DNA of 52,712 nt from Methanobacteriota archaeon. GTDB lineage: Archaea > Thermoplasmatota > Poseidoniia > Poseidoniales > Poseidoniaceae. The translations under genes were made by a program, and so were the position numbers. Positions 1-52,712 of the stretch are shown here, piece after piece (within the stretch, counting starts at the first letter, position 1; each line of letters begins with the position of its first letter). Where the stretch lies: contig PBMQ01000003.1 of the NCBI GenBank assembly GCA_002722615.1, positions 23,081 through 75,792 on the forward strand, in the 5' to 3' direction. Under the pieces are notes generated by a model that did not search any database, had not been told where the DNA came from, and saw nothing but the letters and a program-made list of their open reading frames with translations.

Positions 1-963
1 GATGAACTGCTTGAATTGGGTTTTTCCTCACTTGAGATGTTGCTTGAACATACGGACATTCAGAAAGCGGTGAATGAACAAGGCAAAGTGTTGGTCGTTG
101 AGTCAAAACGTCCAAGCTTGAAGGTCAAGAAAAGTGGAGGTTGGTTTGAGAAGAATAAACACGATGCACACATGGGAAAAACCATGCACCATGCTGAACA
201 ACTGCTCGATCAGTACGACATTCCAAAGCAGTCAACAGTTCATTATGCATTCCATAAGTCGATGAAAAATGCTACAACCTTGGGCGGTATTCAACGAAGT
301 TGGTCAACCCTTTTACCAACAATACGTCCATTTGGAGGGCGAAATACACATCGTTTATTGGCTCTGCCAGAGTATGTAATGACTCCATTTTCTCGATTAA
401 TGCGTAAGCATCAGAGGAATGGGTCTCCAATGATGCCATGTGCAATCGAATATCTCCAGTCGCCGACAAACATGGTCCCATTAGGAACCACTGTTGGATT
501 AAAAGGTCGCCAACTGAAACGCCTCAATACGATTCGCAAAGGATTCCCTGTCTATGTTTGGCCGGTAAAACCATCCATTGAGTACGATGTTCTCAATGCA
601 GGTCTTTCTGCACTAACAGACGAAAGTGACCCTACTTTGACTTGGCTTCCAAACGGACATGCTCGATGGAATCAACCTGCAACGTTGCCATTGGATGAAG
701 CACAACGTCAACGTCTTGATCAAGCGACAAAGGAAAACCATCTTCAAATACTGAATGAATTGCAAGATGAGGTTGTTCCATGGAAAGAGTGTGACGAATC
801 TCGTAAGCGTGAACTCCTAACGTTTTGGAGAAGAAAATGGCATTGGTCACGTTCTGTTGATGAACTCTTGGATCTAGAACGTCGCAGTGGTAGCATGCCC
901 TGGGAATTGGTCCGAATGATTGGTCATCGAGGTGCGGGCAAAACAAAACGTCCTGTTCTGTGA
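1..963 (+). CDS. Hypothetical protein, 5'-truncated by the window edge
   Basis: The frame is open from base 1 to a TGA at 961-963, so the start lies outside the window. About 320 residues are visible. The product is soluble, basic and rich in Arg, Lys and Trp, with no membrane segment and no motif I recognise. A run of Pro, Gly and aromatic residues in the middle suggests a folded domain. The C-terminal third is charged and helical and ends in Lys-Arg-Pro-rich residues. Its stop codon directly abuts the stop codon of the opposite-strand RND gene. I cannot assign a function. Confidence 0.7.
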   Translation, partial: DELLELGFSSLEMLLEHTDIQKAVNEQGKVLVVESKRPSLKVKKSGGWFEKNKHDAHMGKTMHHAEQLLDQYDIPKQSTVHYAFHKSMKNATTLGGIQRSWSTLLPTIRPFGGRNTHRLLALPEYVMTPFSRLMRKHQRNGSPMMPCAIEYLQSPTNMVPLGTTVGLKGRQLKRLNTIRKGFPVYVWPVKPSIEYDVLNAGLSALTDESDPTLTWLPNGHARWNQPATLPLDEAQRQRLDQATKENHLQILNELQDEVVPWKECDESRKRELLTFWRRKWHWSRSVDELLDLERRSGSMPWELVRMIGHRGAGKTKRPVL

Positions 964-3732
964 TCATTCCGCTTCATTCATCTCTGCAAGATGGTGCTCG
1001 GCATCGTGCCGAAGGAACGGTGCATAGAGAGTAGGCAGCAACGTCACACTGGAGACCATTGCAAGGCTGATGGCTACAATGAACACTTGACCAAACAATC
1101 GGAGAGGAAGAAGTCCTGAGAAGTTGAGGATTGCGAAACCTCCTGCAGTACTGATTGCCGCTCCCAACATTGCACGACCTGTCGTCGCAGTCGTTTTCGA
1201 AGTCCATTGGGCAACAGTCTTGTCTGGATGCAACTCCACTTCTTCTTCTAATCGAATCACATAGTGTACTGCGTAATCAACTCCTAAACCAAGAGCAAGT
1301 GCCCCAATTGTTACGGTTTGGGAATTCAATTGATACCCTGCGAGGCCCATAATCCCGTAGACCCACATGACCACTGTAATCAATGGAATCCAAATGACGA
1401 CACCACGTAGTACTGCTTGCTGGATGTTTTGTGTACGAGCGAACTGAATGATGATCAAGACGAATAGAATCGTGAAGGCAACAATGGCAGTCGAGGTAAT
1501 TGCTGAGATTGCAACATCAGCGCTGATTTGAGCAAGAATGAGGGCGCGCCCACTCAATTCCATTGAGAACGTTCCCGCAACAGTATCAGCTGCATCGGAA
1601 AGGGATGTCGACAACGTGGTTTCAAAATCAACTGTCGCTTGCCAGTCGAGGGTGTTGGCTTGGAAGGAGATGATGGTCTGCTGGCCGTTGGTGTAAAGCA
1701 ATGAATCGACAAGGTCACGACCTGTGGCGTTATCAAGTAGATACGATTCAAGTTGTTGGAATCCTTCATCGCTGCTTAGATTGTTCATTAGTCCATCCAA
1801 AACAGGGTTTCTCCCACGTTCAGATTCAAGTGTATCCCAAAGTCCTGTAGGGACACCCGTTACACCATCGGCAGCGAGAAGTGTGTTGATTGCAGTATTG
1901 TATGCAAGGACTCCTTCAGCAGACAAGATGTCTCCCTCAAGTACAACATACAATGGTGTTGGACTGCTTTGGAATTTCTCAGCAATCATGAGGAAATCTT
2001 GAACCACTTCAAGGGAGTCATCAAACTGATCTGCTGTATCAAACCCGACTTCTAGAGTACTCATTCCATAAGCCATAGGAAGCGATAACAGAATGGCGAC
2101 AATGATGACAAGAGCAGGTCGATGTTCAGCCATGCTGCCAATTGTAGCGGTAAGTTTCGTCTCGTTCATGGCTCCTGATTTAGCTAGCGGAAGTGCTTTT
2201 GTTGGCAAAGCAGTCATGAGAGCAGGGAGAAGTGAGATGCTTAGCACATAAATTGCGAACAGACCAAGAGCGATGACGGTACCAAAGTTAACCAAGAACA
2301 TCTGCGATGATAGTCGGAAGGATAGGAAACCAATCATATCTGTAAAGATGGCAATCACCAGTGCTGCAGAGGTGAGAACGGCTCCGGTACGAATCGCCTT
2401 GACTCGAAGTTCTTCGTCAAAATCCTTCAGAGTTGTACGTCCTTGAGGATCGTCACGCTCCATATCCTGCATCACTTCACGGATGCGAGTCACAACGTGG
2501 ATACCATAGTCCACACCGATGGCGAGCAGAAGAATCGGTATGCTGTTCATTGCTGCATTGAAGGTTAATTGGAAAATACCTGCCGCTCCATAGGTCGCAG
2601 CGATAGCGAGAACTGTTAATCCAATGACGTATGCAGTATCACGAACGGATCGGAATTTGATGTACAATAGAACAGTTAGGAATACCAATGCGAGCGACGT
2701 GAGGATACCAATTTCTTTTCCAATGTTGGAGTTCTGCGCATACTGGAATTCTGAGAATGAAAATACACGAAGTTGGTCGTCTTGAGTTTGATTTTTCAAA
2801 TCAACAATAAATGCATCAGTCCATCCAACAAGGAGTTCCTGAACTTCACCAATAATCGTTGCGTTCTCATAGTTCTCGGCATCGGTAGAGACGACGAGAC
2901 TGATCAAAATAGGCCCGTCACTCTGCCACGGATTCGATTTGTCCTCAGCAGGCATTGTTGCGATGATGTTGCCATAGTGATCGATGTTTTGCAATCCTAT
3001 GTATGTCCCCAGAGTGCCCTGAAGTGGACCGGTTACAGCTGACACGGACCCGATTTCAGCAGGGTTTGTTCGACTATCTTGCAAACCTTGGATTTGGCCA
3101 AGTAGTGCCCCCAATTCTGCGCTGATGTTGGATTGGCTCTCGATTCTTGCTTGCCAATCGATAACGTCTCCAGGATTCCAATCCCGTAGATCTTGTGCAG
3201 TCGGGGCCCCAGGAGAAGGGATTGCATCGATGGAACGTTGCAAGTCGTTGAGGGCATAGGTGAAGTTTTCTTCACTTGCGATTGTTGTGTTCGCAAGATG
3301 TATCGATAGATCATCCCGCCATGTTTGTGTGGTGATTGGGTCTTGTGTAGTTAGCCAAAATAACGCAGACCCTGCTGGTCCGCTGGTAGCACTACCTCCA
3401 AACAGGGGCTCTTGGTAAGGAAGAAACATTTCATTGCTGGTCAATTCAGCTTCGATGTTGGCAAACTGAATCCATGTATCGGATGTTTTCATGTCACCTT
3501 CATCAATCTCATCAATAACACGAATAAAATCCAGAGAAGCTTGGTACCGTTCTTCAATTTCATAGAGAAGTTCAGTGGTATCGTTTTGGGGATAGAATGC
3601 ATCTTCACTGTTGTCGAAATTAATGAATTGAGCCATCGAAGCGAGTGCGAGTGTGATGACGATAATCGATGCAATCGTTGCCTTCGGACGAGTAACAGAA
3701 ACAGTAGTCAATTTGTTGAATGGGTTCTCCAT
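964..3732 (-). CDS. RND superfamily (MMPL/HAE3-like) membrane exporter
   Basis: A 922-residue polytopic protein with the duplicated RND layout. There is one N-terminal membrane helix (about residues 15-37), a large outside domain, a membrane bundle (about 335-530), a second helix near 545, a second outside domain and a final bundle (about 745-905). Each bundle carries the paired Gly-Val-Asp-Tyr motif (AIGVDYGIHVV and GLGVDYAVHYV) typical of MMPL/HAE3 exporters, in which the Asp takes part in proton coupling. The family moves lipids, hopanoids or hydrophobic compounds; the substrate here cannot be read. ATG start at 3730-3732, with a TATA-like box about 27 bases upstream that implies a leaderless message. 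Confidence 0.9.
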   Translation of the reverse strand: MENPFNKLTTVSVTRPKATIASIIVITLALASMAQFINFDNSEDAFYPQNDTTELLYEIEERYQASLDFIRVIDEIDEGDMKTSDTWIQFANIEAELTSNEMFLPYQEPLFGGSATSGPAGSALFWLTTQDPITTQTWRDDLSIHLANTTIASEENFTYALNDLQRSIDAIPSPGAPTAQDLRDWNPGDVIDWQARIESQSNISAELGALLGQIQGLQDSRTNPAEIGSVSAVTGPLQGTLGTYIGLQNIDHYGNIIATMPAEDKSNPWQSDGPILISLVVSTDAENYENATIIGEVQELLVGWTDAFIVDLKNQTQDDQLRVFSFSEFQYAQNSNIGKEIGILTSLALVFLTVLLYIKFRSVRDTAYVIGLTVLAIAATYGAAGIFQLTFNAAMNSIPILLLAIGVDYGIHVVTRIREVMQDMERDDPQGRTTLKDFDEELRVKAIRTGAVLTSAALVIAIFTDMIGFLSFRLSSQMFLVNFGTVIALGLFAIYVLSISLLPALMTALPTKALPLAKSGAMNETKLTATIGSMAEHRPALVIIVAILLSLPMAYGMSTLEVGFDTADQFDDSLEVVQDFLMIAEKFQSSPTPLYVVLEGDILSAEGVLAYNTAINTLLAADGVTGVPTGLWDTLESERGRNPVLDGLMNNLSSDEGFQQLESYLLDNATGRDLVDSLLYTNGQQTIISFQANTLDWQATVDFETTLSTSLSDAADTVAGTFSMELSGRALILAQISADVAISAITSTAIVAFTILFVLIIIQFARTQNIQQAVLRGVVIWIPLITVVMWVYGIMGLAGYQLNSQTVTIGALALGLGVDYAVHYVIRLEEEVELHPDKTVAQWTSKTTATTGRAMLGAAISTAGGFAILNFSGLLPLRLFGQVFIVAISLAMVSSVTLLPTLYAPFLRHDAEHHLAEMNEAE

Positions 3733-3755
3733 ACTTTGAAATGCTTTGGTTCATG

Positions 3756-3762
3756 TATAAAT
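3756..3762 (-). promoter_or_regulatory. TATA box for the RND exporter gene
   Basis: On the minus strand this reads ATTTATA, centred about 27 bases before the ATG at 3732. Archaeal transcription normally starts about 26 bases after the centre of the TATA box, so the message would begin at or next to the start codon (leaderless). Confidence 0.55.
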
Positions 3763-3808
3763 GGGTGTTCAGAATTTGAAACAATATGAACTTGATTTTG
3801 AACATCAG

Positions 3809-3816
3809 TTGATAAG
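3809..3816 (+). promoter_or_regulatory. TATA-like box (TTGATAAG) for the Rieske gene
   Basis: TTGATAAG is centred 25-26 bases before the ATG at 3838, the spacing of a leaderless archaeal promoter. The same octamer occurs on the minus strand at 18569-18576 ahead of sufC. Confidence 0.45.
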
Positions 3817-3837
3817 TCGAGCGATTGTTAAGAGAAT

Positions 3838-4212
3838 ATGAGCGAAGCCTCGCGATGGAAACGAATTTGTAAGTCTTCAAAATTGAAGATGAATAAAATC
3901 AAAGGAAAAGCCATCGGTGCGAAGATGGTCTTGGTCATGCGGACTGAGGAAGGATTGTTCGGAAGCAATGCCTTGTGCCGCCACATGGCGTGGCCAATCC
4001 ATTGGGGAGGGAAAATCAAAGACGGTTGTCTACGCTGTCCTCTGCATCAAACATCGTATCATCCAGAGGATGGTTCGGTAAATGAATGGTCTCCTGCGCA
4101 TTACTTCCCTGCGTATGGGAAGTTGCTCGGTAAATTGAGGAAACCAACTCCATTGAAGACATATGATGTGCGAGAACACGAAGGTTATGTTGAAATCGAT
4201 ATGAATTCGTGA
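3838..4212 (+). CDS. Rieske [2Fe-2S] domain protein
   Basis: A 124-residue soluble protein consisting of one Rieske domain. The cluster ligands are visible as C47-x-H49 and C67-x2-H70 (CRH and CPLH), inside the usual box of a first loop with Cys-His and a second loop with Cys-Pro-Leu-His. It has no membrane helix or signal, so it resembles the soluble ferredoxin components of ring-hydroxylating or nitrite-reductase systems more than a bc1 subunit. No oxygenase or reductase partner lies next to it. Its TGA touches the stop codon of citrate synthase on the other strand with no base between. Electron carrier is inferred from the fold; the partner is unknown. Confidence 0.88.
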   Translation: MSEASRWKRICKSSKLKMNKIKGKAIGAKMVLVMRTEEGLFGSNALCRHMAWPIHWGGKIKDGCLRCPLHQTSYHPEDGSVNEWSPAHYFPAYGKLLGKLRKPTPLKTYDVREHEGYVEIDMNS

Positions 4213-5379
4213 TTACTCAACATGGCGAAGTTCCTGATCACGAGCGAAGTATTTCGGTCGATAGATTGGAACTCCCTTTCCATTGCGCATAACAACGCGC
4301 TCATCAAAGATTTGAGCACCAATTCCAGCTACACGAGCCCAACCAAAGAACGTCGTGTAGTAACTCGGATTCTTAAGTCCAACGTGATGAAGGAGTGCTC
4401 CTGATGCAATGTCGACGTTTGCATTCGGATTCGAAATTTTTGGGTTTTCTGCGAGGACTCGTGGTGCGACTTCCCGTAATGTTCGAATGATTCTGAAATT
4501 CTCATCATCAGGACAGATTTCCTCTCCAAGAGCAAACTGTGCAGTTGCTCGTGGATCTTCTGACCGTAGGACTGCGTGTCCAAATCCAAATACCGGACGG
4601 CCTGCTGCAAGCTCACCTCGAACAAACTGTTCCACTTCTTCGGGATCGGAAGTTCCTACTCTGAGTACGAACTCCAAACAAGATTGATTCGCACGTCCGT
4701 GTAAAGGTCCACTCAATGCATTCATGGAACTTGCCATCGCAGAATACAGAGTTGCATGGCCACTTGCAACAGCTTTTCCAACAAATGTGGAGAGGTTTCC
4801 GCCGCCGTGATCCATATGCAGGACGAGATAAACGGACAAGACTCGTGCGAGTTTCTCTTGATCCACATCGAGTTGAAGCGTGTTGGTGAATCGCTCAATC
4901 ATTGAGAGACTTGGATCGTCATTTGGAATGCCCTCTGTACGACCTTCTCGATAACGGAACAACATTCCCATCAATCGAGGCATACGAGCAACGAGATTCA
5001 AGGCATCTTCTTTCCAATCGTTTGCAGAATCCCACATTCCAAGGGTTTGAATCCCGACAGCAAGCCAGTCCATGGGGTGACCATCTTTTGGAAGTGCAGA
5101 GAAAATTGGTCCAAGGTCGCCCGGCATTACTGCCCGACGAGCCAAATCTGCACGAAATGCTTCGGACTGCTCAGGTGTTGGTAGTTCCTTGTTATGGAGG
5201 AGGTAAACAACATCCTCGGGAACCATGCCTGCGAGTTCAGTTATGGGGTATCCGCAGTAATGAACACCTTCTCCTGGAGTGACAAATGATGTGCGACATG
5301 TTCCAACGGGTACGCCTCGCATACCAATGTCGAGATGGGACTCTGTCAAGTCGAGCAAGTGGTTACCTTCATCCGTCAC
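4213..5379 (-). CDS. gltA: Citrate synthase, mitochondrial (eukaryotic-like) type
   Basis: Condenses oxaloacetate and acetyl-CoA to citrate, the entry step of the TCA cycle. I place the start at GTG 5377-5379 (388 residues) because GGTGA-N4 precedes it and a TATA box lies 36 bases upstream; an upstream TTG at 5433 would add 18 residues. Catalytic residues are visible: H227 in SGPLHGRAN, H268 in GFGHAVLRSEDPR and D323 in NANVDIASG. The segments DHGGGNLS, ALSGPLHGRANQ, GHAVLR-x-x-DPR and NPSYYTTFFGWAR match the mitochondrial enzyme and its few bacterial relatives (such as the Geobacter type) better than the usual bacterial or archaeal citrate synthases, which carry a HAEHExNAS-type box. Function is secure; the subtype is my reading. 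Confidence 0.92.
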   Translation of the reverse strand: MTDEGNHLLDLTESHLDIGMRGVPVGTCRTSFVTPGEGVHYCGYPITELAGMVPEDVVYLLHNKELPTPEQSEAFRADLARRAVMPGDLGPIFSALPKDGHPMDWLAVGIQTLGMWDSANDWKEDALNLVARMPRLMGMLFRYREGRTEGIPNDDPSLSMIERFTNTLQLDVDQEKLARVLSVYLVLHMDHGGGNLSTFVGKAVASGHATLYSAMASSMNALSGPLHGRANQSCLEFVLRVGTSDPEEVEQFVRGELAAGRPVFGFGHAVLRSEDPRATAQFALGEEICPDDENFRIIRTLREVAPRVLAENPKISNPNANVDIASGALLHHVGLKNPSYYTTFFGWARVAGIGAQIFDERVVMRNGKGVPIYRPKYFARDQELRHVE

Positions 5380-5383
5380 GGTC

Positions 5384-5388
5384 TCACC
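5384..5388 (-). promoter_or_regulatory. Shine-Dalgarno GGTGA that decides the citrate synthase start
   Basis: The minus strand reads GGTGA followed by GACC and then GTG. The four-base spacing is identical to that before sufC, sufB, malK, grpE and two other genes in this window. Confidence 0.6.
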
Positions 5389-5412
5389 GATGTAAGCCAA
5401 CTCGGTCGTTCG

Positions 5413-5418
5413 TATAAA
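5413..5418 (-). promoter_or_regulatory. TATA box for citrate synthase
   Basis: The minus strand reads TTTATA, centred about 36 bases before the GTG at 5379. With a transcription start 26 bases downstream, the leader would be about 10 bases and consist of the GGTGA ribosome-binding site. This supports the GTG start. Confidence 0.5.
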
Positions 5419-5464
5419 GGAAAGGACGAGCAAGAATACCTTCGGTGTTGGAAACTACACCTGC

Positions 5465-5923
5465 TCATTTATTTTCCCACACACGAAATCCTTGAGTTGA
5501 TTGACGGTCAGCATTGACGTGAATCTGAATCTCTTCACCACGAATGAGAATAGCGTCCTCTGCCGTCAAACCCGGACACGATGCTTTGACTTGTTTCCAA
5601 GATCGCTGACTTCGAAGATTTTCTGCCCACCACGGGAACGCTTTGCATTGCTGTGGGCGAACTTCGTAGATGGTACATTGCTTGTTCTCATCAAGATAGA
5701 TACAGATTCCATCAGATTGATTAGAACGCAGGACGTATCGCCCATCGAGTGTCGTTGTACAATTTTTCTTGAGATATTGTGGTACGGTGAGGTTTGCATG
5801 TTGTGCCAATCGTTCCACATCATTGCGTGAGAGGTATACAATTCCGCCGGGTTCGTCGCAACAACGTCCACAATCAGGTTGGCAGGTAAACTGAACCCCT
5901 TCGGCCCACCAAGCGCCCCTCAT
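5465..5923 (-). CDS. YkgJ-family cysteine-cluster protein
   Basis: A 152-residue soluble protein of the YkgJ / putative zinc- or iron-chelating family (CxxxCxxCC family). Cysteines lie at C14-x3-C18-x2-C21-C22 near the N-terminus, with further conserved-type cysteines in the C-IY and RPQQCKAFPWW segments and in a late Cys-Pro-Gly motif. These probably bind a metal or an Fe-S cluster; the biochemical role of the family is not settled. Its ATG overlaps the stop codon of the upstream DnaA-like gene (ATGA at 5920-5923), so the two are translationally coupled. GGTGA lies six bases before the ATG. Confidence 0.85.
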   Translation of the reverse strand: MRGAWWAEGVQFTCQPDCGRCCDEPGGIVYLSRNDVERLAQHANLTVPQYLKKNCTTTLDGRYVLRSNQSDGICIYLDENKQCTIYEVRPQQCKAFPWWAENLRSQRSWKQVKASCPGLTAEDAILIRGEEIQIHVNADRQSTQGFRVWENK

Positions 5924-7746
5924 TCTTCCTCACCCATGAGACGAGTTGTTGGTTTGATCGTGGAAAGTCTTGCAACCTTAAGTTCCTCATCTTCTGCTTC
6001 AAATGCTTCCATAGAATCTTCGCTTACAAGGCCAAGTTCATGCTGAATGAATCGTAATTCATCGGTGATTGAAATTAGTTCATCCATATCTGCATGCTCT
6101 GTACGCTGGAGAAGATTTTCCATCATCAGTTCCAAATGCCGCAGTCGAAGTTCATCGCTTGCAACCATTCGTTCTCGTTCAGAAAGTGCCGCATCTATGG
6201 AGATGTCAATTCCAGCAAGGACGTCTGCAGCATGGCCAACATCTCTGTCGCCAAGATAACCCATTTGATGGGTCAAGTGTCGATCTCTCGAATCAACATC
6301 AAGAACAGTCGGCGCTTCAGGTGTGAGCTCATCCAGCGTGGTTTTGAGATGCATTTCGAGCATATCATTTGCTGAACTCAATTCTTCGGCGGTTACGATT
6401 GTTGGCTCCCAGTCGTCCTCCTGTTCCTCTAGAGCTGTTGTATGAAATTCGATACCTCCGACATCAACATCTGAATACACGACATCCGAGGCTCGTTGAA
6501 AGATGTCAGATGCAAGAGTAATCGATGATTTTGGCCTGCTCTCTTCTGGTTCCGAGAGGTCTGAGGTTTGACCTTGAAGCAAGAGCATAACATCTTCAGG
6601 ATCCAATAGTTTTCTTCCTGAATCATGTGCATCTTTCAGCACTGAGAGTGATGCTTCAACACCTCTCCAAGTGATGCCACTGTGGTTCAACACTTCCATG
6701 GTGTGCGCGTCCTCAAACAGCATTCCCATAAGCGAAGCCTGGTGCTTGATGTGCATGGCTAAACTCGCCTCAGAAACGGAATAAAGTGTTGAATTTGATG
6801 CTTGGTTCAACAATTGCCAAAGCCGAGATGAGGGCCAATCACGTGGATGCTCCAATGAGGTGCAAAGAACATGCACGCCGATGTTAAGTGCGTAATCAAC
6901 AAGATGGCCAATACTTTGAGCATGCTGTTCATTTCTAGCGATAAGATGCGCATCATCAATGAGGAGAAGGGAGGTAGAAGCGATACTTTCGTGCCAATCA
7001 GATGGAATCGAATCATTGCTTGCGAGTTCACTCGCTCGAAGAATTCTAACATCATCGTCATAGTAACGGAGTGCACTCTGTCCAGTCGCATGTAGCAAGT
7101 GACTTTTCCCAACTTCAGGAGACCCAATGATGATGTGAGGGTTATGTCGCCGTCCTAAATGATCAACAATCGACTCACAGGCCTTTGTTGCATGCTCATT
7201 TTCTGTATTGACATTCCATTGTTTGAAGGTCTTACGTTGAGTCATTGTAAGACGATGAGGCCAATTCGACTGGCTTGAGAGGATGGTTTGATGATGCACT
7301 CGATCTCCTTGAGAAGGAGGTGACAACTTCGAAGCCATCTGGTTAATCGCCATTCCTCGCTGTTGATCAAGAATGGAGGACCAGAGTGGTTGTCCGGATG
7401 ATGCGAATCCAATTTTATCGCCTAGGCTTCCTTCGGGAATTGATTCCTGAGAATTTCTTTCTCGAAGGTTTCTCAATCGAGAAATCGGGTGAGGTTGATC
7501 CAAATGAATCGATGGCTCATAGGTCGTTTCTTCTCCCAAAACCTCTTTTGCAATTGCTCTAAAAACTGGACGCTCATGAATGGGTTGAGATTGAATAAAT
7601 TCTCTCCCCTCATTTGTAGTCTTTGGTCTGTTCAGAAGTCGTCCGAGTTTGGAAGGATTATCCGATTCCACCTCGTTTTCAATCTCCAATCCGGCTTTGG
7701 CCTTTTGCAGGGCGATACGGAGACGATTGGTTCGTTCGATACTCAT
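5920..7746 (-). CDS. AAA+ ATPase resembling DnaA domain III (DnaA/Hda-like)
   Basis: 608 residues. The middle (about 170-390) reads like the ATPase core of bacterial DnaA. It has a lead-in with Phe, Trp, Asn and a helix before HNPHIII, Walker A GSPEVGKSH (208-216) followed by LLHATGQ (DnaA has HLLHAIGN), Walker B LLLIDDAH (260-267), a sensor-1-like LCTSLEHP (294-301), SRLW near 307, and RGVEASLSVL (361-370) where DnaA has its sensor-2 RELEGALN box. There is no DnaA-type C-terminal DNA-binding helix-turn-helix. Instead about 215 residues of acidic, helical, coiled-coil-prone sequence follow. The first 165 residues look disordered. It overlaps the DUF835 gene upstream and the YkgJ gene downstream by four bases each. 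A role in replication control, chromosome positioning or signalling is open. The AAA+ assignment is firm; the DnaA link is my inference from motif order. Confidence 0.82.
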   Translation of the reverse strand: MSIERTNRLRIALQKAKAGLEIENEVESDNPSKLGRLLNRPKTTNEGREFIQSQPIHERPVFRAIAKEVLGEETTYEPSIHLDQPHPISRLRNLRERNSQESIPEGSLGDKIGFASSGQPLWSSILDQQRGMAINQMASKLSPPSQGDRVHHQTILSSQSNWPHRLTMTQRKTFKQWNVNTENEHATKACESIVDHLGRRHNPHIIIGSPEVGKSHLLHATGQSALRYYDDDVRILRASELASNDSIPSDWHESIASTSLLLIDDAHLIARNEQHAQSIGHLVDYALNIGVHVLCTSLEHPRDWPSSRLWQLLNQASNSTLYSVSEASLAMHIKHQASLMGMLFEDAHTMEVLNHSGITWRGVEASLSVLKDAHDSGRKLLDPEDVMLLLQGQTSDLSEPEESRPKSSITLASDIFQRASDVVYSDVDVGGIEFHTTALEEQEDDWEPTIVTAEELSSANDMLEMHLKTTLDELTPEAPTVLDVDSRDRHLTHQMGYLGDRDVGHAADVLAGIDISIDAALSERERMVASDELRLRHLELMMENLLQRTEHADMDELISITDELRFIQHELGLVSEDSMEAFEAEDEELKVARLSTIKPTTRLMGEEE

Positions 7747-9527
7747 TGTTCTCCCCCCGAATCGGGTTCATCGGTTTGACGTTGAGATGCGTGTGCATGC
7801 TTTTCTGCCTGGTTTGATGGTTGGTTGCTGCTTTGTGATTGCGACTCAGTTTCCGAGCGAAGAGGCACACGTCCAGTTGCTTTGATAGGGGGGAATTCTG
7901 CGGGTTTTCTCCTCGCTGAAGTGGATACAGCTTGCTGAATTCGTTTGTGCGTCATGGTAGGCTTTTGCTCAGGAAACGCATGCTCCTTAGCAGGACGAAC
8001 TGGGACGAACGGTTTGGTCAAAGGCGATTCCTTCAAAGTTGGTAATGCAATGTTCCGTTGTGCAGCAACATCGATTGGTGTTCGCTGAACAGGTTTCGTT
8101 ACTTTCTTCCTTCTTCGAACCATTCGTTGAGGAATTCGAGGTCGTACAATTGGTTTGTTCTCCTCGATTTCAACGACTTGTTCCTGTTCGATCTCGGCTA
8201 TCTCACTTGAATCCTCTTCATCAGAATCGTTAACCCATGCCCTCATCTTTGAACGAAGATTATCGTCAACCTGCTGTGTACGATGTTCGACAGGTAATGG
8301 GATTTGTTGAACAGGAGCAGGTGTCTCAAGTTTAGGTGATAGGATAGGATCGCTCACATTTTGCTGAAGATGTTCCACTATCGCAGCGTCTGCCTCTGCA
8401 TCTGTTTCGATAAAGAATGGATGTTGTTGCAACAACTCAATATCGAGTAACCACGTTTGAATTTGATCACTTTCAATTCCAGTGAGTTCACGCTCCAAAC
8501 GTGAACGCTGCTGTCTTGAGAACGCTTCAAGATTTGATGTGATCAGGAGAACATTTCCGTTAATCCGTGTTTGGTCAACAATACTTCGTATCATCTCAAT
8601 CACACGCTGCTCTCCATGAATTCCTGAAAGGTATTCGATGCCTTCGATAACGAGGATGCTATTTTGATGCGTATCTGAGAATTCGTCAACGGTTCTCCGT
8701 ATTGTTTCAAGAGATGGTTCCAACGTTCGCTCATGTTGCGTTTCTGACAGCCATCTGTAGTGTTCCAAATCGAAATCGTAATTCGATTCCATTTGTGGTG
8801 GGGACTGGCGGGAAATAATGAGTACGGGTTGGTTCAATTCAGAGATTGTTCGTGCAAACATGAAGGAATGAACTGGATCAATTGCGTGCTCAAGCCATGC
8901 TTGACCTCGTTGCAGTACCGGGCCGCTTTGCATTCTCAAACGTGCTTCACTGCGTCGTCGTAACGCTTCAGGAACGCCAACGGATGGCTTTAATTCTGGA
9001 AGTCGGTCTTCACGGTCAAGTCTTCGAATAGGTGTACGAACTGTTGTCCACCATGCTTCATCACGATGATTTTCCTCGAGGTTGAGCAAACCCATGTTCG
9101 GATTTCTCGATACGACTTCCATGTACGATGCTTCAGTCATCTCATGAAGGCTCATGGTTGCATCCAATGCAGATGCATCGGATTCAATTTCAAGCAATGC
9201 TTCAATTCCAAACCGTGGCACTTCAGCTTGATGAAATGCGGCTGCAAGAGAGCCGTCGAAAATCAATAAGTGGCCAATTCGTTCTCCAACTTCGGGTATG
9301 TTGCGTTGAATTTGGATTGAACCATTCCGCTCTAATATTGCTAATTCTTGTGCAAGATGGCGGAGAACATCAACTCCTCCGCGTCTTGATTCAAGCACGT
9401 CCCCGGGTATAAAATTCAACACGATCTCCACCCCGCAATCACGAAGATTTTCTTTTATCTTTTGAACTGTGTGTCCCTCGAGGATAAATGAGAAGCATTT
9501 CAATGGTTGATGGTATGGGCCAACCAT
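7743..9527 (-). CDS. DUF835-domain protein with basic, disordered C-terminal tail
   Basis: 594 residues in three parts. The N-terminal part (about 8-140) has a Gly-His-Leu-Leu-Ile-Phe-Asp-Gly then Gly-Ile-Glu-Ala-Leu pattern, reminiscent of small archaeal DUF2226/DUF4388-type modules. The middle (about 205-350) matches DUF835: PVLIISR, a Trp-Leu-Ser segment, ILVIEGIEYLSG and a closing SRLEREL. The last 240 residues are low complexity, rich in Glu, Gln and Pro with a strongly basic patch (RRRKK near residue 458). DUF835 is largely archaeal and of unknown biochemistry, and in some proteins it sits beside signalling domains. Its ATG (9525-9527) shares two bases with the ATG of the divergent DUF309 gene, and its stop overlaps the start of the DnaA-like gene. 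Confidence 0.82.
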   Translation of the reverse strand: MVGPYHQPLKCFSFILEGHTVQKIKENLRDCGVEIVLNFIPGDVLESRRGGVDVLRHLAQELAILERNGSIQIQRNIPEVGERIGHLLIFDGSLAAAFHQAEVPRFGIEALLEIESDASALDATMSLHEMTEASYMEVVSRNPNMGLLNLEENHRDEAWWTTVRTPIRRLDREDRLPELKPSVGVPEALRRRSEARLRMQSGPVLQRGQAWLEHAIDPVHSFMFARTISELNQPVLIISRQSPPQMESNYDFDLEHYRWLSETQHERTLEPSLETIRRTVDEFSDTHQNSILVIEGIEYLSGIHGEQRVIEMIRSIVDQTRINGNVLLITSNLEAFSRQQRSRLERELTGIESDQIQTWLLDIELLQQHPFFIETDAEADAAIVEHLQQNVSDPILSPKLETPAPVQQIPLPVEHRTQQVDDNLRSKMRAWVNDSDEEDSSEIAEIEQEQVVEIEENKPIVRPRIPQRMVRRRKKVTKPVQRTPIDVAAQRNIALPTLKESPLTKPFVPVRPAKEHAFPEQKPTMTHKRIQQAVSTSARRKPAEFPPIKATGRVPLRSETESQSQSSNQPSNQAEKHAHASQRQTDEPDSGGEQ

Positions 9528-9918
9528 GAAGGCATCACCCCTTTCAGAGGATGAGGCGGTGTTGCTTGAACAAGGACGACTTGATTTCGATACAGGACGT
9601 TATTGGCACGCTCATGAGGCGTGGGAGGATTTATGGAATTCTCTGAAACGAAGGGATGCGGTTCAAACTGAGATCTTGCTCATTCAAGGTCTTATTCAAA
9701 CAGCAGCCCTTCTCTACAACCATCAACGAAAGAAAACGAGAGGAGTCACCAATCAGTGGGCTAAACTTGTCCCGAAATTGAGTTCGTGGGACCATGCTTG
9801 GGGTTTCAACATCAAACAACATCTGGCGAACATTTCGGTTTTTGTTGACGACGTTGATGTTTGGGAACAAACCTATGAATCCATTCGGTTGCCAGTCGTT
9901 GAAGAGGTGAACGAGTGA
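9526..9918 (+). CDS. DUF309 family protein
   Basis: A 130-residue all-helical protein of the DUF309 family, recognised by Gly-Arg-Tyr-Trp-His-Ala-His-Glu-Ala-Trp-Glu-Asp-Leu-Trp near the N-terminus and by LLIQGLIQTAALLYNH. The family is widespread in bacteria and archaea and has no established biochemical role; the conserved His and Glu suggest a metal or ligand site. The ATG at 9526 overlaps the start codon of the opposite-strand DUF835 gene, so any promoter must lie inside that gene. The stop overlaps the next gene start. Confidence 0.85.
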   Translation: MKASPLSEDEAVLLEQGRLDFDTGRYWHAHEAWEDLWNSLKRRDAVQTEILLIQGLIQTAALLYNHQRKKTRGVTNQWAKLVPKLSSWDHAWGFNIKQHLANISVFVDDVDVWEQTYESIRLPVVEEVNE

Positions 9919-10556
9919 TGCAGTTTGAACAAGGCTTGCCACAGCATTTCATCGTGTTTGCACAAACGCCCAAGGCGCAAGAACAATCCCGTCGCATCTT
10001 CCTTCAGTTTGGCGTTGCCCTTGCCCTTCCTACGATAGGAATACTTCTCGGAGGTGCTTCCATTCTTGGAGCATTCTTCTTGACTCTGTTTTTGATTATA
10101 CTTCTTATCGGCCTGCGTCAATGGCAACGTTGGCAAACGATACCATTTGCAGTGAACCCTTCTCATCCCATGATGGAATTGGACTCAATCAAAGAAGCAG
10201 AAGTAATGATTCGACTTCAAGACGGGCGATGGGCCGAAGCAGGTAACGATCGTTATCGACTCATCAGCGACGATTTACTTCCAGGATTCAACTTGGTTGC
10301 TCTCGATGATGATTACACTATTTTTGGATACTTCACCGATGAGAAGGTCTTGAATTCATACCTCCGCCGAGTCATGTCCCTACTCAACCAATCACTTGCA
10401 CTTCGTGATGCCCACAATCAGGTCGAGGACGATATGGAAGAGGCACGTTCTCGAGAGTCTATGGACTATGGATTACTCGATCGAGATTGGCCAGAAGAAT
10501 TGGAACTCGAGGATGCTGCTGGCCCAATCGCCAAAAAGTTGAGAGGGCAGGAATAG
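9915..10556 (+). CDS. Hypothetical membrane protein with two N-terminal helices
   Basis: 213 residues. A short cytoplasmic-looking lead is followed by two hydrophobic stretches (about residues 29-50 and 52-70) ending in RQWQRW, then a soluble, acidic domain. The C-terminus is helical and highly charged. No family recognised. I choose GTG 9915 over ATG 9918 because GGTGA (9906-9910) stands exactly four bases before it, the spacing used by several other genes here; either start overlaps the DUF309 stop codon, so the two genes are coupled. Confidence 0.7.
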   Translation: MMQFEQGLPQHFIVFAQTPKAQEQSRRIFLQFGVALALPTIGILLGGASILGAFFLTLFLIILLIGLRQWQRWQTIPFAVNPSHPMMELDSIKEAEVMIRLQDGRWAEAGNDRYRLISDDLLPGFNLVALDDDYTIFGYFTDEKVLNSYLRRVMSLLNQSLALRDAHNQVEDDMEEARSRESMDYGLLDRDWPEELELEDAAGPIAKKLRGQE

Positions 10557-10614
10557 CCGATTCATTGATTCAACAACGGGTGGATTGAAAACCTAAACTG
10601 GTCAGCACAGCGTT

Positions 10615-11229
10615 ATGGAACCTCCTGTTCGTTGGGCTGAAATCGTTTCAGACCTTGACCAAGAACAACGGGAACTCTTGTTTGGAACTTCTCTCTCTCG
10701 CCGTTTTTCGAGACTTCCGTTATGGATTTCTCATCCTGCCAATATTGGTATGTTTTACGGATTCTTGATCAGTCTTGCACTGATTTTCCCATACACGTTA
10801 CGGTACGATAATCTGAATGAGTCGTTTTCGAATTGGCTATTGTTTTCAGCTCTCTTCATGGCAGCTTGTTTGGTTCTGGGTTTTTCGTCGTTGATTCTGG
10901 TTGCACTGACGAAACGAATGCCTATGACACCACCTCGAATTATCTTGTATCCCATGCCTTTCCTTGGCATTGGTTTGCTTGGCCTCGATTTCTCGAATGT
11001 TCTGGATATACCTGCTGGACTCTCCTTGTTCGTACTTCTGCTTCCAGGTCCTGCATACGTCCACCTATCTTGGGCTCCTCGATGGCGACTTCTATGCATG
11101 CTTGATGATGGTGTAAATCCATTTGAAGGTGGGAAAAGTTATCCCGTTTCAACAAAGGATTCCGCAGATGAGATGGCGGGTGAGGACCTCGAACTTCTCG
11201 AAGTGGTCGATGCCTACGAATCAGAATAA
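10615..11229 (+). CDS. Hypothetical four-helix membrane protein
   Basis: 204 residues with about four membrane segments (about residues 43-62, 75-100, 107-123 and 127-148), a soluble N-terminal lead and an acidic C-terminal tail of about 45 residues. I recognise no family. It follows the previous membrane gene by 58 bases on the same strand and could share its transcript, but it may have its own promoter: the AT-rich stretch with CCTAAAC lies about 20-25 bases before the ATG. Confidence 0.65.
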   Translation: MEPPVRWAEIVSDLDQEQRELLFGTSLSRRFSRLPLWISHPANIGMFYGFLISLALIFPYTLRYDNLNESFSNWLLFSALFMAACLVLGFSSLILVALTKRMPMTPPRIILYPMPFLGIGLLGLDFSNVLDIPAGLSLFVLLLPGPAYVHLSWAPRWRLLCMLDDGVNPFEGGKSYPVSTKDSADEMAGEDLELLEVVDAYESE

Positions 11230-11313
11230 GCATAATCGTTGGTCTTGAAGCAATTGATTCAACAGGGTCGATTTTCAAAGAAAGGTTACAAACCCAGTTT
11301 TCATCCACCCACT

Positions 11314-11673
11314 ATGGAAGCAAACGAGTGTTTCATTGCGAGTGTTGGAAAAGATTGGTATCGAATTGCAAACTGTAACGTCCACATGAACGTAAAACGT
11401 CGTTTACAACGAACTGTAATCCGTGGGCAAGAAGGTGATGATTTACTGGACGAGGGCGCTGAATCTGCAGAATACACCATTTCGGGAAATATGCCGATGA
11501 GTGAGTTCAAAGAAATCTTGAAGATTTTCAGGGGAGGTCAACCATGGTTTCATGACCCATTCGAGGAGCGTCAAATGAAGGCTCTTTTTCTGTCAATTGA
11601 CTACGATAGTGCAAGCGGGGCTTACGAATTTATTCTTATGGAAGATGCAGAGCAAGCAGAAATTAAATCCTAA
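11314..11673 (+). CDS. Small hypothetical protein
   Basis: 119 residues from ATG 11314; a TTG at 11239 would add 25 residues and is less likely because that extension is basic and unlike the rest. The sequence is mixed alpha/beta, with a basic stretch (NVKRRLQR) followed by an acidic one, and ends in alternating hydrophobic residues typical of a strand. No family recognised. The TAA stop is two bases from the stop of the convergent aminotransferase-fold gene. Confidence 0.55.
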   Translation: MEANECFIASVGKDWYRIANCNVHMNVKRRLQRTVIRGQEGDDLLDEGAESAEYTISGNMPMSEFKEILKIFRGGQPWFHDPFEERQMKALFLSIDYDSASGAYEFILMEDAEQAEIKS

Positions 11674-11675
11674 AT

Positions 11676-12920
11676 TCAGATTAAACCGACCTTCGGGCCA
11701 ATCGATTCCAGAAGGCGAAGAACATCGTCCAAATCCTCACGAGAAAGGCCAGATGACATTTGAGTACGGATTCTGGCCTTGTCTCTAGCAACCATTGGAA
11801 ATACAATCGCTCCAGCCATAACACCTTCATTCTGGAGATGGGTTGTCATCGCTTTTGCAACTGATGATTCACCACACATGATGGGAATGATCGGGGTCGT
11901 TGAAACTCCTGTGTCAAAGCCTAAGGATTGCAATTCTTTACGAAAATAGTTCGTGTTCTCCCATAACTTTGCGTGATGCTCCGGTTCTTCCATGAGAACT
12001 TCAATCGCAGCTTTCTGTGCGGCAGCAACACCGGGCGGTTGCGAACCGGAAAGAAGCCATGAGCGAGAATGGTTCAAGGCATGCGTCCGGGTCATCTCTG
12101 TACCGGCTAAGATACCTCCTTGTACTCCGAGAGCTTTCGAAAAGGACCCTACTTCAAAGTCAACTTTGCCTTGAAGCTTGAAATGGTCGACAATACCTCT
12201 TCCTCCTTCTCCGAGAACACCTTCTCCGTGACAATCGTCGACAAGGACCATCGCTCCATATTCCTCTGCAAGTTTGTTAACTTCGTCCAATGGTGCATAA
12301 TCTCCATCCATCGAGAAGACACCATCGGTGATGACGAGTTTCCGCTCAGCGTCCTCATGTGCCTTCAGAACCGCTTCAAGCTCACCCATGTCATTGTGAG
12401 CATATACACCACGTCGTGCCTTTGTGAGTCGAACACCATCGATGATGGAACCATGATTTAGTTCGTCACTGATGATGACATCTTGCGGTCCTTGAACCAG
12501 CGTTGGAATTAATCCGACGTTTGCGGTATAGCCTGCAGAATAAATCAATGCCGCTTCGACACCTTTGAAGTCTGCAACGGTTTGTTCAGCATCCAAATGT
12601 AAATCCATCGTTCCAGCAATGGCTCGAACCGATCCACTTCCAGCACCGTACCTCGTGGTTGCATCGACCATCGCTTGAACGACCTTGGGATGTGTTGTGA
12701 GGTTGAGGTAATTGTTTGCTGAGAGCATAATGGTAGGCTTGCCTTCCATTGTACAGCGGGGTTGATTCGGACCTTCGAGGGTTGGGGGTTCCCAAAGAAG
12801 GGACTTTTCATTCAATTCGTCAAAGCGTTGTTTCATCCACGTCATGTCACCAGGCATGGTCTCACCAACCAATGCTCGACGAGGTTGATTAAGGGTTTTT
12901 GTGAGATGTGGCTTCAACAC
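11676..12920 (-). CDS. kbl: Glycine C-acetyltransferase / 2-amino-3-ketobutyrate CoA ligase-like enzyme
   Basis: A fold-type I PLP enzyme of the alpha-oxoamine synthase family (Kbl, BioF, ALA synthase). 414 residues from a GTG at 12920; ATG at residue 22 or 26 is possible and would still leave a full domain. Visible are the Gly-rich YGAGSGSVRAIAGT, the DELNHGSIIDG segment, DDCH (228-231, cofactor-contacting Asp and His) and the PLP lysine K262 in VGSFSKALGVQGG. The closest remembered pattern is the Thermus/Bacillus type of 2-amino-3-ketobutyrate CoA ligase, which splits 2-amino-3-oxobutanoate to glycine and acetyl-CoA in threonine breakdown. No threonine dehydrogenase or biotin gene is adjacent, so substrate choice is inferred. 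Confidence 0.85.
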   Translation of the reverse strand: MLKPHLTKTLNQPRRALVGETMPGDMTWMKQRFDELNEKSLLWEPPTLEGPNQPRCTMEGKPTIMLSANNYLNLTTHPKVVQAMVDATTRYGAGSGSVRAIAGTMDLHLDAEQTVADFKGVEAALIYSAGYTANVGLIPTLVQGPQDVIISDELNHGSIIDGVRLTKARRGVYAHNDMGELEAVLKAHEDAERKLVITDGVFSMDGDYAPLDEVNKLAEEYGAMVLVDDCHGEGVLGEGGRGIVDHFKLQGKVDFEVGSFSKALGVQGGILAGTEMTRTHALNHSRSWLLSGSQPPGVAAAQKAAIEVLMEEPEHHAKLWENTNYFRKELQSLGFDTGVSTTPIIPIMCGESSVAKAMTTHLQNEGVMAGAIVFPMVARDKARIRTQMSSGLSREDLDDVLRLLESIGPKVGLI

Positions 12921-12955
12921 GCATGATGAAAAAGGAGAGGGTTTAGGGTCTTCTC

Positions 12956-13426
12956 GTGCGACTCGATGGAACGGTAAGCAGTGGTTTAGGTCGCGCCCAT
13001 GTTTTCATGTCGCAACCGCACTACCAAGAACAGTTTCGAACAATTCTCGGTACGACGGCGTGGCCAGGAACGCTCAACATCACTGTTGAACAGGATCACT
13101 TGATTCAGTACATTGCGCTAAGGAACAAAGCAGGAATTGACACGCTTGACGCCGATTCACACTCACTTGAACAAGCAACGAATATTGATGTTGACGCCTT
13201 CGAAGCAATGCGTGTGCGTGGCTTCCTTCGCGACGGCGTTTCGTTTGGAGGAGCTACTGCATATAAAGCAAAGATTTCCAACAACGGGCACATGACTGAG
13301 TGTGCAATTCTTATTCCCGATTTGACACGCCACGTTGATGTTGTGGAAGTGATTTCAGGGCCGTTCTTGCGGGAACGTCTTGGAATTGAAGACGGAGACA
13401 ATGTCACGCTCCATGTTGGGGAATAA
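12956..13426 (+). CDS. ribK: Archaeal CTP-dependent riboflavin kinase
   Basis: 156 residues from GTG 12956. It matches the archaeal RibK (former DUF120) family: the first strand pair GTVSSGLGRAHVFMS, then PGTLNI, the segment GFLRDGVSFGG and the closing LRERLGIEDGDNVTLHV. The family phosphorylates riboflavin to FMN with CTP rather than ATP and is a good marker of archaea. Unlike many archaeal versions it has no N-terminal helix-turn-helix domain, so it is kinase only. It diverges from the kbl-like gene with 35 bases between, and its TAA abuts the sufT stop codon. Confidence 0.9.
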   Translation: MRLDGTVSSGLGRAHVFMSQPHYQEQFRTILGTTAWPGTLNITVEQDHLIQYIALRNKAGIDTLDADSHSLEQATNIDVDAFEAMRVRGFLRDGVSFGGATAYKAKISNNGHMTECAILIPDLTRHVDVVEVISGPFLRERLGIEDGDNVTLHVGE

Positions 13427-13744
13427 TCAATCCCAAATGCCCATATCCATTCTGGCATCTTCTGTTGCATGAATTCGAGGATCCCATCGTGGTGACCAGA
13501 CCAAATTGATGTGAACACTGTCAAGCCCATCTGTTTGGAGTGCTGCTCGGTGAGCAGCAGCCATGATTTCAGGGGCTGCAGGGCAACCCGGTGAAGTGAG
13601 TGTTAAATCGATTTCAGCGTGTATTCCTTCATCTCGATTCTCAAAACGAACCGCATAGACCAAACCGAGGTCGACGATAGAAATATCCAATTCAGGGTCT
13701 TCAACCGATTGCAACGATTCCATAACATGCGTTTCTTCAACCAT
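13427..13744 (-). CDS. sufT: SufT / MIP18-family iron-sulfur assembly factor
   Basis: 105 residues of the DUF59 (MIP18/PaaD/SufT) fold: VEDPELDISIVDLGLVY at the start, then TSPGCPAAPEI with the conserved Cys at residue 54. Such proteins help carry or insert Fe-S clusters. It is the last gene of the SUF operon, starting within the sufE stop codon (TAATG at 13742-13746), which supports a role in cluster maturation. It is single-domain, without the extra domains of PaaD. Confidence 0.88.
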   Translation of the reverse strand: MVEETHVMESLQSVEDPELDISIVDLGLVYAVRFENRDEGIHAEIDLTLTSPGCPAAPEIMAAAHRAALQTDGLDSVHINLVWSPRWDPRIHATEDARMDMGIWD

Positions 13745-14154
13745 TATTCTTCCTCCGATATTTCGCTCATCACTTTGTCAAACATGTTGCGAAAACCATT
13801 GCTTCGCGATGGTGAAAGTGAGTTGAGAATGCCCATTGTCATTGCAAAATCCGGTGTTAAATTACGTGCTACCTCAATGGGTTGATGGTCAATTGCTATG
13901 GTTAGAATTCCCATCAGACCTTGCACCAATTTGGAATCTGCCCCCGAGTATAATCGAACGCTGTTGTTGTCGATGTCTACGCGAACATGAGCCTCTGATT
14001 GGCATCCATTGATTCGAGTTGAATCGGTCCAGTCCTTCTCAGGAAGCTCGTTAACTTCAGAAGCAAGATCAAAGACGTACTCAAGACGCTCCATTCGATC
14101 GTCGATAGACTGGAAATCCTCAATTAATTCCATGAGTTGTTCAGGATAGGTCAT
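13744..14154 (-). CDS. sufE: Cysteine desulfuration protein SufE
   Basis: 136 residues. SufE accepts sulfane sulfur from SufS and passes it to the SufBCD scaffold. The acceptor cysteine is C51 in RINGCQSEAHV, and the length and helical layout fit the family. Overlaps the sufS stop by four bases (ATGA) upstream and sufT by one base downstream, so production is tightly coupled. A purine-rich AGAGGT ribosome site lies just before the ATG. Confidence 0.92.
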   Translation of the reverse strand: MTYPEQLMELIEDFQSIDDRMERLEYVFDLASEVNELPEKDWTDSTRINGCQSEAHVRVDIDNNSVRLYSGADSKLVQGLMGILTIAIDHQPIEVARNLTPDFAMTMGILNSLSPSRSNGFRNMFDKVMSEISEEE

Positions 14155-15350
14155 GCAAACCTCTCCAGAATGTCGCCAACATGCCCTAGGAATTCATCAG
14201 CATCTTGAATCGTATTGTAAATGTAAAATGATGCTCGAACGGTTCCACTGATGCCGAGCCGATTGAGGAGCGGTTGAGCGCAATGGTGCCCGGTGCGAAC
14301 CGCTACCCCACGAGCATCCAAGAGATGAGCGAAATCTTCGCTGTGAAGTGTTGGATGCAGGAACGAAACGACCGATGAATCTTCATCATCATGACGCCCA
14401 TAGACCGTCATTCCCATTGCCCGAAGCGCATCTGCGACGTGACGTGCGATGTTGAGGAGCCGCAGATGTTGTTCTTTGAGATCAAGGGTTGCCAAATAGT
14501 CTAGAGCAGCATTCCAACCGATTGCTTCAGCAATTCGAGGTGTTCCAGCTTCAAAACGATGTTCATTGGTCTGGTAGGTTGAACCCTCTAGTGTTACGGT
14601 TTGAATCATGTCTCCACCGCCCATGAAGGGTTTCATTTCCTGGAACGTTTCTTCATTGACAAGGAGGCATCCAATACCGGTTGGACCGCACATCTTGTGA
14701 GCGGACAATGCCATCATGTCAGCGCCCAGTTCTCCCATATTGATTTGACAGTGTGGGGCTCCTTGGGCCGCATCGAGCAATACTTTAGCACCGTGTCTGT
14801 GAGCGATTTCAATGATATCTTCAATCGGATTTCGCACCCCTAGAACGTTTGATGTGTGAACAACACAGACCAAACCTGCTCCTTCAATCGAAGCTTCCAG
14901 GGCTTCCATATCGAGTGTTAGGTCTTGCTTGACAGGGACATATCGTAATTCGTTTCCGAAGGTTTCGGCAAGCATTTGCCACGGGACGATATCGCTGTGG
15001 TGTTCCATTTCGGTGAGGACGATTGCTCGACCTTTGAGTTGTGGGTGACCCCAAGCATGTGCTGCAAGATTGATGGCTTCAGTTGTACCACTTGTCAGGA
15101 TGCAGCGTTCAGCATTGAACCATGATTTGAGCGATGTTCGACATGCTTCATAGCCATCCGTTGCTTCTCCAGCGAGTGTGTGTACTGCTCTGTGAACATT
15201 GGCGTTGTGCTTGGTGTAGTAGTCATTCATTGCGTCAATGACTGTTGAAGGCTTCTGAGTTGTCGCAGCATTGTCGAGATAAATGAGGCGATGTCCATTG
15301 ACCTGACGTTGCAGAATCGGAAAATCATCTTGAATTGCCATACGTATCAC
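14151..15350 (-). CDS. sufS: Cysteine desulfurase SufS
   Basis: 399 residues, a class V aminotransferase-fold PLP enzyme that removes sulfur from cysteine. The N-terminal YLDNAATTQKP box, the PLP lysine K219 in LSAHKMCGPTG and the persulfide cysteine C357 in RTGHHCAQPL are present; the RTGHHCAQP form marks the group II (SufS/CsdA) type. Start is GTG 15350, overlapping the sufD stop (GTGA), or ATG 15341 three codons later. Works with SufE encoded immediately downstream. Confidence 0.95.
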   Translation of the reverse strand: MIRMAIQDDFPILQRQVNGHRLIYLDNAATTQKPSTVIDAMNDYYTKHNANVHRAVHTLAGEATDGYEACRTSLKSWFNAERCILTSGTTEAINLAAHAWGHPQLKGRAIVLTEMEHHSDIVPWQMLAETFGNELRYVPVKQDLTLDMEALEASIEGAGLVCVVHTSNVLGVRNPIEDIIEIAHRHGAKVLLDAAQGAPHCQINMGELGADMMALSAHKMCGPTGIGCLLVNEETFQEMKPFMGGGDMIQTVTLEGSTYQTNEHRFEAGTPRIAEAIGWNAALDYLATLDLKEQHLRLLNIARHVADALRAMGMTVYGRHDDEDSSVVSFLHPTLHSEDFAHLLDARGVAVRTGHHCAQPLLNRLGISGTVRASFYIYNTIQDADEFLGHVGDILERFA

Positions 15351-16381
15351 TCAATTAGTTTGCACTCAAGATGAACCGTCAATCGAGTCTGAATTGCATC
15401 GCGCACGTAATCAGAGCTAAGGCCAGTGAACGAGTCGACTAGAAATCCTTCGACGATCATTGAGGTTGCTTCTTCGTTTGAAAGTCCACGACTCATCAAG
15501 TAGTGCAACTGTTCTTTGTTAATTGGGGCAGAAGCAGCCCCGTGAGCAGCAGCAACTTCGTTAGCGAGGACTTCAAGTTCAGGAATTGCTTCTGCCCTCG
15601 AAGAAGGGGACAACAGAAGGTTACGGAACACTTGGGATGCATCGGTGTGCTGTGCAACGTCATCGATGGTGAGTGCACCCGTTCCGATGGAATGACTTCG
15701 ATCATCGCAGGCCGCATTAAGTAAGAGGTGTGAATCGGTGTGAGGTTGTTGATGTTGAATCTCAACGTGATGATCATCATGTCGTGTCCCGTGACCATGA
15801 ACTCCAATGAATTGTTTGAGGGAAGAGTTTGTTCCTTGAAGCGTACTTCGGATATCAGACTTGTTTCGATGACCTCCCATTGAGAGCGTTGCAAGTTCAA
15901 GTCGTCCATCCCGTTGGACATACCAGTCATCAACACGAACCATGACTGAGTCTGTGGACAATTCATTGATGATGCCAACACTTAGACTTGCATTGGGTTG
16001 AGCATGACCGGTCAAAGCAAGCCCAAACCATTCTGCTTCCCCATGGATGTGAATCACAAGGTTTGAGGTTGTTTTGCATGAGATGTGGAGATGGGTAGCA
16101 ACAGCATGCCCTCCAGCATGGATGTGTATGCTCCCTTCCTTACCATCACACTCAACAAGGATGGTCTCAGTAAGGACTTCATTCAAAAAAATCCGAGCTA
16201 TGTCTGTCTCTGGCAGTGGTTGAAACGGTTGGTTTACGATCTCAAGTTCCTCAGATTTGGCGACGGCGGAGTCCACAGTTGGGATTGTATCAACGCTTCC
16301 GGGATGAACCCTGGACCATGGCGTGTAGCGCCAGAGGTGTTCGGATCGACTTGGAAGAGTGGCATCGAGATACGATGTCAT
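15347..16381 (-). CDS. sufD: SUF scaffold subunit SufD
   Basis: 344 residues. The beta-helix core is rich in short hydrophobic strands and His, with the C-terminal helical segment of the SufBD family ([19 protein letters not shown], then [12 protein letters not shown]) near residues 275-315. SufD forms the SufBC2D complex with SufB and SufC that assembles Fe-S clusters. It is shorter and more divergent than E. coli SufD but its place between sufB and sufS is canonical. ATG 16379-16381 overlaps the sufB stop, preceded by GGAGGG. Confidence 0.92.
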
Positions 16382-17784
16382 CCAATCGAGCCCTCCATTT
16401 CCAATTCAAGGAGTCGGTTGAGTTCAACTGCATATTCCATTGGAAGTTCCCGAGTGAACGGCTCGAAGAACCCATTGACAATCATCCCCATGGCCTCCTC
16501 TTCACTGTGACCTCTGCTCATCAAGTAGAACAACTGGTCTCCAGAGACCTTTGACACACTTGCTTCGTGCTCTAGATCGGCTGTTGAATTTCCAATCTCC
16601 ATGGTGGGATAGGTGTCGCTACGGCTGTCTTCATCGAGCATCAATGCGTCACAAATCACCTTCGATCGGCAACCCGATGCCTTAGGTGTAACTTGTAACA
16701 TCCCTCGGTACGAGGATCGGCCTCCGTTCTTCGAAATCGATTTTGAGAGGATGTTGGAGGTAGTGTTTGGTGCAAGATGATGAACTTTAGCACCAGCATC
16801 TTGGTGTTGACCCTCACCAGCATAAGCGACCGAGATGACTTCTGCATGGGCGCCTTCTCCCTTGAGCAACACTGCTGGATACTTCATGGTCAACTTTGAA
16901 CCGATGTTTCCGTCGACCCATTCGACTGTTGCATTCTTGTGAGCAACACCACGCTTTGTAACCAGGTTGTAGACGTTTGCTGACCAGTTCTGGACTGTGG
17001 AGTATCGGATTTTTGCACCCTCCATTGCAATCAACTCGACAACAGCGGAATGGAGTGAATCGGTGGAATAGGTTGGAGCGGTACATCCTTCGACGTAATG
17101 AATCGAAGACCCCTCGTCAGCGATAATAAGCGTCCGCTCGAACTGTCCCATGTTCTTTGCATTGATTCTGAAGTATGCCTGAACAGGCATCTCAACGTGA
17201 ACTCCCTTTGGAACATAGATGAATGAACCACCTGACCAGACTGCTGTGTTGAGTGCGGAGAACTTGTTGTCTGTGTGTGGAATAACAGTCCCGAAGTATT
17301 TCTTAACGATTTCAGGGTGTTCTTTGAGTCCAGAATCCATGTCGAGGAAGAGCACTCCTTGTTCTTCAAGATCCTCGCGTATTGAGTGGTATACAGCTTC
17401 GCTTTCGTACTGAGCAGTAACGCCACCGAGCCACTTCTGTTCCGCCTCTGGGATGCCGAGACGGTTGAAGGTACGCTTGATGTCATCGGGGACATCATCC
17501 CAATCCTTTTCGGTCTTATCGGAGGATCGGAGGAAGTAGGTTACGTTGTCGAAATTAATGCCTTCAAGGGATTCACAATTGCCCCAAGTGGGCATTTCTC
17601 TTTCCATGAAATGATGGTATGCCTTGACTCGAATGTCCGTCATCCATTGAGGTTCATTTTTGAGTTCTGAAATGTCTCGAACAACTTTTTCACTCAACCC
17701 CTTGTCGAAACGGATTGTTGAGGATTCAGGGTCGTGAAATCCGTACTTGTAATCGCCCACTGCATCTTTTGCTTCTTGTGTCAT
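16378..17784 (-). CDS. sufB: SUF scaffold subunit SufB
   Basis: 468 residues, full length for SufB. Recognised by [28 protein letters not shown], the [14 protein letters not shown] segment with a likely cluster/sulfur cysteine, and the C-terminal [22 protein letters not shown]. SufB is the main site of cluster formation. The ribosome site GGTGA overlaps the sufC stop codon (TGAGGTGA) and stands exactly four bases before the ATG. Confidence 0.96.
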
Positions 17785-17793
17785 CGAATCACC

Positions 17794-18537
17794 TCAAACA
17801 AGGGCATCTACCCAATCATATCCCTCTTTTTCAAGTTTCATTGCCAATTCTGGCCCTCCGCTTTGGACGATTTTACCATCGATGAGAACGTGAACCACGT
17901 TTGGCTTGACCAAGTCCAAAAGACGTTGATAATGTGTAATGATGAGGCAACCAGTATTTTCTGCGACAGCGTTAATTCCTTCAGCAACAATTCGCAAAGC
18001 ATCGATATCAAGACCTGAATCGGTCTCATCGAGAAGAGCAAGGTCCGGTTGAAGCAAGAGCATTTGGAGGATCTCAAGACGCTTCTTTTCTCCTCCACTG
18101 AATCCGTCGTTGACATAGCGAGAGAGGAAGGATTTGTCCATATCGAGTTGCTTCATAGCCTCGTTCAATTCCTTTCGAAATTCTCGTGGCGAAGGTGCTT
18201 CACCCCGCACGGAAGCGACAGACTTGCGCAGGAATGTTCCTACTTGAACGCCTGGGATTGCAGCGGGGTATTGAAACGAAAGGAACATCCCTGCACGGGC
18301 TCGTTCGAAGACTTCCATTTCAGCAATGTTTTCTCCCTTGTAATGAACCGCCCCGCTTGTGATTTCATAGGCAGGGTGTCCCATAATGACATTGGCAAGT
18401 GTGGATTTCCCTGCACCGTTTCGACCCATGACTGCGTGAATTTCTCCACGCTTAATCTCTAGACTGATTCCTTGGATAATCGGGGTGTCTCCTACGGAAA
18501 CGTGGAGATTTTCTACACGTAACAAGACTTCAGTCAT
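17794..18537 (-). CDS. sufC: SUF ATPase SufC
   Basis: 247 residues, a soluble ABC-type ATPase that powers the SufBCD complex. Walker A GRNGAGKST (38-46), the signature FSGGEKKRLEI (146-156) and Walker B LALLDETDSGLD are all intact; GEKKR in the signature and DETDSGLD are hallmarks of SufC rather than transport ATPases. It is the first gene of the operon. A TATA-like TTGATAAG lies 36 bases before the ATG, and GGTGA-N4 directly precedes it. Confidence 0.96.
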   Translation of the reverse strand: MTEVLLRVENLHVSVGDTPIIQGISLEIKRGEIHAVMGRNGAGKSTLANVIMGHPAYEITSGAVHYKGENIAEMEVFERARAGMFLSFQYPAAIPGVQVGTFLRKSVASVRGEAPSPREFRKELNEAMKQLDMDKSFLSRYVNDGFSGGEKKRLEILQMLLLQPDLALLDETDSGLDIDALRIVAEGINAVAENTGCLIITHYQRLLDLVKPNVVHVLIDGKIVQSGGPELAMKLEKEGYDWVDALV

Positions 18538-18541
18538 GTCC

Positions 18542-18576
18542 TCACCCGTTCATTGGTACCATCACCCCCTTATCAA
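18542..18576 (-). promoter_or_regulatory. sufC operon promoter and ribosome-binding site
   Basis: On the minus strand, TTGATAAG (18569-18576) is centred about 36 bases before the sufC ATG, and GGTGA (18542-18546) ends four bases before it. Transcription starting 26 bases after the box would give a roughly 10-base leader made up of the ribosome site. I see no palindromic operator in the 106-base divergent spacer. Confidence 0.5.
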
Positions 18577-18643
18577 TAGATGCAATCATTCATGATACTA
18601 CTGCTTTGCAACAATTCAAACACCACCTCAATGTGGGCCTCAT

Positions 18644-19108
18644 ATGGACGACGATTTGGTTCGAGCCTACGCGCTGGAAGCGCAGAAGGCTATGGAAGAA
18701 GAAGCCAAGCGTCGAATCGAAGAACAAACCGATGCTGAAGAGGAAGAACGTCTTCTCAATACGCGCATCGATGAGGCTGTAGGTACGGAACATATTGTCC
18801 CAGTTCTCCTCTCTCGCCTTGGAACAGTTCGTGCAGCACTTGATGGACACGGAGGTGGAATTGCCGTATCCCAGTGGAAGAAAGAGGACGAAGGCTTCAA
18901 TTTCGTTTTGGATTTGACAGGAGCCTGCCTTTCTTGTGGAGCTGCTCCAGGAACTCTGGAGGGTGTTCGGAACGATTTGGAGGCAGATTCAGAAATTTCA
19001 GGCATACAGTTCTCATCGTCTTTGCTGGATACGTTTGATGAACTCGGCCGTGAATTCATTCTTGCTCATGGAAACGTCGAATTTGTTGACGTCCCATCGG
19101 GCAATTGA
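18644..19108 (+). CDS. NifU C-terminal-domain Fe-S scaffold protein
   Basis: 154 residues. The N-terminal 45 residues are a charged, likely coiled-coil helix. The rest is the NifU C-terminal (Nfu-type) domain, with VLLSRLGTVRAALDGHGGG and the cluster cysteines C95-x2-C98 in TGACLSCGAAPGTLEGV. Nfu proteins hold or transfer a [4Fe-4S] cluster. It diverges from sufC, so scaffold and SUF machinery are encoded back to back, and it overlaps the frame of the archaeosine TGT gene downstream. Confidence 0.9.
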   Translation: MDDDLVRAYALEAQKAMEEEAKRRIEEQTDAEEEERLLNTRIDEAVGTEHIVPVLLSRLGTVRAALDGHGGGIAVSQWKKEDEGFNFVLDLTGACLSCGAAPGTLEGVRNDLEADSEISGIQFSSSLLDTFDELGREFILAHGNVEFVDVPSGN

Positions 19109-19134
19109 AAAGAAGAGGTTCTGGGGCTGGTTCT

Positions 19135-21381
19135 ATGACTGCATGGATGGACGGTGTGAGGCAAGACCCACAGCCGAGCAGAGAGAGCGACCAAGGAAAA
19201 TTTGAGATCGTAGCTCGAGATGGTCGCTCGCGCATTGGAAAGATACACACAGCCCACGGTGTTCTCGAAACTCCTGCATTGTTGCCCGTCATTAATCCAA
19301 ACATTCGTACCATTGAACCTCGTGAGATGTGGGACCGTTATGGTATACAAGGCCTCATCACAAACTCATACATCATTTGGAAGCATGATGAACTCAAGGA
19401 ACACGCAGTAAGCAAGGGTGTCCACAATCTTCTCAACTTCCCAGGAGTGATCATGACGGACTCCGGAACCTTCCAATCCTATGTCTACGGTGATGTCGAA
19501 GTAGGTGTTGAAGAAATTGTCGAATTTCAGCGCTCAATCGGTGTTGATATCGCGACCATGTTGGATGTCTTTAGTCGCCCAGATATGACCGAGCAAGGGG
19601 TCTTGCAAGCGGTCGAAACCACCATTGAACGGTGTGAAGCATCGATCAAAACAGCTCAAGGTGTTATGCTCAACGGTCCGATTCAAGGAGGAACGTACCG
19701 TCATTTGAGGAAGCAATCAGCGAAAGGTATGGGTCAATTTGACTTTGCAGTACACCCCATCGGTGGAATCGTCCCAATAATGGAGCAACATCGCTACAAG
19801 GATTTGGCAAAAATCATGCTTGCTTCAATTGGTGAGCTACCTCCTGAGCGTCCACGGCACATGTTTGGTTGTGGGCATCCGATGTTGTTCTCTATGCTTA
19901 TTGCACTTGGTGCTGATTTGTTTGATTCAGCGGCATATGCTCTATTTGCGAGGGACGACCGTTTGCTTTCACCCCAAGGAACATATCGATTGAACGACCT
20001 TCATGCATGGCCTGAATTGGTTCCTTGTGTTGTAAATTTCACTCCGGAATCAGTTCGAAAGATGGAGCAAAATGAGAGAATCAATCTTCTTGCACGCTAC
20101 AATCTTGAAGTGACTCTCGCTGAACTATCCCGTTGCAAACAAGCGGTTCATGAAGGGACCATTTGGCAACTTGCAGAACAGCGTAGTCATCAGCATCCAG
20201 CTCTGCGTGAGGCCTTCCTCTGGTTGACAACTCGTCCCCTACCTTCGGGACTACCCTCCGAATTGGTGGATGATTTGGTCCAAGATGACCGGGCGGCAGC
20301 CCGTGATTTCCATCCCAGTGGCGGTATTTGGGAACATGATTGGTCCAAGGTTGTTAACATGCAGGCACCACGTCGGAAAAAAGGTGAGCGATGGGGCGGT
20401 GAAGATACCCTCTCTCGGCCTCATATTCTGGCAGCTCGGAAACAATTGCAACGCAGGTGGAGGCCTTTGACCAGCGGTCCAACCGATGTCCTGATCATTC
20501 ACGGCAAGCCAGGACCTTGGCGACAACGATGCGATTTACTCGCTCTTCGACTCAAACATGTCCTACCAGAAATGGAGATCCTCGTACAAACGCCGCTTGG
20601 TTTAATTCCGTATTCACTCGAAGACCTAAATCCATTTGCACAAGTAGATGGTCCTACTTGGTTATGGAAACGACGTATCAATACCGTACTTCTTCGAGAA
20701 GAACTGCAAAATCTTCATGTCGAAGCAGATCGTATTCTGATTCTCGATATCGGTCAAGATTCGTTGATCCAACATGCCTCAAACTTATTGATCAAGCATG
20801 GTATTTTGGAGGAGGAGATTCGAGTTGATGATTCCGTGCTTCCTCAACTTCGAGACGAGATGCGTCGTCGACAAATCGTTGACAAATTGGTCGTCCTTGC
20901 GAATGTGAATTATGAACACGCAATGAAGATGGTTCAAGATTGCACATACGTAATCGGCGGTACAGGCCGTGTCAAGAATGTCATCAATACGAACGGAGAT
21001 CATATTCTGAGTCCTCGATTAACCGACGGTGGATTAAGCATCACGGATTATGGGGCAAAGGCTCTATACGATCAACGCTTGATATCACTACCAAAACAAT
21101 CGAGGGATTTTGATCCCAGTTACGGAGTTGGAGAAGGCGTTCCTCTTCTCATCGTTGAACAAGATGCGGTTGAATTTGTCCTCAAGGGTCGTAATGTGTT
21201 TCACGGTTTCATTGTGGCCTGCGATCCATGGCTTAAAGCAGGACAAACATGCCTCATTATTGATGAAGAGGGTACGCTGATTGGACATGGTCTCTCACAA
21301 TGCGATGCTGATGAAGCACTTTATTTCAGGAAAGGTATTGCGGTACGAACCCGAAGTGACTTTGCGAAGACATTCAAATAA
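19135..21381 (+). CDS. tgtA: Archaeosine tRNA-guanine transglycosylase with PUA domain
   Basis: 748 residues from ATG 19135 (a TTG at 19105 would overlap the nifU stop). It exchanges guanine-15 of archaeal tRNA for preQ0, the first tRNA step to archaeosine. The TGT barrel (about 20-300) has DSGTFQ with D109 and the DLFDSAAYALFARDD box with the catalytic Asp. A long middle part (about 440-640, DUF5591/C2-like) and a C-terminal PUA RNA-binding domain (about 680-745; VLKGRNVFHGFIV to RKGIAVRTR) follow. The zinc site expected after the barrel (CxCxxC plus His) is not there: VPCVVNFTP and LLARYNL occupy the equivalent positions. Longer than the usual ~580 residues. Confidence 0.9.
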   Translation: MTAWMDGVRQDPQPSRESDQGKFEIVARDGRSRIGKIHTAHGVLETPALLPVINPNIRTIEPREMWDRYGIQGLITNSYIIWKHDELKEHAVSKGVHNLLNFPGVIMTDSGTFQSYVYGDVEVGVEEIVEFQRSIGVDIATMLDVFSRPDMTEQGVLQAVETTIERCEASIKTAQGVMLNGPIQGGTYRHLRKQSAKGMGQFDFAVHPIGGIVPIMEQHRYKDLAKIMLASIGELPPERPRHMFGCGHPMLFSMLIALGADLFDSAAYALFARDDRLLSPQGTYRLNDLHAWPELVPCVVNFTPESVRKMEQNERINLLARYNLEVTLAELSRCKQAVHEGTIWQLAEQRSHQHPALREAFLWLTTRPLPSGLPSELVDDLVQDDRAAARDFHPSGGIWEHDWSKVVNMQAPRRKKGERWGGEDTLSRPHILAARKQLQRRWRPLTSGPTDVLIIHGKPGPWRQRCDLLALRLKHVLPEMEILVQTPLGLIPYSLEDLNPFAQVDGPTWLWKRRINTVLLREELQNLHVEADRILILDIGQDSLIQHASNLLIKHGILEEEIRVDDSVLPQLRDEMRRRQIVDKLVVLANVNYEHAMKMVQDCTYVIGGTGRVKNVINTNGDHILSPRLTDGGLSITDYGAKALYDQRLISLPKQSRDFDPSYGVGEGVPLLIVEQDAVEFVLKGRNVFHGFIVACDPWLKAGQTCLIIDEEGTLIGHGLSQCDADEALYFRKGIAVRTRSDFAKTFK

Positions 21382-21423
21382 CGTAAGGTAAAAGGATTCA
21401 AAGACTTCCTTTCAGTGTAAACA

Positions 21424-22443
21424 ATGAGTACAATGTCGAAGGACCTCGTTATTGAGACCAATGAGTTGACCAAATCCTATGGTCCTCACGTCGCTCTCGA
21501 TAAATTGAGTATCCAAGTCGAGCATGGTGCAACGGGACTTCTTGGTCCCAATGGTGCAGGAAAGTCGACCTTTTTCAAGACCATTCTTGGGCTCATCCAA
21601 GCAACCTCTGGAGAGGGCAAAGTTCTCGGTCATGACATCAGAACAGAGGGGTTGGATATTCGTTCCAAAATCGGTTACATGCCAGAATACGACGCTCTCG
21701 ATGATAACATGGATGCCATTCATCAGGTCCGGTACAGTGGTGAACTGCTTGGGATGAACCCGGTTGTTGCTATGTCTCGGGCACATACTGCAATGGAATA
21801 TGTAGGACTTGGTGAACTACGATATCGTCCGATATCTTCGTTTTCGACCGGTATGAAGCAGGCCACTAAATTGGCTTGTTCGATCATTCACGACCCACAA
21901 CTCATCATCGCTGACGAACCCTCAAACGGGCTTGATGCTGAATCAAGACAAGCGATGTTGACGACACTTTCTAACATGGTAAATTCAGGCAATCGATCCG
22001 TTTTGATGGCCAGTCACTTGATGGATGATGTCGAGCAAGTTTGCCAGAACATTGTTTTGTTGCACAAAGGAAAACTTGCTGCTCAAGGCCGTATTGAAGA
22101 CCTCAAGGCTATCGATCGAGAAATCGAGATTCATGTTTGGGGGAAAAGTGACGATCTCGAACTGGCTCTTGGAAAAGAAGGTCTTGAAGTACGAAGGGAA
22201 GGTCGAATGTTTCGTATTCGCCACGACGGAGAACATACAACGCATCGCATTCTCAAGTGTGCTGCCGAAACCGGTGCACAAATCCGTCGTATGCACGAAT
22301 ACGAGGCATCTCTTGAAGATCTCTTCATCGTCATCATGGAACGGTTTGGTTACGCCGTGAAATCCAGCGATGACCTTCTTGCATCACCTGCTGACGCACG
22401 AAAGGTGGATGCACCAGAATCAATGGGAGGTTCGGGTGCATGA
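21424..22443 (+). CDS. ABC transporter ATP-binding protein
   Basis: 339 residues. Walker A GPNGAGKST (41-49), a signature of the form FSTGMKQATKLA, Walker B LIIADEPSNGLD and the ASHLMDD switch-His segment. This is the DrrA/CcmA-like type paired with ABC-2 permeases, with a C-terminal extension of about 110 residues. First of four overlapping genes that build an ABC-2 exporter or membrane-remodelling complex. The cargo is not evident. Its stop overlaps the next ATG (ATGA). Confidence 0.92.
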   Translation: MSTMSKDLVIETNELTKSYGPHVALDKLSIQVEHGATGLLGPNGAGKSTFFKTILGLIQATSGEGKVLGHDIRTEGLDIRSKIGYMPEYDALDDNMDAIHQVRYSGELLGMNPVVAMSRAHTAMEYVGLGELRYRPISSFSTGMKQATKLACSIIHDPQLIIADEPSNGLDAESRQAMLTTLSNMVNSGNRSVLMASHLMDDVEQVCQNIVLLHKGKLAAQGRIEDLKAIDREIEIHVWGKSDDLELALGKEGLEVRREGRMFRIRHDGEHTTHRILKCAAETGAQIRRMHEYEASLEDLFIVIMERFGYAVKSSDDLLASPADARKVDAPESMGGSGA

Positions 22444-23444
22444 GTGAGGAAACAACCATCGATGCATCGACTCCTGTCACAGGACAGAGTCGAATGGACG
22501 CTGCTTGGGGATCGGACTCGAGTGATGTGGCATCTGTGGCAAAATCTGTGGCGCAAACGGGTCAAGTCTTTGAACAAGTCTACGTTCCATGGGAGGGGAA
22601 ATTGAATCCCCGCTGGATGAGAAACTGGGCGATTTTTCGCCATCACGTCCTCGGAATTGTTCGTAAAGGGCATCGCCCATGGGGCGTTCCGACAAAGCTT
22701 GTGTTGATTTTTGTCCTAATCGCTTCGATGACGGACGTTGCTCTAACCCTCCTGTTTGCGATTGTTGGCGAACCCGGCTTGTACGAAGCATGGGGGGTTG
22801 GTAGAAATAATCTCTACGGACACATCCTTGGATTTTTTCCTCGAAACATGCTGTATTACCCTCTCGTAGCAGCCTTGTTGGTGGGTGGAGTCATCTCCGA
22901 GGATCGGTCAAATGGAACCAGTGCTCTGTACTTTTCAAGACCAATAAATCGTTTCGATTATGTTGGAATGAAATATCTCGCTGTGGCGACCATCCAAGCA
23001 TTCATCATCATTGGTACGTTATTTGTCTATTACTTCGTCGATATCTTGGCCATGGGTCGAGGTTGGGCTTGGGTGCTGGATACGATGCCATTGTTCCTCA
23101 CAGCAGTATTTTGTGCGATCCTTCTCGTTGTTACGTACACGAGTATCGGGCTCTCTCTATCATCCGTGTCACGTGGCAAATTTTTCCCAGGAATTGCACT
23201 TCTTGCGATTCTTTTAGGAACGAAAACTCTTGCAGCAATTGTTGAAGGACTCTTCGATCGTTCAATTCTCTACCTCATCTCTCCGTACGATTCGGTGGCA
23301 CACGTTGGCCAAGCTTTGCTCGGCACGAATGTCATTTACGACCATCCATGGATCTGGTCGTTGGCCTCTGTTCTTGCTATCAATGCCATTTCACTTTACG
23401 TTCTTAGCGTGCGTGTTTCCTCTATGGAGGTGACACGAGAGTGA
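22440..23444 (+). CDS. ABC-2 type permease
   Basis: 334 residues. After about 80 soluble residues come roughly six hydrophobic segments from residue 88 to 325, with a long hydrophilic loop between the first and second that carries EDRSNGTSALYFSRPINR, typical of ABC-2 permeases of the ABC-2_2/NatB sort. The ATG overlaps the upstream ATPase stop. The downstream gene starts inside its last codons, and the perfect ribosome site GGAGGTGA (23426-23433) for that gene lies within this reading frame. Confidence 0.88.
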   Translation: MSEETTIDASTPVTGQSRMDAAWGSDSSDVASVAKSVAQTGQVFEQVYVPWEGKLNPRWMRNWAIFRHHVLGIVRKGHRPWGVPTKLVLIFVLIASMTDVALTLLFAIVGEPGLYEAWGVGRNNLYGHILGFFPRNMLYYPLVAALLVGGVISEDRSNGTSALYFSRPINRFDYVGMKYLAVATIQAFIIIGTLFVYYFVDILAMGRGWAWVLDTMPLFLTAVFCAILLVVTYTSIGLSLSSVSRGKFFPGIALLAILLGTKTLAAIVEGLFDRSILYLISPYDSVAHVGQALLGTNVIYDHPWIWSLASVLAINAISLYVLSVRVSSMEVTRE

Positions 23445-24430
23445 TTCCAGACATTGCACAAGAGGGATCTGCTCAAGAGGAGCAATGGGTCCCAGAACCA
23501 AAAGCTCCTGTTGTCATGTTCAACAATGTTGGGAAAACCTACGGGAGATATCAAGCGATTGGGGGTGTTTCACTGGCACTGAGTGGTGGTGTGACTGGAA
23601 TTCTTGGACTCAATGGAGCAGGTAAATCCACTCTGTTTAAATTGCTCATGGGTAAACTTCAGCCTACTCAAGGGGAAGTTCGGTTGTTTGGAACCAACCC
23701 TTGGAAAAATCCTGCTCCTTATGCTCGGGTTGGTTATGTCCCTGAAAATGAGAACATGCATGATTGGATGACAGCACATGAATTCGTATCCACCTTTGCC
23801 CGATTGCACGGTCTTACTCGAGATGAGGCGAAGCAAGAAGCAGAACGCGTCCTTGAATTCGTAGGCCTATCCGATGTAATGCACAAGAAAATAGGTCGAT
23901 ATTCGAAAGGTATGCGTCAACGAGCAAAAATTGCACATGCACTTGTTAACGATCCTGATCTCATCATCCTCGATGAGCCTCTTCAGGGCTGTGACCCTCT
24001 CGCCCGAACGACCATTATGAACGTCATTAGGGAACTTGGCCGGATGGGAAGAACAGTCTTGTTGAGTAGCCACATATTGTCTGAAATTGAACGGATTACA
24101 GAACAGATTGTCATCCTCCACCAAGGCCGTCTACTGGCAATTGGTAATCTTCACGCCATTCGAGAGCAACTCGATAACATTCCTCACACCATCGAAATTG
24201 AATGCGGCGATGCGAAAGCACTGGCTCAAGATGTACTTAGCCTAGAAGTAGTGCATGGGCTTCAATTTCCAAGTCCTACGAAGTTGAAAATTTTCACGCA
24301 CCATCTCGGAGAATTCCACCAAAGGTTACCAAAAATTATTGTCGACAACAACCATGACGTGATGGTCATCAACAACCCAGACGATGACCTCCAATCCATT
24401 CTTGGCTACCTCACAGGAGGTTACAACTGA
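23441..24430 (+). CDS. ABC transporter ATP-binding protein (second)
   Basis: 329 residues from GTG 23441, seven bases after GGAGGTGA. Walker A GLNGAGKST, signature YSKGMRQRAKIAHAL, Walker B LIILDEPLQGCD (Cys where the D-loop usually has Leu) and the SSHILSE switch segment. Same class as the first ATPase but clearly divergent from it, so the operon may form a heterodimeric ATPase with two different permeases, or two related complexes. Stop and next start overlap (TGATG). Confidence 0.92.
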   Translation: MIPDIAQEGSAQEEQWVPEPKAPVVMFNNVGKTYGRYQAIGGVSLALSGGVTGILGLNGAGKSTLFKLLMGKLQPTQGEVRLFGTNPWKNPAPYARVGYVPENENMHDWMTAHEFVSTFARLHGLTRDEAKQEAERVLEFVGLSDVMHKKIGRYSKGMRQRAKIAHALVNDPDLIILDEPLQGCDPLARTTIMNVIRELGRMGRTVLLSSHILSEIERITEQIVILHQGRLLAIGNLHAIREQLDNIPHTIEIECGDAKALAQDVLSLEVVHGLQFPSPTKLKIFTHHLGEFHQRLPKIIVDNNHDVMVINNPDDDLQSILGYLTGGYN

Positions 24431-25764
24431 TGGAGAAAAAGCGAGGTGAGACCATCTGGACATCCCTCGATAGAAAAGCAACTGCAATCGCTGAGTTTAC
24501 GATGCGCCAGTATCGTACTCGAATTTCGACGTGGGTTGTACTTGGTGTGGGATTCCTAGCAATTTCGGTTGTTCTCCTGTTCTACATTGATGCAATGAAT
24601 ACTGATATTGAAGCAATTGATAACGATGGAGATTCCTACGACTGGGACGGGGATGGCTACGTAAACGGTCAGGAGATCAAGTACGGTACTGACCTCAATG
24701 ATGCTTTTTCGCATCCTGGATTGCTGAATCCTCCAATTGAACCTGAACCTGCATCGATGTACATCAATGAGGATGATTACGACTGGGATTATTCGGATGC
24801 GTCCTCAATTACTACGGGCTATGACAACGATGGAGATTGTGCGAATTCATCTCTCCTGCTGAGTCAGCAAGATGGTAACGGTGATGGAACTCCTTGCAAC
24901 ATCATCTTGCGCTATGATTCACTCAATGGTGGCTACATTGTTTTCGCTGACCCGTACGTGGATGAGGATCCAGACGAGGACAGATATGGGAAGGAAGCCC
25001 AACATCGAGCATTCATTCTTGGAATTGGGAAACTTGGATTCGTCTTCCTGTTAAGTATCTTCATACCACTGTTCCTCGCTACAGGATTGATTCGCGATGA
25101 GATGACTTCAGGCACTATGCAGTACATGACTGCTAAACCGATCGCCCGTGGCGAAATCTTCCTTTATCGCATGCTTGGTTATCTTGCAATTGTATGGCCT
25201 TACCTCATTATGCTCTGCTCACTTCTCGCCCTCGTCTCGGGCATCATGGGACCGGGTGATCAATTCTTCAGATTCGGTGACCTTGGCGTCTGGTTCTCAA
25301 TTCTCATCGCTGCATTACTCGCTACCTTGGTTTACGGTATGCTCTTCGCCTTCCTTGGCGTTCTGTGGAAGTATGGAATAATTCTTGCTTTACCAATTGC
25401 AGCATGGGAGCTAGGAATGGCCTTGTTGTCGATGTCTGTACCGGAGTCAAGTTTCCTTCGAATGTCGATTGTTGGCTGGTCCATGAGCATCATCGATTCA
25501 GGTGCTTATCTCGCTTGGCCAGACATGGCGATGTTCACACAAGCTGGAGAGTGGGCAGGGGGGTCCAATCAAGGAGATACGTTCTTGATGTTCGGTGGAA
25601 ATGAACTTCCTGGTTACGGTGCGCTTGAATGGGCACAAAGCGATTTAGGTCTCGGGCTGGGCCCCTATGCAACAACAGTTGTTTCCGTGATTGTTCTTCT
25701 TTTCCAAGCAACTTTCTTTTGGTTTATTGGCCAACTAATTTTCAAATCAAAAGAGATTGTCTGA
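24430..25764 (+). CDS. ABC-2 permease with extracellular Asp-rich calcium-binding-like insert
   Basis: 444 residues. One membrane helix (about 34-53) is followed by a 140-residue outside segment, then about five helices from residue 196 to the C-terminus, with RDEMTSGTMQYMTAKPIARGE matching the ABC-2 cytoplasmic loop in shortened form. The outside insert contains DNDGDSYDWDGDGYVNGQE (64-82), DNDGD (132-136) and DGNGDG (148-153), like thrombospondin type 3 or EF-hand calcium loops, and two cysteines (137, 156) that could pair. AGGAGGT nine bases upstream of the ATG is a strong ribosome site. Confidence 0.87.
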   Translation: MEKKRGETIWTSLDRKATAIAEFTMRQYRTRISTWVVLGVGFLAISVVLLFYIDAMNTDIEAIDNDGDSYDWDGDGYVNGQEIKYGTDLNDAFSHPGLLNPPIEPEPASMYINEDDYDWDYSDASSITTGYDNDGDCANSSLLLSQQDGNGDGTPCNIILRYDSLNGGYIVFADPYVDEDPDEDRYGKEAQHRAFILGIGKLGFVFLLSIFIPLFLATGLIRDEMTSGTMQYMTAKPIARGEIFLYRMLGYLAIVWPYLIMLCSLLALVSGIMGPGDQFFRFGDLGVWFSILIAALLATLVYGMLFAFLGVLWKYGIILALPIAAWELGMALLSMSVPESSFLRMSIVGWSMSIIDSGAYLAWPDMAMFTQAGEWAGGSNQGDTFLMFGGNELPGYGALEWAQSDLGLGLGPYATTVVSVIVLLFQATFFWFIGQLIFKSKEIV

Positions 25765-25773
25765 GGTGAGGCT

Positions 25774-26910
25774 ATGGATTCTTTTGCAGGTGATTTTTCG
25801 ACGTTGTGGAGTCTGAATAATCGTCCTCCAATCGAGCATTTGACGTGGGATTGGTGGTGGTGGCTTGTCATGCTTGACGATGAGACTCATCCTATGGCAG
25901 GGAAGCAATTGATGGTCCTATGGTCAACGAAAGAAAACGATGTTGTTCACATTAACGATGTAGAATGGAAACCAAAAGGAACACCAGGTTTCGATGTTGA
26001 AGGTGCTATTCAGATCGATGGTATGGTTTGTGCTTGGTGGTTTGATGGTTCTGTTATGCACGATGAAATTATTGCAAAGGTTTGTGACATGGTCGTTTTG
26101 CCCTCTGCGCATTCCTCATGGCCAGGTGTTGAAGGAGAAGGGGGTGGCGCTGTTGTCCCAATGCTGGAAGGTGATTGCTCGATGGGTATGCTTGCTGATC
26201 GATCACAATTCTGGTTGAATCTTGATCTTGAACACGAAGCAATTCAATCCGTACGATTGAAAATGACTCCGTGGAACCCTGCGATGTCAACTGCACGTGA
26301 GGCAACTGCCACGTATCTCGGATCACTTGGATACGATATTCTCCGCCTTCATGGAACCCGTGCAAGTGGTACCATCGATGGAGAGAACGTCAATGGGACT
26401 GCCTACTTCCAGAAGGTATGCGTTCAAGCACCGAGTGTCCCATGGTACTGGGGTGTGCTTCATTTCTCCGATGGATCTTACCTCGATTGGTTCCTCCCTC
26501 ACCTCTCCACAACAATCCTCAGCAGAGATGCCCGTGAATGGAAACGTCGTGACGTTTCTCATATTGCAGTGAGCCAAGGTGGCTTGTTTCACGATGCAAA
26601 GCATGGGCGTAGTGAACGGTTTCGAGTGGTGAGTGTGGACAAGGATCGTCAAGAGAACAATTTACCACGATTCATGATTCATCTCAAGAACGGTAGGACT
26701 TCAATTCGAGTCACTGTCCGTGCTGTCGCTCGAGCGTATTGGGATTTCCACCAACCAACACGAGGTGGAATTTGGTCCCATCTGACCTACAATGAGTACC
26801 CTCTTGAAGTCGAATCACTCGCTATTGAAGATGAACACGGATTGCGAGATGAATCGATGTACGATTGGATTCGGGGGAACGCAGAACACAGTTGGGGTCT
26901 GCTCCATTGA
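25774..26910 (+). CDS. Hypothetical protein, possibly CrtC/AttH-like lipocalin-type fold
   Basis: 378 residues, no signal peptide and no membrane helix. Trp-rich, beta-strand-rich sequence. The opening WDWWWWLVMLDD recalls the EWWY motif of AttH / hydroxyneurosporene synthase (CrtC-like) two-domain lipocalin folds, and several later strands end in Gly-Asp or Asp-Gly turns. This is only a resemblance; no catalytic residues can be named. It starts nine bases after the permease stop with GGTGA-N4-ATG that overlaps that stop codon, so it belongs to the same operon and may act on the transported compound. Confidence 0.6.
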   Translation: MDSFAGDFSTLWSLNNRPPIEHLTWDWWWWLVMLDDETHPMAGKQLMVLWSTKENDVVHINDVEWKPKGTPGFDVEGAIQIDGMVCAWWFDGSVMHDEIIAKVCDMVVLPSAHSSWPGVEGEGGGAVVPMLEGDCSMGMLADRSQFWLNLDLEHEAIQSVRLKMTPWNPAMSTAREATATYLGSLGYDILRLHGTRASGTIDGENVNGTAYFQKVCVQAPSVPWYWGVLHFSDGSYLDWFLPHLSTTILSRDAREWKRRDVSHIAVSQGGLFHDAKHGRSERFRVVSVDKDRQENNLPRFMIHLKNGRTSIRVTVRAVARAYWDFHQPTRGGIWSHLTYNEYPLEVESLAIEDEHGLRDESMYDWIRGNAEHSWGLLH

Positions 26911-26988
26911 CAGAATGAAGTTCTCTAGCCCCTCATACCAGCAAAGGGCTTATGTGCTTGTGTTGTGAGAACCAACCGGGTCAACAAC

Positions 26989-28029
26989 ATGAGTGACGAT
27001 GAGAGTCAAAACGAAGAAGCCGAGAAAACAGAAACAATCGTCTCTGAAAATTCCGACGAATCATCAAATGCAGATGCGATGAAAAACCGTTTCAAATTGA
27101 TTGAAGGAGAAGAAGTTCTCTTGACAAAATCTCCGAGCCCACTCGGATTTATGGGAATGTACTTCCTCGGAATCATCGTTTTTGCCGTTCATCTGGTGTT
27201 TTGGAAACCCGACTCGCTTCTCAATGACAACTCCGGTGGATTTGCTAAATTCCTCGTTTGGGTTATGGAACTCGGAGGTTCAAAACTTCCGTTTGGTTTC
27301 GTTTTGGTTATGGCTACCATCACTTGGTTTAATCGAATGCTAAACACATCTACCTCTGGTAAGTGGGTTACGATTTGGTTGTTGCTTGCAACGCTCGCAC
27401 CAGTTTTAATCCAACTTGATGGTTTGATTGCATTGATCCGTGATCTGTTCTCCGATGCGGATGTCGAACCGTTCCTTGGTTTCAAGTACAATTTCCTCGT
27501 GGCAGGCCTCGTCATGACATTCACCTATTGGGCTTTGGTCTTCTATTACCAACGCAGTTTCGATTATGCGATTACCAGTAACGCTGTGATCTTCAAGCAC
27601 TCATTCCTCTTGAGTCGTGCTCACCGTCGAATTCTTTTCGATCGAATTTCCGAAGTTCAGGTTGAACGCACTCCATTCGGAACGATGACAGGCTTTGCCA
27701 CTCTCACAATTCTCACAGACTCCGGTGTTGGTATCGTCGAGGAATCTGTTGGTGGAAGTGTCGGTGTGTCTCCGAACCTGCCTGAAAAGGCGGATGATAC
27801 GTCGGTCGAAAAAGCAGGGAAGAGTCTCTTGAAGTCGTTTTTTGCTCTGATGTTTTACCAACGAACAATTCGAACAGTTCGCCCTGATCCGAAACATTGT
27901 TTCTACAAGATTCGTGGCTGGGAAGATACCAAAACGCTGTTGAATGAAATGCATAAAAAGCACAGCCAATCAACAAAATTGGACAATCTTGCTGATATTC
28001 TCACGCAAGCAAACGAAGGACAAGAATGA
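26989..28029 (+). CDS. Membrane protein with bacterial PH-like (bPH2) domain
   Basis: 346 residues from ATG 26989 (a GTG at 26965 would add eight). An acidic N-terminal lead of about 40 residues precedes four membrane segments (about 50-70, 90-107, 120-140 and 165-185), then a bPH2/DUF304-type domain: YAITSNAVIFKHSFLLSRAHRRILFDRISEVQVER and GFATLTIL. A second hydrophilic stretch of about 100 residues ends the protein. PH-like membrane proteins of the YdbS/YdbT group are linked to envelope functions; the role here is unknown. Confidence 0.8.
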   Translation: MSDDESQNEEAEKTETIVSENSDESSNADAMKNRFKLIEGEEVLLTKSPSPLGFMGMYFLGIIVFAVHLVFWKPDSLLNDNSGGFAKFLVWVMELGGSKLPFGFVLVMATITWFNRMLNTSTSGKWVTIWLLLATLAPVLIQLDGLIALIRDLFSDADVEPFLGFKYNFLVAGLVMTFTYWALVFYYQRSFDYAITSNAVIFKHSFLLSRAHRRILFDRISEVQVERTPFGTMTGFATLTILTDSGVGIVEESVGGSVGVSPNLPEKADDTSVEKAGKSLLKSFFALMFYQRTIRTVRPDPKHCFYKIRGWEDTKTLLNEMHKKHSQSTKLDNLADILTQANEGQE

Positions 28030-28079
28030 ACCGTTGTGTTCAAGAACCCCAAATTTTTGCCAAGACCGGAGAGAGCAAT

Positions 28080-28598
28080 ATGAGCGACGATGTTATGGCA
28101 GATGCAATGGAATTATTCCGTTCAGGCGATTTGAAAGGAGCGGTCGAAAACCTTGATGGAAAACTTCGATCTAACCGTGACAACGCTATCCTTCAACACA
28201 CCTTTGCTGAATTTGCAAACATGCTCAATATGGAGGAACAAGAAGATGTTGTTCCAGGTACCAAAATCATGATGTCGTACAAGAAAGCGATGGAACTTGA
28301 CGAAGAGAACGATGAATACATTGCAGATTTCGCCTCCTTTGCACTCGAATGTCGTCGTGTCCCACAAGCTGTCAAGGAATTCCAACGATACAGCCGTCGC
28401 CTCGAAATGGCTGATATCCCTACAGACGATGTTCTTTACATGGCTGCACGAAATATTGTTGACACCATTGAAGTCATCGATCCAGAAAAGGCGAATCCAA
28501 TGGTTCAACCCTGGGTCAAGCAGGCTCTGATTTGGGCAGTCGGCGGATTGGGATACACACCCGAGGAAGCAGCTGCACTCCTCACCTCTGAAGATTGA
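28080..28598 (+). CDS. TPR-like helical repeat protein
   Basis: 172 residues from ATG 28080, chosen because GGAGAG stands six bases before it; an upstream ATG at 28026 overlaps the previous gene but has a weaker site. The protein is all helical, with pairs resembling tetratricopeptide repeats: AMELFRSGDLKGAVENLDG, then a helix pair ending in AMELDEENDEYIADFASFA, and a third pair. Soluble, acidic. Likely a protein-binding adaptor; no partner can be named. Confidence 0.7.
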   Translation: MSDDVMADAMELFRSGDLKGAVENLDGKLRSNRDNAILQHTFAEFANMLNMEEQEDVVPGTKIMMSYKKAMELDEENDEYIADFASFALECRRVPQAVKEFQRYSRRLEMADIPTDDVLYMAARNIVDTIEVIDPEKANPMVQPWVKQALIWAVGGLGYTPEEAAALLTSED

Positions 28599-28607
28599 GG
28601 TCCACCC

Positions 28608-29528
28608 ATGTCCGATGCAGAAACTCGTCTGCACTTTCGTATTGGCTACCTTGGTGATGCATTTCATGGAAGTCAAATTCAACCTGACGTACGTACTGTT
28701 CAAGGAGAATTGATTCGAGCCTTCCAAAAACTTGGATGGATTTCAAAAAATGAAGATGGTCACAATCTTGTTCTCTCAAGCCGAACCGATGCAGGAGTTC
28801 ATGTCAGACTCAACGGAGGAACGGTCCGAGTTGCTTCCTCACTTTGGGATAGTATTACTCCGCGGAAGTTTGTACGAGCGGTTGATGACATACTCCCAGA
28901 TGAGATTGCCTTTCTCGATGTACGTGCGGTCGATTCGGAATGGAATCCACGCATGGCAGTCCATCGCATATATCGATACAGATTGGAGGGTATTGAATTT
29001 TGGAAGGACCCCGGGGAAGAGTTTTCCCAATGGCTAAAACTGTTTGAAGGGACCTATGATGCCCGAAACTTTGCCCGACTTGAACCAGGAAAAAATCCTA
29101 TCCGATCCATCAAATCATGCACTCCTTGGATTATTGATGGCCGTACTGTTGGATTCCAAATCATTGGAGAGGCCTTTCTCTGGAATCAGGTTCGACGTAC
29201 AGCTATGGCTCTCCAACTTCTAACGCTTGGTGAAATTACTCCTGAGGATGTCCGCAATGCAATTCAGAATCCAGATGTAGAGGTTGACTTTGGAGTCGCA
29301 CCTCCCGATTGGCTGATCCTGTGGGGCGTTGAATGGGAAGACTCTCCAATTCCAGAAACAGATGAATCGAATTGTCGATTTTCACGACCTCCAATTCCAA
29401 GCAGAGAAGCAGAACGAACCATGCGCAAACGTTGGCGTCAAAGTGCACGAATGGAGATGAAAACGCTTCTTTACACCGAATGGATGCATTTGGGTCAGTT
29501 GCCTGTAGCGTACCATCACTCGAACTGA
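28608..29528 (+). CDS. truA: tRNA pseudouridine(38-40) synthase TruA
   Basis: 306 residues. TruA converts uridines 38-40 of the tRNA anticodon arm to pseudouridine. The catalytic Asp is D61 in SSRTDAGVHV, and the partner segments YRYRLEG, FLWNQVRRTAMAL and the N-terminal YLGDAFHGSQIQ are present. The C-terminal 50 residues are charged and extend beyond the usual length. The start overlaps a ribosome site formed with the upstream stop (TGAGGT), so it is co-transcribed with the TPR gene. Confidence 0.94.
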   Translation: MSDAETRLHFRIGYLGDAFHGSQIQPDVRTVQGELIRAFQKLGWISKNEDGHNLVLSSRTDAGVHVRLNGGTVRVASSLWDSITPRKFVRAVDDILPDEIAFLDVRAVDSEWNPRMAVHRIYRYRLEGIEFWKDPGEEFSQWLKLFEGTYDARNFARLEPGKNPIRSIKSCTPWIIDGRTVGFQIIGEAFLWNQVRRTAMALQLLTLGEITPEDVRNAIQNPDVEVDFGVAPPDWLILWGVEWEDSPIPETDESNCRFSRPPIPSREAERTMRKRWRQSARMEMKTLLYTEWMHLGQLPVAYHHSN

Positions 29529-29552
29529 GTAGTTGCATGAAGTTCCGTGGCG

Positions 29553-29558
29553 TTTAAG
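29553..29558 (+). promoter_or_regulatory. TATA-like box of the maltodextrin operon
   Basis: TTTAAG centred 26-27 bases before the ATG at 29582, the leaderless spacing. It lies in the only spacer ahead of the five-gene transport and amylase operon. Confidence 0.45.
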
Positions 29559-29581
29559 TTTGCACAATTCAAGGCCACTGC

Positions 29582-32200
29582 ATGCTCGGGATTGCGCAAG
29601 GGCCTTCCATTCGGAAACGCCTTCTCGCAATGGGGATTTTTTTGCTGATTTTGTTATCCGGTTGTCTTGGCAATAACCAGCAATCGTCCGACCAAGAATC
29701 AACGGATGGAACAATCACATTAGATGTATGGCACACGTTTGCAGCTGAAAGTAAAGAGGAAGAGGTGTTTCTCAATTCCATTAATTCATTCCAAAATGCA
29801 TATCCAAACGTTACCGTCGATGTCACAATGGTTCCGTTTGGTAATGCAGACCAATTGTTCATGACCGCAGCTCAAGGAGGGCAAGCCCCTGATTTGATGC
29901 GCCTGTCGAGCGATCAACTCGGCGCTATTGGTGAAGTCCGCGTTGACGGTTTCCCATTATTGGAAGATTTACGTCCACATCTCACTCCTCAGGATCGAGA
30001 CCTGTTTGAAGAACGAGCGTTGCAAGCAATGCGCTATGGTGATGCTCTGTATGGCATTCCAGCAAGTCAAGATTGTCTTTCATTGATTTACAACAAGGCT
30101 CTCTTCGATGCCCAAGGTATTGCATATCCCGATACAACATGGACTGAGCAAGACCTTCTTCAAGCGGCTCAAAGTCTGACGTACCAAGACGTTCAAGGGT
30201 TGGCAATACCAATTAAATCGGCTTATTGGTGGTTCCCTATTCAAGAAGGATTTGGAGGCACATTGTTTGATGAAAACGGGAATCCATCCCTCGATTCGAA
30301 CGGGTCGAGTGAAGCAATGCGCTGGATGCTTGACCTTGAACTTGAACATGAAGTGGTTGCAACAGGAACACAAATTGAGGGGATGAAGAATCAGTTTATC
30401 TCTTCAAAAGCAGCCATGATTTTCGATGGACCTTGGAATTGGGCGACGTATGAAGCAAGTCGATTGAACATTGGCCAAACGCTGTTGCCTCTTGTGGAGG
30501 ATTCGGGAGAACGCATGTCTCCGCTTGTAACATACAAGGGTTGGACTGTTAGCAAACAGAGTGAAAGCAAAGTAGCATCGACCGAATTGGCTTTGTGGCT
30601 CTCATCAGAAGACGTTCAGAAGGAATTCGCGGTTGAAACCTACACCATGCCTACACACGTTGCTCTTGAAGCGGATAATGAAATCATCGAGGATGAGGTC
30701 CTTTCTGGATTCCTGGAACAAACCAAGGTAGGAACTCCTGCTCCGACAACACGCGCAATGTCGTTGGTTTACGACCCACTCTCGACTGCCTTCGAACAAG
30801 CATACTCTGGAATCGCTACGACAAATGGAGCGCTGTCTGGAGCAAACCAACAACTTGAGGAACAGATTGATTCTCTCTCTCGAGCGGACCCATTCCCTCT
30901 TGCAGAGGGTTATCGTAGCATTACGATTGAATTTACGTCAACGAATGCTACGGAATACGAAATATTCGTTGATGGTGAGCTGCATACTCAATTGCGTCAA
31001 AACACCACAGATCCTGGTGTAATACTCGACTATGATTCGTGCACATCGAACGAAGTGGAACTGCTTCAAATTGGTCAGATTCGGCTTTTCACACCCACGA
31101 TGTCACTCATTCAGTGTGATTTGACCGGAATGGTGCCTGATCAAGAACATCTCATCGAAGTATTCGGAGATGATGCCCTTGTTTTCTCTACTATTCAACG
31201 AACCAATGTAGCTGATGAACGACCAGAATCAGGTGACACTTCTCCAGTGCTGTTTGCTCTTGGAGCGATTGTACTTTCACTCATTGCATTGCTCAGTTTT
31301 GCAAAATGGAACGATGCCAAACAAGGTCGAACGCAATCTAAATTTGCTCACTATTATGTGGCTCCTGCCCTGTTAGCATTAGCCGTTTTGACGTTTTATC
31401 CTGTCCTGTATGGCTTCTGGCTGGCATTTACGGATGCAAATCAAACGCAGTTGGGTGATCAATCATTCATTGGTTTGGACAACTTCTGGGAAGTCTTTTC
31501 ATCGGATGGATTCCTTCGAGTTACATTGTTTACGCTTGTATGGACCGTACTCAATGTTACTGCACATATTGGCATCGGCTTGTTCCTCGCATTGCTTTTA
31601 CATCGCAGCAAGATCCGCGGAAAAGTAGCATATCGCACTCTTCTTCTCTTGCCATGGGCGGTGCCATCCTACATCTCTGTCTTGGTTTGGAGAGGTATGT
31701 TCCAACCTGATGGGTTTATTAACGATCTTTTGGGAACAAACATCGATTTCCTGTCCGATCCAACAGGAGCCCAAGTCGTTGTCATTCTAGTCAACATTTG
31801 GCTCGGAGTACCCTTCATGATGATGTCCATCAGTGGTGCACTGCAGTCTCTCCCTCGTGACATGTATGAAGCTGCAGAAGTGGATGGAGTTTCGGGATGG
31901 AAAGCGTTCCAACACCTGACCTTGCCAAATCTGCGCAGTGCATTGGTTCCACTATCTCTCCTTGGATTTATTTGGACCTTCAACATGTTCAATGTCATTT
32001 ACCTCATGACAGACGGCGGTCCGAATTTGTACTTTGGAGAGCCGGGTCAAACGGATATTCTCATTACCTACGTTTACGATGTTGCCTTTAGAGAGGGTGC
32101 TTATGGTGTTGCAGCCGCTTGGTCTGTCATCATCTTCATGATGCTGTTCGCCTTCTCTTGGTATTACATGAAGCAAACCAATGCAACGGAGGCGGTCTGA
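29582..32200 (+). CDS. Fused maltodextrin ABC transporter: lipoprotein binding protein plus MalF-like permease
   Basis: 872 residues joining two normally separate subunits. Residues 1-28 are a lipoprotein signal ending in LLSGC (C28). About 45-465 is a family 1 solute-binding domain (DVWHTFAAESKEEE, APDLMRLSSDQ, YGIPASQDCLSLIYNK, AAMIFDGPWNW). A linker domain of about 100 residues follows, then a helix near 570-590, and from about 605 a MalF-type permease with the EAA loop YEAAEVDGVSGWKAFQHLTLP. The order would tether the binding protein outside the membrane next to its own translocation pore. Maltodextrin is inferred from the adjacent amylases, MalG and MalK homologues. The next gene starts within the stop codon (TGATG). 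Confidence 0.92.
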   Translation: MLGIAQGPSIRKRLLAMGIFLLILLSGCLGNNQQSSDQESTDGTITLDVWHTFAAESKEEEVFLNSINSFQNAYPNVTVDVTMVPFGNADQLFMTAAQGGQAPDLMRLSSDQLGAIGEVRVDGFPLLEDLRPHLTPQDRDLFEERALQAMRYGDALYGIPASQDCLSLIYNKALFDAQGIAYPDTTWTEQDLLQAAQSLTYQDVQGLAIPIKSAYWWFPIQEGFGGTLFDENGNPSLDSNGSSEAMRWMLDLELEHEVVATGTQIEGMKNQFISSKAAMIFDGPWNWATYEASRLNIGQTLLPLVEDSGERMSPLVTYKGWTVSKQSESKVASTELALWLSSEDVQKEFAVETYTMPTHVALEADNEIIEDEVLSGFLEQTKVGTPAPTTRAMSLVYDPLSTAFEQAYSGIATTNGALSGANQQLEEQIDSLSRADPFPLAEGYRSITIEFTSTNATEYEIFVDGELHTQLRQNTTDPGVILDYDSCTSNEVELLQIGQIRLFTPTMSLIQCDLTGMVPDQEHLIEVFGDDALVFSTIQRTNVADERPESGDTSPVLFALGAIVLSLIALLSFAKWNDAKQGRTQSKFAHYYVAPALLALAVLTFYPVLYGFWLAFTDANQTQLGDQSFIGLDNFWEVFSSDGFLRVTLFTLVWTVLNVTAHIGIGLFLALLLHRSKIRGKVAYRTLLLLPWAVPSYISVLVWRGMFQPDGFINDLLGTNIDFLSDPTGAQVVVILVNIWLGVPFMMMSISGALQSLPRDMYEAAEVDGVSGWKAFQHLTLPNLRSALVPLSLLGFIWTFNMFNVIYLMTDGGPNLYFGEPGQTDILITYVYDVAFREGAYGVAAAWSVIIFMMLFAFSWYYMKQTNATEAV

Positions 32201-33447
32201 TGACAACCTCTGTTGACATGCGTTCTTGGTATGTTCCAGTTGAGATCATCACCCTCAGGCGTTGGGTTGTTGCAGCATTCATCGTCAATGTATTGCTTCT
32301 GACCGTCGATTATCTTCGAGCAGATTCCGAGCTTCTTGTCCTCGGTGGTCTCAGTTGTCTGTTGTTTGCGTCTCTTCGTGCATCGCTTCCGGAAGTCAAC
32401 AACGAGGCTCGTCGAAATCTCTCACTTTTCATTAGCGCAGTCCTGCTTGGAATCGCTTCCTATCGGATACTCATTGTCGAGCTAACCCTCTTCAACATCT
32501 GGATTCACTGTTGGGCTCTCATACCATCTGGATTGTCATTGTATTGGTTGTCTGGACGACCAGTGACAGTGTGGACTTCGAGGAAACTCTCTGATTCAGC
32601 CATTGAATTCGGGTTGATGCGAAATGCACAATTGACCAAGAAATTTGAGGAGACTTCAACACACATCACGCTCCTGCACTTTGTTGCGATTACAGTTGTT
32701 CCGTTAATTTGGATTATCGACATTGCATTCTCAGAAGGCAATGCCCTCGGAGGTCAGATTGGTGATTCGTTCACAACCGAACATTTCTCCAAAATACTCA
32801 ATGGAGAGTCCTTCTGGATTTGGTTCAGAAATTCGCTGATTGTCAGTGTAGGCACTGCATTGTTGGGCCTTTTCATCGCTATACCTGCAGGGTATGCGTT
32901 CAGTCGTTACAAATTTACAGGGCGAGATGCATCCATGTTTTCTTTCCTCTTGGTCCAAATGTTTCCTGGAATCATTATTCTCGTCCCTTACTTTTTGGTC
33001 ATGAAAACCCTTGGTCTTTTGAACTCCCACCTTGGACTGATTCTCGCATACTGTGTAACTGCATTGCCGTTGTGCGTTTGGATGTTGAAAGGATTCTTTG
33101 ACACAATTCCTCGGGAACTTGAAGAGGCGGCCGCTCTCGATGGATGCAACCAATTCCAAGTGTTCACCAAGGTTGTTCTTCCCCTGTCCACGCCTGCAAT
33201 CGCTGTGACAGCACTGTTCAGTTTCCTCGCTGCATGGAATGAATTCCTTCTTGCACTAACGTTCAATACGTCGAATGACATGTACACGCTTCCTGTTGGA
33301 TTAGCATCTCTTATCTCTTCAACAGGTCAAGCATGGGGTGATTTCGCAGCTGCGAGTCTTTTAGTGAGCCTCCCAGTTGCCTTGCTATTCCTCTTCTTCC
33401 AGAAATTTTTGATCGATGGATTATCAGCGGGCGGAGTCAAAGGGTGA
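32200..33447 (+). CDS. Maltodextrin ABC permease, MalG-like, with extra N-terminal helices
   Basis: 415 residues from ATG 32200, which overlaps the previous stop and follows GGAGGCGGT. The C-terminal 260 residues are a MalG-type permease domain with about six helices and the EAA loop LEEAAALDGCNQFQVFTKVVLP; MalG itself is about 295 residues. The first 150 residues add about four membrane segments not needed for MalG. Pairs with the permease half of the fused upstream protein. Its last residues overlap the frame leading into the ATPase gene. Confidence 0.9.
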   Translation: MTTSVDMRSWYVPVEIITLRRWVVAAFIVNVLLLTVDYLRADSELLVLGGLSCLLFASLRASLPEVNNEARRNLSLFISAVLLGIASYRILIVELTLFNIWIHCWALIPSGLSLYWLSGRPVTVWTSRKLSDSAIEFGLMRNAQLTKKFEETSTHITLLHFVAITVVPLIWIIDIAFSEGNALGGQIGDSFTTEHFSKILNGESFWIWFRNSLIVSVGTALLGLFIAIPAGYAFSRYKFTGRDASMFSFLLVQMFPGIIILVPYFLVMKTLGLLNSHLGLILAYCVTALPLCVWMLKGFFDTIPRELEEAAALDGCNQFQVFTKVVLPLSTPAIAVTALFSFLAAWNEFLLALTFNTSNDMYTLPVGLASLISSTGQAWGDFAAASLLVSLPVALLFLFFQKFLIDGLSAGGVKG

Positions 33448-33451
33448 GAAT

Positions 33452-34249
33452 ATGGTGAATGTAGAATTTAATGGAGTACACAAACAATTTGATGACGGCT
33501 TTACAGCCGTGCAAAACCTCTCATTGGAAATCAAGGACAAGGAATTCCTTGTCCTGTTGGGTCCATCAGGTTGCGGTAAATCAACAACACTGCGAATGCT
33601 AGCAGGTTTGGAAGATGTAACGGATGGGAAAATCATGATCGATGGAATGGTCGTGAATCACTTGCCTGCAGGTGCGCGAGGACTTGGTATGGTATTCCAA
33701 TCGTATGCATTGTATCCGCACATGACGATTAAAGACAACCTCTCATTTGGTCTTCGAATGATGAAGGGTTCAGACAAATTGGATGAACAAGAGATTCAAT
33801 CCAGAGTCGATGAAATTGCAGACCTTCTCGACCTGAGTCAACATCTTCAGAAGAAACCGAAGGAACTCAGCGGTGGTCAACGACAACGTGTTGCACTCGG
33901 GCGTGCTCTTGTTCGTCGCCCGAAGGTCCTCTTAATGGATGAACCACTGTCAAATCTTGATGCTGAACTTCGTCATCAAATGCGAAATGAAATCCGACGT
34001 TTACACGATGAGCTTGGAACCACGACCATTTATGTCACTCACGATCAAATCGAAGCTATGACGCTTGCAGACCGGATTGCCATTCTCAATAATGGGGAGT
34101 TGCAACAACACTGCGCACCGCTGGAGGCCTATCACAACCCTGCAAACGATTTCGTGCGGTCTTTCCTGTGCAAACACATTGATGATTTGGTACAGACCGC
34201 CAATTCATTGTTCAACAATCCAAGCACATCTTCGGAGGATTCGGAATGA
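33452..34249 (+). CDS. MalK-like ABC ATPase, short form
   Basis: 265 residues from ATG 33452, chosen because GGTGA (33443-33447) stands exactly four bases before it. Walker A GPSGCGKST, signature LSGGQRQRVALGRAL, Walker B VLLMDEPLSNLD and VTHDQIEAMTL are intact and are of the CUT1 sugar type. MalK/MsmX proteins are normally about 370 residues; this one stops soon after the nucleotide-binding domain, so the OB/TOBE regulatory domain is almost entirely missing. It would energise the fused permease and MalG-like subunits. Ends in an ATGA overlap with the amylase. Confidence 0.92.
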   Translation: MVNVEFNGVHKQFDDGFTAVQNLSLEIKDKEFLVLLGPSGCGKSTTLRMLAGLEDVTDGKIMIDGMVVNHLPAGARGLGMVFQSYALYPHMTIKDNLSFGLRMMKGSDKLDEQEIQSRVDEIADLLDLSQHLQKKPKELSGGQRQRVALGRALVRRPKVLLMDEPLSNLDAELRHQMRNEIRRLHDELGTTTIYVTHDQIEAMTLADRIAILNNGELQQHCAPLEAYHNPANDFVRSFLCKHIDDLVQTANSLFNNPSTSSEDSE

Positions 34250-36954
34250 AAGGTACTGCTCGTTTTCTTATCCTCTTGATGGCTGTAGTAGTCTTTTCAC
34301 CGCTTGTCTCTAACGATGTCGAAGCATCTCCTCAACAATCATCAGACAAGACCGTGTTCACCTTCAAGGGAACTGCTAGCGACGTTTCAGTCGTTGGCGA
34401 ATGGGGTTGGGACACTCCTGTACAAATGGTTGATCAGAACGGTATTTGGACAGGTGAACTTGAACTCAACGAGGGACTTTACTGCTACAAGTTCATCGTA
34501 GATGGGCAATATATCTTTGATCCAATGAACTCAGAACGATCCTACTGTGGCGACATCGAGAATTCTCTTGTTCGAGTACGGGATCATATCCGTCCACAAT
34601 TCAGTGCTGAACGGCTGAATCAATCTCTGATTGTAACGTATCACCCAGGTTCTTCAGGTTCTGCATTCGATGGAACTCCATCTGCCCTTACAGGTTCAGT
34701 ATGGGATGCTCAATTGCGAACTTGGACCTATGATTTGAGTGGGCTAGAGGACGGTAAGCACACCTTCAAAATCGATGGATTTGATGTTGATGGGAACCTC
34801 GCTTACGACCTGTTGGTTCCTTTCTGGACAGGCCCAAGTGCAGATTTTGAATGGCAGGATGCTCTGATTTACATGGTCATGACCGATCGGTTTGTCAATG
34901 GAAATACATCGAATGATGAACCTCTGACAGGGGCTGCACTGGGAGCAGATTGGCAAGGCGGTGACTTTGCAGGTGTAACTCAAATGATCGAATCAGGTTA
35001 CTTTGACGATTTAGGTGTTGGAGCATTGTGGCTATCTCCATTCAACACTGCAGCAGAAGGGACAGGTAAAGCCGCCGATGGAGTCCACGATGTCTCTTCA
35101 TTCCACGGATATTGGCCAACCGAACCTCGAGGAATTGAACCGAAACTTGGAACCGAAGATGAACTTCATGCACTGGTTCAAGCGGCACACGACCACGACA
35201 TCCGAGTGATGATGGATTTTGTAGTCAATCATGTCCATGAACAGCACACCTACTATCAAGACAATCCTGAATGGTTCAACGCTGGGTGTATTTGTGGTAC
35301 TGCGAATTGCGATTGGACAGAACATCGCCTCGATTGCCAATTCACCTCCTACATGCCTGATGTGAACTGGAAGATTCGTAATGCTTCTGAGCAATTCATT
35401 GATGATGCTCTGTGGTGGCTTGAAACCTATGACTTGGATGGACTTCGAATCGATGCTGTGAAGCACGTAGAAGACTTAGCTACACGTAACTTGGTCGCTC
35501 AAGTCAATGAACGGTTTGAAACCGTGGGTACAGATTATTACCTCAAAGGAGAGACTGCAATGGGATGGTCAGGTCACTCTCTCACAGATAACCAAGAACA
35601 GTATGGAACAATCAATGCATACATGGGCCCCGATGGACTTGATGGTCAAGCAGATTTCGTCTTGTATCATGCAGTTGTTGACAACGTCTTTGTTTCAGGA
35701 AATGAAAATTATCAGCATCTTGATTATTGGACAAATCGAAGCCAAGATCAATACCTCAATGGTTCAGTCATGGTTCCTTATGTCGGAAGTCATGATGTCC
35801 CTCGACTCTCAAGTCGAGCCGATACTGGAACCAACGATGCGTTCAATCAATGGTCTGAGGATGGCTTGCCTGGGCAACCTGGAGACGTATCTGCTTACAA
35901 TGCTGCAATGCAGGCTTACGGTTGGTTGCTGACAACCCCCGGTGCTCCGCTTCTTTACTACGGTGATGAATATGGTGAGTACGGTGGTGCAGACCCAGAT
36001 AATCGACACATGTATCGAAATAACAGTTCGTGGAGTTCGATGGAGAACAGCCTCTTCGAGAATATTTCTGAACTGGGTAAGTTGCGTTCAACATCGCTCG
36101 CACTTCAACGAGGCGAGTACAGCACACGATTGGCAATGGCAAATTTGCTTGTCTACAACATGACTCATGATGATCAGGTTATGTCCATCGTTCTCAATCG
36201 AGGAGCACCTACATCCGTCAATGGGTTTGAGGGCAATGATGTCGTGCGCTTTGGTTCTACATTTATCCAAAATGGAATACTCAATGCGCCTGCCCACTCT
36301 GTAACAGTAATCGAATTGAATGTGGAGAACGAACCTCTCCCTGTCTATGGATGCACCGATCCGACAGCAACCAACTTTGATTCGAGTGCAACATACGATG
36401 ACGGGTCATGCGACTATCCAGTTGTTCCAGTTCTTGGATGTACAGATTCAACAGCGACAAACTACGATTCAGAAGCCACCGAAGATGACGGAACCTGCAA
36501 TTACTCTGTCGAAGATGTTGTAGGTTGCATGGATTCAGATGCCCTCAATTTCAATCCTAATGCGACCATCGATGAAGGATGCGAGTATGTGACGGATGGA
36601 GGTGGTCTTAACGAGACGAATCAATCTCAGGGGCAAAACAACACCGACAATCAAACAGATCCTACGAACGGAACAATTGACAATCAGTCAACTCAACAGG
36701 AGATGAAAACGTGCGATCTATGCTGTGGAGATACGTACGAGGTGCCCGCTGATGAAGTGTGTCCAATAGCGGCTTGTGAGCCGTGTGAACAAACCGAAGG
36801 TGCAGATTCAAAATCGTCATCCATCATGCTGGCTCGTTCTGTCCTCATTGGAGCAATTGTAATCGTAGCCCTTGTCTTGATTCTCTCTGGCAGAAAAGGC
36901 GGGGGAATTGAGGGCGATTCGATAGAGGATGAATGGACTCCTCATGAAAATTGA
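34246..36954 (+). CDS. Surface-anchored GH13 alpha-amylase/neopullulanase-like enzyme
   Basis: 902 residues. Signal peptide (1-28), a glycogen/starch-binding-like beta domain (about 36-108), a second beta domain, the GH13 barrel (about 205-620), a C-terminal beta domain, three Cys-containing repeats (about 701-781), an Asn/Thr/Gln-rich linker, a Cys cluster and a final membrane helix (about 860-882) with a short charged tail. Catalytic set: D324 in MMDFVVNH, nucleophile D403 in GLRIDAVKH, acid/base E436 in LKGETA, and D517 in VGSHDVPR; the GSHD form recalls the neopullulanase branch. It would cut starch-like glucan outside the cell for import by the transporter encoded just upstream. GGAGG precedes its ATG. 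Confidence 0.92.
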   Translation: MKGTARFLILLMAVVVFSPLVSNDVEASPQQSSDKTVFTFKGTASDVSVVGEWGWDTPVQMVDQNGIWTGELELNEGLYCYKFIVDGQYIFDPMNSERSYCGDIENSLVRVRDHIRPQFSAERLNQSLIVTYHPGSSGSAFDGTPSALTGSVWDAQLRTWTYDLSGLEDGKHTFKIDGFDVDGNLAYDLLVPFWTGPSADFEWQDALIYMVMTDRFVNGNTSNDEPLTGAALGADWQGGDFAGVTQMIESGYFDDLGVGALWLSPFNTAAEGTGKAADGVHDVSSFHGYWPTEPRGIEPKLGTEDELHALVQAAHDHDIRVMMDFVVNHVHEQHTYYQDNPEWFNAGCICGTANCDWTEHRLDCQFTSYMPDVNWKIRNASEQFIDDALWWLETYDLDGLRIDAVKHVEDLATRNLVAQVNERFETVGTDYYLKGETAMGWSGHSLTDNQEQYGTINAYMGPDGLDGQADFVLYHAVVDNVFVSGNENYQHLDYWTNRSQDQYLNGSVMVPYVGSHDVPRLSSRADTGTNDAFNQWSEDGLPGQPGDVSAYNAAMQAYGWLLTTPGAPLLYYGDEYGEYGGADPDNRHMYRNNSSWSSMENSLFENISELGKLRSTSLALQRGEYSTRLAMANLLVYNMTHDDQVMSIVLNRGAPTSVNGFEGNDVVRFGSTFIQNGILNAPAHSVTVIELNVENEPLPVYGCTDPTATNFDSSATYDDGSCDYPVVPVLGCTDSTATNYDSEATEDDGTCNYSVEDVVGCMDSDALNFNPNATIDEGCEYVTDGGGLNETNQSQGQNNTDNQTDPTNGTIDNQSTQQEMKTCDLCCGDTYEVPADEVCPIAACEPCEQTEGADSKSSSIMLARSVLIGAIVIVALVLILSGRKGGGIEGDSIEDEWTPHEN
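36346..36588 (+). repeat. Three tandem GCTDxxAxNYDxxAtxDDGsCxY repeats in the amylase
   Basis: Three copies of a 23-24 residue unit at 36346-36417, 36433-36504 and 36520-36588. Each has a Cys after the first Gly and a second Cys near the end with Asp-Asp-Gly before it. The third copy is degenerate (DEGCEY). The two cysteines of each copy could form a disulfide, and the Asp pairs could bind calcium. Such units are known as stalk or adhesion repeats in marine secreted proteins. Confidence 0.85.
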
Positions 36955-38585
36955 TTGTAAAATTCAAGATAATCTTTAATCATTCGCTTGCCTGTGAATC
37001 CTGCTGATGCAACAATACTGGCTTTCATCATTTCAGCCCACCCTTGTCCGTGCCATGATGGAAGAACATCATGTTCGAGAACGTTGTAGATGTTGTCAGC
37101 ATCTCTGTCATCATCACGATCATTCTCTCCGTTCCCAATCGCCCATCCATTGACGCCATGGATACAGGCCTCAGGCCACCAACCATCCAAGATTGAACAA
37201 TTTGGGACACCATTCATCGCCGCCTTCATGCCGGATGTTCCTGAAGCTTCCATCGGTCGAATGGGATTGTTGAGCCAGATGTCAACACCGCTGGTCATCA
37301 TCAATCCTGTCTGCATGTCGTAATTTTCAATGAATGCAACTGGAATCTCTTCTTCGATTTCCTTGGCCGAATCAAAGATATCCCGAATGAGTTGTTTTCC
37401 ACCTTGATCTCGTGGATGAGCCTTGCCGGAGAAGACGAATTGAATCTTTCCAGCCCCAATGGAACGCAACCTCTCAATATCTCTGAACACTAAATTGGCT
37501 CGTTTGTAGGTTGCAAAACGTCGTGCAAATCCAATGGTTAGTCGATCTGGTGAGAATTGGACACCGGTTGTTGTTTGGACATAGTCTCGCAACTCTTGTC
37601 GAGCCTTCGAACGTGTATCGAGTAGATCCGTGGTGGGAAGTTCCTCGGCATTGGAAAGTGCCTCAGGACTGATTCGCCAATCCGGAAGATGCTGATCGAA
37701 GAGAGTTGCCATGGTAGGAGATGTCCATGTGATGTGATGAACCCCGTTGGTAATGGGTTGAATTCGTTGTTCCCCAAACATGGTCATAGCGACATCTGCA
37801 TTCAAATTGGAAACTGCGTTTACAGATGTTGATAGAGAAATAGCAAGGTGCGACATCGAACACCGAGCGCCCTGCTCAGAATCACCCGCATCTCGTACCA
37901 ATTCTCTCGCATCATCAGGAAGTAAATCTCCAATGACAGTTTCAACCAAGGACCAATCGAAACGGTCGTGCCCTGCAGGTACAGGAGTATGCGTTGTGAA
38001 GAGACTGCGCTGTGCCAACTCTGTGCGGCTCCAACCACGATTGAGAAGTTCAAGCATGGCAAAGGTACAATGGCCTTCATTCAAATGGAGACCACTCAGT
38101 TCAGTGTCCAAGTGATCGAAGAGTTGTACGCCACCAACTCCAAGAACAAACTCTTGACGAATTCGAACATCATCGTCGCCCCCATAAAGCCTTGATGAGA
38201 GCATCTGGTGTTCCGGTGAATTGTCAGGATGGCGTGTGTCGAGGAAATAGACTGGAACAAGATGGCCAGATTGACCAATAATTTCTGCTTTCCAAACATA
38301 GGCGAGCAGCGCTCTGTTGTCCAAGTTGAGATGGAGTACAATATCGGTCTTGGAGAGGTGGTTGCTTGGGTCATGTTCAGGGAATGATTCCGTTTGAACT
38401 CCGCTGTCATCGATGTGTTGTCGAGCATACCCTTGGTGATAGAGAAGTGTCACTCCAACAAGTGGAATGTTCGCATCAGCAGCTGATTTAACATGGTCTC
38501 CTGCAAGAACACCAAGACCGCCTGAATACGTGTGGAGTTCGGACCAAAGGCCAATTTCCGCAGTAAAATAACCCACCACAGGCAT
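36942..38585 (-). CDS. glgP: Alpha-glucan (maltodextrin) phosphorylase
   Basis: 547 residues, a GT35 phosphorylase of the short archaeal/bacterial type. It cleaves alpha-1,4-glucan with phosphate to glucose-1-phosphate. Recognised by EIGLWSELHTYSGGLGVLAGDH with its Gly-rich loop, HLNEGHCTFAMLEL, TTHTPVPAGHDRF, FSGKAHPRDQGGK and the PLP site EASGTSGMKAAMNG, whose Lys binds the cofactor. Cytoplasmic, no signal. Transcribed after malQ with 45 bases between. Its last 13 bases overlap the end of the convergent amylase gene. Confidence 0.94.
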   Translation of the reverse strand: MPVVGYFTAEIGLWSELHTYSGGLGVLAGDHVKSAADANIPLVGVTLLYHQGYARQHIDDSGVQTESFPEHDPSNHLSKTDIVLHLNLDNRALLAYVWKAEIIGQSGHLVPVYFLDTRHPDNSPEHQMLSSRLYGGDDDVRIRQEFVLGVGGVQLFDHLDTELSGLHLNEGHCTFAMLELLNRGWSRTELAQRSLFTTHTPVPAGHDRFDWSLVETVIGDLLPDDARELVRDAGDSEQGARCSMSHLAISLSTSVNAVSNLNADVAMTMFGEQRIQPITNGVHHITWTSPTMATLFDQHLPDWRISPEALSNAEELPTTDLLDTRSKARQELRDYVQTTTGVQFSPDRLTIGFARRFATYKRANLVFRDIERLRSIGAGKIQFVFSGKAHPRDQGGKQLIRDIFDSAKEIEEEIPVAFIENYDMQTGLMMTSGVDIWLNNPIRPMEASGTSGMKAAMNGVPNCSILDGWWPEACIHGVNGWAIGNGENDRDDDRDADNIYNVLEHDVLPSWHGQGWAEMMKASIVASAGFTGKRMIKDYLEFYNQFS

Positions 38586-38630
38586 GTTGTATGCTCGTCT
38601 AATCAGGTTATGAGTTCTTTGTTACCTGAA

Positions 38631-39884
38631 TCACCTTTTCAAATCCTGCCATGTAAATTTCCAACTCCAATTTTTCCCTTTTTGACCAGGTATGTTCATT
38701 CGAGATTCGGATCCGAGACCAAGAAAATCCTGCAATGGAATGATTGACATTGGGGATTTCGATTCACGTGCAAGTCGGATAAGTGTTTCATGGATTTTCT
38801 CTTCCGAAAGGGCAAGTGACCGCAAACGGTTTTGCTCTTCAGTTGATGCAGATTCAAACCATCCAAGGGCAGTATTGTTGTCATGAGTCCCTGTGTACAC
38901 GATCTGATCATCGAGAATGTTGGATGGATGATGAGGGTTGGTTTGCAGGTCACCTTCAAATCCAAACTGTAGGACACTCATTCCTCTGAGCTGTTGTCGC
39001 TTTCGGAATTCGATAACCTCTTGTGGAATAATGCCTAGATCCTCAGCAATAATCTGTTGGGGTGAATCGATGAGGCTCATGATGTGTTCAAACAACTCGT
39101 CTTGAGGTCCATCTTGCCAATGGCCGTTTCGAGCATCTTCTTCGGGGTATGGAATGGCCCAATTCGAGTGAAATCCTCGAAAGTGATCGATTCGAACGAC
39201 ATCATACATGCGGAACATACGTTGAATTCGTTCCTTCCACCACGTCCAATCTTGTTGGCGATGTACATCCCATTTGTACAGAACTGTTTCCCATACCTGT
39301 CCGGTTTCGCTGAAGTAATCTGGAGGGACTCCTGCGATGAATCTAGGATAACCTTCTTCATCGAGTTGAAACAATTCTCGATGGGCCCAAACGTCAGCTG
39401 AATCATGAGCAATAAAAATAGGGACATCCCCGATTATTTTGATCCCTTGCGAATTTGCATATGTTCGTAGTTCTTGCCATTCAGCATTGAATGTTCGTTG
39501 CTGTTGAATGTAGGGCTCAAGGTTCTCTAGAAACGGTTCGAGTGCTTCTTTTTCCCGATTCTTCAATGCTTCAGGCCATTCGTACCAAGGCTTCCCTTTT
39601 TGATTCTCTTTGATTGCACAAAACAATGCCCAATCGGTGAGCCAATACGTGTCCTCATCCATGGGAAAATCTCGATCGGAATCGGTCAAATCCTTCCATC
39701 CTGCAAAGGCGGAAGGTGAAGCATATGGAGAGTCGTACTTGTCTGGAGGCGTTAGAGGTAACACCTGCCAGTATGCGAATCCTTGTTGGTGAAGCCAGTC
39801 GACAAATTGGTAGCCTTGCGATAACTTCTGCTTTGGAAGGGAGGTTAAATGACAGAGAATCCCACTTTCGTGTGTTGACTCCAT
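38631..39884 (-). CDS. malQ: 4-alpha-glucanotransferase, compact GH77 form
   Basis: 417 residues from ATG 39884. Transfers glucan segments between maltodextrins and supplies substrates to phosphorylase. The catalytic triad is complete: nucleophile D233 in RIDHFRGF, E281 in IAEDLG and D335 in GTHDNNTALGW; the substrate-site DSPYASPSAFAG is also present. Family members are usually about 490-520 residues or more, so this is a shortened barrel enzyme without extra domains. No signal peptide. Divergent from the large GH57 gene with 46 bases between, so both may answer to one regulatory region. Confidence 0.93.
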   Translation of the reverse strand: MESTHESGILCHLTSLPKQKLSQGYQFVDWLHQQGFAYWQVLPLTPPDKYDSPYASPSAFAGWKDLTDSDRDFPMDEDTYWLTDWALFCAIKENQKGKPWYEWPEALKNREKEALEPFLENLEPYIQQQRTFNAEWQELRTYANSQGIKIIGDVPIFIAHDSADVWAHRELFQLDEEGYPRFIAGVPPDYFSETGQVWETVLYKWDVHRQQDWTWWKERIQRMFRMYDVVRIDHFRGFHSNWAIPYPEEDARNGHWQDGPQDELFEHIMSLIDSPQQIIAEDLGIIPQEVIEFRKRQQLRGMSVLQFGFEGDLQTNPHHPSNILDDQIVYTGTHDNNTALGWFESASTEEQNRLRSLALSEEKIHETLIRLARESKSPMSIIPLQDFLGLGSESRMNIPGQKGKNWSWKFTWQDLKR

Positions 39885-39930
39885 CAAATCATTGCAAAGT
39901 CTTTCAAATTATCATTGCTACGGTCAAGCC

Positions 39931-42900
39931 ATGCGGAGAAGTGCTGTGGTTTTATCGCTCCTTTTCGTAACATCAACACTTGGTGGTTTTGCCGTTGGTT
40001 TGACCCCTTCAACCATCACTGTTGACGGTGATTTGAGTGAATGGGATTCCGACAGTCTGATGGAGAGTTCGAACGTCGACTTGCACCTTACATGGGACGC
40101 AACAAATCTGTACGTCGGTTGGAACGGAACAGACTGGAAGGCAACCACTGAGGGGGCAGATATGTTCGTTTATTTCAACACAACAACTTCAGGATCTGTG
40201 CTGAGCAAGGACTGGGGATTTTCGCACACTCTCCCCTTTGCTGCTGATTATGGATTTGTTCTGGAAGATGATTCGTATTCACGTATCATATCCTACGATG
40301 GGAGCGCTTGGGTTGAGAGTTCTCATGTCGTCGATTTGTATTCGGGTTGGAGCGACAACAAAATCACTGAATTTGTAATTCCGTGGTCAGAACTGGGTTC
40401 GCCTTCATCATTGGATGTCATGGTCTACGCGCAATGGCAGGACGAGGGAAACGTCTGGGCCTCGTTCCCTGGTCAAAACCCATCAAGCAACAATGGAGCT
40501 GAAACATTCACACATGCATGGCACATTGAAAATCTCGACAACGCATCAATTCCAAACCAACTCCCAGTCATTCAACCTGCCGCTGCTGGTAAAGTGGATG
40601 ACGCACTCAACCTAGCGATTGTTTTTCATCAGCACCAGCCCTACTACAAGAATAAACTCACAGGGATGTACGAAATGCCTTGGGTTCGAGTTCATGCAAT
40701 GACCGAATACGTTGACTCACCGGGGATACTCGCTGACACAGATACCAAAGTGACCTACAATCTGGTTCCATCATTCATTGAGCAACTTGTGGACTACCAT
40801 GAACAAGAAACACTCGATGTTCACACGGATATCGCAAAACGTTCCTGGGCGACAAATGGATATCCTAACGCGACTGATCTTGAACTCCATACGATGCAAT
40901 TCCAATCGTTTTGGAACAGTGGTTGGATCTACAATGTCTCCATAGACGATCCTAAATTGGGATGGCTTCACCCTTCAAGCGATCGTTACAAAGAACTGTA
41001 CGATGCCACACTTCACAATCTCAAGCCTGCAACAATCATGGATGACGATTTACTTCCACCTCAGGATTTCCTTGATCTTCAAGTCCTTTGGTACCTGTAC
41101 CAATTCTCACCGGATTATGTTCTCGGTGCATACAATTCCAGCCACCGAGATCAGGGTCTCATCGACCTTTTCATGCAGAACGGAAACTATGAACTGGCTG
41201 ATTTGAATTACGTTCTTGATGCTCAGCATGCGCACATGGGCAACGTTCTGCCTATGTACAGTGAACTTGCTGCTAACGGACAGGTTGAATTGACCACAAC
41301 ACCGTACTATCACCCAATCATGCCGTTGCTCATGATGGAAGGTTGGACAATGGAGGACGGCATTCGTGTCAATAAGGAGGCTTGGCCAGAGGATGTGCAA
41401 AATCATCTCATCACTGGTATGGACTTGTTTGAAGACGAACTTGGTTTCCGCCCAACCGGTATGTGGCCAAGCGAGGAGGCCGTTTCCCCAGCAATGGTTC
41501 AACCTGTCACCGATGTTGGTATTGAGTGGATGGTCACCGATGAAGAAATCCTCAAACAATCTACGAACCAGAATGGCGATTTCATCGATGTTGAAGATGT
41601 GACCAATCTGGCAACACCATGGAAGGTGACTGGAGAAGACGGCGGCGAAGTTGCGGTTATCTTCCGTGATCGTGTCATTTCTGATCGTATTGCATTCCAG
41701 TACGGAACAATGACGCCTGAAGCAGCCGTTTCGGATTTTATTGCTTATCTTGACAATATTCGACAACAACTCCTTGATGCTGGAGAAGACCCATCCGAAC
41801 ATCTCCTAACCGTAGCTCTGGACGGTGAGAACTGGATGTTTATGTCCGAATTTCAACATCAAGACAACGCTCGACCGTTCATGGCGGAATGGTATGGGCG
41901 TCTAGCAACTCACCCAACCATTGTCACGACAACACCTTCAGAATTCCTAGAAACAGAACCAACTCTGCCTGAAATTCAGACCATTGGAACCGGTTCATGG
42001 ATTGATGGAACTCTGCGAACATGGGCTGGCGAAGAAGAGGAATCTCTTGCATGGCAGCGTTTGGTTGAAGCTCGTCAGAAACTTGTAGCATTCGAAGAGG
42101 ATAATCCAAATGACCCTGGATTGGAAGCCGCATGGGAGTCATTGTACATCGCTGAAGGGAGCGATTGGTTCTGGTGGTATGGTCTTGATCAAGACAGTGG
42201 ATATGACGAAAACTGGGATGTGTTGTTCAAAGTCCACTTGTCCAACATCTATCGTGCAGTCAATCTCGATCTTCCACCGTATCTTCAGGATCTGTGGACA
42301 AACCCAGCAATTCCTTCCCCAGCAGCCTCAACCATCATCGAGCCGATGATCGACGGTGTTGCATTACCGGGTGAATGGGACGGAGCAGCACGTTATGATG
42401 CACCCGTTGAAGGTGCTCCTTTCAACATCGACGAATTCTATGTTGGCTATGATGCCTCGAATGTGTTTGTGAGGGTTGATGCAACAACAATCCAAGAACT
42501 CGAAAACATGTCGCTCGATGGTAAGTCTCCCGATTTAGCCCTGTATTTTATGCAACCAAATGCAGTCAATTTCAATGAAGCAGAAACCAACTTCCGTACG
42601 TATTATGGCAATCAAATTCTCGGCTTCCCATCCAAGTATATGGTGGCCTTTGATTTTGATACCCTTCGTGATGATGGGCGTGCCAAATGGAATCTCTTTA
42701 CTGCGAAAGGCAAGACCGGAGACCAAGAGCAATGGGTGCTAAGTGGTAGTTCTGGTCTTGGAGGATGTGCAGTTCAAGATGTGTACGAATTTGTGATTCC
42801 CTGGTCTGAAATTGGGCTTGCTCCACGTTATTCCACTCGAATTAAGGTCGTAGCTGCCCTTGCAGATTCCCTTGCCTACGGTGATGGAGAGGACAAGGAA

Positions 42901-44400
42901 ATGGCACCACCTGCTCCAGCAGAAGTTGTTCTTCCTGATCTAGAAGAATGGGTGACGTTGCTTGAACTTGAGGATACAATTGGCGACGAGACCGGTGACG
43001 GAGATTACATCTATCCACTTGCAAGTGATTTCGCAACACCAAACAATGGAGGTTTGTGGGATGCGAAGAAACTCACAATTCGTCAGAGTTCATGGAACGC
43101 TCAATTTATCCTTGAGATGGGAGAGATGACGGATATATGGGGCTTGAGCAACGGATTCAGTCATCAAATCGTTCAGATATATGTTGATCAAGGAGATACA
43201 TCTTACGGCTCAACCGAAATGCTTGATGGAGCAAATGCCATGATCGATGAGGATTGGGCTTGGGAAGTTGCAATCAGCGGAACCGGTGAGCCTGGTGCGG
43301 TATTAGCGGTTCAATCGGAAACAGGTAGCACATCCTCTCGTGGCATCGATGTATCTGGTGACGTTGATGCAAAAACAATCACGTTTACAGTCAGTAAAGA
43401 TGTCATTGGAGACGATATTCCAAACTACCGATACATTGTCGTCATCGGTAGTCAGGATGGATTTGGAACAGGGAAGTGGCGTGATGTGGATGCATCACCC
43501 TCGACATGGACGCTGGGTGGAGGTTCAGACCCAGCTTCTGATGATGGAATCGATTATGATCCAAACATCATCGATGTGATTCTCAACGGTTCAGGTCAAG
43601 AAGCAATGCTTTCGTCATACGATGTGGATGGGCATGAATATGCGAAATTGACTGGCTTTGAGATGCCGGAAATTCCTCAACAGATTTTCGGGGCTTCCAT
43701 TGAGACTGTGACTTCTTCCAGTGCAGTGATTACATGGTCAACTACCGTATCAGATTCGACCTCAATTCAGTTCGCACTGGCGGATGTTCAACCAGTGAAT
43801 TCATCTGTAAATCGTGTCGAAACATCTTCGGGAACAGATCATGCTGTGACGCTGACAGAACTCGACGTTGGAACAGCGTATTGGGTTTTTATTCAAGCTG
43901 ATGATGCTGGTGACATTATTCTGTACTTCAACACAAGCACTGTCGTTGATGAGTCGGCGCCTGAACTTCTGAATCTCGATGCAGAAGTGCTCGAGGATGG
44001 ACGAATCCAAGTAACATGGTACACCTCTGAGAGTGCAACTGAGGAAGTCTTGATTGGAACGACTTCGATCCATGAGGATGCATTTGCAACCAAGAAGAAC
44101 CATCAGTTTGTAACAGAACCTTACGCTAATGGAGAATATTCCATCACCGTGCGAAGTGCTGATGCATCTGGAAACATGAATGAAAGCAGCATTTCCATCA
44201 CCATAGCTGTTGAAGGCGGAGATGGTAACACAAACCCGACATCACCAAACGATTCAACAAATCAAACGGATGAAGATGACAAATCTTCTCCGATGTCCGG
44301 TGGTATTGTTCAGATTGGCATTCTCATCACCATACTAGTTCTACTCGTTGCATTTGTACGAGTCCGTAATGGGCAAGACGGCGATGACAAATGGAATTAA
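39931..44400 (+). CDS. Giant surface GH57 amylopullulanase-like glycosidase
   Basis: 1489 residues from ATG 39931. Signal peptide (about 1-25), a DOMON/CBM9-like sandwich (about 30-205; DGDLSEWDSD), the GH57 barrel (about 220-660), a second DOMON-like domain near 815-980, a further beta domain to about 1250, one or two fibronectin type III-like domains and a final membrane helix (about 1455-1478). GH57 marks: LAIVFHQHQPYY, nucleophile E515 in GMWPSEEAVS and the acid/base D631 in ALDGENW. The layout matches archaeal amylopullulanases, acting on alpha-1,4 and probably alpha-1,6 links outside the cell. Its TAA overlaps the DoxX stop codon. Confidence 0.9.
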   Translation: MRRSAVVLSLLFVTSTLGGFAVGLTPSTITVDGDLSEWDSDSLMESSNVDLHLTWDATNLYVGWNGTDWKATTEGADMFVYFNTTTSGSVLSKDWGFSHTLPFAADYGFVLEDDSYSRIISYDGSAWVESSHVVDLYSGWSDNKITEFVIPWSELGSPSSLDVMVYAQWQDEGNVWASFPGQNPSSNNGAETFTHAWHIENLDNASIPNQLPVIQPAAAGKVDDALNLAIVFHQHQPYYKNKLTGMYEMPWVRVHAMTEYVDSPGILADTDTKVTYNLVPSFIEQLVDYHEQETLDVHTDIAKRSWATNGYPNATDLELHTMQFQSFWNSGWIYNVSIDDPKLGWLHPSSDRYKELYDATLHNLKPATIMDDDLLPPQDFLDLQVLWYLYQFSPDYVLGAYNSSHRDQGLIDLFMQNGNYELADLNYVLDAQHAHMGNVLPMYSELAANGQVELTTTPYYHPIMPLLMMEGWTMEDGIRVNKEAWPEDVQNHLITGMDLFEDELGFRPTGMWPSEEAVSPAMVQPVTDVGIEWMVTDEEILKQSTNQNGDFIDVEDVTNLATPWKVTGEDGGEVAVIFRDRVISDRIAFQYGTMTPEAAVSDFIAYLDNIRQQLLDAGEDPSEHLLTVALDGENWMFMSEFQHQDNARPFMAEWYGRLATHPTIVTTTPSEFLETEPTLPEIQTIGTGSWIDGTLRTWAGEEEESLAWQRLVEARQKLVAFEEDNPNDPGLEAAWESLYIAEGSDWFWWYGLDQDSGYDENWDVLFKVHLSNIYRAVNLDLPPYLQDLWTNPAIPSPAASTIIEPMIDGVALPGEWDGAARYDAPVEGAPFNIDEFYVGYDASNVFVRVDATTIQELENMSLDGKSPDLALYFMQPNAVNFNEAETNFRTYYGNQILGFPSKYMVAFDFDTLRDDGRAKWNLFTAKGKTGDQEQWVLSGSSGLGGCAVQDVYEFVIPWSEIGLAPRYSTRIKVVAALADSLAYGDGEDKEMAPPAPAEVVLPDLEEWVTLLELEDTIGDETGDGDYIYPLASDFATPNNGGLWDAKKLTIRQSSWNAQFILEMGEMTDIWGLSNGFSHQIVQIYVDQGDTSYGSTEMLDGANAMIDEDWAWEVAISGTGEPGAVLAVQSETGSTSSRGIDVSGDVDAKTITFTVSKDVIGDDIPNYRYIVVIGSQDGFGTGKWRDVDASPSTWTLGGGSDPASDDGIDYDPNIIDVILNGSGQEAMLSSYDVDGHEYAKLTGFEMPEIPQQIFGASIETVTSSSAVITWSTTVSDSTSIQFALADVQPVNSSVNRVETSSGTDHAVTLTELDVGTAYWVFIQADDAGDIILYFNTSTVVDESAPELLNLDAEVLEDGRIQVTWYTSESATEEVLIGTTSIHEDAFATKKNHQFVTEPYANGEYSITVRSADASGNMNESSISITIAVEGGDGNTNPTSPNDSTNQTDEDDKSSPMSGGIVQIGILITILVLLVAFVRVRNGQDGDDKWN

Positions 44401-44810
44401 TCCTGCTTTGAATTCGTTCGAGGCAACCATTCTGCCAGGTATGCTGCAATTCCTATCATCGCTACTTGAGCAAGACCTCGTGCAACATGTGCCCAGAGAG
44501 GGAATGTGCTTCCGTTCAATTCAATGTCGTTAACCCACATGTTGAGATTCCCCCAATACAATACGATGAGAAGGGCAACGGTTGCTTTTCCTGCCAAAGC
44601 CCGGGTGCGTGGAACAATCAGTCCAATGCCACACAACACTTCTGGAATTCCACTGACGATCACCCAAAATTCTGCACTGAATGGAAGGATCTCTGGAACG
44701 ATTGGTGTGAACCATTCAACATCGGTGAAATGCATGATTCCAACGTTCACAAAAAACAGACCTAGTCCTACTGCGAGCACATCTTTGTGGTACTGCCAAT
44801 ACTGCCTCAT
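44397..44810 (-). CDS. DoxX-family membrane protein
   Basis: 137 residues with four membrane helices (about 10-30, 47-68, 72-92 and 108-128). The Gly-rich turn GIPEVLCGIGLIVPRTR between helices is typical of DoxX/DoxD-like proteins. The family includes thiosulfate:quinone oxidoreductase subunits and many uncharacterised small membrane proteins, so no reaction can be named. The ATG overlaps the stop of the DRG GTPase gene (ATGA), so it is co-expressed with a GTPase of unrelated role. Confidence 0.82.
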   Translation of the reverse strand: MRQYWQYHKDVLAVGLGLFFVNVGIMHFTDVEWFTPIVPEILPFSAEFWVIVSGIPEVLCGIGLIVPRTRALAGKATVALLIVLYWGNLNMWVNDIELNGSTFPLWAHVARGLAQVAMIGIAAYLAEWLPRTNSKQD

Positions 44811-45922
44811 CGCTTCACCACGATGGTCAAAAGGTCGCCATCCTTGAGTTGGTGGTCAAGCCCAACACGTTGCCAATCAAATTTTGCAGATGGTCCTTTA
44901 ATTCGTGCAAATCGAAACTTTCGTACAAAGTCACGATGGAGTTTGTTGCATATTGTTTCTACAGTTGAATCATCTTTGACAATCAATGGTTCATCTAAAT
45001 CGGCTTCTTGGCCTTGGGGTTTGAGGAACACACGCATGAAACCAAGATTGTCGTAAATGAAATCCTTCAGTTCTGTGAGTCCAATATCCTTGAACGCTGA
45101 TATTTCCATAATTGGCCAATCATCAGGAAGGCCTGATTTAGCTCGTTGAATGTCTTCTGGGGTTGCAATATCGATTTTATTGATTGCAATGACTGCCTTT
45201 TCGTAAATGATATTCCCTGCTAAACAGTCAACGATCTGTTCTGCCGTTGTATCTTGACGGAGTGTAACAATTGCTGACGTATATCCGAACGACCGAATAA
45301 TGTCTCCCATGTCTTCTGGAGACAGGTGGGTTTGTTCAACCGTAGTGCGCACATCGATTCCACCTTTGTCAACGCGCTTGATGAAGACAGGAGGCTTTTG
45401 TTGATTCAATCGAAGTCCTGAATTGTGAAGTTCTCGGTGAAGGACTGTAAAGTGACCGTCTTGGAATGGATCAACGATGTAGAGGACCATATCCGAGGAA
45501 CGAATGACATTGAGGATCTCTTTTCCTCTTCCTTTTCCTTCAGCAGCCCCTTTGATGAGTCCTGGCAAGTCAAGAATCTGGATTTTAGCACCACGGTGTT
45601 CCATGACACCAGGGATACAAGTGAGTGTTGTAAACGCATATCCAGCTGCTTCGGAATGAGCATCGGTTACTTTGGAGATGAGTGTTGATTTACCAACTGA
45701 AGGAAAACCGACTAGTGAAACGGTCGCATCACCCGATTTCTTGACCTCGAACCCTTTGCCACCACCGCTTGCTTTCGAATGTGCAGCAGCCTTTTCTTCT
45801 TTGAGTTTCAGTTGAGCAATCTTTGCTTTCAACTTTCCAATATGGGCGTTCGTAGCCTTGTTCTTTTGCGTCTTATCGATCTCAGCACGAATCATTTCGA
45901 TTTGCTCTTTAATCGTCGCCAT
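44807..45922 (-). CDS. DRG-family GTP-binding protein (Obg superfamily) with TGS domain
   Basis: 371 residues from ATG 45922, preceded by a GGGGGG-rich ribosome site; an upstream GTG at 45949 would add nine. An N-terminal helical pair (about 1-55) is followed by the G domain: G1 GFPSVGKST (72-80), G3 DLPGLIKGA and G4 NKID, then a C-terminal TGS domain (about 300-371). The DRG subfamily is shared by archaea and eukaryotes and acts on ribosomes. The helix-turn-helix insert of eukaryotic DRGs is represented by the usual insert after G3. Confidence 0.93.
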   Translation of the reverse strand: MATIKEQIEMIRAEIDKTQKNKATNAHIGKLKAKIAQLKLKEEKAAAHSKASGGGKGFEVKKSGDATVSLVGFPSVGKSTLISKVTDAHSEAAGYAFTTLTCIPGVMEHRGAKIQILDLPGLIKGAAEGKGRGKEILNVIRSSDMVLYIVDPFQDGHFTVLHRELHNSGLRLNQQKPPVFIKRVDKGGIDVRTTVEQTHLSPEDMGDIIRSFGYTSAIVTLRQDTTAEQIVDCLAGNIIYEKAVIAINKIDIATPEDIQRAKSGLPDDWPIMEISAFKDIGLTELKDFIYDNLGFMRVFLKPQGQEADLDEPLIVKDDSTVETICNKLHRDFVRKFRFARIKGPSAKFDWQRVGLDHQLKDGDLLTIVVKR

Positions 45923-46192
45923 ACGAACCCCCCTGTCCTTTTGGAACACGCCTTGTTCTTCAAGGCTGTTGTAGAAACATTGTTCTATGCAACGCTTTCA
46001 TTGTTCATCCTAGGCGGTTGAAACTACCATCTGCCATCGACTGTTATCAGGCCCGATGTAGATTGTTTGTTTGGTCGATTGACCGTATTGACCTCCGGAG
46101 TTGATAATCTTCAAGTAACACCATTGTGACCTCACCTCTTGTATCTTCAAGACGCCGATGCCATCAAATCCACTTGCATAGTGGACCTACAC
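45923..46192. other. Longest non-coding spacer (about 270 bases)
   Basis: Divergent spacer between the DRG GTPase and an unknown gene. It holds a perfect 5-bp inverted repeat CCTTG-N5-CAAGG (45951-45965), a perfect 4-bp hairpin GGTC-GATT-GACC (46073-46084) and a TATA-like TTGATAAT at 46101-46108 for the rightward gene. I see no tRNA or other recognisable RNA gene and no repeated unit. Confidence 0.5.
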
Positions 46193-46909
46193 ATGGGACT
46201 GGAAATCGTTGTTCTTTTGGTCGATGTCCCAAGTCTTCGTCAACTTGTTTCTACGTTATGGAGTGACCTTTACTCTGGTTTAGAAAAACGAACAATGCGC
46301 TCTATTCGGCCAGATCAAGATTCTCGCTTGAAAGTTAATTTTGACATTGATGCAGAAGCGGAACTGCTCGATTGGATGGACACACAGAATCGAGACTCTT
46401 CCGATTCAACACCTTTCTGGTCTTGTTTACAAGCCTCCGGCGATGGAGAAAAAGGGCTTCTCCTTGCAATGAAATGGGCAAGTCCAGGTGCTTGGGAAGC
46501 CTGGGAGGGACGAGCCTACATGTATCTCGATGTCGCTCTTTCAAAGACCATTGAAGGAGAAGCTGAACTTTACGGTGGCGCAACATGGGACAATGTTTGT
46601 GAATCATTGAAGAATCTTCCAGAGCAGGAATACGCTGAGCGTGTTTGTTTGGATTGGATGGAGCGAAGAAAAGCCCTTGGAGAAACAATGGATGAGAAAG
46701 AAGATCCTCGCATTGTCCCAACGTTTGAAGCCCACGATCGTGCGGCTAAAGCACTGGTTCATACAATGACACGGTGGAACAATGAGGATAACCTCGTTGC
46801 AATCATTGGTAGAGACCATCTTGAAGCAAGAAAGTGGGGTACCTTTTCTTGGAATCTTTCAACCATCGTAGCCAATGAACTTCCTGACCACACAGCAGCG
46901 TCGGGTTGA
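46193..46909 (+). CDS. Hypothetical protein upstream of grpE
   Basis: 238 residues from ATG 46193; a TTG at 46139 would add 18 residues and lies about 35 bases after a TATA-like TTGATAAT. The product is soluble and acidic. The opening LEIVVLLVDVPSLRQLVSTLW looks like a Rossmann-type strand and helix. The middle has Trp-rich helices (SPGAWEAWEGRAYMYLDVA), and the end has HDRAAKALVHTMTRW and IIGRDHLEARKW. No known family recognised. It precedes grpE by 26 bases on the same strand, which suggests a shared transcript and perhaps a stress or proteostasis link. Confidence 0.65.
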   Translation: MGLEIVVLLVDVPSLRQLVSTLWSDLYSGLEKRTMRSIRPDQDSRLKVNFDIDAEAELLDWMDTQNRDSSDSTPFWSCLQASGDGEKGLLLAMKWASPGAWEAWEGRAYMYLDVALSKTIEGEAELYGGATWDNVCESLKNLPEQEYAERVCLDWMERRKALGETMDEKEDPRIVPTFEAHDRAAKALVHTMTRWNNEDNLVAIIGRDHLEARKWGTFSWNLSTIVANELPDHTAASG

Positions 46910-46935
46910 AAGACCACATCCGTTTCGGTGAAATC

Positions 46936-47505
46936 ATGTCAGAGGAAAACGAAGACACTCCTTTGGATGAGACATCTGATTCTCATGATGACGAAACCCC
47001 CGATTTTGAGGAAGTCGAGGAGCAGATTGAGTTGGCCGAGCATGTTGAACCGGTTGACCCACTTGAAGAAGCGATTCAGAGAGCTGAAACGGCAGAGAAA
47101 GAAATCGCATACAAGGATGCTGAAATTCAGAACGTTCGTAAGCGATTGATGGCAGAGAAATCCTCCCTTATTCAGTATGGGGGAATGGGACTTGCCCGAA
47201 GGATGATTCCCATCCTCAATGATGTGGATCGAGCACTTTCTCAGGTTGATGAGGATGACGAATCACCTGTTGCCCAGGGTCTTCGTTTGCTGCGAAACAA
47301 ACTTTGGCGTGAGCTCGAAGCAGATGGCATCAAAGCAATCGATGCCAAAGGGAACGAATTCAATCCAGCCACAATGGAAGCCATTACCACAATCCCTGCA
47401 TCAGAACAGTTCCCTGCTGGACAAGTTATCGATGTTCTAGAACCCGGTTACATGTACAAGGAACGAGTTCTTCGAGCTGCCCGTGTCGTTGTTGCAACCG
47501 AATAA
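46936..47505 (+). CDS. grpE: GrpE nucleotide exchange factor
   Basis: 189 residues from ATG 46936, four bases after GGTGA (46927-46931). GrpE releases ADP from DnaK. Acidic disordered N-terminus (1-45), a long coiled-coil helix (about 45-80; EKEIAYKDAEIQNVRKRL), a four-helix part and the C-terminal beta wing with KGNEFNPATMEAI, VIDVLEPGYMYKERVLRAARVVV. In archaea this system is of bacterial origin. dnaK and dnaJ are not next to it in the window, which is unusual as grpE is commonly adjacent to dnaK. The stop abuts the nadM stop. Confidence 0.93.
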   Translation: MSEENEDTPLDETSDSHDDETPDFEEVEEQIELAEHVEPVDPLEEAIQRAETAEKEIAYKDAEIQNVRKRLMAEKSSLIQYGGMGLARRMIPILNDVDRALSQVDEDDESPVAQGLRLLRNKLWRELEADGIKAIDAKGNEFNPATMEAITTIPASEQFPAGQVIDVLEPGYMYKERVLRAARVVVATE

Positions 47506-48054
47506 TCAACCTGGGTGTGGCCCAGCATTAATCTGCAAAAAGCGATACAGTCCGTCTGCTTTAATCAACCATTCAATAATCGATTCGGGAACACTTGGCC
47601 CAAGCACCATCCGTGTTGCATCATCATCGTAAACAGTTGAGAGCATCATACAAGTTTGACGAATTCGCCATCCTTCGAATTGATCCCGCTGATGCAAATC
47701 TACCCAAGCAACAGGAAAATCCGACGCTTCATAGAGTTGCTTCGTACCCTCATCGGAGGTGACAAGTGTTCCTTCACCATGATGGTTTGTTGCATGCTGC
47801 ACCCAGTTTGGTGGATCGTTAATGTCATCGATTCCAACGATGGTGATGCTGTCTGCATGATTGTTCGCAGAAGCCCATGATTGAATCATATCGGTTCGTT
47901 CTTGAATCGAGAATGGGTTGTCCATCGTCCATTCATCTTGTGCAGATCCTATTGCAATGGTAACCCTCCCAAACAAAGCAATTGCTTCTTCGACAAGGTA
48001 GGCATGACCGTTATGGAACGGTTGGAACCGACCGAGTACGATTCCCTTGCCCAT
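47506..48054 (-). CDS. nadM: Archaeal nicotinamide-nucleotide adenylyltransferase
   Basis: 182 residues. Joins NMN and ATP to NAD. The nucleotidyltransferase motif GRFQPFHNGH is at residues 8-17, and the archaeal-type segment GSAQDEWTMDNPFSIQERTDMI follows. Length fits the archaeal NadM family (about 170-185). It lies three bases downstream of the class V aminotransferase gene on the same strand, so both come from one transcript. Confidence 0.93.
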   Translation of the reverse strand: MGKGIVLGRFQPFHNGHAYLVEEAIALFGRVTIAIGSAQDEWTMDNPFSIQERTDMIQSWASANNHADSITIVGIDDINDPPNWVQHATNHHGEGTLVTSDEGTKQLYEASDFPVAWVDLHQRDQFEGWRIRQTCMMLSTVYDDDATRMVLGPSVPESIIEWLIKADGLYRFLQINAGPHPG

Positions 48055-48057
48055 GCT

Positions 48058-49242
48058 TCATGCAAAGTAGGATGCAACATCAACGTTTGGAAGTGCGTGT
48101 CCCATTTCATTGAAACAAGCAATCATCCGTTTGCATCCTTCAATCATCTCGTCAATGGTGGTTGTCCCCATGCTTCCGACACGGAACATTTTGCCTTTGA
48201 GATGGTCTTGTGCTCCAATCACTTGGGTTTGATATTCCTCCTTGAGTTTGGTACGCCATGCGTCATCAATGCCTTCAGGGTACATGATTGCGGTGACTGT
48301 ATCGCTTTGTTGTCCCCCATCTGCAAGCAACATGAATCCAAGATCGGTGAACAACCTTCGAACTCCATTGGCAAGGGTGCGACATCGAGCCCATCGATTC
48401 TCAAGGCTTTCTTCTTCGAGGTCACGCAACGATGCTGCCCAACCCATTGCCAGATTAATCGCCGGGGTCCAAGGAGTTTGATCATCGTTTCCTTTCTTGA
48501 TTGCTGAGACTAAATCAAGGTAGTAAACTGGATTTGAATCTCCCTGTTGCCGTATGGTATGAACACGCTCAACGAAGTGCTCATTGATGGCGATTGCAGC
48601 AATTCCACTTGGTCCAGCTGTGCATTTTTGTGCCCCCATCACAACTGCTTCAGCATTCCATGTTGCAGGATGGACGGGGAGTCCTCCCACGGAAGTAATT
48701 CCATCGAGGATAAACGCAACACCGTGTTCTTCACACATTTGTGCGAGCGATGCAGCATCTTGAGTAATTCCAGAACTTGTTTCATTATGACAAATTAAGA
48801 GCGCTTCAAACGTTCCACGTCCAAGCTGTTCCTCGAGTTCCATGACGTCAAAACTACGCCCCCACTCGTATTCGATGTGTTTGACTTGACAGTATTGCTT
48901 ACAGATATCTGCGACACGTTCACCAAACTTTCCATTGGTTGGGACGAGAACTCGATCGTTCGGTCGGAATCGGTTCGCAATCACCATTTCCATTGCTGCA
49001 GTTCCGCTTCCTGAAACTGCGATGACTTTGTACCCATCTTCTCCTGACCATGATTCAGTTCCTCGTTGACGTGATGATGGAGTGAGATTGAATGCGGTCC
49101 GTAGTCCTGCGTTGAGGTCAGCCATGACATCTCTGAATTCTGTTCCTCGTGCAGTCATGACGGGGGTTGCCATGGCTTGGAGACATGCATCGCTCATTCG
49201 TACTGGACCGGGGACAAGGAAGCAGTCGCCTTCATGTGCCAT
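48058..49242 (-). CDS. Class V PLP aminotransferase (serine/alanine-glyoxylate type)
   Basis: 394 residues. Fold-type I aminotransferase close to the serine-glyoxylate / alanine-glyoxylate / archaeal phosphoserine aminotransferase group. N-terminal FLVPGPVRMSD, the Gly loop VSGSGTAAMEMVI, NETSSGI, the Asp in FILDGITSVGGLPV and the PLP lysine K206 in VMGAQKCTAGPSGIA are present. I cannot distinguish a glyoxylate enzyme from a phosphoserine one by motif alone. ATG 49240-49242; a TATA-like AT-rich stretch with AAAAACC sits about 27 bases upstream, suggesting a leaderless message. Confidence 0.86.
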   Translation of the reverse strand: MAHEGDCFLVPGPVRMSDACLQAMATPVMTARGTEFRDVMADLNAGLRTAFNLTPSSRQRGTESWSGEDGYKVIAVSGSGTAAMEMVIANRFRPNDRVLVPTNGKFGERVADICKQYCQVKHIEYEWGRSFDVMELEEQLGRGTFEALLICHNETSSGITQDAASLAQMCEEHGVAFILDGITSVGGLPVHPATWNAEAVVMGAQKCTAGPSGIAAIAINEHFVERVHTIRQQGDSNPVYYLDLVSAIKKGNDDQTPWTPAINLAMGWAASLRDLEEESLENRWARCRTLANGVRRLFTDLGFMLLADGGQQSDTVTAIMYPEGIDDAWRTKLKEEYQTQVIGAQDHLKGKMFRVGSMGTTTIDEMIEGCKRMIACFNEMGHALPNVDVASYFA

Positions 49243-49351
49243 GCATTAGATGCTGTCGCGCACGGTTTTTGAATAGAGGTACTCAAGATGCAGCAATCGT
49301 TGTGTTTGCAAGGATGCTATGTGCTAAAGGAGAGGAGTCACAGCGGCCAAT

Positions 49352-50044
49352 ATGATGCGAGTCGGTCTTGCTATGTTGCAAGGCGCTCGTCATGAGCATG
49401 AAGAGGCTCTTCTTTCCATTGCCGAGGAGTTAAATCAGACCGTTGAAATTGTTCATCTTCGAAGAGCGGAAGATCTTGATGACAGCATTCAGGGACTCGT
49501 TCTTCCAGGTGGGGAATCAACTACGATGCGCATTGCTTCTCGGTCTGAAGGCTTGCTTGAATCAATCTTTGAATGGATGGAGAAGCATCCAAAGCGACCC
49601 GTGCTTGGGACGTGTGCTGGAGCAATTCTCCTAGCAAATCCTAGCAAGAATCGTACTCCGTTCATTCGTGCAAACATTTCCCGAAACGCTTGGGGGCGTC
49701 AACGTCAATCCTTTGAAGCACCGATCGAAGTGACGATTGACCAAACCGAACGTTCTCGCGTAACCATCACACGGAAACCCGATGCATTTGGACACACACC
49801 TCTCGTTGTTGGAACCGTTGATTCAACGATATCCAGCGATGCCTTCCCGGGTGTATTCATCCGAGCTCCTCGATTTGAATCCGAAGGGATTCAATGCGAA
49901 ATCATCGCTCGGTTCAATGAAGAACCCGTAGGTGTGCTCGATGGCTCAAAATGTGCAGTTACCTTCCATCCTGAATTGACCAATGACCGACGTTTTCATG
50001 CATGGTTATTGAATGAAATGTCCTCACTTTCACCGACGGATTGA
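49352..50044 (+). CDS. pdxT: Pyridoxal 5'-phosphate synthase glutaminase subunit PdxT
   Basis: 230 residues, a class I glutamine amidotransferase that gives ammonia to PdxS for PLP synthesis. The GLVLPGGESTTMR box (about 48-60), nucleophile C88 in LGTCAGAILLA, and the His-Pro-Glu of TFHPELTND near residue 211 form the catalytic triad. It is about 30 residues longer than most PdxT. PdxS is not in the window, but several PLP enzymes are. Two ATG codons in tandem begin the gene, preceded by GGAGAGGAG about 13 bases away. The stop overlaps a TTG of the next frame. Confidence 0.91.
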   Translation: MMRVGLAMLQGARHEHEEALLSIAEELNQTVEIVHLRRAEDLDDSIQGLVLPGGESTTMRIASRSEGLLESIFEWMEKHPKRPVLGTCAGAILLANPSKNRTPFIRANISRNAWGRQRQSFEAPIEVTIDQTERSRVTITRKPDAFGHTPLVVGTVDSTISSDAFPGVFIRAPRFESEGIQCEIIARFNEEPVGVLDGSKCAVTFHPELTNDRRFHAWLLNEMSSLSPTD

Positions 50045-50070
50045 ACAAGGAGTGTTTAGGGGTCCTTCAC

Positions 50071-51150
50071 ATGGTCGTTCATCTTCCAATGCACACCGAA
50101 ATCCTCCCGCCAGAGGAATGCGAGGCTGAAGGTTGCGTTCAGTGTCAAGAAGGTCGTAAACTTGTTCTCTTCGTCACTGGAAAATGCCATTGGGGGTGTG
50201 ATTACTGTCCTCTTTCAGAAAACAGAAGAGAATCACCAGATATGTTTGCGAACGAGCGCCGCTGTTCAACATGGGAGGAAGTCATCGAAGAAGGACAAGC
50301 GATGAAGGCAACCGGGACAGGAATCACTGGGGGTGACCCGATGCTCGATCCAGAGCGTTCGGTTGAAGCAGTGAAGCAACTCAAACAGGCCTTCGGAAAA
50401 GAGCATCACATTCATCTCTACACATCAATTCCTTTCAAACTCGAATGGGTCGAGAAACTCGCTTCTGCAGGATTGGATGAACTCCGTTTCCATCTCCTCG
50501 ATGGTTCCACTCGACAATATGAGGACGTTATCGAAGCGTCAAGCGATGCTGGAATGAATGTCGGAATCGAATTGCCTTGTGAACCTGACAAAGAAAAGTC
50601 TCTCTTTGCACTTCTCGATCAATTGGATACGTTGCCAGTCCAATTTCTCAATTTGAATGAATTGGAAATTACCACAGGAAATCAAGAGAACATGGACGTT
50701 CGAGGATTCAATCTTTCAAGCGGTCTTTCAGCCGCAGCAGAGGGGTCCTTTGAATTGGGCCTTCGGCTCAAAGAAGCAGCAAAGGAGAAATCGTTCCATC
50801 TCAAATTCTGTACGGCATCCTACAAAGATGCTGGACAACTACGTGCTCGATTCCGCCGGAGAGCGGAAGCAACATTGCGTCCCTATGAAACGCTTTCTGA
50901 AGATGACACCATTCTTTTCGGAGCCATACCTACTGAACCAGAAGACGCGAGGGATGACATGGTCGAATTGCAAGAAACGTTGCAGATTAGCCCCTCTTGG
51001 TTGCGATACGATGCAACCGCACGTCGAATTGAGATGCCGTTGAGCGTAGCAGAAGATCTTGCTGAAATCCTTTCCGTGGCCGTACAAATGATTGAGGTTC
51101 ACCCGACTCATGAGCGTCTTGAAGTGTCATCGGTATTCCTAAATCCGTAA
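50071..51150 (+). CDS. Radical SAM protein of the archaeal COG2108 type
   Basis: 359 residues from ATG 50071, eight bases after AGGGGT; a TTG at 50041 is possible. The radical SAM cluster motif is C39-x3-C43-x2-C46 in TGKCHWGCDYCPL, with a preceding C22-x2-C25 pair. The SAM-binding GITGGDPMLDPERS segment is typical. The barrel runs to about 230, then an about 130-residue helical/strand domain. COG2108 proteins are mostly archaeal, and the reaction is not known to me. It directly follows pdxT and may share its transcript; a link to PLP is a guess. Confidence 0.85.
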   Translation: MVVHLPMHTEILPPEECEAEGCVQCQEGRKLVLFVTGKCHWGCDYCPLSENRRESPDMFANERRCSTWEEVIEEGQAMKATGTGITGGDPMLDPERSVEAVKQLKQAFGKEHHIHLYTSIPFKLEWVEKLASAGLDELRFHLLDGSTRQYEDVIEASSDAGMNVGIELPCEPDKEKSLFALLDQLDTLPVQFLNLNELEITTGNQENMDVRGFNLSSGLSAAAEGSFELGLRLKEAAKEKSFHLKFCTASYKDAGQLRARFRRRAEATLRPYETLSEDDTILFGAIPTEPEDARDDMVELQETLQISPSWLRYDATARRIEMPLSVAEDLAEILSVAVQMIEVHPTHERLEVSSVFLNP

Positions 51151-51198
51151 CTGTCAACATCAGAAAGAGTTTTCAACCGCCTGAAACAATGGCAATGC

Positions 51199-52464
51199 AT
51201 GAAGAAGATTGCAATTTTACTTGCTCTATCAATGATGCTTGCCGGATGTACAGAACTTGAGGAAATCGTCGATAATCTCGATGCATCCTACACCACTCAG
51301 GATTTGGATGGTACGTATTACGGACTGATGCTGTCTATGCGTGTGGCAATGAATGCAGATGAAACATTTGACATTTACGTCCTGGAAATGAAAGGCTGTT
51401 ATGGTTCTGCATCTGAAGCACAGGAAGTAGCTGATGAGATGAACCAAATGGCAGCGAGTGATGACGAGGATGATGAAGAATCATCATCAACAATCTCAAC
51501 ACATATCATAATTGACGGCGACTGTGTTGCTGAAGAAGGCCTCCTCGTTGAGGAGGATGGCACCAGTTTTACCGCAACGTTAGATTCGACATCTGCGATT
51601 CCCACATTGAGTGTAATTATTTCCGAATCGGGTGAGTTCTTTGTCTGTGATGATGGGTATCAAGTTGATTCTGATTGGGTCAATGATGGATATGATGATT
51701 GCGACGGTGGCGAGGATGAAGTTGAAGGTGCCGAAGACGATATTCAAACCATGACACTTGACGTTGCTCACGCTTACTTGGCTGCAGATGGCTATGGCAC
51801 ACTCGCCCTATCTGAGATGGATGAATCCATCTGCTTGGCACTTTCGCCGACTGGAATGTATGATTTGGTAGACGAGGCTGTTGACCTTTTGGAGGAGGCT
51901 GCTGAAGATGGTGCTGAAATCGACTTAGAAGACGAAAGCACCTTTCCAGAGGATGTTGTTGCATTGTTCGCTGTCCACGAAGTTAGTTATGCTTTGAGTC
52001 CTGCTTCAACCCTAGCAGAGGGCTGTGAAGGCCAATCCTTCCTCTCGAGTACGCTATTGTTCTGGATTTGGGCAAGCAGTCTCGCAGAAGGCAACACTGA
52101 CGGTACTCTCTCCATGTACAGCTTCTCAGTCCATGACGCTGCTGGAACACCAACTGCAAGCAACTATGAGAGTCTTGTTTTTGTTGCAATGGATCAAGGC
52201 AACGATCTGAGTTGGTCACGTGTCATGGTACAACTTTCCGTAGACGGTGGTTCGTTTGTAGAGTGCACAAACCCTGACCAAGCAGTTGACACAATATGCG
52301 CTGTTTCCGACAATGATGATGGTATGTGGTACTTCGGCGAGGAAGTGACCATCAGCGAGGGTTCTGATGATCTTTGTGATGGACCTTGTGATGTTCAAGT
52401 AAAGATTCTTGATAGGTTGGATGGGGTTGTTTTGTACGAATCATCATACACCTATGTCGAATGA
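51199..52464 (+). CDS. Acidic secreted lipoprotein with an LDL-receptor-class-A-like segment
   Basis: 421 residues. Residues 1-17 form a lipoprotein signal with lipobox LAGC (C17). The mature chain is very acidic, with a Ser/Asp/Glu-rich patch at 86-100. Residues 147-174 (FFVCDDGY through DDCDGGEDE) have the spacing of an LDL-receptor class A half-module: Cys-x-x-Gly, Asp-Trp-Val-x-Asp-Gly-x-x-Asp-Cys and a closing acidic cluster that binds calcium in that family. The rest alternates Trp/Tyr-rich strands and has five or six further cysteines. Unknown role at the cell surface. Confidence 0.8.
   Translation: MKKIAILLALSMMLAGCTELEEIVDNLDASYTTQDLDGTYYGLMLSMRVAMNADETFDIYVLEMKGCYGSASEAQEVADEMNQMAASDDEDDEESSSTISTHIIIDGDCVAEEGLLVEEDGTSFTATLDSTSAIPTLSVIISESGEFFVCDDGYQVDSDWVNDGYDDCDGGEDEVEGAEDDIQTMTLDVAHAYLAADGYGTLALSEMDESICLALSPTGMYDLVDEAVDLLEEAAEDGAEIDLEDESTFPEDVVALFAVHEVSYALSPASTLAEGCEGQSFLSSTLLFWIWASSLAEGNTDGTLSMYSFSVHDAAGTPTASNYESLVFVAMDQGNDLSWSRVMVQLSVDGGSFVECTNPDQAVDTICAVSDNDDGMWYFGEEVTISEGSDDLCDGPCDVQVKILDRLDGVVLYESSYTYVE
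51637..51720 (+). repeat. LDLa-like acidic Cys motif (single copy)
   Basis: Encodes a Cys-x-x-Gly, Asp-Trp-Val-Asn-Asp-Gly-Tyr-Asp-Asp-Cys-Asp-Gly-Gly-Glu-Asp-Glu pattern. LDLa modules have Trp-Val-Cys-Asp-Gly-x-x-Asp-Cys-x-Asp-Gly-Ser-Asp-Glu, so all acidic calcium ligands are matched while one Cys is replaced by Asn. Confidence 0.5.
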
Positions 52465-52469
52465 TTCGA

Positions 52470-52475
52470 TTTTTT
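52470..52475 (+). terminator. T-run after the lipoprotein gene
   Basis: Six consecutive T on the plus strand six bases after the TGA at 52464. Short T-runs suffice for intrinsic termination by archaeal RNA polymerase. This is one of few T-runs in an intergenic position in the window; no hairpin precedes it. Confidence 0.35.
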
Positions 52476-52517
52476 GAGTAACATTACTTTCATTTGCAAT
52501 CAGTGAATGGATTGCTT

Positions 52518-52712
52518 ATGGGGATGCTTGAACAGGCCGACTGGGGTGTGTTCAAGCGCTCTGAAACGTGGAAAGCGTTTGGAGTTGCGGTTGTCCTCTT
52601 CGGAGTCATTGCCTTTGCTGGCCTATCCCTGTTTGATAGCATGGATGAGATATTCCAATCCGATGCTGAACCAGCTCCTATTCCTGAAATTGTCATCGAC
52701 AGTTTAAATCGC
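52518..52712 (+). CDS. Hypothetical membrane protein, 3'-truncated by the window edge
   Basis: Open from ATG 52518 to the last base, 65 residues visible. A short charged N-terminus is followed by one hydrophobic segment (about residues 20-38, FGVAVVLFGVIAFAGLSLF), then an acidic Pro-rich part that continues past the edge. Probably a single-pass membrane protein with its main domain outside the window. No family can be named from this part. Confidence 0.6.
   Translation, partial: MGMLEQADWGVFKRSETWKAFGVAVVLFGVIAFAGLSLFDSMDEIFQSDAEPAPIPEIVIDSLNR

Follow-up and report, generated by a model that had tools for sequence, protein, structure and literature searches.

The locus analysed here raises the question of what a DnaA-like ATPase does in an archaeon, since DnaA is regarded as the bacterial initiator of replication and Orc1/Cdc6 as the archaeal one. 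The window, i.e. the whole stretch of 52,712 nucleotides that was analysed, carries such a gene, P0001, next to a partner gene, P0002 (Table 1). The original prediction, made from the DNA letters alone, had seen a DnaA domain III-like ATPase in an archaeal context, possibly captured from a bacterium, and had considered chromosome positioning, replication control, or signalling together with DUF835 as its role. The archaeal context is confirmed, as the genome is that of a Poseidoniales (MGII) archaeon, whose close relatives are Candidatus Poseidoniales.

Table 1. Features of the P0001 locus, in coordinates of the window.
Feature	Position	Strand	Basis or remarks
DnaA-like ATPase gene P0001	5920..7746	(-)	608 aa, open frame, ATG start
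DnaA domain III-like AAA+ core, P0001 residues 160-390	6577..7269	(-)	Pfam/NCBIfam, AlphaFold, Foldseek
Walker A GSPEVGKS, P0001 residues 208-215	7102..7125	(-)	motif alignment
Walker B LLLIDD, P0001 residues 260-265	6952..6969	(-)	motif alignment
Box VII SSRLWQLL, P0001 residues 306-313	6808..6831	(-)	first arginine kept; arginine-finger position is L312
C-terminal acidic two-helix region, P0001 residues 500-590	5977..6249	(-)	AlphaFold; family alignment
Partner gene P0002	7743..9527	(-)	594 aa; upstream of P0001, overlap ATGA (4 bp)
N-terminal domain (NTD) of P0002, residues 36-145	9093..9422	(-)	profile match to N-termini of one-chain proteins
DUF835 (inactive KaiC-like) region of P0002, residues 200-395	8343..8930	(-)	Pfam, Foldseek
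CxxCxxCC metal-binding protein, third gene	5465..5923	(-)	PF03692, 44 bits; ATGA overlap with P0001; synteny
Divergent gene, 213 aa, hydrophobic stretch near the N-terminus	9915..10556	(+)	locus comparison

The ATPase core of P0001

P0001 scores 44.6 bits with the Pfam model Bac_DnaA (PF00308), whose cut-off is 23, and in the search of the host genome this model exceeds its cut-off at a single place only. The match is therefore not due to chance. In NCBIfam, P0001 scores 52.1 bits with DnaA and 48.3 bits with Hda, in matches spanning 140-190 residues, far under the equivalog cut-offs of both models (343.9 bits for DnaA, TIGR00362; 194.8 bits for Hda, TIGR03420). Matches to PDB sequences are DnaA throughout. 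A profile built from 17 MGII relatives, all of which match the DnaA model, finds DnaA chains with an E-value of 7e-27, Hda with 2e-7 and DnaC with 2e-5, and Orc1/Cdc6 is absent among the matches listed. P0001 likewise found no Orc1/Cdc6 (TIGR02928 or Orc1 structures) in the NCBIfam, PDB, Foldseek and MGII-profile searches. In the AlphaFold model, the core has pLDDT values mostly of 85-93. The 17 best PDB matches of this model in Foldseek are all DnaA or Hda, and the top match is DnaA domain III (8bv3, E 4e-13, TMt 0.83). The core belongs to the DnaA/Hda clade of AAA+ proteins, and the profile search and structural overlay that the original prediction had proposed as checks both bear it out. 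Homologues with open frames are present in many genomes.

The motifs quoted in the prediction are all found in P0001, including sensor 1 (LCTS, residues 294-297) and WRGVEASL (residues 360-367). Their order follows DnaA as claimed, but the likeness does not extend to the arginine finger, which is replaced by L312, or to the region of the initiator-specific motif (ISM), which is 7 residues shorter. The finger position, which from the alignment and general knowledge of DnaA we take to be equivalent to R285 of E. coli DnaA, is hydrophobic (V/L/A/F) in all 62 MGII sequences. In contrast, an arginine is found there in 18/19 sequences from other Thermoplasmatota, 15/18 DnaA and 4/4 Hda sequences. 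The ISM lies between Walker A and Walker B, where the median spacing is 50 residues in MGII and 57 in DnaA. Taken together, the missing finger and the short ISM suggest a protein that would bind ATP without DnaA-type intersubunit ATP sensing or grip on single-stranded DNA. The sensor-2 arginine is present in 40 of the 62 MGII sequences. At the Walker A lysine, 57 are unchanged, four have arginine and one has cysteine. As five sequences lack this lysine, ATP binding may even be dispensable in some MGII genera.

The absence of the DNA-binding helix-turn-helix was predicted correctly, as neither P0001 nor ten Thermoplasmatota relatives match Bac_DnaA_C (domain IV). The acidic helical tail that was said to take its place is also borne out: AlphaFold models two long helices (residues 500-550 and 554-590), the net charge of residues 500-608 is -18, and the region is conserved across the family alignment.

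The partner gene and one-chain relatives

P0002 matches Pfam DUF835 (PF05763) with 64 bits, and 17/17 relatives match this model too. The domain has been described as an inactive KaiC which archaeal response regulators use for output (PMC5847659). The RecA-like part of the P0002 model matches KaiC and FlaH in Foldseek, and a P-loop motif is absent from all 17 relatives. The NTD is modelled with the topology beta-alpha-beta-beta-beta-alpha-beta. An assignment of the NTD to PATAN/DUF4388 was considered and dropped: topology and register are suggestive, but there is no Pfam match, and the hhalign probability is about 2% or less. DUF2226 was likewise discarded, having no match in the host genome.

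A P0002 homologue lies directly upstream of the DnaA-like gene in nearly all MGII loci where the contig extends that far, and the two genes are probably translationally coupled. The gene after the DnaA-like gene is usually the CxxCxxCC gene, possibly a passenger. The divergent 213-aa gene has no Pfam match, and none of the neighbouring genes names an output.

The strongest evidence for a partnership comes from outside the MGII. When the whole phylum was searched, about 38 other Thermoplasmatota genomes, from many families, proved to carry the DnaA core, and most of the 20 loci that were read encode a single chain composed of NTD, DnaA core and DUF835. In 12 proteins, DnaA core and DUF835 share one chain and the N-terminus matches the MGII NTD (seven were checked with Pfam, the others with MGII profiles). 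The MGII NTD profile matches ten of them strongly (7e-17 to 1e-8) and two weakly (L228 and L216). Variants of this arrangement include a chain that joins DnaA core and DUF835 but has no NTD (L218), and a separate DUF835 gene adjoining the DnaA-like gene (L217). The three modules that MGII genomes distribute over two genes with a 4-bp overlap are thus held in one protein by relatives, and so P0001 and P0002, as judged from these sequences, very likely act together. The proposed link to DUF835 turns out to be much stronger than could be known from the window. Conversely, the capture of a bacterial gene as a local oddity does not agree with a family that covers many Thermoplasmatota families, although a bacterial donor of the DnaA core is plausible.

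We consider it fairly probable that P0001 provides the ATPase in a module derived from DnaA and composed of NTD, DnaA core and DUF835, which works as a switch, for signalling or as a scaffold, rather than as an initiator. The DnaA core would bind ATP and assemble, or alter its conformation, in concert with DUF835 and the NTD; a partner or ligand would be sensed by the NTD; and the complex would act as a switch without melting an origin. The signalling setting is taken from the locus L222, in which the DnaA-like gene is followed by a gene for a KaiC-type ATPase and, two genes away, by one for a 7TM-sensor-DUF835 protein, and from KaiC-type neighbours in L220, L222 and L230 (Pfam-confirmed in the first two). 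Of the three roles that had been envisaged, signalling ranks best. The chances are about even that an archaeal signalling system arose in Thermoplasmatota when the core of a bacterial DnaA, lacking the origin-binding domain, joined inactive KaiC-like and sensor domains, and that it was later split into two genes in Poseidoniales and became an ATP-bound scaffold without arginine finger there.

Other arrangements were seen among Thermoplasmatota. In two proteins of about 1250-1300 aa (L213, L226), the DnaA core is combined with long repeats that resemble coiled coils and with zinc ribbons at the C-terminus. In L222 (6349-7953), the DnaA core is preceded by an Fn3-like part, probably outside the cell, and by what is probably a membrane helix.

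Distribution, phylogeny and a possible role in replication control

According to the profile search, the DnaA-like gene is present in 143/148 genomes of the host family, Poseidoniaceae, and in 30 genomes from a few genera of the second family, Thalassarchaeaceae, one of which is a contamination (family totals were counted by hand from the search results). Gene order around the gene is conserved throughout the order, and the P0001-P0002 pair is kept in both families. In ten Thalassarchaeaceae genomes from six genera, the block between the flanking genes is gone, i.e. the 213-aa gene, the DUF835 gene, the DnaA-like gene and the CxxCxxCC gene. One genome without the DnaA-like gene (G051) possibly has an assembly gap, because its citrate synthase is missing as well.

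Two database entries need care. The contaminating match, in a Thalassarchaeaceae bin (G144:C23, L231, 3093-4394), is a full-length bacterial DnaA with visible domain I and helix-turn-helix ends; it was rejected as a member of the archaeal family, and would mislead presence surveys. JAOMAZ010000023.1 (L083), titled Deltaproteobacteria bacterium AH-558-G13, contains an MGII-type DnaA-like protein that is very similar to those of L080 and L084, and is probably a mislabelled or mixed single-cell genome.

The DnaA-like gene coexists with orc1/cdc6, as a survey of both genes, also suggested in the original prediction, makes clear. Orc1/Cdc6 scores over the cut-off in 60/60 MGII genomes, with or without the DnaA-like gene, and is found in 36/38 other Thermoplasmatota genomes with a DnaA-like core, among them all 26 near-complete ones. 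In three genomes (G513:C9, G494:C27 and G478:C11), a distance of about 46-48 kb separates the one-chain gene from orc1/cdc6, which may reflect shared synteny only.

In the tree of the core, a long stem leads to the MGII clade, which does not group with the other Thermoplasmatota, but such a grouping is not rejected either (p-AU 0.27 and 0.20), and the junction of the family with bacterial DnaA is left unplaced. A grouping of MGII with Hda is also not rejected (p-AU 0.42).

The comparison with Hda bears on the likeliest alternative, namely that P0001 is an accessory factor akin to Hda or DnaC, which binds Orc1/Cdc6, MCM or PCNA and tunes initiation. Hda and P0001 are both DnaA cores without domain IV, and both have a shortened ISM region, which fits this role, and the tree does not reject their grouping. 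Hda, however, has only about 230 aa and no DUF835 partner, it keeps the finger arginine that MGII proteins have lost, and DnaA clearly beats it in profile and PDB scores. Moreover, several Thalassarchaeaceae genera lack the gene while Orc1/Cdc6 is present in all, and the partner domains are of signalling type. On balance, we regard an accessory role in initiation as unlikely, if still worth considering.

A possible role in motility or polarity

A slightly less likely alternative, and one that we doubt, is that P0001 serves motility or polarity by positioning or regulating the archaellum or pili. Both the module and the archaellum are near-universal in Poseidoniaceae, and bacterial DnaA-like proteins without domain IV adjoin DUF4388 genes (in one Gemmatimonadota case also a gene for a Ras/Arf-type GTPase) or, in Elusimicrobia, lie near a PilT-type ATPase. 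The match between the NTD and DUF4388 is not significant, however, and the link to the archaellum is not supported within Thalassarchaeaceae. FlaJ and archaellin searches across the order show that module and archaellum correlate when the two families are compared, but not when the genera of Thalassarchaeaceae are: the module occurs without FlaJ in g17 and g22, and FlaJ occurs without the module in g14, and Fisher's test over the 10 genera gives p 0.5. PF04659 (FlaD/E) matches in no MGII genome searched, and is hence useless as a marker. An archaellum locus with FlaJ, FlaI and FlaH-like genes was seen in L168 (G000:C15).

That P0001 is a replication initiator acting at an origin, in place of or beside Orc1/Cdc6, is scarcely credible despite the DnaA ancestry of its ATPase core, since the DNA-binding domain is missing, origin melting in the manner of DnaA is hard to reconcile with a lost arginine finger and a shortened ISM, whole genera lack the gene, and the presence of Orc1/Cdc6 in every MGII genome examined and every near-complete relative speaks against a replacement.

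Comparison with known systems

P0001 shares with bacterial DnaA domain III the order of AAA+ motifs and the fold, with Walker A and B, sensor 1 and, in most sequences, the sensor-2 arginine. It differs in having neither domain I nor domain IV, apart from the altered finger and ISM region, and in belonging to a family that is fused to or paired with NTD and DUF835. The DUF835 of P0002 is the same domain as in archaeal signalling proteins, but the architectures reported for it combine REC or PAS with DUF835 (PMC5847659), and a fusion to a DnaA core was not found described.

Our search of the open-access literature found nothing on DnaA with Poseidoniales or on MglA with DUF4388, and DUF835 in one paper only. 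While the DnaA core itself is already known, we found no account in this literature of its architecture here, of the gene split or of its occurrence throughout the phylum alongside Orc1/Cdc6. Archaeal viruses also have a group called 'DnaA-like', the SSV arCOG07960 (PMC4158269).

A DnaA-core family that exists across many Thermoplasmatota families beside Orc1/Cdc6, and is tied to a KaiC-type domain, would show a second, non-initiator career of this core in archaea. For the hypothetical gene pair, which nearly all Poseidoniaceae carry, the one-chain relatives also supply a partner that can be tested. A DnaA annotation in an archaeal genome need then indicate neither an initiator nor contamination, although the contamination in G144 is real.

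Gemmatimonadota proteins with two tandem DnaA cores resemble P0001 in having no helix-turn-helix and in standing beside a gene unrelated to replication, but differ in the duplication of the core and in the partner genes, and hhalign of DUF4388 to the MGII NTD is not significant. In three such loci (L103, L107 and L123), the gene directly after the tandem cores encodes a DUF4388-TPR protein, and L123 has a gene for an Arf/Ras-like GTPase immediately upstream. Two Elusimicrobia-type loci (L098 and L115) have a DnaA-core protein without helix-turn-helix near a PilT-like T2SSE ATPase.
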